Origin: Norana najaformis
Lineage: Eukaryota > Annelida > Clitellata > Crassiclitellata > Hormogastridae
NCBI GenBank assembly: GCA_964023275.1
Contig: OZ029925.1
Location: forward strand, 7,042,413 to 7,106,412
Direction: 5' to 3'
Length of the DNA: 64,000 nt
Below, one piece after another: positions 1 to 64,000 of the stretch (the first letter of the stretch is position 1; each line of letters begins with the position of its first letter). The notes under the pieces were generated by a model. The model saw nothing but the letters and a program-made list of their open reading frames with translations. It searched no databases and was not told where the DNA came from. The position numbers were made by a program, and so were the translations under genes.

Positions 1-2534
1 AAGTATTAATACATTATTTTTAATATTATTAATATTAACTATTAATAAATAAAATATTTATTGAAGTTTTTTATTAGTAGTAATTATTAAAATAATTATT
101 AATGCTTGTTATTTATATTATTAATCATTAATAAATACAATAATTATAACGCTGTGTGACCATTTAAATTCTAAACAGTTTCAACTGATGCTTGACAAGG
201 CAAATCGACTAAGAATAGGAATCCAGAATTACAGCAGCCAATTCTATATTCGAACTCGCCAACACTGCACCTCTGGCAATCTCTGCGCAGTTCTTTAATT
301 CAAAACTAGGAACATTCCCCTTCCGCAAATCTTATGCTGATTACTCCTCTTCGCCTTGCATCTCTCTCCAATTCTAAACACCATCCACACTAGGGTTAAA
401 CCTAGTAGTAGCCTGTCTGCCTATAGCTGACCCGTTGATCTCTACCTGAAACCGAACCTAATCTTACCTGCCATTCTATTTTGTGTTGACTGAGCGCCTG
501 CGAGCGAATAAGCTGGTTCCCGAGACTCACTTTTCACTGAGCATTGTAGCAATCTCGAGATTACGATTATAATTACGATATTAAGAAGCTTACAGAGCCA
601 GAGGTCCTACCAGAGTGCCCGTATGATAACGCGTAATCCTACATAACTGCATAATTGGTTCAGTTCAAGGGTTCAAGGAAGGGCCACCTGTTGGTGCAGG
701 AAATCATTAAAGGAAAGCAATACAATCTCTCCAGAAAACACTGAATTCAGTACTACACCCCTGGTGAAACTAACAGTAAACGCAGAGGGACGACGAAGCA
801 ATTCGAAAAAGGTTCGATTAAGAGAGACATAAACATCAATGCACACACATCGGCATTATGTACCGTATGGTGGTCAATTGGGTAGCGTGCAGGGTTCGGA
901 TCTAACGAGTTTGTGTTGCCACCTACTGACCGAATTCAATGCAACGACCTGAGACAAGTTGTTCGCGCGCACTTGTCTCGCGCCTCATATTCAGATTAAC
1001 TGACATTGCGCGCGTAATAATTGCATAAGGTAAATAAATCATCAAATAAAATATAAGCGTGTATGAATTCACTCGCACAAACATAATAAACACGGACAGC
1101 CAAACAGAAGTACAATGAAACAGACCAAGTCTCCAATTCCTGGTTCGAAGTTCTGTGTCGTTGTTCTCTTCCTTCGCACCAGTTGTTTCGGATCACCTGC
1201 GCCGCCATCATTGCTTTTTATCGACTCGGGATTGGAAACTTTTACCTATGAATTCAAACGCAACTGGGAAACATTCCTAATAAAGCAATTTCAGGAAATA
1301 GCCTTTGACGGCAGCCGATTGGTTTATCAAGCTAAGGTGCGGTTTTTAGGGAAGTTGAAACTCTTAGGTTTTAACTTTACTCCGGAAAGATATTAAGGAA
1401 TTGACAGAACGCAAAGAACCGGACAGTAAATTCCAAAGCTTTGGACCAGTCATCGAGAACGCTTCACCTGCGTTGGTAAAACACGAGGTAGCTAAAGTCA
1501 GATAAACGTAAACGACCAAAGCAGCCGTAAGATGCAGTTAAGCTCTGAATACTAGGCAATATATGTTGACTTAATTTCAATCAAACCTTAACATTCTCTG
1601 GATTGACAAACTTGGTATCGACTCTGCATCGCGCACCTTCTTGCTGTCGGGAATTGCCGTTCACCTAAAACGTTAAGAGAAATCCTTTCATACATTCAAA
1701 ACTTAAGGTTAAGATAAGGTACACAGGACATAGTCTGAATTAAACCTGCGTCTGAATTAAACCTGCGTTAGTAGCAGCAACAACAATCGCGCAGTGTTGT
1801 GGTTCACCTACTTCAGAAGTACTGTCGAAGAAAAATAGACCGTATCTGTGCCTAGGGTAGTCCATTAAGTACGCCCACAATGAGGGAAAAAGAGGTTCAT
1901 CCAAACTCAGACTAGGGGAGTAGCTATGCCCATTGCGAACATCCACATCTAATGTTGGTACATATAGTTATCTCAGAGCAGTTCATTTGGAGCTGGGATG
2001 GGGACATCGGCATAGCGGAGGAAGATTGCCAAATGAGGACAAAAGCGTCAAAGGGAAGGGGTTCAAAGTAGGTCATTTTTGCGGACGTCCATTATTATGG
2101 ACACGCGCAACGGTACAACTACTGGTGGATTTGTCTATTCCAAGGTATATCTATAGATGATAAATTTGCACGAACTGTGAAGGATGAAAGCTCAGTGACA
2201 AAAGCCATAACAACAAAACTTCTCGGGCAGAGAATAGTTACGGTAACAACGGTTACATACCTAAACAGGACACGCAATGTTAAAATTAGCCAATAGTTTC
2301 ACTTAATAGCGAGTCTTCCGTATAATTCCACTTACATTACGTTCACATTTACATTACTTCTCTGCATGAATGCTGCTTAACCACTCCAGTGACCAATATA
2401 GTATGACATCGCCAATCTGGTAAAGCTATTCCGAACAAGTGAGTTTGCTTAGCCGGCATCACTAACCGGTATTTCTTCTGAGATGTCCCTAAAGGAGCTA
2501 CAAAAATGCTGGGCTAAAGAAACATAACACATAC
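1..2534. other. Left flank without recognised gene
   Basis: The first 160 bp are very A+T-rich. An R1 copy (473-590) and a CR1-like tail (1,365-1,475) are the only recognised parts. No integrin membrane or GFFKR exon is visible on the minus strand. ORFs at 1115-1396 (+) and 996-1211 (-) have no recognisable motif. Confidence 0.5.
1365..1475 (-). mobile_element. CR1/L2-like LINE 3' fragment
   Basis: The minus strand reads GEAFSMTGPKLWNLLSGSL and SVNSLISFRSKVKT, the A-P-x-LWNSLPxxxR...FKxxLKT tail of CR1/L2-type reverse transcriptases. Only the end is present. Confidence 0.55.
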
Positions 2535-2654
2535 CTGTGGCTTTTCCATGATGTACAAAAGGTACAGTTTCTGATTTGCTGAATTGATCACGTGTAGAGG
2601 CCACGTGATCGTCAGGTCTGATTCCTGTACCGTGACTTTGCCCGTATTCTTCAC
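2535..2654 (-). CDS. Integrin A exon 16: calf-2 LTITWPL strand
   Basis: Forty codons with [20 protein letters not shown] and KLYLLYIM, matching the SxLxIxWPxxxxxxxLLYI strands of distal calf-2. It is flanked by a TTACTCATAAG acceptor and GTATGT donor. No equivalent is visible in copy B. Confidence 0.82.
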
Positions 2655-5600
2655 CTTATGAGTAAACAAAAGCAACAGGATAAGGGTTGATACAGGCTTT
2701 CGTTAAACAATTGTAACATGATATACGTTACATGTAGCCATTGCTCAGAGGCGTAGCAATAGATCGTGCAAAACACACCGGTCACAGAGGCTAGGGTCCG
2801 CTTGGGCCCCCAAGAGGCCAAGGCCCGGGGGCTCAAATACTTGAAGCAAAATAGCCAAAGTTGATATAACAAAAACTTAGAGAAGTAAGACGTCGAAACT
2901 GGGATAAGGTGGGTGAGGTTGGGGTGGGGGCCCATCGCATTCAGTTTGCACAAGGGCCCTCGGAAGGCCAGCTAAGCCACTGCCATTGCTATGCAATATT
3001 TAGCAACTTCTATAACGCAAGTGTCTAATACACAAGGCAACAACCGATGGCGCACCAAAACCCAGAGGTAGTTAGGTCAATACCCAGAAAGTTAGTACTA
3101 GATGCCGTCGCTATAGAAATTAATTAACTGCATAGCTCGTGCATTTAGCTGTTGCAATATATTGTGGACTCAGTGGTTCTACTGCTACTAATTAAACCCC
3201 TTGTGGTTCTGTAATATGTAGACATAGTAGTTTCAGGACAGACATTATGAAAACAACACGTTTGTTTTACTTCGAACTTGTGAATTATTTCTGGTCCAAT
3301 GTCCTCCTCGTTGGTTGGCTTGTAGTCCAGTTGCCCTCCGCCTTTCTCGTAGTAGGCTGTTTTTGGATCTGAAGATCTAAGTTCCAAGCATCAGCATTTA
3401 CTCATTATTAACCTCGTATACTATTAAATGACACTTGTGACATTCTTATCATCAGAAAACCCTCACACACTGCTTTCAAGTGTGGCTGACTGACAGGTGG
3501 AAGAGAAAGACGAGAAGTGAATGAAAGCAGTTAAAGGAGGAAGAATTTGGAAAGAGAAGAATTCGCTAAACTGACGATCAAGGGGGCAGCATCCGGAGAA
3601 CCGAAAATTATTTAACACTTGCATCTCATAAACTAACTGGTGGACCACGAGTAGACATTGACCGAAGCACATCCCCAAAGCTTTAAGCTGTTTTGCAAAT
3701 GCTGCAAATACGTTGCACATTTCTATTAATATACGAAAATTCTAAAGCACCTGTCTTTATTTTAAGACGAATTTTGACACACCAGTTACAGAGGGTCTAA
3801 GTTCCCCGAAGATTAAACCGCTGAACTTTGGCACAGCTCGCCACCAACATAATGGAAGATTTCTCTTCGCCTTCGGATCCTTTTGATGATAACAGACGAA
3901 CACATCTATCATTCTGCACCTTCTTCCATGCAGTATGAAGGCCGAAATTTATAGCTATCAGATCCTTTTCCTTGACTCTAGTCCAAGTGGTTCTAAGTCG
4001 GCCATATGGTTTTCTCCAGTCCGTATGGGGCATGTGCATTGCGGTCCACAGGGCCTTAAGGTGGTCCTCGTCTTCCGGTGCACGCGCGGCATGCCCGAAT
4101 AAGAGTAGTCTGCGATTCCGAACTGTGGCAGAGATTGGTATTGTCGCCGTTTGACATTATTTGACTTACATTATTAGACTTACCTCATATGACTTACTCT
4201 ATCTGACATATCCTATTTGTTTTACCCTATTTGACTTACCCAATTACAGCCAAGTCAACAATGGTAGACACTGCTATCTGAAGACTTATGCTGTTGTCTC
4301 TCACATCCTGTTCGGTACTAGTGCTGTAAAAGAGAAGCATTTATTTAGCGACTTTTCGAGTTTCTAAAATCTCAAGTGGACTAAGATTCTGAATATAAAA
4401 TAAAATATTTAATACATGCTACCAAACAGCCTAAATTTTGGTAACGATAGTACGCGACCTTGGGTATGCCGATTGAAAGTTAAAAGCCAAATAGTAAAGA
4501 AGGTTTAATTAACCTTTGATACTATAATGGTTATGGATGGTTTGGTTCACAGGTGGCAATTGGTTCACGGAAGCTTGGCTAACAAATGGCCTGGGTCATG
4601 ATTGGCTTGGTTCACGAGTGACTTGGTCCACGGGTGGTTTGGTTCATTGATGCTTGGTTTAAGAACGACTTGGGTCAAAATGACTCCCAGTCGAAATAAA
4701 AATAATACAGGTCTATATACATTTTCGATGCTAAAACCTAAAAGTCATTGGATAAAAGTAAAGATAAGAGTATAGTATTCTGAAAACAGAGACTGTCATA
4801 GATTTTGCACGTTCTTAAATTTGTCTTCTTGTCTTTAGTCCTCAGTTGACCCAAATACGTACGTGTTTACCAAGACATCGATGCTAATTTTGTTCTGTGC
4901 GCTGCTGAGTCTGTTTGGACTCAATCGAATCACCAAGGAAACTGTTTCCTTTTCTGCGACTGGATTTCCAACATCGCACTCAAGTTTATTTTCTACTGGA
5001 GTGCATAATAAGTTGTTACCCTGTAAATACAAGGGAATGAGTTTTCCATATAATCGTCTAAACTTTCTACCATCACTCAGTCCTACATCTTTGACTGGTT
5101 GGTAACTTATTGCTAACGCAAAATGGGAAGTTCAAACATCTGTCCTCTCACTGAATTTCTGCTGTCATGTTTACGAATGATCCTTCTACCTCAGGAACAC
5201 GTTTCCAATGAGTGTCTAGAGTGCTTTACCTTTATCCAACTGCTTCTGAGAAATCTCTATAGTGTGCTGTTAAACATTGTATCTAATTGCACTGTTATTC
5301 AGCAGATGGAAGTAGCAGTAAGGGACTTCTTAATTTGTTCGCTAGAGGGCAGAGTTCTATACTCTTACAGAATATATAGTTTGAGTTTGACGATGGCGAT
5401 GAGACAGTCCAGATTTTTAATTTTGATCATCTTTAGAGAAAAGACTTTGTTTGTATATTCGCTGATTAACTTTATCATGTGCTACATTTACCTTGTTTTT
5501 GCCTTTTAACTCACTCACCTTGCTCTCGGTTCCAATTAAGATGATGTTCTCTGGAAGAGTAACCCAAAGTACAGTCTCATGAGCGTCTTCTCCATCATTA

Positions 5601-8600
5601 GTCACCGACACGGTCATACGAAGTTCAGGAACTTCACCCAACTTCAGCAGGTAGTCACCGTTAGACTCTCTGTGGAGTGGCAAAATTCGACCATTTAGAC
5701 CTTCTGGTTCAACGTATCCATTTACTATGTACCCGATAGATGCTATGTGACAAGTAAAATTTGGGTATAATTTGCAGAAAAAGTCTAGGCACCTACTTGC
5801 GTGGTAATGTTCGAAACGAGGTAAAGGTGGAGCTATTGGAATGTAATAGGGGTAGAAATGTATCTCTTTCCTGTGTACTTGAGCGATGCATCTCAAAGAT
5901 TTTAATATTATCGTTAACCCAAGCGAACCGATAAGTCCCTCGTTAAATATCCCCAGGCGGTAAAACCGAATACAGCCATCATAATGAAAAATCACTTCAC
6001 TAGACAAAGTCAATGTTGGTAGTTTCACATAAGAATTATTAACCCAATATTATATATTAAGATGAGCAACTTCTATTTATTTAACACATTAAGGTGAAAC
6101 GTTAAACACTCTCGCTCGCTGTGATGCAGCTGTTAAAATCCAGCTGCATCATAATAAACTTTAATAAGAAGAATTTTCTCACTGAGGTAGTTGCAAAGTG
6201 GCCGATAACTTTAGATTGCTTTTGCAGATATCGTCCGTTCCACAGTTTTTAATGAACGAAACCTAGTTACACAATTAAATTACCGGTGAAACAGTTAGCG
6301 CTTTAACAGAAACTGTACAATTCTACACATCGTTGTTTCTGTTAAAACAGAAAGAATAGATCATCGGACCCGCAAGAAATATCCGAACGCAGTCGAGATA
6401 CATCCTGGCGTCACTTAGTGCACACGACTAGTCTCACATGAGGTCGGCACGACAGGGATAAATAAATAAATAAATAAATAAATAAACACAGAAAGAGAGG
6501 AATACCTAGATTAAATTAGAGTTAGGCCTATTCCTCAAATAGGTTTAATTAGTTTAAGCAACCCACCATAGATTTATTAGATTTATGAGCATTTTATTAA
6601 ATCGTAGCCCACTAACAATACGATGATACGACGACGATTATGAAAAAAGTAGCAAAACTTATGACGTATCTCAATAAATAAATAAACAAATAAATAACTA
6701 AATAAAATAATAATAATAAAAACAAATAATTATAATGATAATAATGATAATGATAATAATAATGTAAAATGATAAGTTGTAGTAGTAGTTATATCAGTAG
6801 TAGTAGTAGTTTGTTGTATTAATTGAACCTCCGACTGAGCGACAGTCATACTCCACTTACCGGACCAGATCACGGATACACGCGTCCTAACCATTTAGAT
6901 AATATAGATACAGACGAAGCGTAAAATATTGCACTTCTTTAGTGACAAATAAAGACAAGTTAAGATGACTATAATTTATAAACATATTAATACTATTTAA
7001 AAGAATTTCACCCTGTTCCAATTAAGCCTACTAGATATATCTGGAAAAGCTGTAGAAATTAGGTTATTGCATTACCCAGTTCAACACCGTTACACCCTCG
7101 TAGTAGCTCAATAGATTACATAACAACCCTAAATTATAATTATACAACATGCCTGCAAGTCTTTATGGCTTGTAGTCTGATTAAGAACTGGGTAGGAATA
7201 GAAATCGGGCAAAGGTTGACCGGAGGTCATTCTTGGTTGTGTGGAGTTAGACAACTCGTAAGTCAGTCTGAAAGCAATAGGACTCAAGAAGTCCCTGATG
7301 TTTTTCTGCAACAGGAAAAATGTTCATAATTATGTAGAATTCTGCTCTAAACTCTTCTATAGTTATTGTATTTCAGTCGCGAAGCAACGGGACTCAAGAT
7401 GTCCTTGCTTTTGCTTTTGTGCAACAGGGAAAACGCTCACTCAGAGTTATGCTCTTAATTGTTTTATAGTCGTATATCTGATGTTATCATCAAATGTTTC
7501 AAGAAACGTAAAGAAACGGGATTATAACAAGAAACGCTTCACAATTGTCTCTTCTACTTTCGAATAAGAACGTAAAAATCTGCCTCAACATAATTAGAAT
7601 GCAAAAAGACATAAAAAGGTTAATTAGTTAAGTGGACATCTCAAGCCGATGAAAATATCGATTGATGTTTTGTGCATCATGATAATGGCGCTACAGAAGT
7701 CAAAGGATTAGCTTAGATGGGACTTGCCCGAAGATAAGCCGCGTGGCTGGCGCATTCGAGTGTCTGCTGGCTTTGTTCTTTCATGTTGACTGTGTTTTCA
7801 ACGACGAAATTGTCAACAACGTCGCCAAAGAATACTCGAATCACTTTGCTACCTGTAAACTTCTCTGCTTCCAAACGATAGTTGATTCTAAGCCTACCCG
7901 GGTATCTGGAAAAATCACCAATTAATCATCGACTATGCATTTAATATAATTTATACAACATTAGCCTGGGGTGCGCACGTTCATGGGCAGCGAATTAATT
8001 TATACTACTTAGAAGAATTATCTGATGAATGTTTAGAGAAACGCTGGCGTTCTGGCGAATGAAGACAATGTTTCGTTAGAGGATTTTGCCAAAAGAAATG
8101 TTAAACAATCTCACTTGTTGTGATGCGGCTGTTAAACAGAATACGATATTCGTATCTTTAGAATACTAAACTCGTATCTTTAATATGAAGTTGCCTCTAA
8201 CAGAGAGAGGGAGATAAGAGGCAGTCAGAGAGGCAAGGAGGAATGGGAGGGAGAGCTGGAAGGTAGGAAGGAACATGGATAGGGCAGCATAGCAAAAGCA
8301 GAGCAACAGGGATTTTCCCCCAGAATGGACATTTTGCCAAACCACCGACCATACTCACTAATACCAAATCGCCTCTATGTAATGTAATTTATATTTGATT
8401 TTCCCAATGCACAATACAATACGGCCCAACATTTATGAAACCGAATGAAACGTAGGCTTGCCTATCTTTGGGTTCGGCCGTGAATCTTAGACAGACTTTA
8501 ATTGTCATGCAGTTGAATGCCTTGCCATCCGAACAGTTTGTCCGTTTCGGGTTAATCTGTCTGGGATCCGACTCCAGTGTGGCTATGATGTTGACCACAG

Positions 8601-11600
8601 GCCTGGCCCTGAGAATAACGACTGAATCGGACTGGTAAGCTCCAATGACAAGATCAGGGTAAGTGTTGTTATCGACGTCATTGCCTCCAGACAGAGAGTA
8701 ACCGAAAGATTTCAGGTTGGCTCCAGCAACATCAGCAGCCGATATTCTCTGTGAATAGGTATCGATCTTGGATGTCGGCGATCCACGAAAGACGTAAACT
8801 GCTCCGTTGCCTTCGAAGGGAGCGCCAACCACGAAGTCTGTTGACAGATATTTTCATAACAAAGCACTAGGTCACACACACACACTTGTATATATGCAAG
8901 TGTCAAATCGAACACGTGTTGGACTTATAACTGGATACCAGTGACAACACTTCGGGATGGCTTTACACCTAGTGAACGTATCTATCATGGGATCAGGACC
9001 ACGGTTCTGAGTAGATTCTATGGTGACAAGTAAACATTTGAACCTTAACCTACCTTTATAAGCGAATATCATTCATTTATTTACATAACTTGATTTGATT
9101 TAAATTATTCAAGGCACTTCAAACTTAGTTGGTTAAAAGGGCAGGTCTCACAAATTTAAGTGTAATTGATAATTAATTGAACGATAAAAATAATATTCCC
9201 ACCGCCCAACCCGCGATGGCTTCAAGAGGCGTAATGGAGACGTAGGTCAAATAAACTAGGAGAGTTGATGTCTTTAAGTGTGTTTTATCCATATGCTGTA
9301 AAGGCCTTTTATCTCATCGGCCCTAAAATTCGAATAGTGGATCAGCTCCTGATAACTTAAAACTGAACCTTGATAGCCGTCTCTGTCCAAGTCTCCGATG
9401 GTCGCCAGAGCAAAGCCGAATCTTGCGTCGTAGCATTTCAGCGTCTCGCATTCGGCTTCTTTCATTCGACGGCTCGTTATTTTGACCGGCTTCGATGTGA
9501 AACCCTCAAATAGAAAGAAATTGATCGATTTTTATTACCTGAACCACCTCGCTACTGAAGAAAAGGGAGAACTAGAATACAGTCTGAGAGAAACATTCCT
9601 TCCGAAGAATCCTGAGCTTGTTACTTTTGGCTGGATGGGCGGATGGATGGACAGGCGAATGGATAGATGATGGACAGAAAGACGAAGGATGGATGGACGG
9701 ACGGTTGGATAGACTGATGGACGATTTGACGATGGATGGAAAGATGGATGGATCGATGGATGGATCGTTGGATGGATGGATCGGTGGATGGACAATGGAT
9801 TGATGGACGGACCGACGTAAGGAAGGAAGGAAGTACGGAGGAATGGATGGATGGATGGACGGCCGGACGGATGGATGGATGAATGGATGGATGGATGGGT
9901 CATGAGTAGCAAGTTATCTGACGCTAATTAGGAAGTAATCTGATGGCATTTACTCCTCTTTTGTTGAAGTAGATATAGATGGCTCCGCCTATGCCTTGTT
10001 CGTGATAAAACGGAGCTCCGACAACCAGATCATTTTTTCTGCCATTAAGAACAAAATCAATGTTTCAAATTTCTGCACATACATAGATCAACACATACAG
10101 ACACATTTTCATACATAAATACATGCACACATGCACACATACATACCTGTATACATACTTATACTTATGCATACATGTGCATATACTCACTTGCACACAT
10201 ACAAGCAAGTAAACATACATGTAGATACATACATAGGCTACATACACAAATACATTTACGTATGCATACATACTTATACACATACATACACGCATACATA
10301 CTTACACATAAACACACAAGTATACATCCATGTACATACATGCATATGTTGCATACATAAATACATTCATGAAATCTAAATTGGGCTTTAGAAATTTTCA
10401 AGTCTACGATTTCGAATTTTACATTAAGCACTTATTAGACTTTCAGCTTATGGGTAGTGATGATGATGATAATGATGATGACGACGACGACTATGTAGTA
10501 ATGGGTTCTAATAAATTATCACCAGATTGATCTCACCCATCGTTGTTGAAATCGCCCACAATGAGGGCATAGCCGAATCCGGAGTAGAACTGCTCGCCCA
10601 AGAGTCGCTGAACATATTCGAGTTGCATGTTCGACCCTTGTCGAAACAAGAAGACCTCTCCAGAACCATGTGACTTCGGAGCGCCTCCGATGTACGCGGG
10701 ACTTCCGTTTTCGAATATACGCTCTCCTATCTTAACGGCCATTCCTACAGTTTGTCATGCAATATTCTGTTTAGGACAGTTAGGGTGCAATAATGCGAGT
10801 CAAATATCTATCCGTTACCATAGACGATATTCTGTCAAGTAATCGTTATCGTTATCGTAAGCTGCAGATTTCTACAGTGCTCAACGAAGCTAAGTCGCGG
10901 GAGCAGCTTATTCACAGGCGCTCAGTCAAAACAAAACACAATCGATAGACAGAAGGGGTTCGGTTCCACGTCAAGATCCAAGAGTCAGGCAGGCAGAGAG
11001 TCAGTCGGCTACGGTGGATGGTATTTGGAATGGAACCGGAAAGTGAAATAAGGGGAAGAGTAAGAATCAGGATAGGATGTGTGAAAGAGGAGTGTATAGT
11101 CATAAGACACATTTCTATTGTGATTCATTATTTTGTGTTCATTCAGACAAATATCACACAACATCAAATTGCTTAGGTATACGGGTTTCTATAGCGACCG
11201 TATGTCCTCGACCCTGCTCATTTTTCAATGAATTAATCGGGTGAGATCCTTTACCATCTCTGCCCGATTGTATGGGCGCCACGCTATTTAAGATCCAGAT
11301 GTACAGACCGTGATAGCCCGAGATTAAAATCTTTCAAATAAGCCACGATCGGGTTGTGAAGCGACATCCTGTCGCTCAGAGGCGCCTTGACGTACGCATT
11401 AACCATCGTAGCTAACTATGCCAGGGTTAGTTATCTGTGCACGGTAGACTAATAGTTAACGTGCTGGAATGTGTAGGGACCTTGAGCAAGTCCTTCACTA
11501 ACAATTGCTCAGCGCCATCGATTGATGCTTAGTCGTTTGATAGTGACGCTTAATTAACACAGAAATAATAATAATAATCAATAATAGATCATCGGGTTCG

Positions 11601-14600
11601 AATCCCCACATGTAAGACAGGTTTCGTTCCACTTGCACTTCCGAGTACCGTACATAGTCGGCAAGGGAGAAAACTGGCTATCCGCCCTAATATGCCGAGA
11701 CCAAGAAAACGAAGTCGCTAACACTTCACACTTATTCTTGCCTATTAGGATTATTTCAAAGGACTGCTCTTCTTATCTCTTTCTGGCCCTAAGCCTTTCC
11801 CTAAGAAGTCTTAATTCACTCATCTAATTTGAAGCAGTAATGCTTGGTATGTTATCCTGCATCTGTTCGGATGATTTAAGAGATGGCAATTACCTAAATA
11901 AGAATTGGATGGAATGCGAGTGTCGTTCTTGCTTTCATACCATTCCTGCTCTTCCCAGATGGAAGCGGGAGGACGGTATTTAAACAGAACTCCTTGCCAG
12001 TTGAAAGGACCAGGCGTCCCAAACAGAATATCGCCGTTCTGTAAGAACAGTTAATTAAGTAAATGAAAACATTCGAAAGAACAATAAGAAAGGCTGGCCG
12101 GCTGCAAAGATTGGTGAAAGATGAAAAGATTAAAGGATGGATGGATGGATGGATGAATGGATGGATGAATTTTCGAGCATGTCTGACTATGGGCTCTGGA
12201 AAAGCGTCGTTAGCTTCCTATAGGGGTTCAGGGCGGAGACCCTTGCTGTGTCGATTTCTGAGCACATGATGTCGAATTTTGTATTGGGAATCGACTCCTT
12301 TTACAATGAATACGATTGTTCTGGCTTGACTAAAAAAATGATGGCGAAGAATACTGGACCCCAAGCTGTTACAAGACACTGTGCGCTCAGAATTGGGGGT
12401 TCAAGTGAACCCCAGACTCCATGGCTCCTCATTAAACTCATAAACTCATTAAAACCTCTTTAGCTCATTATAGCATATTAACCATTTTCCGATTTTTCTT
12501 TAATAGTCATCCTTTTTCAGCGGGACTCTGACAACTTTTCCGTATAATAATAATAATAATAATAATGATAATTGTGACGATAATCACGACGACGACGACG
12601 ATGATGATGATGGTGGTGATGATGATGGTGATGATTAATGGTGAACGGTGATTGATGAACGGATAGACAAAGGAACGGACGGAGGCAAACATAGTTGGAT
12701 GGAGATAGATATTTATTAATTTTAGTCACGTGTGTCACCTCGTGATAAGCGACGCTGGTTCCTGTCTGACAGAAGCCATACTCTTCGTGAGCCTTATCCA
12801 CTGGTTTGGCACTGCAGGGTTCGTAAACCACTGAGTCTTCCTCTAAAGTATTAGTGAGAGAGAAACAAATGCCTTGACCCCATACGTAACTAGGGCCAGT
12901 CTTCTTATATCGATGAGCACACGCCTGAAAATAAACAATCCATAAATAAAGTTTTGTTAAGCTAAAGTAAGGTTAGGTAAGGTAAACCCTGATGAGCTTA
13001 TTCTTAAAGTGGCTCTTTATAAATGTCAAATTACACTACGTTTACCGAGGCAAGATAAGGTAAAGTAAGGTAGGGTTCTATTTCTGTGTATACATATATG
13101 AAAACATACGTGCATCTGTGGCGTTCTCGGTCGGGCTAACTGTTCATGGGGTGGGGTAACTCTAACCCAGGTAACTCAGGCCTCACTGCCCCCTTGCACT
13201 CTCACTGTACAAAGGTCTTCCCGTATCATCTCTGCCAATAGTGTATTTTCTCTCCAAAGAAGGCCTAGGATACGTCGCTTCCTTAAGGGAATCCACACTG
13301 TAACTATCGGTCTCGGAATCCGACTTTGCCTCTTCCGCGGTCGCCGAATGGGCAACGTCCTGAGGATGGCCTTTACTTAGAACAAGGTTCGTTCCTTTAC
13401 CGGCAATAGTCGTTCCCTTTCTGCGTGACGACGACCTTCTCGTAACCACCATTCTACATCTGGTAACTCTCTCGCTACCGCCAACATTCTGAGACACCAG
13501 TCGGTTTCTTGGTTCCTGGACCAAGGAAGTCTTGCGACGAGCCTCTGCGTCTTTCCGCCCTAGACACATAGATATCGGGCGAGACATCTTCCCGTTATCA
13601 CTATCTGTTTCTCGCTCCATCTCCGGGTACTTCCGAGAACTTCCGGAGCACGTTTCCTGTCAAGTCTCTGTACTGGCAATTATCGGCCAACACTGCTTCA
13701 GGGGATAGGATACCCCTATGAAACACTCAAGAGAAGGTCCCCTCTCTAATCTTCTATAAAACACACCAACCTTCGTACCGACCTACGCATGAGGGGGCCC
13801 TTCCCCGCACTTCAGTCAGTCCTCTGATCAGTGTGTAGCGACAAGCATATAGAGGAGTCGGTATCTTCTCGTGTCGACTCCGGTGTTATCGGGGAACCGA
13901 CCCGGACTATGATGTACCGGGTATTTTCTTGGTCTGCGTTAGTTTCCGGTCTCAGCCAGTCAGAAATCAGACAGTTGGGTTTGTTTTGGTTGCGACGTCC
14001 TCAGGAGCACACGGACTGGTTTTCTATAGGGCACGGTTTTCTCTTTCGGCGAATGCTACCCCGGGTTCACACACACCTGTCTACTCATATTTCCCCGAGC
14101 TTCGCCCAGCCTCTATCTTCCAACTATCGTGACTTACTCAGACCGGCTCGCGACGTTCCAACAAGGTGGGCCCGAGCCCTGTTGGACCAACGCGGAGCCA
14201 GTCAGAAATCAGACATATTGGTCCGTAACGGCTGCAACGTTCTCGGGAGCGCACTAATCAGATTTTATCTTACGCGGTCAAAGGGGTAGCTTCCGCACTT
14301 GTTTTACACAGAACTGTATTTATTTCTTACGAACGGGGTCTTTCCCCGGGTTCTGTCCAACCTCAACGCTCAGACCGCCTCGCGATCTACGGCAGAGTGG
14401 GCCCTCGCTCAAACCGGATCGACGCCGTCAGCCCGAAACCAGACAGTGTTTGTTTCGGTCGTCCCGCCGGGAGCGCACAGATTAGTCTTTTTCACGACTC
14501 TCTCTCATCCGTATATATGTATTTGTATACGCTATGAATTCACTCACAGAACGATATCAAAACGCTGTAACTCGTATATGTGAAGGCACGCTTCCATCCT

Positions 14601-17600
14601 TCACGACAATAGCAAAGAACCACGCGACATAGTTTATTGAACCTTCGTTTCCTATCTACGCCGGGTTGCTTATATACTAGCACACTGGATAATTCGTAAA
14701 TAAAGGTGTCTAAATGTGCCCGATTACGTGCTATGAAACAAACATCTAGAGACCTATAAATTACGTGTAGACCAATTTTATGCATTATATTACTAAAAAT
14801 AAACTAAAAACTTTGCTCGGCCTAAATATTAAACTATTATAAGATTAAACTTAAATTTAATAAAAATTAATTTCTAGAAATCGTACAGAAGTAAAGCGGC
14901 CGAACCGTGCCCATAAGCGCAGCACTCAGCGGCTACCTAAAGCGGGTCATAGATAATCCCGCCTCTTACCCAACAGGCTTGCCTTGTGGCCGATCTGCCA
15001 CACATCTATACGTGCACACATGCCTACATAGATATATACATAGGTCAACTGTCATATGCATATATGTGTATACATATATGCCAACATACATACATAGGTC
15101 TACGTATTGCACGCATACATCTGTAAAGACTGTCATATGCATATACACTGGAACTCCCTAATCACTATAATCGCTCATAAAATAAACTGCATAAGTATTT
15201 GGTCCTTACTAATATCAGACAATTCTTGGTAAATTGACAGGACCGACAAATGTGGAATTCCTTACTTAATGACTTAGCTACGCTGCAGCTAATCTGCACC
15301 ATTTTAAAACCTACATAAGATTTTACTGTCTATTAATGATGTGCACCCCTTACACAGTTGCAATGTTGTAACTGCCATGTAGTTCGAATGATTGCAGCTT
15401 AACTTACAACACATTGGAAATGCCGTCATTTGTAAATGTAAATGTGAACATGTAATTTACGGCTCTGTTAGAGGTCGCTTTAGAGTTTCCACTCTGTGAC
15501 TTTGCAATATTAAATCTGCACTTGACATAGGCCTACATGAATTTGTGAAGGGTGCAATAAAGTGTTTTTCCGTTCCCTTCATGCACACATACATACATAC
15601 ATACATACGTACATACATACATACATACATACATACATACGTACATACATACATACGTACATACATACATACGTACATACATACTTACGTACATACATAC
15701 ATACGTACATATTTAGAGAGTTTGTGTACTTACTATAGCCGTTCCATTTGGTGAATTTTGACTGGACAGTGATACTCCGAGCCACTGGTTTGATTTATCG
15801 AATCCAGCTAAAATGAAATTTATTACTGGGTTTAAAATATATAAGCGCACATGAAATCTGTTATCTGAAACTTAATACCAGCGAAAATTTATACAGAATC
15901 GTTCTTTATGACATTTTAGTTCGTAATTAACTTCGGATAAGAACAGGGTAGGGAGGAGTATACTAGGTAGTGTAGTCTAGTATAGAGTATAAAGAAGTGG
16001 AGTAAAGCAGAGCAGAAAAGAACAGAGTAAAGCAGAGCAGAGTAGAACGGAGCATAGCAGAGCAGAGTTGAGTGGGATTGAGCAGAGCAAAATAAAGTAG
16101 AGTAGAGCAGAATTGAATGGAGTGGAGTAGAACAGAGCAGAGCAGAGTAGAATAGAACAGAGTTTAAATTAGAGTGTTACAGAATTCTAGAGTAATAGAG
16201 TAGAATATGGTAGAGTAGAGCAGAGCAGAATAGATCATAATAGATTAGTTTAACAACACTGGAACTATGAGTGGGAAGAAGTAGAATTTTAATAAAACCG
16301 AGAACAGTGATTGAAAACATTTGGGTTACTCGTCTTCCGGTCTCTGTGGCCTTTGTTTTTGGACTTGTTCTGTCAAACGACTGTGATCATGAAAGGCAGT
16401 TTTGCCAGAGGTCAACTGTCATATGCATAGATTGGTTGCTTTGTATATTCTGATAGCGGAGCTCTGCAAGTTTCCAGAGTAGATTTTTCCTTAAGGCTTG
16501 GTGATGGGCACTGAAACCAGGAGATTGAGATTCATGCAAGAAGCAAGGACAAAACAGAAAACAATTGAGTCTACAGGTGTAAATTTCAGTGAGTACATGT
16601 ACTTGGACTGGGGTAGCGTGCCTCAACCTTTTTCGTATCGTCAGTTAACAATGCCCATAAAGTGTAATTTGAGCCTGACATTCGCCAATGACTCTTCTTG
16701 CTATTAATAAAGCAATACCTATTACATAAAAGGGGAAAGAAAAGTAAGAAATTGGTACCCTATTTTTAAATCAAAAATACGCCATTGGCGGAGTCGTTCT
16801 ATGGAACAAGAAGAACATTAAAATAGATTTCGGTAACTGTGCAGTTATATCGGTCTACATTAGGCTAGACTGTGTTAGACTCTTTCAATTCATGCCAGAA
16901 TGTACAAGATCAGATTCGATTACAGTGGATTTGATTAGATTGGAATGTGAGATTTTAAATTAGATTAGGTTAGATTAAGTTAGATCAGATCGGATAGGAT
17001 CAGATTTGATCCGGTTTGATTATAAGTTTAAAGCCTTTGAAGGAGCAATGCTTCATCTGTCGTTTATGCAATTGTAGCTGTATCAATAGAACACATTTAT
17101 TACAGCCTGGTAGACTTCAGTCTGACGGAAATATTCGTCATAAACTGGAGATAGCTGTCTTTCATCTGTCCTTCCGTTCGGTAAACCAGCTAACCAGCAA
17201 GTTATTCAACCAGCTAGCCAGTAAACCAGCCAACGAACCAGCCAACGAACCAACCAACATACCATGTTATCGTCATTACATTACATTACATTACACCAGT
17301 CAGTCAGCAAACATGTATGCAAGCTAGCCAGCCTTCCACGCGGCTAGCCAATTAAACAGTCAATCAGCCATTTAGCCAGTCAGTCAGCCAACGACCAATT
17401 CAACCAATCAGACCGCGAGCCAACTAACTGCTACTTCAAGCCAGCAGGCCAACTGGTACGTCTGGGAAAACGTAGCTAAATTATCTTAAATATCCGTGTC
17501 CGGTTATGTCAAAGCAAATTTGCTTACTGTGGAAGCCATAATTGTGTTATCAACAACCAATTATACAATAACTGTCCGGCTACACAATGCGTCAAAAACT

Positions 17601-20600
17601 AGCAGAACAGACGGCATCCATAAAAATTTATGGCATCCATAAAAATTTGACGACCCGAGTACCAGCTTTCGTTGATATTCTGCACAGGGCACTAGTCAGT
17701 AAGCCTGTCAGACATTTTCTGTGGTCTATCACTGATTTTGCTTCAGCAAAGCATAATATTATAAAGACCATATGCCATATTGACTGTTGTTTGGGGGCTG
17801 ACTTGTAGAGTTAATATCATTTCCGCAGTGAATGCAATACTTAAGCACTAGACTGCTGTAATATCCCGTTATTCAAAAACTTGTGCTGGATTTTAACTGT
17901 AAGCCTCCCACTCAAGACAAACAATTGGGGGCATTTTAGAAACATGAATGCCTACACGCAAAAGAAAAATAGTTGCACATGTATACAGGCCAAAAGTGAA
18001 TCAAAATTTATTAAAATAGCAGCATGTATGACAACTGTTCAGCACCGCAAGTAGGTAGCCATTTCTGAATCATAACGTCGAGCTTTAGTGATTTAAGTAA
18101 GAACAGAGTTTCTACCTTCCTGCTAAATATGAACTCTTCACCTCATGAGTGAGATTCGCACTGAAAGAAGGGCGTCGGCAGAAGCCCAAAAGGTTTGAAA
18201 TGGGTCTTCGGTCGTACTTTCTCGCATCGATATTTTTTGGCAAATTTCCTTTGCTCTCTGCCACTCAGTAAGCTGTTGCTTTGCAGGTTTCACTTCTCAT
18301 GCTTGAATTTAGCCATGGCCTGTGCAAATAATATTTCTTTATCGAATAAAAAGTGGGGGCAAACACGCCTTTGCTTTCAAGATATTTGAGTGAGGGGCAT
18401 GTCCCCCTAGCTATTATGTTCCGCCACCCTTACCCTGAAGTTATAATAAATTAAATGTGCAAAGGGTACACGTTACATGGACCTAGAATCGCACGCCATA
18501 TATTATCAACCGCAATACAGTATATATGCAGGATACTATGTGAAAACTGAGACATACAATTAGTTGCTAATAGAAAAAGGTTTACAAATCATAAATTTAG
18601 ATTCAGCATTATAAGCTTAAGCTTTTGCTTTCACAACAGGCTGCATGCAATTAGCAGAACATTACTGTTCTCTGGTTTCCTTTTTCTGGTCTTTTTCTGG
18701 TCTTTCTCTGGTCTAATGGCAGGCCTATCATTCTTTGGTGTTTCTCTGGTCTAATGGTAGGCCTATCATTCTTTGGTCTTTCTCTGGTCTAATGGTAGGC
18801 CTATCATTCTTTGGTGTTTCTCTGGTCTAATGGTAGGCCTATCATTCTTTGGTCTTTCTCTGGTCTAATGGTAGGCCTATCATTCTTTGGTCTTTCTCTG
18901 GTCTAATGGTAGGCCTATCATTCTTTGGTTTTTCTCTGGTCTAATGGTAGGCCTATCATTCTTTGGTGTTTCTCTGGTCTAATGGTAGGCCTATCATTCT
19001 TTGGTCTTTCTCTGGTCTAATGGTAGGCCTATCATTCTTTGGTCTTTCTCTGGTCTAATGGTATAATTCTGTGGTCTTTCTGCACAGCTTCAAATTAGTT
19101 GAAAGCAGCGCGTGAAGGGATACTAGGGAAAAAGACACTTTTCGAATATGTTATTGTTTCTAATTAGTATGATAAAACGAGGGAAAACGGACCTTATCTT
19201 ACTAGTTTGTTGATTAGATCAGATCAGATTAAATTAATCCAACAAACAAATTAAATCTTCCCAAAGTAGTCCATGTTATCTTTTGTGCAAACAGGTCCCG
19301 CAAAAGCTGCAGGATGTTTGCCGGCATACCCAAGTCGCATACAGTAATATAGAGTTATTATAATGTATTGTAATGGGGCATTTATGTAGCACATGTTCCG
19401 GATAAGCTTCAGCTGCCTTGCACTGTTGATGTTACATTTAAGAATTTACACCGATAAAGTCAAGTGTTTACGCAGACCCAATGCAGGACTAATATAAGAA
19501 TGTTTTCAGTTCGAAACCAGGGTCCCCGAATTTGAAATCAGCTTCCAGAAAACCTTCCAACTACAATTAGGCTACTCTGGCCGAATTTAAAACTAAATTG
19601 CAAAATAAATTTTCCTGTCCTTTTTGCATATTTACTTATGTATAAGTTTTCATCTTCGCAAACAATGAGTAAAATACGTGCTGTTTCGATTTCAGAGCTC
19701 AATATGCATTCAATTTGTGTTTAATATGTATTATGTACAGTGGTTGGGAGGCTCGATCGACAAGCTCGTGAGTTTTTCTTCCCCGCCATAACTTATGTAT
19801 GACAATGATAACAACAAAATTTCCTTGAATTGCAATGACCTAATAATATTACCTATGTAAACATTACGTAAACATTCAAGCAGTCTCAGTTATTGTGGAA
19901 TGTGCATTTGTTCGAATAAAAGAATTGAATTGGTCTAAACTGAATGGAAGTATAGCAGAACATGTTACTGCAATCGAACATAAAAGGAATGTCGCTCAAC
20001 AAAACAATTTAGTGCAGGATGAGTCACGAAGCTAATGCGTGGCAACCCTCTTATTCACAGTCACAAGCATGTTTCAACATCTAGATGGCAACAGGGATGG
20101 GCAATAGAAGCTCTCAACCGCCTCATCTGCTGGCATCAGCCGTGTTCTTTTTGTATAATTTACTTTGCGCTATTTCTTCACAATCTATCTAAATCTTCAT
20201 CCAAATGTTCTGCTGCATCTGACGATCTCCATATATACAACCAGTTTTTAGCTAAACGTGCCAGATCTTGTTTGTCAATAAAGTGTAAAAACTCTGCTTA
20301 ATCACACCAGAAATTTACTGAGCTTTATGATTCGACTTAGGCTTGTTCCCAGCACCTTAACCGACCGACCGACCGACCGACCGACCGACCGACCGACCGA
20401 CCGACCGACCGACCGACCGACCGACCGACCGACCGACCGACCGACCGACCGACCGACCGACCGACCGACCGACCGACCGATCGATGACCAGTCCGCAAAA
20501 TCAGCAAGCCAAGTACCAGGTTTGTTTGTAAATTTAGCTATGATTATTATCTGTGTCCTTGCTGTTCATGTACCCATGCAGAAGTAAGTTTTGAGGTTAC

Positions 20601-22182
20601 TGACCTGAACGTTGTTCATCTACGATGATACGAGTACAGTCGTTGTTTAGCGGCGACAACGGACATTGATAGACGGCTCCGGGTTCAGAGACTTGGAGGG
20701 TGGATATGTTCTCTCTCGGAGCACCAACTAATATTCTACAAACCAACGTTACTTGTTTTAAATTATCTTATTTTGAAATTTTGAAGTTTTGAAGTGGCTG
20801 TAAATTACCAGCAATGCAGATATCCACGGCTCAGGAAATAGTATGTAGCAAAATAGATGGCAAACAAAAATAGAAACGCTCTATTGAATTATATTAGATT
20901 ATATTTGGACTAGAGTAGTGGAAAAGGATCTTGAATGTTGCGGTTTTGGGCTCAGTTCTGCTTGGAACAAGGCCCAGGACAGGAAGGCGTGGCGTCGTAT
21001 CATCGATACGGCTACGCTCACCTAGAGTATGTCCCGTGAGGCAGATTAGGTTAGATTAGATTAGATTGGATTGGACTGGACAGGACTGGATTAGATTAGA
21101 TTAAGAATCACATCACATCGAATCATGTCAGGTCAGGTCATATCGTATCAAATTAGGCTAGCACTGTCAACATTTTTTTACAGAGCTCGTGTCCCGACTG
21201 AGCACAGTACAGTTGTTCCAGTTCTTTTGGTGGTACTTAAAACACATTATATTGGGTGATGCATAATACATACATAAACAAAGAGGATAATCGAACTCAA
21301 ATCCTTTTAACAGCATATCATTAAGAAAAACAAATAAACACACTTGTTTAGATCAATTAAATAGATATGTAAACATCGCTTTTGTGACGGGTTAGATGCC
21401 GCCATGTAGTAGTGTAGGCCTATTTATACATACACACACGCATGCGTGCATACACTTACAAATACATGACCGTCGTAAGCTTCCAAAAGGGGTTCAGAGC
21501 GGAGCATAATGTAACGAAATAAAAAGGGGAACTGGGGGTTGGGGTGGCAGACAGCTAATGACACTCTGGCATAGAAAACTGGAGCCAGTTGGATATGAAC
21601 GAATGAACGTATGAATGAACTAACAAATGAATGAATGAAATAATTAATTATCGAATGAACAAACGAGTGAACGAACTAATGAACGAACGAATGAATGAAT
21701 GACCGAATGAATAAACGAACTAACAAAGAATACACGAATGAATGAATGCATGAAGGAATGAAATAACTAATGAATGAATGAACAAATGAATGAACGAATA
21801 ACAAGCGAACTAATGAACGCATGAACGAGTGAACGAACGAGCGAATGACGAATGAATGAATAACCGAATGAACAAATAAACTAAAAAAAGAACAAGCGAA
21901 TGAATGCATGAACGAGTGAACTAACGAACGAACAAATGAATGAATGACAGACTGAACAAATAAATATTCTTACACGTGACGACTTGGGTTATTTTCGGAG
22001 ATGTAATGCTGAGCAACAGAGAATCCGAAGTACGATTGGTTTTGACTCGTTTTAATGATTGGAACTGAACTGTCCAGATTAAACGACCAGACTTCGTGAA
22101 CATTAATTAAAACGCTTAAAACGAAATTAGCAATCCAGAACAAACAATCTGCTCTTCCAGTACCACCGAATAAATGGACCAT
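2535..22182 (-). CDS. Integrin alpha gene A (16 exons seen, 3' end outside window)
   Basis: Integrin alpha subunits are type I membrane receptors that pair with a beta subunit for adhesion. Reading down the minus strand, exons are 22182-21974, 20735-20605, 15807-15734, 12924-12739, 12038-11894, 10744-10537, 10038-9954, 9504-9369, 8837-8462, 7905-7728, 7305-7153, 5792-5519, 5020-4863, 4323-4240, 3376-3271 and 2654-2535. All joins keep phase except exon 11/12. Domain order is signal peptide, FG-GAP propeller with DxDxDG-type calcium loops (DFNNDG, DLDRDG), thigh, calf-1, calf-2. No I-domain is seen between propeller blades. Membrane and GFFKR exons are not in 1-2534 and must lie further left or be lost. 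Exon 12 has one extra base relative to copy B, which would shift the frame in calf-1, so the gene may be broken or the base may be an assembly error. Family assignment is firm; functionality is uncertain. Confidence 0.88.
3271..3376 (-). CDS. Integrin A exon 15: calf-2 [12 protein letters not shown]
   Basis: It reads [12 protein letters not shown] and [14 protein letters not shown], equivalent to the EEDVGPxVxHxYE motif of integrin alpha chains. Phase 2 in, phase 0 out at GTAAAA. Confidence 0.83.
3800..4110 (-). mobile_element. LINE ORF C-terminal fragment (copy A)
   Basis: The minus strand reads [30 protein letters not shown], resembling the GRPxxxWxxxxxxDL...A..R..W tail of RTE/Jockey-like LINE ORFs. 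It sits between integrin exons 14 and 15 and is shared with unit B. Confidence 0.5.
4240..4323 (-). CDS. Integrin A exon 14: calf-2 VDLAVIG strand
   Basis: An 84-nt exon with a clean CTTTTACAG acceptor and GTAAGT donor, reading [15 protein letters not shown] and [10 protein letters not shown], the VDLxIxG strand opening calf-2. Confidence 0.82.
4863..5020 (-). CDS. Integrin A exon 13: calf-1/calf-2 junction (LECDVGNP)
   Basis: It encodes [20 protein letters not shown] and VIRLSPNRL, the LxCxVGNP hallmark, then IDVLVN. The donor AAACAC|GTACGT is chosen because it ends in phase 2 as exon 14 needs. Confidence 0.83.
5519..5792 (-). CDS. Integrin A exon 12: calf-1, with one extra base
   Basis: It encodes the CxxYPNF strand, then [26 protein letters not shown] and VTLPENI of calf-1, ending ESK|GTGAGT. 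A run of five T (four in copy B) near the acceptor puts the downstream frame one base out of register with exon 11. No alternative phase-0 acceptor with a good pyrimidine tract is seen. Confidence 0.72.
7153..7305 (-). CDS. Integrin A exon 11: DFLSPIAF thigh strand
   Basis: Fifty-one codons beginning [18 protein letters not shown] and reaching YPVLNQ, the standard thigh segment. It ends CAG|GCATGT (GC donor; GCAAGT in copy B). Confidence 0.84.
7728..7905 (-). CDS. Integrin A exon 10: thigh domain
   Basis: It reads [20 protein letters not shown] and a CASHAAYLR ending. Phase 2 in, phase 0 out at CGG|GCAAGT, a GC donor matching the GC-AG consensus. Confidence 0.83.
8462..8837 (-). CDS. Integrin A exon 9: last blades and start of thigh
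   Basis: The longest exon (376 nt). It reads [36 protein letters not shown] and [10 protein letters not shown], then the thigh strands with paired cysteines ([10 protein letters not shown]) and [12 protein letters not shown]. It ends in phase 2 at AG|GCAAGC, a GC donor; using any nearby GT would break the frame into exon 10. Confidence 0.87.
9369..9504 (-). CDS. Integrin A exon 8: [15 protein letters not shown] blade
   Basis: It encodes [18 protein letters not shown], a further FG-GAP calcium loop. It ends in phase 1 at a weak GTTCAG donor that is the same in copy B. The codon completed with exon 9 gives D, as expected of DGYxD. Confidence 0.83.
9620..9905. repeat. GGAT-rich microsatellite, integrin A intron 7
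   Basis: Degenerate GGAT/GGAC tetramers. Copy B has the equivalent at 37,300-37,525. Both lie between exons 7 and 8, so the tract predates the duplication. Confidence 0.9.
9954..10038 (-). CDS. Integrin A exon 7: DLVVGAPF strand
   Basis: A short 85-nt exon reading [24 protein letters not shown], the GAP half of the blade begun in exon 6. It ends in phase 0 at GTAAAT. Confidence 0.84.
10075..10372. repeat. ACAT-rich microsatellite, integrin A intron 6
   Basis: Degenerate ACAT/ATAC tetramers followed by a short GAT tract at 10,455-10,490. The B counterpart is 37,675-37,935. ORFs of MYVCMYVC or HTYIHTY type over it are artefacts. Confidence 0.9.
10537..10744 (-). CDS. Integrin A exon 6: calcium-loop blade (DFNNDG)
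   Basis: It reads [28 protein letters not shown], then [14 protein letters not shown], a full FG-GAP blade with a calcium-binding loop. 208 nt, phase 1 in and 2 out. Confidence 0.87.
10845..11110 (+). repeat. Dispersed repeat R1 (nine copies in window)
   Basis: The core has CTAAGTCGCGGG, CAGCTTATTCACAGGCGCTCAG and GGTCAAGATCCAAGAGTCAGG followed by GGCTACGGTGGATGGT. Other copies: 473-590 (-), 23355-23560 (-), 26815-27130 (+), 28085-28190 (-, weak), 32570-32730 (-), 38410-38665 (+, orthologous), 55360-55500 (+) and 60370-60470 (+, partial). No coding motif or clear polymerase III box; a non-autonomous element is likely. Confidence 0.7.
11180..11480 (-). repeat. tRNA-derived SINE (copy in integrin A intron 5)
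   Basis: On the minus strand an A-box-like TAGCTACGATGG-type element and a B-box-like GGTTCGCAACCCG-type element (degenerate here) precede a body with CCCGAGATTAAAATCT and GGGCGCCACGCCATT (plus-strand view). An orthologous copy in B shows it predates the duplication. Confidence 0.6.
11894..12038 (-). CDS. Integrin A exon 5: [12 protein letters not shown] blade
   Basis: It encodes [18 protein letters not shown], matching the LLGAPGPxNWxG hallmark of integrin blade 3, and ends SYL plus one base (phase 1) at a GTAATT donor. Confidence 0.86.
12540..12655. repeat. AAT/GAC/GAT trinucleotide tract, integrin A
   Basis: Runs of AAT, ACG and GAT beside exon 4. The B counterpart is 40,060-40,170. A short GGAT tract lies at 12,128-12,170. 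Confidence 0.85.
12739..12924 (-). CDS. Integrin A exon 4: CAHRY / EYGFCQTG segment
   Basis: Sixty-two codons, phase 0 at both ends, beginning ACAHRY and containing PCS and [10 protein letters not shown]. These cysteines form the conserved disulphides of the alpha-chain propeller. Confidence 0.87.
13117..15002 (+). mobile_element. LTR-type insertion (probable solo LTR), copy A only
   Basis: A 1,886-bp block in integrin A intron 3, missing from the matching place in B (near 40,610). It starts TGTGGC, ends GCCACA, and is flanked by CATC direct repeats at 13113-13116 and 15003-15006, as for LTR retrotransposon integration. It is richer in G+C than its surroundings. It holds about three diverged 230-240-bp tandem repeats near 13,955, 14,195 and 14,425 (cores CAGAAATCAGACA, CCGAAACCAGACA), a TATAAAA at 13,753 and AATAAA near 14,699, suggesting plus orientation. 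No reverse transcriptase is present. A 145-codon minus-strand Ser/Arg-rich ORF (13183-13620) is not recognised. Confidence 0.65.
15585..15715. repeat. ACAT/ACGT microsatellite near integrin A exon 3
   Basis: Nearly pure ACAT with regular ACGT interruptions, ending about 20 bp from the 3' side of exon 3. The B tract is at 41,085-41,110 and 41,270-41,420, split by a LINE tail. Confidence 0.9.
15734..15807 (-). CDS. Integrin A exon 3: [10 protein letters not shown] strand
   Basis: A 74-nt exon reading [18 protein letters not shown], the strongly conserved QWLGV-SQ segment of blade 2. It enters in phase 1 and leaves in phase 0 at a GTAAGT donor. Confidence 0.85.
15945..17445. repeat. Chain of degenerate short tandem repeats, integrin A intron 2
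   Basis: In order: AGAGC/AGAGT/AGAAT pentamers (15,990-16,230), GATTA/GATTAG hexamers (16,890-17,010) and CCAGC/CCAAC tetra-pentamers (17,190-17,440). Only short pieces of these occur in B. Confidence 0.8.
18700..19080. repeat. 38-bp minisatellite, nine units (copy A)
   Basis: Unit TCTCTGGTCTAATGGTAGGCCTATCATTCTTTGGT with G/C/T variation in the TGG-x-TTTCTC step. It lies in integrin A intron 2. Copy B at 42,625-42,775 has only about three irregular units without the AGGCCTAT part. Confidence 0.9.
20361..20480. repeat. (CCGA)30 microsatellite (copy A)
   Basis: Thirty uninterrupted CCGA units in integrin A intron 2, just downstream (in plus coordinates) of a segment that is near-identical in B. 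Copy B has six units. Confidence 0.95.
20605..20735 (-). CDS. Integrin A exon 2: first FG-GAP blade
   Basis: It encodes [11 protein letters not shown] then GAVYQCPLS and a Cys-containing loop, the usual first propeller blade. Phase 2 in, phase 1 out (GTCAGT donor); the length is 131 nt in both copies. Confidence 0.85.
21595..21965. repeat. GAAT/GAAC microsatellite, integrin A intron 1
   Basis: 370 bp of degenerate GAAT/GAAC/GAAC-GAGT tetramers reaching to within a few bases of the exon 1 donor at 21,973. B has a shorter tract at 44,980-45,095. Confidence 0.9.
21974..22182 (-). CDS. Integrin A exon 1: signal peptide and N-terminus
   Basis: The ATG at 22182-22180 opens a signal peptide with a hydrophobic core ([15 protein letters not shown]), followed by FNLD and [10 protein letters not shown], the standard start of a mature integrin alpha chain. 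The exon ends in phase 2 at a GTAAGA donor. An ATG nine codons upstream is not conserved in copy B, so the MVHLF start is preferred. Confidence 0.85.
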
Positions 22183-22837
22183 TTTGAAAAGTAATCCCGA
22201 TTTGACCATGCCGTAAAGGTGTTAATATTTCAGTGATGCGAACACTACTCACTTATGAGGCATAAGCAAGCAGATAGCGGATCTGTAATCTACCCAAAAT
22301 AACTGATGATGCGTCATGGAAATAATTGCACGAGTTACTCCCAATAGGTCAAAATGGGACAGAGCTCAGAGACTACTTCAACATAGTCCATTACAGTTAT
22401 GCACCTACCACGATGTAACAATTAGTGTCGACAGTTGAGTCTAGATGTGGCTGAGCGAATGAAGACTATTAAGCTGGTAGGACAATTTACAGCCCACATT
22501 AACTTTCCGGCTGCAGTTCGCTATGTAATATGGACACCTAAAATTCAACGCATGCTAGATTTCTAGTTATTCGACAGTGAATTTCTAGTTATTAGAGATA
22601 ATACAGAGCCTATGAGTAGTAGTATTCTTAAAGAGGCGCTAGATTAATCCACCAATACAATACAGTATAATGCAATACAAAATAATGCAATGCAATACAA
22701 TAAAATACAATAGACTAGTGGAACAGAACTTCAGACTCGCAAACGAATAGAAGCACAAACAGATGCTAGAATATGAATTGTCCATAAAACTAGAGAGCAA
22801 TCAGCCTAAAAGCTAAATGTGAAGTCTCCATACTTAC

Positions 22838-23045
22838 ACGTGACGACTTCGATTATCTGCAGAGATGTAATGCTGAGCAACAGAGAATCCGAAGTACGAT
22901 TGGCTCTGGCTCGTTTTAATGATTGGGGCTTAACTGTCCAGATTAAACGACCAGAATTCGTGAACATTAATTAAAACGCTTAAAATGAAACTACCAATGC
23001 AGAACAGTAAATCTTCTTTTCCAATCCCAAAAGATTAAGCGACAT
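22838..23045 (-). pseudogene. Decayed duplicate of integrin exon 1 (copy A)
   Basis: A second exon-1 homologue lies 0.66 kb upstream of exon 1. It retains FNLDS, then TAA (22932-22930) where exon 1 has the VP codons, then [20 protein letters not shown] and a GTAAGT donor. The signal-peptide part is also out of frame. It is part of a local tandem duplication of exon 1 plus flank that predates the 23-kb duplication. Confidence 0.75.
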
Positions 23046-24119
23046 TTCTGAAAAGTGAACCAGGTTTTAGGGGCCTTCACTTCAGACTGATCGCTGACTC
23101 CAGAAGGTATCGCTTCTACCCAATGGAAGGTTCATGATTATGGCAGTGTAACCTCATATAACTTCAGTATAACGACAGCGCATGTAGGGTAGTTAGGGCC
23201 ATGGAATGAATTTCAGGGTATTTTAGACCTATTTCTGGCTAATCGACAATCCCTTTCTTGATACTAGAGATGCAGAGCCTCTGAATAGTTATATTCTTGT
23301 AGAGGCGCTACGTAAATGCATTAATACGACACGATACAATACTCTGCATTCCCATTTCTCTCAGCTTAAACACAACACATCCCAACAGCTCCTTTCCTCT
23401 TCTCTCTGGTCTTCTGACAACCCGACTTGGTTCTCGACATGGCATCTTTGGACAACCCCACTGACTTGACGCAGCGCTCGCGAATAAGCTAGTACCCTGC
23501 GCTTAGTTTTTAAGCAGAGCTTTAGAAATTTGGAGTTTACAATTACGATTACGTTTAAGATAGACACGAGGAGCGGAACATCAGACGGGCGAACTAATGA
23601 AAACAAGAGCCACACATACTCTGGCCGACAGACAGATCATAAACAAAAAATTTGAATTAGGCTTATTCTTTACTGTCACCAGGTTGGTGCAGTATATTAT
23701 ATCATTTCTTCATTCCCATTTCTTGAGAAATGGGAATGCAGAGTATTTCAACATCATCGTCGTCATCGTCATCGTCACCATCATCTTCGTCTCATTATTA
23801 TCAACAACATCATCAAAAGGAACACGATAAAGACAAAAGCTCTGTATAATTAAGATAATTAAGATCATAAATCAACATTAAGTCAACATGACCTCAAGCT
23901 GAGAAGCCACCTAATGAGAATGTGCAACAAGATAACATAAGTACATATAAACCGGTATTATTGGAAAATGAACAAAAATCTGGAAACAAAGAACAAAGAA
24001 GTTCAACTAAACTAAATTTTCGTAAAACAAAAACAACCACGCGATATTGCTGTTGATAATCTACATAACTTTTGCCAACATAATACTCCGAAAGCGGTTT
24101 TTGTTTCACCCTAAAGCTA

Positions 24120-24490
24120 TGCCATCATATCTATTCGAACCCAAAGTGCTCAGATGTGAATCCTACGAGGGGCAAGCGCCCCATCTTGCAGTTTGTGCGG
24201 ACGTCCATGACTCTGAAGAGCGACTTAGATCGCATCACTGTGAAGGTGCAATAACGTTTGGTTCCTTTTAGTACGTGTGAAGCTCGCTAGTTGTCGGTGG
24301 GCATTTTTCGTATTTAGCTCACAAAATACGATATTTTACAGTTTTGCTCGATATTTTCGTGAGTTTTGCGTCTGAGCCTGCGTATCAAAAGTTGGTCTTC
24401 AAGTATTGGTGATTTTAGTTGTTTTATAAGACGATAAGCGGCGCTTTGTTATCGTCAGTCTCCGGCAACCGTGAGGATGCCGGTTCGCGT
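24120..24490. promoter_or_regulatory. Highly conserved non-coding block upstream of integrin A
   Basis: About 370 bp nearly identical to 47,170-47,545, with a stretch of about 175 bp (24,211-24,386) showing no difference by eye, while nearby introns and even exons differ visibly. It lies 2 kb upstream of exon 1. It contains the near-palindrome AAAATACGATATTTT. A promoter/enhancer role is inferred; recent gene conversion or a shared repeat would also explain it. Confidence 0.4.
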
Positions 24491-24890
24491 CAGAAACTTT
24501 GCGTATCTCCAGCATGATAAAATCGTAACAGTTTCACCCATTGGTGATAAGAGGCTTACATACCCCACCCTCTTAAACTCCTGGCGCTTCCCACTGCCCA
24601 CAGGCCTTACCTCGACTTCTCGGACCCACAAATTGTACCCTGCTACGGAAGGCGCCGCAAGCTTCATCATCCATGACGCTATTCCCGATTTGAATGTTAA
24701 GCTCCGCCTTTGCCATTAACTGCACGTTAATCGATGCACCGTAAAATAATTTCAGTAGTCAAAGACTCGTTGTGATAGACGATGCAAATATCGTTTAGCT
24801 CATAATTGGCAGGAAAACAGCTATTACTTTAGGGTCTATAAGATGTCGCTTTATAGGTCGTTGGTCTAAATACCGTGAATACCGTAAATA
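24480..24890. repeat. Unclassified conserved segment, also at 49,150-49,540
   Basis: Both copies keep an open plus-strand frame ending in a shared IIHDAIPDLNV motif and the same stop, and on the minus strand a shared MAKAELNIQIGNS start. Neither is recognised; it may be a transposon fragment. Confidence 0.3.
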
Positions 24891-24954
24891 CCACGTCAAA
24901 GGAGATAACTTATAAGGAACAATAATAATATTAATACCTCGGGCACTAAAGAGT

Positions 24955-25042
24955 AATAATAATTATAATAATAATAATAATAATATAAATTTGTATCATA
25001 ATTAAACAATTAATTTATGATTATTAAGAAATTATTCAGTCC

Positions 25043-25130
<88 letters not shown>

Positions 25131-25145
25131 ATTAATATAAATTAT
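24955..25145. repeat. AAT microsatellite upstream of integrin A
   Basis: AAT runs ending in an ATT run that could fold on itself. The B counterpart at 49,595-49,745 is GAT then AAT. Confidence 0.9.
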
Positions 25146-26661
25146 AATATCAGGCGTTGAAGCTATTGCACAACTCATGGAACCGGAAATTCCGGTGCTT
25201 TAAGAATTCGGACCGATTATGATAGGAAAATCCAGAATATGTCATCCAAAAGCAAGAACATCCAGGCTATTGAGCTTTTGGTTGAAACACCCTCACTACC
25301 TCGACTTCATGGCCTCACTTCTGAGGAGTTTCTTTAGAGCCGTGTAAACCATTAACTTTATTTTCACTTCTAACACCGAAAGATAAGTCTTCGTCTCCTT
25401 GTTTTCTGTCAAATATCTTGCAGATGTTAGTTGTATTATTATGTAATGTACTTTGAAGGCGTTATATAAATCATAACACTCGCTCACTTTACAACGAACA
25501 AACGAAAGTTCACAATCAAGAGTAACGAGCATATGCAAAAACACATAATTTATTTATGCATTGTCAGTTAAAGGCGTGCATGCATTTAGTGCATTAATAT
25601 TTTTCGCAATAATTTTTGTGCCGCAAACTTAAATTTGCTGACGGATGGCTGTTCTCTTAAAAACCAATCGAATATTTTTCAACACGACTTTGCTCTGCAA
25701 ACAACAATCTCGAAGCTTTTGTAAATGTATCTAAACCTAGTAACTGAAGATCTAACTCTGTAAGAAGTAGAAACATTTGCATACGTCACCAAGCAGAAGA
25801 TCTTGGACACTTCTTCAACGGCGCCAATATACATCGACCTGCAATTATGCTCTTAAAGGGGTACTTATGGCTATATTCGTAATGTCTGCTCTTAGCAGAC
25901 ACTTCTTTCAGAGTCAAATATTCTATGTGCAGCCCTCTTGTATATGCCACCTGAATGTCTAAAAACCGGAAAATCAAAAATCTAAGTTTTTGTTCTCCAA
26001 AATAAGTGTTTTTCATCCTTGGGTCGAGATTCAAAGCACAGATGGTAGACACACCGAGGACTGCAGTGGGTGGTTAGAACTGAAACGATAAGTAGAGGAG
26101 ATTAGACTACACCAGTCTATATAGCCGACTATAGGCGCTACAGAATCTCTGAGCGTAGGACTACTCAACACGATGAAATAATCAATCAGATCGGCAGAAT
26201 ATTTACGTGTTTGGTATAAGTTATAGTCTCTGGAACTGCATCACTGGAAGTCGAGCAAAAACTGGAAGGAATCTTCGTCTTGAAAACGACTATAGATATC
26301 TGGATGATACAGCATTGGCTAAGTATCAAATGTATGTGCGTCACAAATTTCTTAATTAATAAATGATATCAAGTATAAATCTCACTTTTGCTGTGTAGAA
26401 AATTTTTGCATTCAAGCAAAGAATTCCATTTATTTACTTGTTTTACTCAACTGTTCCGTGTTTAGGCCTACTGTGTAGAAACACAATGATCAAGTACCAC
26501 TTCCGTTTACGTATTTATTTTAACTCAACTCTTTCGTGTCTACTGTGTAGAAACATACTGATATTGGGTACTAGAGCCAATACTTTGAGAGATACTGTTG
26601 CACTAGAAGTGCTCGGTCATGCGAAAATGTAGTTCGTCCGTGGCAAAGACTTCGGACTAGT

Positions 26662-26766
26662 TTACCAAGTCTCGTCCGTAGTTATCCTCTTCTTCGTCGA
26701 TGCTTTCTTCAATACGGCTTGGTGCTGCGGAATCCGTTCTGTCTTGATCCGTTTGAAGAACCCGCA
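26662..26766 (-). CDS. Integrin B cytoplasmic tail exon (CGFFKR) and stop
   Basis: After a TTTTTTATAG acceptor it reads [16 protein letters not shown] and a Lys-rich end, stopping at TAA. Joined to the preceding WK this gives K-CGFFKR, the talin- and calcium-binding-protein-contacting motif found in nearly all integrin alpha tails. The 34-residue tail is of normal length. Confidence 0.88.
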   Translation of the reverse strand, partial: CGFFKRIKTERIPQHQAVLKKASTKKRITTDETW

Positions 26767-29700
26767 CTATAAAAAAGAACAACACAGCAGTGAATGTATC
26801 TCATGTGACACGTTGGCCGGTTGGTTTGATCGGAATCGGAATCGTTATCTCGAGATTTCCACAGCGCCCAACGAAAGCTAAGTCGCGGGAACCAGCTTAT
26901 TTACAGGCGTTCAGTCAGAACAAAATCGAAAGGCGAAAGGGTTCGGTTCCAGGTCAAGATCCAAGAGTCAGGCAAGCAGACAGTCAGATGGCTACAGTGG
27001 GTGGTGTTTGGAATGGACCTGCAAGATAGATAAGGAGAAGAAGAGGAATCAGGAATCAAGATCTGCGGAAAAGGAGTGTTTCAGGTTTGAGGACAAGGGG
27101 TGAAGTGATGATGAGTTCGTAAGACGGATCAATAATTGTCGTATTTTGCGATTTCCAAATTTTAAGGATGAGGTGACGGGAGGGTGGAGAAGTGTTGGGA
27201 CAGAGCGCTCGTCTTGTAACAAGGAATGTTCGGGATCAAACCTCCCATGAGCTGGCTGGGCTACTGTTTATGGACCTTGAGCAAGTCTTTTACGCACAAT
27301 TTTTCAGCACCATCGATTGATGCTTTGTTTTTTGATAGTGTCGCTTAATAAATACAGGAATGATAACAGTAAGGTCATCGTTGTTTTCAACGTCGATGCT
27401 GGATCTAAAAAGTTGGAAGCCTAGTCACATCCAGTGTACTGAATTACTTTACAACTATATTATAATGTTTTACTGCCTTACATAATAATTTATTTTATTA
27501 ACTGTGATTTGATGACTTGTTTCCATTTGTTTGTCACGTCCTGAAAAGGTTTACCTGATTACCTACTTACCTACTTTGTGAGTATATAAAAAATGTGCTG
27601 CATGTACTTCGAAAGGTAGTGTCTGAAAACAGGAGACACTAGTGTAGTCTGCTTTTTTAGACATAATTGTTTGGTAATAAGGCACAGTCACCGTGGACTA
27701 AAGTCAGACAGTGATGTCATCAGCACCATCCTATAATGATGCGATCTTTTAAATATTAAGTAACTAGACAAATTTAGACAAATAGATATTGAATGCTCTT
27801 TAACGTCATACAGTGTATGAACTCCCAGCGTTCTGGCCACACTAGTGTATGCTGTAAACAGACATCATTTCAAGAGCGTGATTTACCTTCCACAGTAAGA
27901 TTACAAGACCGACCATCAGCATAATTCCAGCGCAGACGGAGAGTATTATTATGATCCAGAGCGTCATCTGGTGTGGTTTGATCGTTCCAACCTACAATGG
28001 AAAAAACAGGACGAGTTTATGATGTGATATGCGCAATTCTATTTAGCATGCTATTACCCTGGTTTAACCCCAGATTCTGAAACTGATCAAGCAGCCTGGG
28101 CTTTGCAGACTTGAGTTGACTCAGAGCTGGCGAATAAACTGGTCTTTCCGACACAGATTTTCACATCTTTATGAAATATCGGAGACTTACATCACATTTA
28201 CGTTACTTGTGTTCAATTATTGCAGTAATCTAAAGTTGGCAACTGAATGAATAACGTATTCAAGACGCGGCTTTCTACTTAATTTGCGGTATAAGATATC
28301 GCTGTTGCAGTTACGATAACGATAATATTATCGTTATATAAATATTATTAATATTGTTGTTATTATAAATAATTATTTATGGTTTTAAGCAAAACCAAGC
28401 AGTAGTTAGTTCAATACCCAGAGAGTCAGTACTAGACATCGGCGCTATAGAATTTAATTAAATGCATACCTCGTGCATTTAGCTAATGCTAAATATTTTG
28501 GACTCAATAGTTCTACTGCTACTAATTAAAGCCTGTGTGTGATTCTGTAATCATGTAGACAAAGTAGTTTCACGACAGACATGAAACAAGCAATCCTTTT
28601 ATTTTACTTCGACGTTGTGAATTATTTCTGGTCCGATGGTTGGTTGGTTCGTTGGCTTATAGTCCTGCTGTCGTTCGTCTTTCTCGTAGTAGGCTGTTTT
28701 TGGATCTGAAGATCTGAGTTCCAAGCATCAGCATTTACTCATTATTACCCTCGTATACTATTAAATGACACTTGTGACCTTCTGGTAATCAGAAAACCCC
28801 CACACCCTACTTTGAAGGGTAGCTGATTGACAGGTGGAAGTGAAAGATGAGGCGTGAATGAAAGAAGTTAAAGGAGGAAGAAGTTGGAGAGAGGAGAATT
28901 CCCTAAACTGACGATCAAGCGGCCAGCATCCGGAGAACCGAATGATTAATAACACTTGCATCTCATAAACTGGTGGACCAAGAGAAGACATTAACCGAAG
29001 CGCATCCCCAACGCTCTAAGGTGTTTTGTAAATGTTATTGTAAATTCGTGGTCCATTTCTATTAATATACGAAAATTCAAAAGCACCTGTCTATTTTAGA
29101 ACGAATTATGACCCAGCAGTTAAAGTGGGTCTAAGTTCCCCGAAGATTAAACCGCTGAACTTTGGCACTGCTCGTCACCAACATAATGAAAGATTTCTCC
29201 TCGTCTTCGGATCCTTTTGATGATAACAGACGAAGACATCTATCATTTTGCATCTTCTTCAATGCAGTATGAAGGCCGAAATTTACAGATATAAGATCCT
29301 TCTACATAACTCGAGTCCAAGAAGTTCTAGGTCAGCCGCGTGGTTTTCTCTAGTCCAGGTGAGGCTTGTGCATTGCGGTCCACAGGGCCCTAAGGTGGTC
29401 CTCGTCTTCCGGTGCACGCGCGGCATGTCCGAAGAAGCCTAGTCTGCGATTCCGGATTGGCAGAGATTGGTACTGTGGCCGTTTGACATTATTTTACATT
29501 ACTTGACTTACGTTATTTAAACTTATTTTACACATCTCATTTGACTTTAATCGATCTCACTTATTCTATTAATTTTACCCTGTTTGACTTACACAGTAAC
29601 AGCCAATTCGACAATGGTAGTCACTGCTATCTTAAGACTTATGCTGTTGTCGGTCTTATCCTCTTCGACACTAGTGCTGTAAAAGAGAAACATTTATTTA

Positions 29701-32700
29701 GCACCTTTTGAGTTTCTAAAGTCTGAAGTGGACTAAGATACTGAATATAAAATAAATTTAAAATAAATGCCCCAAAATAGCCTAAATATTAGGCGACTTT
29801 CGGTACGCCGATTGAAAGTTAAAAGCCAAAAATACAGAAGGTTTTATTAACCTTTGATTTTATAGTGGTTATGGATGGTTTAGTTTACGGATAGATTGGC
29901 TCACAAATGACCTGGGTAATGAATGGCTAGAGTCACGAATGGCTTGGTCCGTGGGTGGTTTGGTTCATTGATGCTTGGTATGAGAATGACTTGGGTCAAA
30001 ATGACTATCAGCCGAAATAAAAATATATAATATAATATATATGCATATTTTTTATGCTAATAAAAACCTAAAAGTCATTCGATAATAGTAAAGATACGAG
30101 TCTAGTATTCTAAATACAGAGACTTTTATAAATTCTGCAAGTCCTAAAATTTGTCTTTTTGTCTTTTAGCCCTTAAGACAATCATCGAAAAGTGGCGATT
30201 GACCTGTGTAGGCCTACGTACGTGTTTACCAGGACTCGGATGCTAATTTTGTTCTGTACATTGCTGAGTCTTTTCGGATTCAATCGTATCACCATGGAAA
30301 ATGTCTCATTTTCTGCGACTGGATTTCCAACATCGCACCAAAGTTTATTTTCAACTGGAGTGCATGATAAGTTGTTACCCTGCAAACACAAAGGAAACGA
30401 ATTTTCCATATAATCTTCTCAACGTTCTATTCTCACTTAGCCCCCCGTCTTTAACACCATGTAAAAAGTTTTCATTTAATTTTTTTGTTCCTGGGTAGTA
30501 AGTGTTAATTCCTAATTGCTTATGTCTCAAAAGTATAGAAAATGGTTATTATTCCTCAAAACTTTGCTTTTGTGACCAGGACAGTGATATTCTGAAATTT
30601 ACCTACTTCCTGGAATTTTCAATATAAACTCAGTGCTGAGTAAACTTGGAGTAACTGCTAGAACCTTCTAGAACTTTCCGGAAATATAAATAGCAGTATA
30701 GATACAGTGACCTTAAACCCACCTGTTCAGTTAATTTTAGTTGCCTAAGTGGATATATACCTGAGATGGCATCAAGAGACTGCAAGCATCCGGCAGACGC
30801 ATTTTGCTATGTCTGCGACCAATTTATCAAGACAAGAGCGATAAAGTACTTCGTAGAAGCATCTGCTAAGATGTGTGAAGCCTACAAGGCATATTTCGAC
30901 ATGCCCATCGGGGGACGAGACAAACTCTGGTCAACTTATTTCACCTGCCAGCACTGCAAAGAAACGCTGGAGGGTAAGATGGACAATTGATACTCGCTTA
31001 GATGGCGACATATTATATTATAAAAGTTTTAAAAGTTTTAAATGTTGTAATTTCACAATGTTTGAAAATTTTCAATGTAATTCAACAAATATACTGTATG
31101 ATATATTAAATATGTTGCGAGAATTTTTTAAACATTAGTTATGGGTGAAATACATCTATTTTCTTATGATCACAATTTCATTTTGTTCTTTTGCAGGATG
31201 GTTCAGAGGGGAAAAGGGAGCCATGAAGTTTGGTATTCCAAGAATTTGGCGAGAACCCACGGACCACTCAAGCAATTGCTACTTCTACATAGTGGATCTT
31301 TCCAAACGTCGGACTGGCAAGAATGCACCTGCTATCACTATCCGGACCTTCCTTCATCCATCGCCCCGGTGCCATACTACCTTGATCTGATCGTGCCCAT
31401 TCATCCGGAGAGAAGGCAGACGTCTTCAGAAGAGAGCAGTATTTCAGAGAGCGAGGAAGATGTTAGAGATCGAGATTACAATTTCCGAGCTGAGGACAGA
31501 AACCCATACTATCCCAACCAAAAAGACCTCAACGACTTGATCGGAGATTTTGGTCTTAACAAGTTTCCCTGCTATCTTTGCCTTTGGGACTGCAGTAACA
31601 ACAAAGCACACTACCACAGGCAGGACTGGCCACAGCGGACCGAGTTCTCTATGGGGAGGAACAACGTCAAGTGGGAGCTACTGGTGGACCCCCAGAAGGT
31701 GCAGATGCCACCATTGCATATCGAATTTGGTCTCATGAAACAATTTGTCACAACTCTAGATAAGGAGTCTGCAGCCTTCAAGTACCTTCAAGACTTTTTC
31801 TCTAAGCTGTCTGTGGCAAAGGTCAAAGTCGGATCACAGATAAAGAAGGTCCTGGAGGGCAAAGAATCCCCCAAAAAGCTCACTAAGAAGGAGAAAGCGG
31901 CTTGGAACAGCTTTGGTTAATGGCTTCCTGGGCAAACACAAGGCCGAAAACTATGTGGAGCTGATTGAGAGTCTGGTGAAGAACTACGGCTAAATGAGCT
32001 GCAGGAAGTCCCTCAAAGTTCATATTCTTAACTCCAATCTTGATAACTTCAAGAAGAGCATGGGAGGCTCAAGACGAGCGCTTCCACCAGGCTATACTGG
32101 ACTTTGAACGTCGCTACCAAGGACAGTATAACAAGAACGTGAGGGGAGACTACATTTGGGGGCTGATTCGTGAAAGTGATTTACAGTGTAATAGTAAATC
32201 TCGAGAAACTACTCACTTCTAAATCTTTTGTGGTCATTTTTGTGTAACTGTAGTGTAAATACATGTTATTTTTTATTCGTATGTTATTTCTTCTGACTTT
32301 ATGTGAACGAAAAGATGCAAATTCGTCCGTTATTTCATTGGAAATAGGTAAATTTCAGAATATCACTGTCCTGGTCACAAAAGCAAAGTTTGAAGGAAAT
32401 GGCAGTCATTTTCTATACTTTTGAGGCATAAGCAAGTAAGAAATAACGCTTAATATCCAGGAACAAAAATTGTGTTACACAGCGTAATAGGTGGGTAACT
32501 TATTACTAACGCAAACTGGAAAGTTCAGAAAAGTGTCACTTCGTTGAATTGCTGTGGTCATGTTGTCTCTCGGCTTGAATTTCGGATCTTGACCTGGAAC
32601 CGGACCCGTTTCGCCTATCAATTTTGTTTTGACTGAGCGCCTATGAATAAGATGGTCCCATGGCGCGGCTTTCGTTGGACGCTGTGGAAATATCGGAATA

Positions 32701-34397
32701 TTATTACGATTACGATTGCGATTGTTTGCAAATGATCCTTCGACCTCAGGAACACGTTTCCATTGAGTGTCTAGAATGCTTTAACTTTATCCAACTGCTT
32801 CTGAGAAATTTTTATACAGTGTATTACATTTACCTTGCTTTTACCTTTTAAATCACTCACCTCGCTCTCGGTTTCAATTATGTTGATATTTTCTGGAAGA
32901 GTAACCCAAAGCACAGTCTCATGGGCATCCTCTCCATCGTTAGTCACCGACACGTTCAAAATAACTTCAGGAACTTCACCCAACTTCAGCATGTACTCAC
33001 CACCAGACTCTCTGTGGAGTGGCAAAATTCACTCATTTAAACCCTCTGGTTCAAAGTACCCATTTACCATATACCCGACAGAGGCTATGTGAAAAGTAAA
33101 ATTTGGGTACAATTTGCAGAAAAGTTTAGGTACCTGCGTACTTTCGTGATAAATGAGATAAAGGTGAAACAAGTGGAGAAGTAATAAGGGTACTTGCGTT
33201 ATGCATTTCAAGATTTTAATATTAAGCCTAACTCATACCCAAGCGAAGCGAGAAGTCCTTTGTTAAATATGTATCAGCAACATCCCAGGCGATAGCCATC
33301 ATAATAGAAAATCAGTTGGTTAGGCAGTGTCAATGTTGGTATTTTGAAATAAGATGATTAAGTCAATATTCTATAATTAGACTAGCAAATTCTATCTTTT
33401 TAGCACATTAAGATGAAACGCTAAACAATCTCACTCGCTGTGATGCAGCTGTTTTAAATCCAGCTGCATCATAATAAACTTTAATAAGAAGAATTTTCTC
33501 ACTGAGGCAGTAGCAAGGTGGCCGATAACTTAAGATTGCTGTTGCAGATATCGTCCGTTCCACAGTTTTTAATAAATGAAACCTAGTAACACAATTAAAT
33601 TACCGATGAATAAGCACTTTAAAAAGAAACTAACAATTCTACACATTATAGTTTCTGTTAAAGCAGAGAGAATAGATCATCGGACCCGCAAGAAATATCC
33701 GAACGCAGCCGAGATACAGCTTGGCGTCACTTAGTGGACACGACTAGGCTCACATGAGGTTGGCACGATAGCGATAAATAAATAAATAAGTAAATAAATA
33801 AATAAACACAGAAAGAGAGGAACACCTAGATTAAATCAGACCTATTCATGAAATAGGCTCAATTAGGGTAAGCTACAAAAAATAGATTTCTATTGATGAA
33901 CATTCATGAAATTGAAGCCTACTAACAATACAATGACAAGACGACGATGATGAAAATGCAGCAAAAATTATGTCGTGTCTTAATAAATAAAAATACTACT
34001 ACTACTACTAATAATAATAATAATATTAACAATAATAAAAATAATAAATAAATAAATAAATAATAAATAATAATAAATAAATAATAAATAAATAACAATA
34101 ATAAAAATATTATTATTATTATTATTAATGACAATAATAACAATAATCATAATAATAATGCTAATCACGATAGTAATAATGATAATAATAATGATAATAA
34201 AATTAATAATGATAATAATGATAATAGTCATGATAACAATGATAATGATAATAATAATGATGATGATAATAATGATAATGATTGTATTAATAATGATAAT
34301 AATGATAATAATAACGATAATTATAATGATAATAGTAATAATAATAATAATGATAATGATGATGATGATGATGATGATGATGATAATGATATTAAAC

Positions 34398-34433
<36 letters not shown>

Positions 34434-37400
34434 TTGATGAAGTTGATAAATGATGATGATGATGATGATTATAATAATAATAATTATTATTATTATAATT
34501 ATAATTGTACTAATAATATAAAATAATAAGTTGTAGTAGCAGTTATATCAGCATTAGTAGTAATTTGTTGTTTTCTCTCAACCTCAGACTGAACGACAGT
34601 CATACTGCATTAGCCGGACCTGATCACGAATTCACGCATCTTAGCCTTTTAGATAATGTAGATATAGACAAAGCATAAAATATTACACTTCTGTAGTGAC
34701 AACTAAAGACAATTTAAGATGACTATAATTTTAAAACTTACTAATATTATTTAACAGGATTTCACCCTGTTCCAAATAAGCCTATTGGATATATCTAGAA
34801 AAGCTGTCGAAATTAAATTTTTGCATTACCCAGTTCAACACCGTTACACTCTCGTATAGTAGCTCTATAGATTACATAACAACTCTAAATTATACAACTT
34901 GCCTGTAAGTCTTTGCGGCTTGTAGTCTGATTGAGAACTGGGTAGGAATAGAAATCGGGCAAAGGTTGACCGGGGGTCATTCTTGGTGGCGTGGAGTCCG
35001 ACAACTTGTAAGTCAGTCTGAAAGCAACAGGACTCAAGAAGTCCCTGATGTTTTTCTGTAACAGGAAAAACGGTCACTCTTAATTGTTGTAAAGTCATAT
35101 TTCTGATTTTATTACCAAATGTTTCAAAAAACGTCGTTACTTTGACTTACTTGAAACAAAGCTGTGCGCCTGAAGCAGGGATTATATTTAGAAACGCTTC
35201 GCAATTGCCTTCTACTTTCGATTGAGAAGGTAAACGATTAGCCTCAGCACTATTAGAATGCAAAAAGGCATATCACGGTTATTACTGGACATCTCAAGCA
35301 GATGCAAATATCACTTGCTGCTTTGTGCATCATGCAAATGACGCTACAGAAGTCATTGGATTAGATCAGATGGGACTTGCCCGAAGATAAGCCGTGTGGC
35401 TGGCGCATTCTGGTGTCTGCTTGCTTTGCTTTTTCATATTGACTGTTCTTTCAACGACGAATTTGTTAACATCTTCGCCAAAGAATACTCGAACCACTTT
35501 GCTACCTGTAAACTTCTCTGCTTCCAAACGATACTTGATTCTAATCCTACCCGGGTATCTGGAAAAGTCATCAATTACTAATAGACTATGCATTGACTAT
35601 AATTTATACAACATTAGCCTAAGGTGCGTACGTACATGCGTTCATGTGCGGCTCGCCAGTGGCGCCGTCGGCGAATTAAATTATACTAATTAGACGAATA
35701 ACCTGCTGAATATTTAGAGAAACGCTGGGCTCTGGCGAAAGAAAACAAAAAATGTTCCGTAAGAAGATTTGCCAAATGAAACGTTGCATAATCTCACTTG
35801 CTTTGATGCGGCAGTTAAATAGCTGCATCATAATAACTTTAACACGAAGTTGCATCTAAAGGAGAGAGGGAGATAAGAGGCAATTAGGAAGCAAGGGGGA
35901 ATGGAAGGGAGAGATAGCAGGGTGGATAGAACGCCGAGCAATAAGGAATTTCCCCCAGAATGGACATTTTGCTAAACCACCGACCAGGTGCTCTGTGCCG
36001 GAAAGGTTGTTGAAACTACTAGCATCGCTTTTATGTAATGTAATTTATATTTGGTTTTCCCAATGCACAATACAAAACGGCCCAATATTTGTGGAACAGA
36101 ATGAAACGTGCCTATCTTTGGGTTCGGCCGTGAATCTTAGACAGACTTTAATTGTCATGCAGTTGAATGCTTTGCCATCCGAACAGTTTATCCGTTTCGG
36201 GTCAATCTGTCTGATATTCGACACCAGTGTGGCTATGATGTTGACCACAGGCCTAGCCCTGAGAATGACGACTGCATCGGACTGGTAGGCTCCAATGACA
36301 AGATCAGGGTAAGTGTTGTTATCGACGTCACTGCCTCCAGACAGAGAGTAACCGAAAGATTTCAGGTTGGCTCCAGCAACATCAGCAGCCGCTATTCTCT
36401 GTGAATAGGTATATATTTTGGATGTCGGCGATCCACGAAAAACGTAAACTGCTCCGTTGCCTTCGAAGGGAGCGCCAACCACGAAGTCTATTGAACAATT
36501 GTTTACCAGATATTTTCATAACAGAGCACTTTGTGACATACACGCACAGAAATACGCACACACGTGTATATATGCAAGTGTCAAATCGAACACATGTTGG
36601 ATACCAGTGACAACACTTCGGACTTGCTTTACACCCAGTGAACGTATCTGTCAGACGATTAGAACCACGGCTCAGACTAGGCTCTGAGTGGCATGTCAAC
36701 AGTTGCACCTTTGCATACCTTCATAAGCGAATATTATTCAATTATTTTCACAGCTTGATTTGATTTAAATTATTCATGGCACTCCAACCTAAGATGGCTA
36801 CCAAGGCAGGTCGCACAAATCGAAGTGCAACTGGTAATTAATTAAACGATAAAAATATTGTTCAAACCGCCAAACCCGTGGTTGATTCAAGAGGCTTAAT
36901 GGAGACGTCGGCCCAAATAAACTTGCCGGATTGATGTCTTTTAAGTGCGTTTTATCCTAACGCCTTAGAGCCTAATATCTCATCGGCCCTGATTAAGAAT
37001 CGTGGATCAGCTCCTGAAAACTTCATACTGAACCTTGATAGCCGTCTCTGTCCAAGTCTCCGATGGTCGCCAGAGCAAAGCCGAATCTTGCGTCGTAGCA
37101 CCTCAACGTCTCGCATTCAGCTTCTTGCATTCGACGGTTCGTTATTTTGATCGGCTCCGATGTGAAACCCTCAAATACAAAGAAATTAATCGATTTTTAT
37201 TACCTGAAGCACCTCGCTACTAAAGAAAAGGAAGAACTAGAATCCCACCTGAGAGAAACGTTTCTTTCGAAGAATCCTGAGCTTGTTACCTTTGACTGCA
37301 TAGGTGGATGAATAGACAGATGGATAGATCAAAAGACGAAGGATGGATGGACGGACGGTTGGATAGATTGATAGAGGGATTGACGATGGATGGATGGATG

Positions 37401-40400
37401 GATGGCTCGGTGGATGGACAATGTATTGATGGACAGACGGACGGACGGACGGACGGACGGATGTAGGAATGGATGCAGAGATGGATGGATGGATGGACGG
37501 ACGGACAGATGGATGGATGGATACTGAGTAGGAAGTAATCTGATGACATTTACCCCTCTTTTGTTGAAGTAGATATAGATGGCTCCGCCAATGCCTTGCT
37601 CCTGATAAAACGGAGCTCCGACGACCAGATCATTTTTCCTGCCATTAAGAACAAAACAGTGTTTCTAACTTCTGCATATACATACATCAACACATACGCG
37701 CATACATTCATACATGAATAAATAAATAAATACATACATACATACATATATGTATACATACACACCTACAGACATACAGACATGTGTACATGCATCCATC
37801 GGCTACAAACACACATACGTAAATGTATACATACTTACTTACACCCAAATATACAAGTATACTGACTCACGTACACATAAGTATACATATATGTACATAC
37901 ATGTAGGTTACATACACACGTACTGTACATTCGTGTAAGCTAAATTGCGATTTAGAAATTCTCGAATTTGCGATTTCGAATTTTACAATAATCACTTATT
38001 AGACTTTCGGCTTATGGGTAGTGATGATGATGATGATGATGACGACGACGACGTAGTAATGGATTGTTATAAAATTATCACCAGCTCGATCTCACCCATC
38101 GTTGTTGAAATCGCCCACAATGAGGGCATAGCCGAATCCGGAGTAGAACTGCTCGCCCAAGAGTCGCTGAACATATTCAAGTTGCTTATTCGACCCCTGT
38201 CGAAACAAGAGGACCTCTCCGGAACCACGTGACCTCGGAGCGCCTCCGATGTACGCGAGACTTCCGTTTTCGAATATGCGCTCTCCTATCTTAACGGCCA
38301 TTCCTACAGTTTGTCATGCAGTATTCTGTTTAGGACAGTTATTGTGCAGTGATGCGGGTCATACATCCGAGTATAGTAAAGCAAAACGTAGCATGCACGA
38401 AATTCTATCATGTAATCGTAATCGTAACCTCGAGATTTCTACAGTGCTCAAAGAAGCTAAGTCTCTGGATCAGCTCATTCACAGGCGCTGAGTTAAAACA
38501 AAAACGACAGGCAGAAAGGGAGGGAGGGAGGCAGACAGGCAGACAGGCAGGCAGGCAGACGGCTACGGTGGATGGTGTTTGGAATTGAACCGGAATGTGA
38601 GATAAGGGGAAGAGAAAGATTCAGGAGAGGATTTGTGGAAGAGGAGTGTACAGTCATAAGATACAGTTCTATTGTGATTCATTATAATGTTTCATCCAGA
38701 CAAATATCACACCACATCACAATTGTGTAGGCTAATGTAAATGTAAACGTATAGGGTTTCTATAGCGACCGTATATCCTCGACCTTGCTGATTTTGCAAT
38801 GAGTTAACCGGGTTAAATCCTTCACCACCGCTGCCCTTTTGAATGGGCGCCACGCCATTAAAGGTTCTTGTATACGGACCGCGCTAACCCGAGATTAAAA
38901 TCTCTTAAATAAACCATGTCGGGTTGCGAACCGGGATCCACTCGCTGAGAGGCGCCTTGACATACGCGTTAACCAATGTAGCTAACTAGGCCAGATTAGT
39001 TATCTGTGCATTTTAGTCTAATAGTTAACGTGCTGGAATGTGTAGGGACCTTCAACAAGTCCTTCACTAACAATTGCTCAGCTTCATCGATTGATGCTTA
39101 GCCATTTGATATATTGCGCTTAATAATTCCAGAAATAATAATAATAATCAACCAGTAATCAGGGGTTCAAATCCCCACGTATAAGAAAGGTTTCGTTCCA
39201 CTTGCACTACCGAGCACTGTCGGCAAGGGAGAAAACTGGCTACCCGCACTATTACGTCGGACCAAGAAAACGAAGTCGCTAACACTTCACACCTATTGTT
39301 GCCTATCAGGGTTAGTTCAAAGGTCTGCTCTTATCTCTTTCTGCGCCCTAAGCCTTTCCCGTAGAAGTCTTAAATTCACGCATCTAACTTGAAGCAATAA
39401 TGCTTGGCATGTTTTCGTGCATCTGTTCAGAATCAGAAACTCTGAGGATGATTTAAGTGATGGCATTTACCGAAATAAGAATTGGAGGGAATGCGGCCAT
39501 CATTTTTGCTCTCACACCATTCCGGCTCTTCCAAGATGGAAGCGGAAGCACGGTATTTAAACAGAACTCCTTGCCAGTTGAAAGGACCAGGCGTCCCAAA
39601 CAGAATATCGCCATTCTGTAAGAACAGTTAAGTTAATGAAACATTCGTAAGAAGAATGAGAAAGGCTGACTGGCTGCAAAGATTGGTGAAAGATGAATGG
39701 ACGAAAGGATGGATGGATGTATGAATGGATGGATGAATTTCCTATCATGTCTGACTATGGGTTCTGGGTAAGCGTCGTAAGCTTCCTATAGGGGTTCGGG
39801 GCGGAGACCCGTGCGCTGTCGAAGGCGAAGAATACGGGACCTCAAGCTGTTGCAGGATCCTGTGCGCTCAGAATTGGAGTTCAAGTGAACCCCAGACTTC
39901 GTGGCTCCTCGGACTATAGTTATCATTTGACTCATTATAATCTCTAAAGCTTATTATAGTTTATTAACCATCTTCCAAATTTTTCTTTAATAGTCATATC
40001 TTTTCAGCGGGACTCTGACACCTTTTCCGTGTGTTCCCCATTAACGATGAATGGGTGGATGGATTGCTGATGTCGATGGTGACGATAATGATTATGATGA
40101 TGGTGATGATGACGATGATAATGATGATGGTGTTGATGATGATGATGATGATGATGAATGGTGAATGGTGAATGGATGCACAAAGGATCGGACTGAGGCA
40201 CACATAATTGGATGGAGATAGATATTTTTAAATTTTAGTCATGTGTTTCACCTCGTGAAAATCGACGCTGGTTCCTGTCTGACAGAAGCCATACTCTTCG
40301 TAAGCCTTATCCACTGGTTTATTACTGCACGGTACGTAGGGCGCATCCTCTTCTAAGGTATTAGTAAGAAGGAAACAAATGCCTTCACACCAAATGAAAC

Positions 40401-43400
40401 CAGGGCCAGTCTTCTTATATCTATGAGCACACGCCTAAAAATAAACAATCCATAAATAGGGTTAGTTGGGATAGCTAAAGTAAGGTTAGGTAAAGTAAAT
40501 CCATGAAGTGGCGCTTCATAAATGTCAAATTGCAATTGCAACTACAAAGGCAAGATAAAGTAAGGTAAGCTAAGTTTCTGTTTCTGTGTATACATATATG
40601 GAAACATACGCGTATCTATACGTGCAGACATGCATACATAGATACATACATACTTGAATATATGCACTGGAACTTCCTGATCTCTATAATCGCTCATAAA
40701 GTAAACTGCATAAGTACCTTGTCCTTTCTAGTATCAGACAATTCTTGATAAATTAACAGGACCGACGATGTGGAATTCCTTACTTAATGACTTAACTACA
40801 CCATATATTCTCTGTACCATTTAAAAACCAGAATAAGAATCAACTAGGTTGATTAATCATGTGCACCCGTTACAGAGCTGCAATGTTGTAACGAATGATT
40901 GAAGCTAAACTTACAACAAATTGGTAATGCCGTCATCTGTAATGCAAATGTACACATATAATAAAAAAACTGGACGGCTCCTTTAGAGGTCGCCATAGAG
41001 TTTTCCCTCTGACTTTGCAATATTACCTCTGCATTTGACATACATGAGTTTTGTGAGGGGTGCAATAAAGTGTTTCGTTTCTATTCATGCATACACACAT
41101 ACATACATACAGTCTTCCCATTAACATTGGTAACGTTCCTATTAAATCTGAGCAGTCAACATTATCTTCGCTTGTCAAGACTCATCTTTTTAAATTCTGT
41201 GGCAGCCAGGTTCCCAGCGCTTTTGAGGGGTTCCTAAAATGCTCTATATAAAAGTTCTGATACATACACACATACACGCGTACATTACATACATACATGC
41301 ATAAACACATGCATACATACAGACATATATGCATGCATGCATACATGAATGCATACATACATACATACATACATACATACATACATGCATGCATACATAC
41401 ATACATACATACATGCATGTAACCTACTCATAGTTAGTGTACTTACTATAGCCTTTCCAGTTGGTGAATTTTGACTGGACACTGATACTCCGAACCACTG
41501 GTTTGATTTATCGTATCCCACTAAAATGAAATTTCTTACTGGCCTTTAAAATATATAAGCGCATATGAAATCTATAATCTGAAACTTCACACCGACGAAA
41601 ATTTATCCAGAATCGTTCTTTATTCCATCTTAGTTCATAATTAACTTCGGATAAGAGCAGGGTAGAGAGGAGTAGAATAGATTATTTAAGAATAGTGTAG
41701 CATAGAGTAGAGTTTCCAGCTTAGGTTTTTGCTTAAGACTTGGTGATGGGCAATGGAACCAGTATATTGAGATTTATGCAAGAAACAAAGACAAAACAGA
41801 AAAGATTTGAGTCTACAGACACAGGGAGGGTACAAGGATGCCTGTGCCCCATTTTTGTGACTAGGGTACCGTACCCCGACATGTTTGGTATCGTAAATTA
41901 ACAATGCCCATAAAATTTAATATGAGCCTGGCATTCTCCAAATTGTTTTTCTTGCTGTTAATGAAACAATAATTATTATTTAAAAGGGGAAAGAAAGGGA
42001 AGAAATTGGTACCCTACTTTCTAAACAAAAAAATACCCTCTGGTGGAGTCGCTCTGTTCCTCGATTTATATATTGATCAAGAAGAAGAATGTTAGAATAG
42101 ATTTGAGTAACTGTGAAATTATATCGGACTCTATTACGATGGACTTGATTAGACTCGGTCAGTTCGAACCAGGATGTATGGATTCGATTACAATTGATTT
42201 GATTTTAATATGAGAGATTATAGATTTGATTAGGTTAGGTTAGCAACAGGAACAAGAAGTTGTACTATCACAGGCGGGACTGGTCACAGCGGACCGAGTT
42301 CTTTGTGGGGAGGAACAACATCAAGGGGAAGCCACTGGTGAAACCCCAGAAGGTGCTGATGCCACCACTGCACATCAAATTGGGCCTTGAGGCTACGTGC
42401 ATTATAAATTAAGTTTGCAAACGGTGCACTTCACGTAGGCCTAGAACCCCATGTCATATTTTATCAACTGTCACAGAAAATATAGGCTACCCGGCGTGAA
42501 AAGATATGTACAATTCGTTACTAATACAAAATAAACTTTACTATTCATAAGTTTAGACTTAAAAAATATAATTTCTCTGCTTTCACAGCCGGCTGCAATT
42601 AGCAGAAAATTGTTATTCTCAAGTCTCCCTTTTCTGGTCTTTTTCTGGTCTTTTTTGGTGTTTCTTTGGTCTAATGGTATTAATCTCTGGTCTTTCTCTG
42701 GTCAATGGCGTTATTCTCTGGTCTTTCTCTGGTCTAATGGTAATATTCTCTGGTCTTTCTGCACTGCTTGCAGTTAGTTGAAAGCAGTGCGGGAAGAGAT
42801 ACCAGAGCAAATGATTCCTAGTGAATCTGTAAATGTTTCTAAGTGATATAAAAACGAGGGGAAACGTTTCCAACCATTTCCAAGAAAGGGGACATTTTCG
42901 AATTGATTTATTGATCAGATCAGATCGGATTAAGTCGATTCGTAACTTCCGCCAACAATCAAATAAATCTACCTAAAGTAGTCAGTGTTATCTTCCGTGC
43001 AAACAGATCCCGCAAGGCCGCAGGATGTTTGCAGATATATCCAAGTCACATAGAGTAATATAGAGTAGCATAATGTACTATAATTGGGCATTTATGTAGC
43101 GCCAATTCTGGATAGGCTTCAACGGCCCTGCTTTGGTGATGTCGCATTTTAAAAAATTTACACGAATAAAGTCAAATTTTACGCAGAACCAATGCAGAAC
43201 TAATACACGAATGTTTCTTGTTCGAAACCAAGATCCCTGAATATGAATTCAGGTTATTAATTAATTAATTTTACGGCGATGACCTTGGAACAGGCAGCCC
43301 GTGCGACACAGGAGAGAGATTTATGGAGAGGATATAGGTTTGTGGAGATAGATCGTCCACTGTGCCCCCAAAGTTCGAAATAACGAACGATTATGATCAA

Positions 43401-45322
43401 GTAAGTTAATGTTCTTATGCAAACATTCATGCAGTTATCTCAGTTACTGATGAATGTGCATTTTTTTGAATAAACGAAGTGAACTGATTTGAACTGAACT
43501 GAAGAATATCAACCATGTTATTGCAATTGAGTCTTTGAAATGAATGACTCTCAACAAAATAATCTAGTGAAGGATGAAGGATCAAGCATGTTTCAAAAAC
43601 TCAAAATCTAGTTGATAACAAGGCGGGACAGTAGAGGTTTCCTACTATCTCATTTTCAGGCTTACAGCCGTGTTCTTTTTATATAATTTACTTTGCGCCA
43701 TTTCTTCACAATCTATCTAAATCTTCATCCAAATGTTCTGCTGCATCTGACGATCTCCATATATACAACCAGTTTTTAGCTAAACGTGCCAGATCTTGTT
43801 TGTCAAATGATTGTAAACACTGCTTAAGCACACCAGAATTTTACTGAGCTTTATGATTCGACTTAGGCTTGTTCCCAGCACCTCAACCGACCGACCGACC
43901 GACCGACCGATCGACGATCAGTCCGCAAAATCAGCAAGCCAACTACCAGGTTTGTAGATCAAATTTAGCTGATTATTATCTGTGTCCGTGCTGGTCATGT
44001 ACCCATGCAGAAGTAAGGTTTGAGTTTACTTACCTGAAAGTTGTTCATCTACGATGATACGAGTACAGTCGTTGTTTAGCGGCGACAGTGGACATTGATA
44101 GACGGCTCCGGGTTCAGAGACTCGGAGTGTGGATATGTTCTCTCTCGGAGCACCAACTAATATTCTACACACCAAATTAGAGGTTTTAAATCATCTTTAT
44201 TTTAAATATCGAAAATGGTTCTAAATTACCATCAATGCAGAAATAATATATTTTAAAAACAATAGTAAATAGAAATAAAAAACGGTATTGAATTAGATTA
44301 GAACTGATTATGTCAGATCACATCAGGTCACGCCAGGTCAAGTCTGGTCATATCGCAAAAAATTAGGTTATCATGGTCACAAATTTTTTACAGCGGTCAT
44401 GGCCCCACTGAGTACAGTACAGTTCTTGTAGGGCTATGGAAGGTACCTAAACGCGGTATATATGGAGTTGCTTTTTCGAGAATATCATTATGATAGATGA
44501 ATAAACATTGAAGACAGGTTTTGTAACTGCCTTAAAACGCAGATATTGAGATCAGTTAGATATTTGAGCATCGCTTTTGTGAGAGACTAGAGAGCGCTAT
44601 ATGTTAGTGCATTAATACATACCCACACGCATGCAAACATACATATTGTTACATATGCATGAACGTATTTTTAAGAGTAAATGTAAATGTATAGGTTGTG
44701 TATAGCCACCGTATGGCCTCGACGATGCTCACTGAGCAATTAATTTATCGGGTGAGATCCTTCACCCCCGCTGTAGTTAAGGTCCTCGTGTACAGATAGT
44801 ACTGGCCCGAGATTAAACTCTCTGAAATAAGCCACGATCTGGATGCGAACCGGGATACTTATTTACCGATGTAGGTAACTAGGCCAGTCAAAGGCTGATG
44901 TGATGAAATAAAGAAAAAAACTGGAAGGAATGGCAGAGTGAATGATGCTTTTACATAGAAAATTGGAGCCAGATGGATATGAACGAATGATTGAATGAAC
45001 GAATGAATGAACGAACAAGTGAATGAATGAACGAACGAATGAACACATGAATGAATGAACGAATGAATCAGCGAATGACGGAATGAACAAATGATAGGCT
45101 ACACTATACTTACACGTGACGAGTAGGATCGTCTTCGGTTATGTAATGCTGAGCAACAGAAAATCCGAAATACGATTGACTCTGACTCGTTTTAATGATT
45201 GGAACGGAACTGTCCAGATTGAACGACCGGACTTTGTGAACATTAATTAAAACGCTAAATACGAAATTAGCCATCCAGAACAACCGATCTGCTCTTCCAG
45301 CACCACCGAATAAATGGACCAT
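26662..45322 (-). CDS. Integrin alpha gene B (tandem copy, reaches GFFKR tail)
   Basis: This is the second copy of the integrin alpha gene. Exons on the minus strand are 45322-45114, 44164-44034, 41520-41447, 40434-40252, 39615-39471, 38303-38096, 37638-37554, 37169-37034, 36487-36112, 35558-35381, 35055-34903, 33133-32861, 30379-30222, 29676-29593, 28713-28608, 27991-27887 (transmembrane) and 26766-26662 (tail, stop TAA at 26664-26662). Phases agree at every join, including exon 15 directly to the membrane exon (0/0). Relative to copy A the exon encoding the last calf-2 strands is missing. Exon 12 carries an in-frame TGA at 33031-33029, so a full-length protein needs readthrough, exon skipping or a sequence error. 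Exon 12 could be skipped in phase (273 nt). Possible minus-strand polyadenylation signals lie near 26,510-26,520. The family call is firm; whether the gene is functional is open. Confidence 0.87.
27180..27365 (+). repeat. Second tRNA-type SINE
   Basis: The head GTTGGGACAGAGCGCTCGTC with GTTCGGGATCAAACC (A- and B-box-like) is followed by a tail CATCGATTGATGCTT...GCTTAATAAATAC also found at 11,510-11,560 and 39,080-39,125. It lies in the intron between the B membrane and tail exons' flank, upstream of the tail exon. Confidence 0.5.
27887..27991 (-). CDS. Integrin B transmembrane exon
   Basis: 35 codons, phase 0/0, encoding a basic/polar lead ([10 protein letters not shown]) then a 22-residue hydrophobic helix from [12 protein letters not shown] to LVILLWK. 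The W-K end just before CGFFKR is the normal membrane exit of integrin alpha chains. Confidence 0.86.
28608..28713 (-). CDS. Integrin B exon 15: calf-2 IGPEIIH
   Basis: 106 nt with [15 protein letters not shown] and [11 protein letters not shown]. It is the last exon inside the duplicated unit; homology to A stops about 220 bp further on. Confidence 0.82.
29130..29440 (-). mobile_element. LINE ORF C-terminal fragment (copy B)
   Basis: Orthologous to 3,800-4,110, more decayed (frame changes around [12 protein letters not shown]). Its presence in both units makes it older than the duplication. Confidence 0.5.
29593..29676 (-). CDS. Integrin B exon 14: calf-2 VELAVT strand
   Basis: 84 nt with [15 protein letters not shown] and TIVELAVT, donor GTAAGT. 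The A equivalent ends VDLAVIG. Confidence 0.8.
30222..30379 (-). CDS. Integrin B exon 13: LWCDVGNP segment
   Basis: 158 nt with [15 protein letters not shown] and [13 protein letters not shown] transposon (30.45-32.49 kb) sits in the intron immediately upstream of this exon. Confidence 0.83.
30450..32490 (+). mobile_element. DNA transposon with about 130-bp inverted repeats, inserted in integrin B intron
   Basis: A 2-kb block absent from the same intron of copy A. Inverted repeats at about 30482-30613 and 32339-32470 are highly similar. It carries a plus-strand gene in two exons (30766-30973 and from 31197, phase-1 join) reading [10 protein letters not shown], then [12 protein letters not shown]. 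Further on are frameshifts near 31,330 and 31,910, a large internal deletion, and a stop after VKNYG. The protein family ([29 protein letters not shown]-type motifs) is one I have seen repeated across many animal genomes but cannot name with certainty. The copy is clearly non-functional. Confidence 0.75.
30766..32222 (+). pseudogene. Broken transposon-encoded gene
   Basis: The coding remnant of the element above. Exon 1 gives [13 protein letters not shown] and [10 protein letters not shown] with C-x2-C pairs; exon 2 continues [20 protein letters not shown]. After about 45 codons the frame moves to one reading [12 protein letters not shown] and a Ser/Glu-rich linker, then FPCYLCLWD to [16 protein letters not shown], then shifts again through [17 protein letters not shown], and ends [17 protein letters not shown] to KSRETTHF. 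Three frames are needed, so it is a pseudogene. Confidence 0.7.
32861..33133 (-). CDS. Integrin B exon 12: calf-1, interrupted by TGA
   Basis: 91 codons, phase 0 at both ends. The frame from exon 11 gives [24 protein letters not shown], then TGA at 33031-33029, then ILPLHRES and [10 protein letters not shown] with TNDGEDAHE. Copy A has GGTCGA at the TGA site. Frame and length are intact otherwise. Confidence 0.75.
33990..34505. repeat. 500-bp AAT/GAT/AAAT tract, integrin B intron 11
   Basis: Mixed ACT, AAT, AAAT, ATG and GAT units. The A counterpart is only about 100 bp (6,660-6,775). Translations rich in Ile, Met or Asp over it are artefacts. Confidence 0.92.
34903..35055 (-). CDS. Integrin B exon 11: thigh strand
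   Basis: 153 nt homologous to exon 11 of A, ending ACAG|GCAAGT, the ideal GC-AG donor. Confidence 0.83.
35381..35558 (-). CDS. Integrin B exon 10: thigh domain
   Basis: 178 nt reading [20 protein letters not shown] and CASHTAYLR, ending CGG|GCAAGT (GC donor). Confidence 0.83.
36112..36487 (-). CDS. Integrin B exon 9: last blades and start of thigh
   Basis: 376 nt with [34 protein letters not shown] and [10 protein letters not shown]. It ends in phase 2 at AG|GCACGT, a GC donor weaker than that of A. Confidence 0.87.
37034..37169 (-). CDS. Integrin B exon 8: [15 protein letters not shown] blade
   Basis: 136 nt with [18 protein letters not shown] and the same weak GTTCAG donor as A. Confidence 0.83.
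37554..37638 (-). CDS. Integrin B exon 7: DLVVGAPF strand
   Basis: 85 nt reading [24 protein letters not shown]. It lies directly beside the GGAT microsatellite of the next intron. Confidence 0.84.
38096..38303 (-). CDS. Integrin B exon 6: calcium-loop blade (DFNNDG)
   Basis: 208 nt, near-identical to A, with [17 protein letters not shown] and IVGDFNNDG. Splice signals and phases match A. Confidence 0.87.
38740..39060 (-). repeat. tRNA-derived SINE (copy in integrin B intron 5)
   Basis: Minus-strand copy with TAGCTACATTGG (A-box-like) and GGTTCGCAACC (B box, 9 of 11 to consensus) about 40 nt apart, followed by the body with GGCGCCACGCCATT in plus view. Confidence 0.65.
39471..39615 (-). CDS. 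Integrin B exon 5: [12 protein letters not shown] blade
   Basis: 145 nt, conserved [16 protein letters not shown] core, ending SYF plus one base at GTAAAT. B has WCES where A has WYES. Confidence 0.86.
40252..40434 (-). CDS. Integrin B exon 4: CAHRY / EYGFCQTG segment
   Basis: 61 codons, one fewer than A, in the acidic loop before PCS. Copy B has WCEGIC where A has WGQGIC, adding an unpaired-looking cysteine beside the conserved one. Confidence 0.86.
41110..41240 (+). mobile_element. CR1-like LINE tail inserted in an ACAT repeat
   Basis: The plus strand contains [11 protein letters not shown]-type coding and ends near TGCTCTATATAAAAGTTCTG. It interrupts an ACAT microsatellite in B and is absent at the A site. 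Confidence 0.45.
41447..41520 (-). CDS. Integrin B exon 3: [10 protein letters not shown] strand
   Basis: 74 nt reading [21 protein letters not shown], phase 1 to 0, ending at GTAAGT. Confidence 0.85.
42250..42395 (+). mobile_element. Short fragment of the same transposon gene
   Basis: It reads [19 protein letters not shown] and PPLHIKLGL, matching the middle of the 30.5-32.5 kb element with several substitutions. It lies in integrin B intron 2, has no inverted repeats and is absent from A. Confidence 0.65.
42625..42775. repeat. Degenerate counterpart of the 38-bp repeat (copy B)
   Basis: Three to four irregular copies of TCTTTCTCTGGTCTAATGG with different fillers. It shows the unexpanded or contracted state of the array in A. 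Confidence 0.75.
43887..43910. repeat. (CCGA)6 microsatellite (copy B)
   Basis: Six CCGA units at the position orthologous to the 30-unit array of copy A. Confidence 0.9.
44034..44164 (-). CDS. Integrin B exon 2: first FG-GAP blade
   Basis: 131 nt encoding [10 protein letters not shown] and GAVYQC, almost the same as copy A, with a GTAAGT donor (GTCAGT in A). Confidence 0.85.
44690..44890 (-). repeat. tRNA-derived SINE fragment
   Basis: Partial copy of the same family in the B intron 1 / upstream area, retaining CGGGTGAGATCCTTCACC and TGCGAACCGGGAT. Confidence 0.6.
45114..45322 (-). CDS. Integrin B exon 1: signal peptide and N-terminus
   Basis: Same length (209 nt) and phase as copy A. The start MVHLFGG is conserved, followed by FNLD and [16 protein letters not shown]. 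Confidence 0.85.
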
Positions 45323-45975
45323 TTTGAAAAGTTAGCCTGATTTGATCATGCCGTAAAGGTGTTAATATTTCGGTGATGCGAACACTATTCACTTATGAGG
45401 CATAAGCAAGCATATATGCAGATCTGCGGTCTACCCTAAATAACTGATGCAGTGGATAATTGTACAGGGCTAAACGACTACTTCAACACAGCCGACTAAC
45501 AGTTATGCTCCTATCACCTTGTGACAGTTAGTGCCGACAGTGTAGTCTGGATGTGGCTCAGCGAAATGAAGATCGTTAAGTGGTAACTACGACGATTTAC
45601 AGGCCATACTAACTTCCGGCTTTAGTCCTATATGTACTGTATTATGGACATCTGAAATTCAATGCATGGTAGATTTCAAGTTAATCGACACTGAATTTCT
45701 AATTATCAGAGATAGTACAGAGCCTTTGAGTAGTAGTATTCTTAAAGAGGCGCTAGATAAATCCACCAATACAATACAGTAAAAACCGTACAATGCAATA
45801 CAATACAATACTATGCAATACAATGCAATGGAATACAATATAATGCGAAACAATACAATACAACAGACTCGTGGAACAGAACTTCAGACTTGCAGACGAA
45901 GAGAAGCACAGACAGAAGCTAGAACACGAATTGTCCATCAAACCAATAGGCTACATGTGAAGCCTCAATACTTAC

Positions 45976-46190
45976 TCGTCACGACTTAGGTTATCTGCAG
46001 AGATGTAATCCTGAGCAACAGAGAATCCGAAGTACGATTGGCTCTGGCTCGTTTTAATGATTGGGGCTTAACTGTCCAGATTAAGCGACCAGACTCCGTG
46101 AAGATTAATTTTAAAATGCTCAATGTGAAATTAGCAATCCAGAGCAACAGATCTGCTCTTCTAGTCCCAAAAGTTCAAGCGACGATTTTG
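45976..46190 (-). pseudogene. Decayed duplicate of integrin exon 1 (copy B)
   Basis: Same arrangement as in copy A with the same TAA (46070-46068) after the NLDS-equivalent position. The ATG is also lost and the start region is rearranged. The shared stop shows it was already a pseudo-exon before the segmental duplication. Confidence 0.72.
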
Positions 46191-47169
46191 AAAAGTGAAC
46201 CAGGTTATATGAGCCAGCTATATATCAGACTGATTGCTGACCACAAAAGGCATCGATTCAACCCATAGAAGGTTCATGAATATGACAGTATAACTTCTTT
46301 TGAACAGAGATGAACGATTGCGCACGAGGTACTGTATGCTGCTGACATAAATGCAGAGTTGTCAGCGGGTTAGAACAATTCATAGCCTATACTAACTATT
46401 CGGCTGGAGTGCTCTATGTAATAGGGCCATGCAATGAAATTCAGCGCATTTTAACAGACGCTCTCGATTTCTAGACACTAGAAATCACATACAGAGCCTC
46501 GGAGTAGTTACATTCTCGGAGATGCGCTATATAAATCTACTAATACGATGCAGTACGATAGATAAGAGGACAGGCAAAATAAGAGAATCAGGAGCCAAAC
46601 ATAAACTCACCGAACAGATCATGAACAAAACTGACCGATTCTTTACTGTCAGCAGGTTAGTATAGCCTATTATTTTTTTGGTTCCCATTATCATCGTCGT
46701 CGTCGTCATCACCATCATCGTCATCATCATCATCATCGTCATCGTTGTCATTATCATCTATAAATCATCAAAAGGCAGACGAAGAAGAAAAAAACTTCTG
46801 TATAAATAAGATAATTAAGATCATCGATTAACATTTAATCAACATGACTACAAGCCACCTAAAGAGAATGTGTAACAAGATAACATAAGTATATACAAAG
46901 TGGTAATGTTGGAAAATGAACAAAAATCTGGAAACAAAGAACGCAAAAGTTCAACTAAACTAAATTTTCGTAAAACAAAAACAACCACGCGATATAGTTG
47001 CTGATAATCGACAAAACTATTTTGAACAGAGATGAACGATTGCGCACGAGGTACTGTATGTTGCTGACATAAATGCAGAGTTGTCAGCGGGTTAGAACAA
47101 TTCATAGCCCATACTAACTATTCGGCTAAATAATACTCCGAAAGCAGTTTTTGTTTCACCCTAAAGCTA

Positions 47170-47545
47170 TGCCATCATATTTATTCGAACCCAAAGTGCT
47201 CAGGTGTGAATCCCACGAGGGGCAAGCGCCCCATCTTGGCAGTTTGTGCGGACGCCCATGGCTCTGAAGAGCGACTTAGATCGCATCACTGTGAAGGTGC
47301 AATAACGTTTGGTTCCTTTTAGTACGTGTGAAGCTCGCTAGTTGTCGGTGGGCATTTTTCGTATTTAGCTCACAAAATACGATATTTTACAGTTTTGCTC
47401 GATATTTTCGTGAGTTTTGCGTCTGAGCCTGCGTATATGAAGTTGGTCTTCAAGTCTTGGTGGGTTTTGTGGTTTTACAAGACGATAAGCGGCGCTTTGT
47501 TATCGTCAGTCTCCGAAACCGTGAGGATGCCGGTTCGCGTCCCGG
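47170..47545. promoter_or_regulatory. Highly conserved non-coding block upstream of integrin B
   Basis: Counterpart of the 24.1-24.5 kb block. It ends abruptly at CCGGTTCGCGTC, where a tRNA-type SINE continues in B but not in A. Confidence 0.4.
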
Positions 47546-47740
47546 TCGTGGCTTATTCAGAGGTTTGAAGCTCGGGCTGATACGGTCCATACACGGGGTC
47601 GTTAAATGGAGTGGCGCCCATTAAAACGAGCAGCGGTGGTGAAGGGTCTCACCCGATAAATTCAGTAAAAAATAAGCAGGGTTGAGGCCATACGGTCGCT
47701 ATGGAAAGACGTGTGCATCTGCATTTACGGTGATAAGAAC
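47535..47740 (+). repeat. tRNA-derived SINE
   Basis: Plus-strand copy with GGTTCGCGTCCCGG at its head and GAGGCCATACGGTCGCTATGG at its tail. Absent from A. Confidence 0.65.
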
Positions 47741-48022
47741 GCACAGAGGAAACAGCGCACGTCGACACCCAAGTGTGTTACAATCATCATATGAATTGAA
47801 GCTCTTAAACGCAATGCATGTCTGTTTCGGAGAGGTTCTTTGCTCAGTTGTCTAATGTGTATCTTCTCCGTCAATGTCGGCCTAAACCTTTGGTTTCTCG
47901 TTAAAAATTCCTATAAGATCCATAGTTCTAAATGTTCTGAAGTCTCTTTTCAACAGCGACTCGATCAAAGTCAGTCTCGACGTGATGTCTATAATTTTGT
48001 GATTCGCCCATTTACGTAATGT

Positions 48023-48633
48023 TCATGGAAATCCGAAGACAATAATTTCTAACAGTGACACGATCATCAACGATGTTTTACTGAACAACGGTTTCTCAGC
48101 CGCATTACGATGTCTAGGAATGACTAAGCGGGGACTCAGTTCGGGACACTTCCCTGCGAGGGCTTTGTCAAATGCATCCTGAAGATCACCGATCAGTGAT
48201 TCAGCTTTCTCCTGGCTCTCCGAAAGATGAGCCACGTCTTTCTGGCAAAGTAGAAGTTTTTCGTCCACTCTTCTCTTCGCGTTCTCGCAGTTTTCGATCT
48301 CGGCTCCCAGAGTTTGTCTGCTGCTCAGTTTTTCCATCTGGCATCGGAGCGAGTTGATTTCGAGCAGGTGGGTCACATTCATGAGTTCTTTCCTACAGGT
48401 GGCCAATTCGTTTCCCGCGGTTCTGATGTCCCTGTGCAATGCGTTGTTATCGGCTTTGAGTGTTGCTAGCTCGGACTTTAAATTGTTCAGTTCAATCAGC
48501 TTCAGACTCAGGACAACTGTTGATATTACAGCTGTCCAGAAAGCGACAACAGCTACAATACCGCCGATAGATAGAAGTGTTATGCCTTTAGTTCGTGGGC
48601 AGGAAATAACTGGCACTGTTTCACTTTGTTCTG
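48023..48633 (-). CDS. Gene 1: double-anchored coiled-coil protein, tetherin-like architecture (last exon)
   Basis: The exon starts after a TTTTGGTTAATAG acceptor in phase 1 and encodes about 203 residues to the TGA at 48025-48023. From the N-terminus: a short polar tail with Cys-Pro-Arg, a membrane helix (ITLLSIGGIVAVVAFWTAVI), a long heptad-rich coiled coil with five cysteines and one sequon (NVT), then a spacer with N-A-A and a short hydrophobic C-terminus (SLMIVSLLEIIVFGFP) typical of a GPI-attachment signal. An N-terminal membrane helix plus C-terminal GPI anchor around a disulphide-linked coiled coil is the layout of vertebrate tetherin/BST2. A seven-residue stretch MNVTHLL shares NVTHLL with my memory of human BST2, which may be chance. 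The first exon is unresolved: ATGAATCTAG|GTAAGA at 49,990-49,981 fits the phase; a second candidate ends at about 52,562. No homology search was possible. Confidence 0.6.
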
Positions 48634-48779
48634 CTATTAACCAAAAGCAATGAACACTTATAAAGAGTAAGAATATGTAATGTAATGGCGACTATTAGGC
48701 CTACACAAATGTAATGTAATGTAAAGTCGTACAGAATATAAATATGTACTATTGGCTAGAGAATATAAATATGTTATGT

Positions 48780-49020
48780 GTCCTTCGGCAGTGTGCGATT
48801 TTCAGAATGAAGAGGAATCCATCATAGGTTCAGACCATCTCCCACTGGATTCTGATATGGCATCCTGGAGGAAACCTGTTTTCCAGACGGCATGGTGCAC
48901 GGGGAGCGGTTTTTGTCGGGATCTATCCAACCATTTGGCGGCACTGGCTAATTGGTGATCACATAGAGATGGAGCGAAAACATTCAAGGACAGATCCGGA
49001 GAAGGACACGGTAATACTGC
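48780..49020 (+). mobile_element. Possible LINE endonuclease fragment
   Basis: An open plus frame holds GSDHLPLDSDM, resembling the SDHxPI catalytic motif of LINE endonucleases, followed by NHLAALANW and a stop. The fragment is too short for a firm call. Confidence 0.3.
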
Positions 49021-49622
49021 CATGACGTCTCATCGGATTCTCTAATATATGGTTCCCCAATAAAATTGGACACTAAAGGTCATCAAAAATTTAAAAAAAT
49101 AAATTGTTTATAAAAAATCTTTTAAAATAGGTAATAAACTGTAAACCTCGTGCATGGTAAAATCGTGAAAGTTACATCATTTGTCCCTCCCATTTGTAAA
49201 AATCTGGATCGCTCCTGGCAACCAGGGACTTTCCTACCCCATGCTCTTTATGAGGGCGCTTCCACTGCCCACAGGCCTTCCATCCGACTCTCAGACCCAC
49301 AAATCCCACATGCGTTTGAAGGAGCCGCAAGCATCATCATCCACGATGCTATTCCCGATTTGAATGTTGAGCTCAGCCTTTGCCATTAACTGCACGTTAA
49401 TCGATGCGCCGTGAAATAATTTCAGTAGTCAAAGACTCGTTGTGATAGCCAATGCAAATATCGTTTAGCTCATAATTGGCAGGAAAACGGCTGTTACTTT
49501 AGGGTCTATAAGATGTCGGTTGATAGGCGTTTGGTCTAAACACCCTGACTACCGTAAATGGAGATAACATAAGAACATTCGGGCACTAAAGAGTAATAAT
49601 GATGATGATGATGATGATGATG

Positions 49623-49670
<48 letters not shown>

Positions 49671-49681
49671 TAATAATAATG

Positions 49682-49745
<64 letters not shown>

Positions 49746-49980
49746 GAATAGTAATAAGAGCCAACTGTGACGTCTCTAAAACAGCGGCTTAATGTAAACT
49801 GAAGATATTATGCGCCTTTAGGTGCTTTTATAAAAGCGCTATACAAATGTTCACATACATACACAAAATGCCTATATGCACGATGAAAGTTCGATCAGCT
49901 AACTATATACTGCAACTGACTGAAGTGAGTCTAGAGCTCTAGCTCTAAGAATGCAGCTTACTAATGAAACCGCTTCTTAC

Positions 49981-49990
49981 CTAGATTCAT
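49981..49990 (-). CDS. Candidate first coding exon of gene 1
   Basis: ATGAATCTAG followed by a strong GTAAGAAG donor, with A at -3. It ends in phase 1 and would give MNL then the AEQSETV start of the 48.6-kb exon. It lies in sequence unique to unit B, as does the main exon. The assignment is tentative; an internal exon ending near 52,562 with donor GTAGGT also fits the phase. Confidence 0.25.
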
Positions 49991-50489
49991 TTTCAGCTAA
50001 AATATGTCATGAGCCAATCTTAGGATTTTCAAAAGAATATAACGGTTGCAAATCCATAAAAAGCAATCAATATGTGCATGCCTTAGCAGAGCATTCAACC
50101 GATGGTCGAATGAGCCAAGAGTAAACATACGCTGTAGATTATACAATAGGCCTACTTGTGAGAGCGTACAGCAGATGCGATAGGTTGAATTCGTGCATAC
50201 GTAGGTCTTTGCAAGGCATCGCCTCTGTTGCTCCACAGCATACACAGTCAGATGAAGTTCCATATGGATCCAGCAGCCTGCCTGCATCCATGCCAGCGGT
50301 CTGATTCCCGGATTATGCAGCTGCATAGGTGGACAAGCATCGGAAAATAAATGTGGCCAAAACGATGAAATAACAATCATCAAAGACGACAGATCAAAAG
50401 AGTGTGAAGGCTATAAAAGTCCACACAAGTGTCTGGTTATAGGCCACATTGAACTCACATTATTAAAATTGTCTGTTTGATAGGGGTGT

Positions 50490-50580
50490 GTAATAGTTTG
50501 CTGGCTAGCATGTTGGACTGTCAATATAGAGGCCGGGAATTCAAATTCTGACAAATTCAGGCAAACATTTCAATATTTTT
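50490..50580 (+). repeat. tRNA-like SINE head
   Basis: TGGCTAGCATGTTGGACTG then GGCCGGGAATTCAAATTC resemble A and B boxes in spacing. A short fragment next to a LINE 3' end. Confidence 0.4.
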
Positions 50581-50589
50581 CTTCCAATG

Positions 50590-50940
50590 CGAAAGCCTTG
50601 CGGAATCAACTATACAATTTATCTTCCGTCAACGCGTTTGAAACGAAGTGTCTGCGGCAGATTCTTAGAGTAGCGTGGACTAACAAGAAGACAAATGAGT
50701 GGGTCCTAGAGACGCCAGGAGTAGAGAGGAGTCTGCTCGGATTAATCAAAAGGAGGAAGCTTTCATATTTCTGGCTTGTGCTACGGAAGAGCAGAGAAAG
50801 AGATCATCTAAGGCACAATTCCTGGATCCCGAGTTCGGGGAAGACTCAAAATGACATGGATCGATAACATCTGCCTCTGATTCAAATTATTTTTGATGTC
50901 TGGCACGTTAATCTCTTAATATCCATTCATTCATTCATCA
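50590..50940 (+). mobile_element. LINE 3' fragment with TTCA tail
   Basis: It reads FETKCLRQILRVAWTNKKTN and GLIKRRKLSYFW, then after a frame change GRLKMTWIDNI, the C-terminal segment of a common LINE ORF2. It then runs into TGATTCAAATTATTTTTGATGTCT and an ATTC/TTCA repeat. Confidence 0.65.
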
Positions 50941-52741
50941 AGTCGTGGACTGAATTACCGTTCAACTAGCTATTACAAGAGGCGAGGGACAAAAGCAGAT
51001 GGCACAAAATTGTCCGTGGTGCAGCCAATCCTCGGTTCGAGGACGGTTGAAGACAAGACAATACACTGTGGGTGGAAGATCAGGGTGGCGAGGGAGAGGA
51101 TTGGCCACCGCCATGCTGTACTGAATCCAAGAGAATGAGTTGGCTATCCTGAAAGCAACGTTTAGGCCTACTGGGCCGCCACTAGTTCCATAGCTGGCCA
51201 CCAATATACATGATGCCAGGTCGCTGTAGTCAAATGAACGTGGGTGTCTAGTTAGGACTCCATACCTGTGGTTGTGTTTCCTGTTTCGTATTAGTGTTCT
51301 AAAAACTCATAAATGTCTGATGTTTGTAGGCATTATTCTGTTTTACATCAGACGCACCAGCGATGATCACGTGATTCAGTGTCTGTCCAGGTGGGCCAGC
51401 ACTGAATTCCTTTGTAACCAAGCCAGTGCCATGCAACCTCAGGCGTTGAAACTATTGCACAACTCAGAGAACGGGAAATTCCAGTGCTTTAAGAATTCAA
51501 AACGATGATGACCGGAAAATACAGAATACGTCATTCGCATAGAAGCAACAGCAAGAACATCCAAGCTATTGAGCTTTTGGTTGAAACATCCTCACTCCCT
51601 CGACTTCATGGCCTCCCTTATGCGGAGTTACTTTAGGGCCGTGTAAACCTTACCTTTATTTCACTTTTAACACCGAAAGATAAGTCTTCGTCTCCTTGTT
51701 TTCTGTCAAATATCTTGCAGATGTTAGTTGCATTATCTATTGTACTTTGAAGGCGCTATATAAATCATAACACTCGCTCACATTACAACGGACAACCGAA
51801 AGTTCACTATCAAAAGTAACGAGCACTTGCAAAAACGCATAATTTATTTATGCATTGTCAGTTAAAGGCGTGCATGCATTTAGTACATTAGTATTTTCAC
51901 GATAATTTTTGTGCCACAAACTTGAATTTGCTGACGGACGGCTCTTCTCTTAAAACCAATCGAATGTTTTTCAACATGACCTTGCTTTGCAAGCAACTTT
52001 GTTCTGCAAATAACAACATCGAAGCTTTTTTGAGACACTGCTTTTAAGAGTGTTGGCCATAGTGACTGTGCCTTATAACTAGACATTTGATGTTTATGAG
52101 CGTTTTGGCTACATCAGGGTCTGCTTTAAAGAGAGTACGGTAAAGAGTGTTTTGTCCCTAACCATGGCACCACCGCTCTTAAGACCCGCCGAAGCTCTTG
52201 GTTTCTTTGGCTCATCAGTGTCTTACTTAGGGCAGAGGGTGTTCTTTCCAAAGCTACTTAGAGGACGCTGTATAATCGCCTATTTACATCATATTACAGC
52301 ACACACGGCTATGCACGGCAGCTGTGAGCAGCATTCTACCGCGACGGAACCATCAACCGTGCAATGGTTGAGTAGTGGTTTTGCGGCTTTAATCTGGAAA
52401 TAACCAATCGTAATTTCCGCCTTTTGATGTCCGACAGAGACTTGTGGAAAGTCCGGCGTTGCCCAAATAAGCCGTGTTATAATGAATGGAGCGAGAAACC
52501 CAAAGACACAATGAAAATTGCCACGTCACGACATTCACGAGCACGAAACCTACCTGTAGGAAGATCACTCGGCGTATTGTCGAATAACCACTTGTGACTC
52601 AGTCGTTTCTGGGAAACAAGCAGCTCCGAACATTGAGAGCTCTCGGTGACCAGGGTCTACAGCCATTTTAGCTAGTTTTCTGAAACAAGTCATTGCTCGA
52701 GTCTTACAACTTACTACACTAGGCATTCATTAGCCTTTATA

Positions 52742-54553
52742 ATGAGCAGCAGCAAGCTTACATTCCGAAAAAGGGTAACCATTGACAGAAAGGTATGTTA
52801 ACGTTTCATCACGATTTGTTGGGGTAGGCATACTAGACAACTTATTCGTATGATACACAGCACACCTAAAAATGTTTTGTGTAGGTCTGCTGCAATTACT
52901 GGCTAACTTTAGGCTATCCGACTGACCCTTGGAATTTACCGGGTTGTGAATCTGTTTGGAGTGTCATCGGTTGATGCCTGTAGTGCGTTGGTATAATTGC
53001 GCTATAGAAATTTTAAGATAAGATTAGGTTAGCTACCTTGCACGGCTGCCCAGTTTTCAGCATCTTGTGCATGTATTGGCTAGCAGTTGCTTGTGCCTAA
53101 AATATTATCATTCTGGAATTTGGTTTTAGTTGGAAGCGACCAAAACAGCGCTCCAAAAGCCTTTGGATGAGATGCAAGATTAGTGGCATATTGGCTGCAA
53201 TCCAGAATCCTTAACACAGTTAAATACAACAATTTTTCAAATAAATTTAGCAATAATTGTGCACAATGGTTAAATATTTTATAATTTTTACTCTATCAAC
53301 AACTAAAAATTATCATCACTTGAAATAAGAACCATTAGTGATAAGATAGGCTTAATTAACCAACAAGAACTCTAGAAATCTAATAAATATATTAGGCCTA
53401 CTGTTCGCCCATTTAAACAAAAGAGCGAAAAAATTATGTAAGAGAAACTTGTTCAGAACTACTACTACTATTACTACCACTACCACTACCACTACTACCA
53501 CTACCACTACTACTACTACTACTACCACTACTACTACTATTGTTATTATTATTATTATTACAGGAAGCAGCTTCTTTTTGGGGAGCAGAACTTGATCTCG
53601 TCGAAGATGAAGTGCAGAGTAGTAACATAACAAGTAAAGTCGTTTTTCACTTCGAAACTAAATTTCTATGCCTACATGTATGGCAACGCAAAATAAAACA
53701 TAATCAGTCCTTTTATGCAATCATGCTATCATCACTGCTAGCATCCGTTGGCTAAAGGGCATAGATGTGCTATGAATTGCAAACGGGCTTGCTAATTAGG
53801 TCTAATTATCGGTGGAAATATTCCCACGTGATTGATATTTATCATCTAGTTATTCCGTAAATCGGGGGATGTATGACTCTGTTGTTTACTTTTGCTTGAC
53901 ATCATTTAGGTAGCGCAACAAAGACGCAAACCTTACAACAGAAGTGGAATCTGCAACATTCGAGGATTTGGAGATGTACTTTATCACCGGTAGATGTCAT
54001 GTCAATATTAACTTTGGTTATTTTTGCAGCAGCTTTGATATACTTTGTCAAACAAAGTCTGGATTCTCGCAACCAAACTATCTGGCAACTTGAACAAAAG
54101 AACTCTGAGTGCCTTAACAAGACACTTGAATTTCGAGAGAAGGTTGATGACCTTAAGAAGGAATTGGCGCAGACTAAACAGGCGTTGAGAGATGCGCAGA
54201 TCGAGAACAAGGAAATACGAGACAGAGTATACCAGTGCAAATTGGACGCAATTACAGCGGAAAGCAGATGTACTCAAGAAATGTTTGAAGCGAAAGAAGA
54301 ATGTCGTTTAGACATGGATCAGAACAAGGCAGAACAAGGAAAGCAAGAGTATGAAAACCAGCTCTTCAGGGAAAGAATAGAATGGTTGTTTGAATGCTTG
54401 GGACGCCCAAATTCCGCACAGGATAATTTCATCCTTTCTCGCATATTTAGTGCAATCGTTAGAGCAATTGAAAGTGGACTTGGAATGAATAGAGATGTCG
54501 AAAACTGCTTAAAGTTGTTTAACAGTCGATTCCAGCGAGGACTTACAGCTTAG
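52742..54553 (+). CDS. Gene 2: type II membrane coiled-coil protein with C-terminal two-Cys domain
   Basis: Three exons: 52742-52792 (MSSSKLTFRKR..., donor GTATGT, phase 0), 53564-53633 (acidic, EAASFWGAELDLVEDEV, phase 0 to 1) and 53910-54553, giving 254 residues. A cytoplasmic tail of about 66 residues is followed by one membrane helix (about 68-87), a long coiled coil (about 90-190) with cysteines at 108, 150, 161 and 172, and a C-terminal domain with W199, C203-L-G, C240 and an ending CLxxFNSRF. Two sequons (N95, N110) just outside the helix support an extracellular stalk. The family is not recognised. It is paralogous to gene 3: the same positions after the first Cys (G+2, F+11, R+15) and the same intron phases. 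Microsatellite (ACT)n sits in intron 1. Function unknown; a surface receptor or effector is inferred from topology only. Confidence 0.72.
53458..53563. repeat. ACT/ACC-ATT microsatellite in gene 2 intron 1
   Basis: ACT and ACC triplets run into ATT and directly into the CAG acceptor of exon 2, forming its pyrimidine-side context. Confidence 0.88.
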
Positions 54554-56376
54554 TCGTTCACTGGCAATTATAAAGCTATGAAGGCGGATTTTGAAACTGT
54601 AAATGTAGCTATCGGCATTGGAAGACAGACTATTGCACAACTTGACACAAAGAGATTGTGTCTGTATACAAACACTACATGTGATCTCTTCAAAATGATT
54701 GATTATGCCCAGATTCGGGTATATATATGCAGCTTGACGTGGAAGAAGCTGCATTGGTCAACTTTGCAGTAAAGCATTAAGTTTAAGGCCTTAGTGGTTA
54801 TGCGTAGGCCTTAGATGTGTTGCAAGCTGTGCTTCATCTTTTCCTAAGGAGTTTTGCATTTTGGTCTCTTCCATACCCGGTCGCAGAGTTCTACGCTTCG
54901 CTGCTCAAGGTGACTTTGTTGTTCCACTGGCCCGAATTGTCAAACCAAGAACAGTATTTTGTACTTGTATTTTAAATACTTGCACAAAAAGTATTTATAC
55001 TTGTATTTCAAATACGTTTCTGATCAAGTCATTATATTGTACTCTAATTACTTTAAAAAGTGTTTTACCCATCACCGACAATAGATGGGGTTTGTCGAGG
55101 TGTAGTATCTATTCCGGGCCTTTGCTCAGATAAGCTTCCCTGCTCAACCGAGCAGTCTTCCACGTTGAGTATAGATCCGTTTACAATACAGTGCAATGCA
55201 TTGCAATATAATACGATACAATGTAATGCGATAGAATTCAACTTATATTTGATAATTCCTCTTGCAATAATTCAGGAGTAATCGCAATCGTAAAATGATC
55301 GGGGTTGAGGCCATACAGTCGCTATAGAAAAACATGAGCATTCATGTTTTAAAATTTCATATTTCTTCAGCGCCCAAAACATCTAAGTCGCAGGAACCAG
55401 CTTAATTACAGGCATTCAGTTACAACAAAGTCGGCGAGGTAGGTCGGGTCAGGCTCTGTGGCAGGTCGAGATTTTGTGCCCGGGTAGCATCCGGATCTTA
55501 GCCACAAGAAGACGTAGATCCAGAGGCTGTTCATTCCAAGACAGAAGAAGATCCAGCTACTGAGAGCGCACAACGACGCTATAGAAAAACATTAACATTT
55601 ACATTTTAGATTTGCGGTGTGCCAGAACAGTCGTAAGTATGATTCTTGAGACCCTCCAAATAAAAGTTGAACGCTCAATGGCGATCACTGGCGTAAATCT
55701 ATCCGTCGATGTATAGGCCTAATCAGAGGTGGAACGATTTAAACAAGGTCGTGCAGCGAAAGGATCTGCGGCCATCAAAACCTAAGACAAGCCGCCACAC
55801 CTCAAGCAAGTAATATGACGCATTACACCCAACTGACACTGTCCAGTCTAAAACTATAAATTCTATGCGTCGTGTACAGGCATTCCTCCACGTGAGGATG
55901 CCGGGTCGCATACCGATAGTGGCTATATTTCAGGGATTTTTATCTTGGGCTAGCACGGTCCGTACACGGGACCTTAAATGGCGTGACACCCATTCAAGCG
56001 GGCAGCGGTGATGAAGGATCTCGCTCGATAAATTCATTGAAAACTAAACAGAGTCGCGGCCATACGGTCGCTTGAGAAAACCGTGTACATTTTACATTTC
56101 ATGGTCTATCAGGCAGCCTAGTCTAATATTACATCTATGAGCAAAACAAGTCACAATATTCGTCCCCACGCGCAGGCAAATAGACCCACTTGATCGATAA
56201 CGTCCAGAAGTAAGACAGTCATTAGCCTAAGAGGTAGGCCTAATCATTTCTAAATCAAAGCGCAGCGTTTGTACATATATAGGCTACTTTGCTCAAGTTA
56301 CAGATCAACGTTAGGTTCTTTCGAGTAAGTTTTTTCCGACGCCGACGCTCGAAAGTGGAAACCTTCTCACATCATA
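54554..56376. other. Spacer between genes 2 and 3
   Basis: It carries an R1 copy (55,360-55,500), AATAC/AATGC-type repeats near 55,185-55,235 and a tRNA-type SINE (55,880-56,095). No further coding sequence recognised. Confidence 0.5.
55880..56095 (+). repeat. tRNA-derived SINE
   Basis: Plus-strand copy between genes 2 and 3, with GGATGCCGGGTCGCAT head and GCGGCCATACGGTCGCTTG tail. Confidence 0.6.
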
Positions 56377-56460
56377 ATGAACAACGAAAGGCGTCGCACC
56401 GCGAACATCGATACAGGCACTACAGAGAAGAAGGTAATTTAATGTCTGTATGCATGTATG

Positions 56461-56494
<34 letters not shown>

Positions 56495-56516
56495 TGTATG
56501 TATGTATGTATGTATG

Positions 56517-56548
<32 letters not shown>

Positions 56549-59505
56549 CATGTATGTATGTATGTATGTATGTATGTATATATATAAGTATGTATGCATG
56601 TATATTTGTATGTTTCCAATCACTCTTATAGCGCATTTTAAGAATCTGTCAAAGGCACTGAAATATGATTATATAAAAGTTCTAAAAAGATGCATCTTAA
56701 GATAAGCCGAGAACGATGTGGTTGAAGAGTTCGAAGTTTCAGGGCAAGATTGTTCCTTCAGGACGATCCAGTGAAAAGGAAAATACGGTGTGATCCCGAG
56801 CCGTCGTAAATATAATTCTCGAGTTCCCTTCAAACATAAGTCGAGTGCTAGACATGTCATGGTTTGAGCACCAGATGTTTTCTTCGGTTCACTGAGCAAC
56901 CCATGGACCAGAAACGAAGAGATGGAAGGTTGAGAGGGTGGATAAGAGAATATAAAGACATCAAGTATTAAAGGCGAGGCACAGGCCAAGTGTGACTGGA
57001 TCCAACTGACAAATTTACGCTGTAAATAAGAAGACTCTCATTAGACGCTGAATAACTCTATATATCTCATCAAATGCAAAGTTTTAAACTTCTTTAAAAG
57101 CAGGATAAAATGGTATACAATCGCTATATTCCTGCATGGAATTATATTTGAACGCTAGTATCTTATTATTGGACCGAGTTGTCACCATAAAGAAATCGAA
57201 CTGTTCGCAATGTAATGTAACATCCAATTTCAGGTATCACGAGTAATATTTTGTTATATGGGTCCATGGTCTAAGCCCAGGTAGATGACTGACTGGTTTC
57301 AGTCAAACAGCATAAGACATACGGTAGGAATCACTTAAGTGACAGCCAAGTAGGCTATGCAGCAGTGCACAGCGACTCTTAACAGCTCAGACTTGATGTA
57401 GAGGCTGATTTTTAGTACAACCGAGACAACTTCAGATCGAGTGCAGTTCGATAGTAAGTTCAAAGTTCAAAATCGTACGTCATAAACTTAAGCTTAGTCG
57501 TTGGAGGATACATAACCAACGGGAATCGAAACTTTCGGAAAAGCAAAACATGACTGTGGTTCGCCAATGACTTATTTCTAACCCTGATTCGTCCTCAATA
57601 TACCACTCGATCACGCCATTATATATACCAAGACCACCGTCGTTGACCACTTTTCGTGAAAAAGAAAAAGTAGTAGTAGTAGGAGGAGGAGTAGTAGGAG
57701 GAGGAGAAGGAGGAGGAGCAGGAGGAGGAGGAGAAGGAGGAGGAGCAGCAGGAGGAGGAGGAGAAGGAGAAGAAGAAGAAGACTAATGAAAGATGGAGAG
57801 CTGAGTGGGGCCAGGTAGCGTGTTACTCTACGGACGACTAAGAGATACAAAGAGGACTCGATTTGTACTAACTTCACCGTTTCTGCAAATAGTATAAACA
57901 AGCCAACAGTATTTTAAAAAATTTAGCTGGTTCAAATGTGAGCCGTTCAGAAAACATTACAACCCTTGGAGTCATTCTTGATGCTACCCTTACCTTTAAG
58001 CAACATGTTTCTGCCGTCTGCAAAACCGCTTTTTCCATCTTAGAGCCTTATTAGAGACATATTCGTTCGGTTCTCACTGATGATAAGGCAGCTGCGATCG
58101 CCGTTGCTCTTGTCCAATCTAGACTTGACTATGCCAGTTCTATCATTTTCCATGCCCCGTCTTATAATATCAGAAAATTACAGCTGGTACAGAACTTGGC
58201 AGCACGCCTTGTCCATCCTAACTGCAACCTTTCATCTGCTGGCATTCTCTCACAACTTCACTGGCTCCCGGTTTCAAGATGCATTGATTTTAAAATAGCT
58301 ACAATCACCGACCAACTTCTCCATACCCAGCAACCTGCCTATCTCCGATCTTTAATTGATTTTCATGTTCCTGTTCGTAGCACACGATCTAGTGACCCTC
58401 TAAACCCGAGACAACCTTATTTGGGCAAAGTTATTGGGGAACTTGCTTTCTGTTCGGCCTCGCCTGTGATTTGGAACAGCATTCCTTTCTCTATCCGATC
58501 TGCTCCATCAGTCTCATGCTTCAAGCGGCTACTTAAAACCTTCTATTTTGCCAACTCACCTATCCCCTAGTTTTCCCTCTTTTGCTACTGCCTGACTCCC
58601 TCTGAGCGACTGACCGTGCCTCTGATTCAAATTATTTTTGATGTCTCTTAACATTCATTCATTCATTGTCATCTTAGATTATGAATTATGTCATTATTTT
58701 CAGTGTTACGTATTTGCAGGGGGTCGCAGTTGGCGAAGCTGAAGAAGATCAACGGCGGATTGAAACAGTAATACGTAAGGAAGCATGTTTTGTATGTAGC
58801 ATCGATTGAGAAACTAGACCCGTAAACTTAACAAACGGTATGGAATGATGTGCATGTGTGTATGTGTTTATGTATGCGTTTATATATATATATATGTATG
58901 TATGCATGTATGCATGTTTGTATGTATGTATGTACGTAGGTGTGCATCCAGAAACTTAATATAGCGCCTATTCAGAACCTAACCTGTGTAATACTTTTCG
59001 ATATTCACACCCCTTTAAGTTACTTTACATTACTTTTTCAGGCAGCCAACAGGATGACGAACGAAGACCAGAAAACAGAGACAACAGAGAACATTTCGCT
59101 CTTGATATAAAGAAACAGTGTTGCTTCATCACCGTATGCGTCATAGTGACCCTGTCTCTTCTTGCCTTCTTCATTGCGATGTTCCATCATTTTGACCAGA
59201 TGAATAAGCAGAATATGCAGATGAATCAGCAGTTGGTTTCAGAAATGAACAAGATGAGACATGAACTTGATGAAGAACGGGAGAAAAGGAAACAGGTGGA
59301 AGAGGTGCGATTGAGGGAGAACCAGCTACAGGCGGCAGGAGCGCAGTGGTTGCAACGATGCATCGGGCATCAAGTGGGAGATTACAGTTCTTTTACTGGG
59401 GTGCGACTCCTCTGGGGGCTAATAGAGATCGGTTATACAAACAAACAGCAGTTGAGATCGTGTTTGACCGAGTACAACGATCGTTTCTCACAAAAATTCT
59501 CTTGA
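56377..59505 (+). CDS. Gene 3: type II membrane coiled-coil protein, paralogue of gene 2
   Basis: Three exons: 56377-56433 (MNNERRRTANIDTG..., donor GTAATT, phase 0), 58720-58774 (acidic, GEAEEDQRRIETVI, donor GTAAGG, phase 0 to 1) and 59042-59505, giving 191 residues. A 63-residue charged cytoplasmic tail (DDERRPENRDNREH) leads to KKQ, a Cys-rich membrane helix (CCFITVCVIV..., about 64-86), a short Met/Gln-rich then Glu/Arg-rich coiled coil (about 88-132) and the C-terminal domain W140, C144-I-G, C178 and CLTEYNDRF. Compared with gene 2 the stalk is about half as long and has no cysteine or sequon. Intron 1 carries a (GTAT)n tract 17 bp after the donor and a CR1-like LINE fragment. The exon chain is supported by phase and paralogy, not by transcripts. 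Confidence 0.72.
56451..56612. repeat. GTAT microsatellite in gene 3 intron 1
   Basis: About 40 GTAT units starting 17 bp after the exon 1 donor. Long Tyr/Met/Cys ORFs over it are artefacts. Confidence 0.93.
57664..57785. repeat. Purine-rich GGA/GTA tract in gene 3 intron 1
   Basis: GTA then GGA, GAA and GCA triplets, almost all purine on the plus strand. Confidence 0.88.
57920..58665 (+). mobile_element. CR1-like LINE 3' fragment in gene 3 intron 1
   Basis: One open frame reads MAARLVHPNCNLSSAGIL, LHWLPVSRCIDFKI, PVIWNSIPFSIRS and CFKRLLKTFYF, the standard CR1/L2-type C-terminus. It ends TGATTCAAATTATTTTTGATGTCT then CATTCATTCATT. Upstream coding (VTTLGVILDATLTFKQH-like) reaches about 57,930. 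Confidence 0.75.
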
Positions 59506-60834
59506 ATTAACAGCTAAACCAATTCCTACTAATATTAAATCATAATTAAGTGCAAATTGAACTTGCGAACTGTCATAAAATTATAATAATTAATTAATAA
59601 GTGCAGTATGAACTGGAAGATTGCGAACTGTTAAAATATTTAAGACACTAAATGCTATTTTAGAAGCAACTGATGTTTCTAATTAGCCAAATATAACTAA
59701 AAGGTTTACTGCTCTTCTTAAATAGTTTCTCCAATTATTCTTTATTTCATTATTCCTAAAGGATAGCGGTTGTTAATCATCTGACATGATGACATAATCA
59801 TCCGAGCTGATGGATTCCTAATTTTATACGTCATAGCTGTTTTATTATTGTAATCTTCGAATCTGAATTTATTAAAAATTGCTAGCAACTGTTTTCACAA
59901 GTATAACAAAAAAATAAAATATAGATTATGACAACGAAATGGTTATTTTCTGGTATTAATTGTGATACACACATAATTTGGCTGGTGAACGGCCGTTCTC
60001 CCTCGGCCAATTGGTTCAGCTCTATAATGGCTCCCCTTTGCCAACAGCTTGACTAGTTCTGTGCTTCTGCAATTTTAAACTGTGAACTGTTAAAAGTGTA
60101 GTTTCTTCTTCAAGAGGCGCTATATAATTTGTAGGATTCAATGCAATTAAATAAAATACAGAAGAGTAGACATTGTTGTTCACTGCTCCGATATTGACCT
60201 GGTTATACATATTATGTTCATGTTATAAATGGCACTTATAAACCAACAGATCTCTGTGGAGAGTCCTTAGTTTATCTTGTGGCCTCTGTGTCAGAGGCGA
60301 TGGGCGTCATTTGGTAGTTAGAATTTAGGCAAAACTACTAATTTATCTCTTTGTAAATACAATGACAGATCCAGAGGCCAACACTGCCTGTTGGAGAAGT
60401 CTGGTCGAAATCCGACACAGGAGGAAAAGCAGAAGTCAGGCTACGGTGGATAAGAACGTTGAAATAGATGAGTCTTAAGCTTAAACCTGAATGACATCAG
60501 AGTACTTAGAGAACTGGGCAATGCATTTCAAATTTTTGATTCAGCCAAAACAAAAGAGAATGCTGTAACGGACAGGCCTATTTCTTATTAACCAATATTT
60601 CATGTTAAACGTTTTATTTCAACCGTTTTCCACTGTAGTAAAATTCAGCAAAGAAAGTGGACCTAAGAGAAGTAGGCTTGGATTCAGAAGATTAATAACT
60701 GTGTGGCCCGACAGCCAACGCTGTCTTGTCTCACGTGCAATGTATACATAAATTAATCAGTGATAAATGTGGCAGTGTTGTCACTCTGCAGAGCTGTGTT
60801 TATCTAAGATTTGAGTCGGCAGCATTCGATCCAC
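59506..60834. other. Flank between gene 3 and the minisatellite
   Basis: A+T-rich 3' flank of gene 3, including AATAAA near 59,913, and a partial R1 copy at 60,370-60,470. Nothing else recognised. Confidence 0.45.
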
Positions 60835-62247
60835 CCAATCGATCACACTGCTTCTCTGTCTACCCAATCGTTCAGACTGCTTCTCTGTCTATCCAATCGA
60901 TCAGACTGCTTCTCTGTCTATCCAATCGATCACACTGCTTCTCTGTCTACCCAATCGATCAGACTGCTTCTCTGTCTATTCAATCGATCACACTGCTTCT
61001 CTGTCTACCCAATCGATCACACTGCTTCTCTGTCTACCCAATCGATCAGACTGCTTCTCTGTCTACCCAATCGATCAGACTGCTTCTCTGTCTACCCAAT
61101 CGATCACACTGCTTCTCTGTCTACCCAATCGTTCAGACTGCTTCTCTGTCTACCCAATCGATCAGACTGCTTCTCTGTCTATCCAATCGATCAGACTGCT
61201 TCTCTGTCTATCCAATCGATCAGACTGCTTCTCTGTCTACCCAATCGATCACACTGCTTCTCTGTCTACCCAATCGATCAGACTGCTTCTCTGTCTATCC
61301 AATCGATCAGACTGCATCTCTGTCTATCCAATCGATCACACTGCTTCTCTGTCTACCCAATCGATCAGACTGCTTCTCTGTCTACCCAATCGATCAGACT
61401 GCTTCTCTGTCTATCCAATCGATCAGACTGCTTCTCTGTCTATCCAATCGATCAGACTGCTTCTCTGTCTATCCAATCGATCAGACTGCTTCTCTGTCTA
61501 CCCAATCGATCACACTGCTTCTCTGTCTACCCAATCGATCAGACTGCTTCTCTGTCTACCCAATCGATCACACTGCTTCTCTGTCTACCCAATCGATCAG
61601 ACTGCTTCTCTGTCTATCCAATCGATCACACTGCTTCTCTGTCTACCCAATCGATCACACTGCTTCTCTGTCTACCCAATCGATCAGACTGCTTCTCTGT
61701 CTACCCAATCGTTCAGACTGCTTCTCTGTCTATCCAATCGATCAGACTGCTTCTCTGTCTATCCAATCGATCAGACTGCTTCTCTGTCTACCCAATCGAT
61801 CACACTGCTTCTCTGTCTACCCAATCGATCACACTGCTTCTCTGTCTACCCAATCGATCAGACTGCTTCTCTGTCTACCCAATCGATCAGACTGCTTCTC
61901 TGTCTATCCAATCGATCAGACTGCTTCTCTGTCTATCCAATCGATCAGACTGCTTCTCTGTCTATCCAATCGATCAGACTGCTTCTCTGTCTATCCAATC
62001 GATCAGACTGCTTCTCTGTCTACCCAATCGATCAGACTGCTTCTCTGTCTACCCAATCGATCACACTGCTTCTCTGTCTATCCAATCGATCAGACTGCTT
62101 CTCTGTCTACCCAATCGATCAGACTGCTTCTCTGTCTACCCAATCGATCACACTGCTTCTCTGTCTATCCAATCGATCAGACTGCTTCTCTGTCTACCCA
62201 ATCGATCACACTGCTTCTCTGTCTACCCAATCGATCAGACTGTTTCT
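60835..62247. repeat. 29-bp minisatellite, about 49 units
   Basis: The unit is CTGCTTCTCTGTCTA-[C/T]-CCAATCGATCA-[C/G]-A. Nearly all variation is at two positions plus an occasional GATC to GTTC change. Because 29 is not a multiple of 3, each frame cycles through all phases; the unit has no stop in any plus frame, which creates overlapping 526- and 480-codon ORFs that are not genes. Confidence 0.93.
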
Positions 62248-62721
62248 TTGTGAGTTGGGAAAATGTAATTTCCAAAACCTTCGTATCGTGTTACGAAACT
62301 ATCTAGAAGGCTAGAGTACATTTCCTGAAAATAATCAATAGGATTAAAACAGAGTGGGGTTCAGATGGAATCCTCTTGGTTACGCATGCAACATGCAGCT
62401 TTATGTAGGTCAATCAGAAAAACACTTGTATCGGGCAAGTCGCCTCTTGCCCGTCAAAAGCCCCTCTGATATACAGTAAAGCTAACATAGATTTAATTGT
62501 TCGGACCTGTAGCGCTTTTGATTTATTTCTTTGTTATCAGCAGAGGATTGCATCAGTCTTTCTGATACTGTATTGCAGTTAACAATTTTAGATGGAGAAC
62601 AAGGTAGGTAACGGTAGGTTACTGTATTATAATTATGATCAGTAATGGCGAGGCGTTCAAAAACTGAAGATTGTCGATGAACTACAGCTGACCCACGCTG
62701 AAGGTCATGCTAGGGATGCAG
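62248..62721. other. Spacer between minisatellite and polymerase remnant
   Basis: No gene, repeat or element recognised in this 470-bp stretch. Confidence 0.4.
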
Positions 62722-63610
62722 TTAATTTTGAGTCTGTGCCGCCTCACAACTGTCCATCGCCTGCATGATAAGATGTTCATCGTAATCGCTCAATCTGTGG
62801 AGGTTGTCGAGGTATATGCACAGCTTGAGGTTGCAAGCTTTTTGGGCGGCCCCTTGATACTTGCCGATGATGTGACAGTGGTCGCGAACCTTGTCCACGT
62901 CGAGTATCCCGCCACAGATATGGCATTCCACAGCTTCATTGAATGCACGTCTATCTCTATCATCCATCTGCATATCAGCTTTGTTGCGGAGCTGTTTGTG
63001 GATGTAGGCGAGCTCACCTTGACGACCTTACAGGAACAATATCACGGCGTTTTCTCCGCGGTAGAGCACAGGCTCATTGACTTGGCCGCCATGGCGCACC
63101 ACGAAGTAACTGAAGCTGCAAATCTTCTGCTCTGCAATGAGCTTGGTATTGCTCTTGTTGGAGTCGTTGTCTGGGCATTCCACCGGAAAGTTCAATACCT
63201 CACAGTCCGCATAGGTGGTGTATAAGGCGCATATTTGCTTGTGGTGGTTCTGGAATTTAAGGGTGTCCTTATCCTCTTCCGGCACCTCATTCCGCTGCGG
63301 CATCCGCCTATGCTCCTGCAGTCTTTAGTGTGGGCATCTAGCATGTCCTGTCTGGATAAGACGTGCAGACAGCTACGGGATTGGTGTTTTTTGTGATCAT
63401 AGTTGCTGTTTTTGTACAGGACGCGGACAAGGTCATTGGTCTTGACGCAGTGTTGGTTTTTGTCGTCTGCCAGCAGTAGAAGATCGACAATGTGGAATAT
63501 AGTCTCGCTTGAAACACGTATTGGATACAGCCCGCGATTTCGCCCGAACACGCTTACGGCTTTGTCCGGGTTCTGGCCCTCGAACTTCCAGCATCACATT
63601 TTCGGCATGC
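62722..63610 (-). mobile_element. Polinton/Maverick-type protein-primed DNA polymerase remnant
   Basis: In order on the minus strand: FEGQNPDKAVSVFGRNRGLY (from about 63,600), HIVDLLLLADDKNQHC, the zinc-finger-like CLHVLSRQDMLDAHTKDC, then in a second frame LKFQNHHKQI and TTYADCEVL (the exonuclease-region YADxE-like motif), then in a third CHICGGILDVDKVRDHCH and GAAQKACNLKL. This order is typical of Polinton family-B polymerases. Frame changes near 63,300 and 63,030 and a stop at 62,722 show it is a fragment. No capsid, integrase or terminal repeats are seen in the window. Confidence 0.8.
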
Positions 63611-64000
63611 ACCTACCCGCAGTTAAGCCCGATGCGGCTTGAAATAGGTGGAGACAAGGTTTCGGCCGCATATTTCCATCCGTCAGATTTTCAACCACGC
63701 GCGTTTATTCTGCCTAACTGGCATTATTCTATTTGGGTGTACCTACGATGTTTCATACGTCACCGAGTGTCTAATTCGGTTTATGAACTGTCACAGATCC
63801 CCATGCGCTGACGATTCGTCACGCTGTGAGCAAAGAATAACCTCCTATAATCTCTCAGTCCCCGCGTCAGCGGAAGTTGTGGGCCGTCCCCAGAGCTCTA
63901 CCTGCCTGGTAGCGGCGTGTTTGGGCCAGCCTCGTTGGAGGGGCTCGGCCGGCCTACATGTTTCTGGTGCGTAACGGGAAATGTGGCTGGTGCTGCGGTG
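63611..64000. other. Right edge, unrecognised
   Basis: More G+C-rich than the rest of the window. It could be further Polinton sequence upstream of the polymerase fragment, but no motif supports this. Confidence 0.35.

Follow-up and report, generated by a model that had tools for sequence, protein, structure and literature searches.

A constrained coiled-coil gene of an annelid and its possible tetherin-like double anchor

Does an annelid encode a protein built like the vertebrate restriction factor tetherin, and if so, is the likeness inherited or convergent? The question is raised by a minus-strand reading frame in the genome of Norana najaformis (608,420,607 bases in 17 contigs). It lies in a stretch of 64,000 nucleotides that was analyzed as a whole and is called here the window (C13:7042413-7106412, contig OZ029925.1). 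The original prediction, made from the letters of the DNA, described the product of this frame as a tetherin/BST2-like protein with an N-terminal membrane helix, a cysteine-containing coiled coil and a C-terminal GPI signal, either convergent with tetherin or homologous to it. The DNA had also been taken for that of an invertebrate; in agreement with this, a single C1-set immunoglobulin match at E<=0.001 was found in 608 Mb, and the source is probably no jawed vertebrate. An echinoderm is disfavored by the tektins: one of them matches human 7ung (374 bits) and sea urchin 8snb (355 bits) nearly equally, and an exon of another scores higher with mammalian tektin-3 (175 bits) than with any chain of 8snb (106 bits).

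The frame 48691-48023 is open over 222 codons. The likely acceptor, TTAATAG|CA at 48634/48633, leaves phase 1, and the last coding exon of the gene, here named A1 (protein P1), would be entered through a phase-1 intron. The exon contains 202 full codons, which run from EQSETVPVISCPRTKG through the membrane helix and a long charged helix to KCPELSPRLVIPRHRNAAEKPLFSKTSLMIVSLLEIIVFGFP; the stop codon occupies 48025-48023, and the first AATAAA is located 837 bases beyond it. The candidate first coding exon with the best donor score (MNL|G; Table 1) has an equally good counterpart in 10.5% of random 2-kb stretches, weaker alternatives lie, among others, at 52967 and 52831, and a first exon resembling that of the paralog described below was sought and not found. 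Hydrophobic letters 5' of the acceptor, seen in both A1 and the paralog, might be read as a signal peptide; in our judgement they are a polypyrimidine tract read in frame, and this reading was dropped.

Table 1. Positions of the features of A1 and of the B genes, in window coordinates except where the contig C13 is named
Feature	Position	Strand	Basis
Candidate coding exon 1 of A1, giving MNL plus one base, donor GTAAGA at 49980	49981..49990	-	best donor score
Last coding exon of A1 (P1), from the cytosolic stub through membrane helix and coiled coil to the C-terminal tail	48023..48633	-	translation
Membrane helix (A1 residues 17-43, ends set by eye)	48503..48583	-	hydropathy and model
Coiled-coil ectodomain (A1 residues 44-161), bearing Cys 79, 97, 115, 129 and sequon N85-V-T	48149..48502	-	hydropathy and model
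Candidate omega triplet N-A-A, residues 176-178	48098..48106	-	GPI rule
Spacer EKPLFSKTS, 9 residues, tail border by eye	48071..48097	-	translation
Hydrophobic tail at the C-terminus, LMIVSLLEIIVFGFP, with a single glutamate among 15 residues	48026..48070	-	hydropathy
Last exon of B1 (P2): membrane helix followed by a coiled coil that bears two sequons and by a helical C-terminal domain	53910..54553	+	hydropathy and model
Last exon of B2 (P3): membrane helix, short coiled coil, C-terminal domain as in B1	59042..59505	+	hydropathy
Two further B genes	C13:7107318-7108295; C13:7115394-7116209		genome search with L4

An order-3 Markov model predicts about 0.07 frames of 204 or more codons in 64 kb; the window has seven, a number that includes repeats. 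A codon score trained on a small set (four exons, two of them from genes of the cluster considered below) prefers, on average across the A1 exon, the coding frame to the other five. This signal is concentrated in the middle of the exon and falls to about zero in the 60 codons at its start and the 40 at its end; therefore, the codon score lends no support to the tail. As for the concern that splicing might take the hydrophobic end away, no usable donor was found inside 47900-48690, where the best GT scores -0.24 (scores of at least 0 are reached by about 10% of all GT within the window). Such splicing is thus unlikely, and the hydrophobic end is probably the true C-terminus.

A genome search with P1 yielded a single relative at E<=1, L2, on the plus strand at C13:7131301-7131729, 41 kb away (E 1.6e-14, 37% identity); the match spans residues 21-160 of the 222-residue query, that is, the helix and the coil but not the end. 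The reverse search with L2 returned P1 and L2 itself only, and the SW score of the pair, 188, compares with a maximum of 64 in 500 shuffles. Over the common core, dN is 0.64 and dS is 2.8 (saturated), with identities of 0.52/0.61/0.37 at the three codon positions; thus both genes are maintained as proteins. Open over its length and accompanied by a constrained paralog, the stretch predicted to be an exon is a true coding exon. Cysteines 79, 97 and 129 of P1 are shared with L2. The C-termini of the two proteins no longer align well, and that of L2 consists, in a division made by eye, of N-G-A, RRLESLQ and AILMLSSMFLFKVLVVV, with one charge (K). Since L2 was matched without its end and yet carries a tail of the same kind, it replicates the layout of P1. 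A plausible first exon was seen for L2 at L002:938-1001 (donor score 3.5); it encodes MADEDLTTEAFMATTQNNHNA with one further base and is followed by a phase-1 intron. AATAAA occurs 581 bases beyond the stop of L2 (TGA).

The N-terminal part of the protein agrees well with the original prediction. A single membrane helix is borne out by hydropathy (the best 19-mer, residues 25-43, has a mean KD of 2.43) and by the structure model. The net charge is +2 in the 15 residues before the helix and 0 in the 15 after it, which, together with the sequon N85VT, the sole one in A1, points to a type II orientation. The coiled coil with its sequon and five cysteines is likewise present: hydrophobic residues of the ectodomain recur every 3.54 residues (heptad periodicity, P=0.0155, 2000 shuffles), and, apart from Cys 11 on the presumed cytosolic side, the cysteines are 79, 97, 115, 129 and, at the helix end, 162. 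The four within the coil fall on one helical face (P=0.014 against random positions), compared with P=0.13 for the four coil cysteines of P2. In a single-sequence AlphaFold2 model of A1 (mean pLDDT 65.9), helices cover residues 18-101 and 108-161 with a break at 102-107, and a low-confidence helix (pLDDT about 45) lies in the tail at 185-199. The models of P1 and P2 are mostly long helices of modest confidence; no fold match at E<=0.001 was found in PDB for either of them or in BFVD for P1.

The C-terminal tail is the critical part of the layout. A small omega residue, a small residue at omega+2, a polar spacer and a hydrophobic stretch of 15-20 residues make up the pattern of GPI signals (PMC9098846, PMC10491789), and the order of elements in the P1 tail falls within it. 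The terminal stretch of P1 has a mean KD of 2.35 over 15 residues and 1.77 over 19, with the glutamate in mid-tail; the first fit of our script placed the border with the spacer two residues earlier than the division by eye. We applied a relaxed rule (one of GASNDC at omega, any residue but proline at omega+1, one of GASTC at omega+2, a spacer of 4-10 residues, and a tail of 10-22 residues with a mean KD of at least 1.8) and a strict one, which in addition allows no charge in the tail. P1 and L2 pass the relaxed rule and none of the four B proteins does; both P1, with E in its tail, and L2, with K, fail the strict rule.

Among background frames, the relaxed rule is passed by 13/273 in the window and by 36/1077 when 180 kb of flanking sequence are added to it (3-5%), and the strict rule by 3/273 and 16/1077, respectively. 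These sets exclude low-complexity ends and frames shorter than 60 codons and retain real coding frames; P1 was removed in both runs and L2 in the second, and 412 bases at the window edge were counted twice. As an independent trial of the relaxed rule, L2 has a background of about 3%; the hydrophobicity of its tail is 2.08, and the last 20 residues are equally hydrophobic in 8/1077 background frames (0.7%). Charged or proline residues introduced into the hydrophobic helix of the signal are reported to lower or abolish transamidase activity, and the range of hydrophobicity is described as narrow (PMC10491789); borderline tails like those of P1 and L2 may fall within it. Thus the predicted GPI signal stands in part: the N-A-A site and the spacer fit and the relaxed rule is passed, whereas the glutamate runs against it under the strict rule. 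Judged by its residues, the C-terminus of P1 could well be a GPI-attachment signal, and we hold this tentatively.

A1 is a member of a cluster of six genes combining a membrane helix with a coiled coil, which extends over 41.6 kb on C13 and contains two A genes (A1 and L2) and four B genes. In all six, a phase-1 acceptor appears to be followed by the membrane helix, the coil and the C-terminus within one last exon (acceptors and phases were read from the sequence by eye). The hydrophobic, GPI-like tail is found in P1 and L2 and is absent from the four B genes. For instance, B1 has no hydrophobic end; it contains an in-frame ATG, so that an upstream intron is not required. P2 and P3 have a C-terminal domain in common (E 2e-5; SW score 70 against 21.8 in the null). 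This domain follows the coil, and all four B proteins keep L, C, F, G and C-L in it (L-x-x-C ... F ... G ... C-L); no Pfam match over the cut-off was obtained for the B family.

The search with L4 recovered all four B genes. The search with P2 returned itself, L4 and L5 (weakly, at E 0.01 and 0.14) and a frame on C8 at E 0.7, which by eye encodes a TRIM-type protein; that with P3 returned L4 and L5 besides itself, and a single weak match to a frame on C4. The cluster thus has at least six copies, and no further ones were seen in the genome search, which scores the best candidates only and whose counts are lower bounds. No clear sequence similarity between P1 and the B family was found. L2 scores 68-72 against P2, L4 and L5 and 54 against a tektin, a hint, though only a hint, of kinship between the A and B families; intron phase, exon layout and clustering also suggest their common descent. 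Next to the cluster, the frames L020:3-3146 (-), L021:8641-9999 (-), L018:8606-9253 (+) and L010:1197-2054 (+) include NWD1-like NACHT and WD40 frames, a Fuseless family protein and a protein with the AlaDh/PNT N-terminal domain.

Several other features of the window and the genome were observed. Integrin alpha exons lie on the minus strand at 5417-6049, 8389-8853 and 36045-36515 of the window, and the FG-GAP/Ig-1 exon is present in two very similar copies about 27 kb apart, which suggests a recent duplication. The minus-strand frame 62722-63027, situated beside other open frames, resembles recombination endonuclease VII (E 0.006, below the cut-off) and is perhaps part of a mobile element. At 60699-62314 (+), about 1.5 kb are open in all three plus-strand frames, each giving the same repeated peptides; hence this segment is a tandem DNA repeat. 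The word TAGGCCTA occurs in 20 copies in the window, with 0.84 expected from base composition, perhaps as the mark of a mobile element or of the lineage. Finally, the tektin family is apparently strongly expanded: its exon matches at E<=0.001 number 83 and are spread over many contigs.

Is the tetherin-like layout inherited? Similarity to vertebrate tetherins at the profile level did not materialize: BST2 (PF16716) is absent from the 16 Pfam matches at E<=1, and in the genome its profile has no match over the cut-off, two weak matches on C4 and C17, and none at the locus. When aligned to BST2, P1 scores 47 and L2 scores 62, and an unrelated tektin of the same genome reaches 60, the lengths compared being different. 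The score of P1 corresponds to P=0.038 with plain shuffles and 0.062 with shuffles that keep the heptads; the coils of P2 and P3 score 46 and 45 (P 0.04 and 0.01). No unrelated named family claims the protein either, in that all matches to Pfam and NCBIfam families stay below the respective cut-offs. The lowest E-values among these, 0.00065 for P1 (an SMC model) and 0.00011 for P2 (PRK09039), look like generic coiled coil. In PHROGs, which has no cut-off, P2 matches an unnamed family over the membrane helix and the coil (E 0.00015), which was set aside as the same coiled-coil noise. The best E-values in the PDB sequence search were 0.43 for P1 and 2.7 for a profile of P2 and P3. No relative was confirmed when P1 was compared with viral contigs and with the genomes of bacteria and archaea, P2 with viral contigs and phages, and P3 with viral contigs. 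PLVAP (PV-1, PF06637) is a type II glycoprotein with a coiled-coil ectodomain and in these respects is like A1, whereas the Pfam scan of the protein gave no match to it at E<=1; a genome search with PF06637 was empty, with the controls likewise silent.

The string NVTHLL, named in the original prediction as common to P1 and human BST2, does occur in human BST2, as seen in a PDB sequence search that matched seven sequences. An exact match of six residues arises in 0.1% of shuffles of the P1 coil, in a test chosen after the fact. In L2, NVTHLL is replaced by SKEHQL, and the flanking LEINS and the cysteines are kept; therefore, the sharing is most likely a coincidence. Homology to BST2 through this string was dropped, the overall scores being matched by the P2 and P3 coils and by the tektin.

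Four other explanations have to be weighed against a double-anchored, convergent protein. It is highly improbable that P1 is a chance frame, a pseudogene, or a gene losing its end by splicing: the first exon is a candidate one, but the frame is long, the paralog is under purifying selection, and no donor in the exon scores above zero. Quite possible, if somewhat doubtful, is a single-anchored type II coiled-coil surface protein, that is, an adhesion molecule, a receptor or a PLVAP-like scaffold, with the hydrophobic end unprocessed and packed in the dimer or lying on the membrane. The charge in both tails, with which the strict rule is failed, argues for it, as do the four B neighbors, single-anchored as far as hydropathy shows, and the passing of the relaxed rule by 3-5% of background frames. 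Against it, the small-residue triplet, the spacer and the hydrophobic end are kept in two paralogs despite ends that can hardly be aligned. A double anchor formed by a second membrane-inserted helix in place of GPI is unlikely. A membrane helix tolerates charged residues better than a GPI signal does, which would accommodate the tails of P1 and L2; these tails, however, are short (15-17 residues), and the insertion energy of P1, summed per residue, amounts to +1.68 across the 15 residues of the tail; the best 19-mer that overlaps this tail has +3.81, compared with -1.1 for the best N-terminal 19-mer. A precedent for such a topology is the long isoform of avian TMCC(aT), whose second hydrophobic region is predicted to make it tetherin-like (PMC10617486).

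Least probable, to the point of being nearly negligible, is a true tetherin ortholog with no residual similarity, derived from a cluster ancestral to BST2, TMCC(aT) and PLVAP. GTPBP3, MVB12 and DDA1, neighbors of human BST2, are all off C13 (0/3): GTPBP3 is on C10, and MVB12 and a partial match of 20 residues to DDA1 are on C1. In a chosen subset of flanking frames, the Pfam matches are to GPCR, NWD1-like, Fuseless, integrin alpha and AlaDh_PNT families, which differ from the neighbors named for tetherin, and the BST2 profile finds nothing at the locus. In favor of orthology, vertebrate tetherins outside mammals are described as recognized by position and layout, not by sequence (PMC10617486), so that sequence tests are weak evidence here. 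The same source reports that the vertebrate gene has two neighbors with a membrane helix and a coiled coil, for which a common ancestor is suggested (PMC10617486), and the annelid cluster is parallel in make-up. Thus, of the two origins originally proposed, the homologous one is left with no BST2 profile match, no common neighbor among three and a tektin-level score, while the layout itself is repeated in L2. We tentatively favor the reading of A1 as a constrained gene for a convergent, tetherin-shaped, double-anchored type II surface rod that is not an ortholog of tetherin.

The likeness to tetherin (BST2, CD317) includes the type II membrane helix, the cysteine-containing coil, the sequon, the hydrophobic C-terminus with a small-residue site, and the clustering with single-anchored genes of membrane helix and coil. 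The length is similar as well: the tetherin rod measures 17 nm (PMC3185764), and 118 ectodomain residues give, by arithmetic, about 17.7 nm for A1. Unlike tetherin, A1 has no profile match, none of the three tested neighbors in common, a coil similarity in the tektin range, a charged residue in the tail, and its entire ectodomain in one last exon after the presumed phase-1 intron. B1-B4 can be likened, by description, to TMCC(aT)/CCDC194, which has a cytosolic tail, a membrane helix and a coil, lacks a GPI signal and neighbors a double-anchored gene (PMC10617486), whereas B1-B4 have a C-terminal domain of their own. Engineered, in contrast to the natural A1, an artificial tetherin with a comparable layout, assembled from the N-terminus of the transferrin receptor, the coil of DMPK and the GPI signal of uPAR, obstructs virus release (PMC3185764). 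Because its sequence is unrelated, the layout and not the sequence suffices for this effect.

If A1 is such a double-anchored rod, cotranslational insertion would leave the short N-terminus in the cytosol and the coil outside the cell, and the cysteines on one face would staple a parallel dimer of predicted helical rods of about 18 nm. Exchange of the hydrophobic tail for GPI would then give a disulfide-linked rod with both ends in the membrane, one of which could enter a budding vesicle or virion with the other in the cell. Tetherin itself is interferon-induced and keeps enveloped particles on the surface of cells. A rod bridging virion and cell is reported for tetherin and for the artificial protein of unrelated sequence (PMC3185764); by analogy, A1 may bridge vesicles or virions and the cell. 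That virus envelopes are among the bridged membranes is our guess, and we put forward antiviral tethering by A1 and L2 as a hypothesis.

The double-anchored layout is rare: in a 2011 review, a minor prion isoform is the only similar case named (PMC3185764). No natural tetherin-like layout outside vertebrates was found among the matches listed in the open-licence literature, and a survey of immune genes in Aplysia reports no tetherin orthologs (PMC9334734). The tetherin layout should nonetheless be able to evolve repeatedly, since an engineered protein of unrelated sequence obstructs virus release. With a GPI signal added, TMCC(aT) is reported to restrict virus release (PMC10617486), and the mixture of tailed and tailless members in the annelid cluster is what would be expected if such a gain had happened here. 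A bolder proposal, which we consider speculative and rather doubtful, is that an invertebrate lineage independently evolved a tetherin system, in which two members of a tandem cluster gained a GPI signal and hold budding enveloped viruses or vesicles on the cell. Such a system would repeat the arrangement of BST2, TMCC(aT) and PLVAP by convergence. If the tails of A1 and L2 are GPI signals, the cluster would be a concrete case of convergent restriction-factor architecture, in which the single-anchored B neighbors serve as built-in controls for the tailed A genes.
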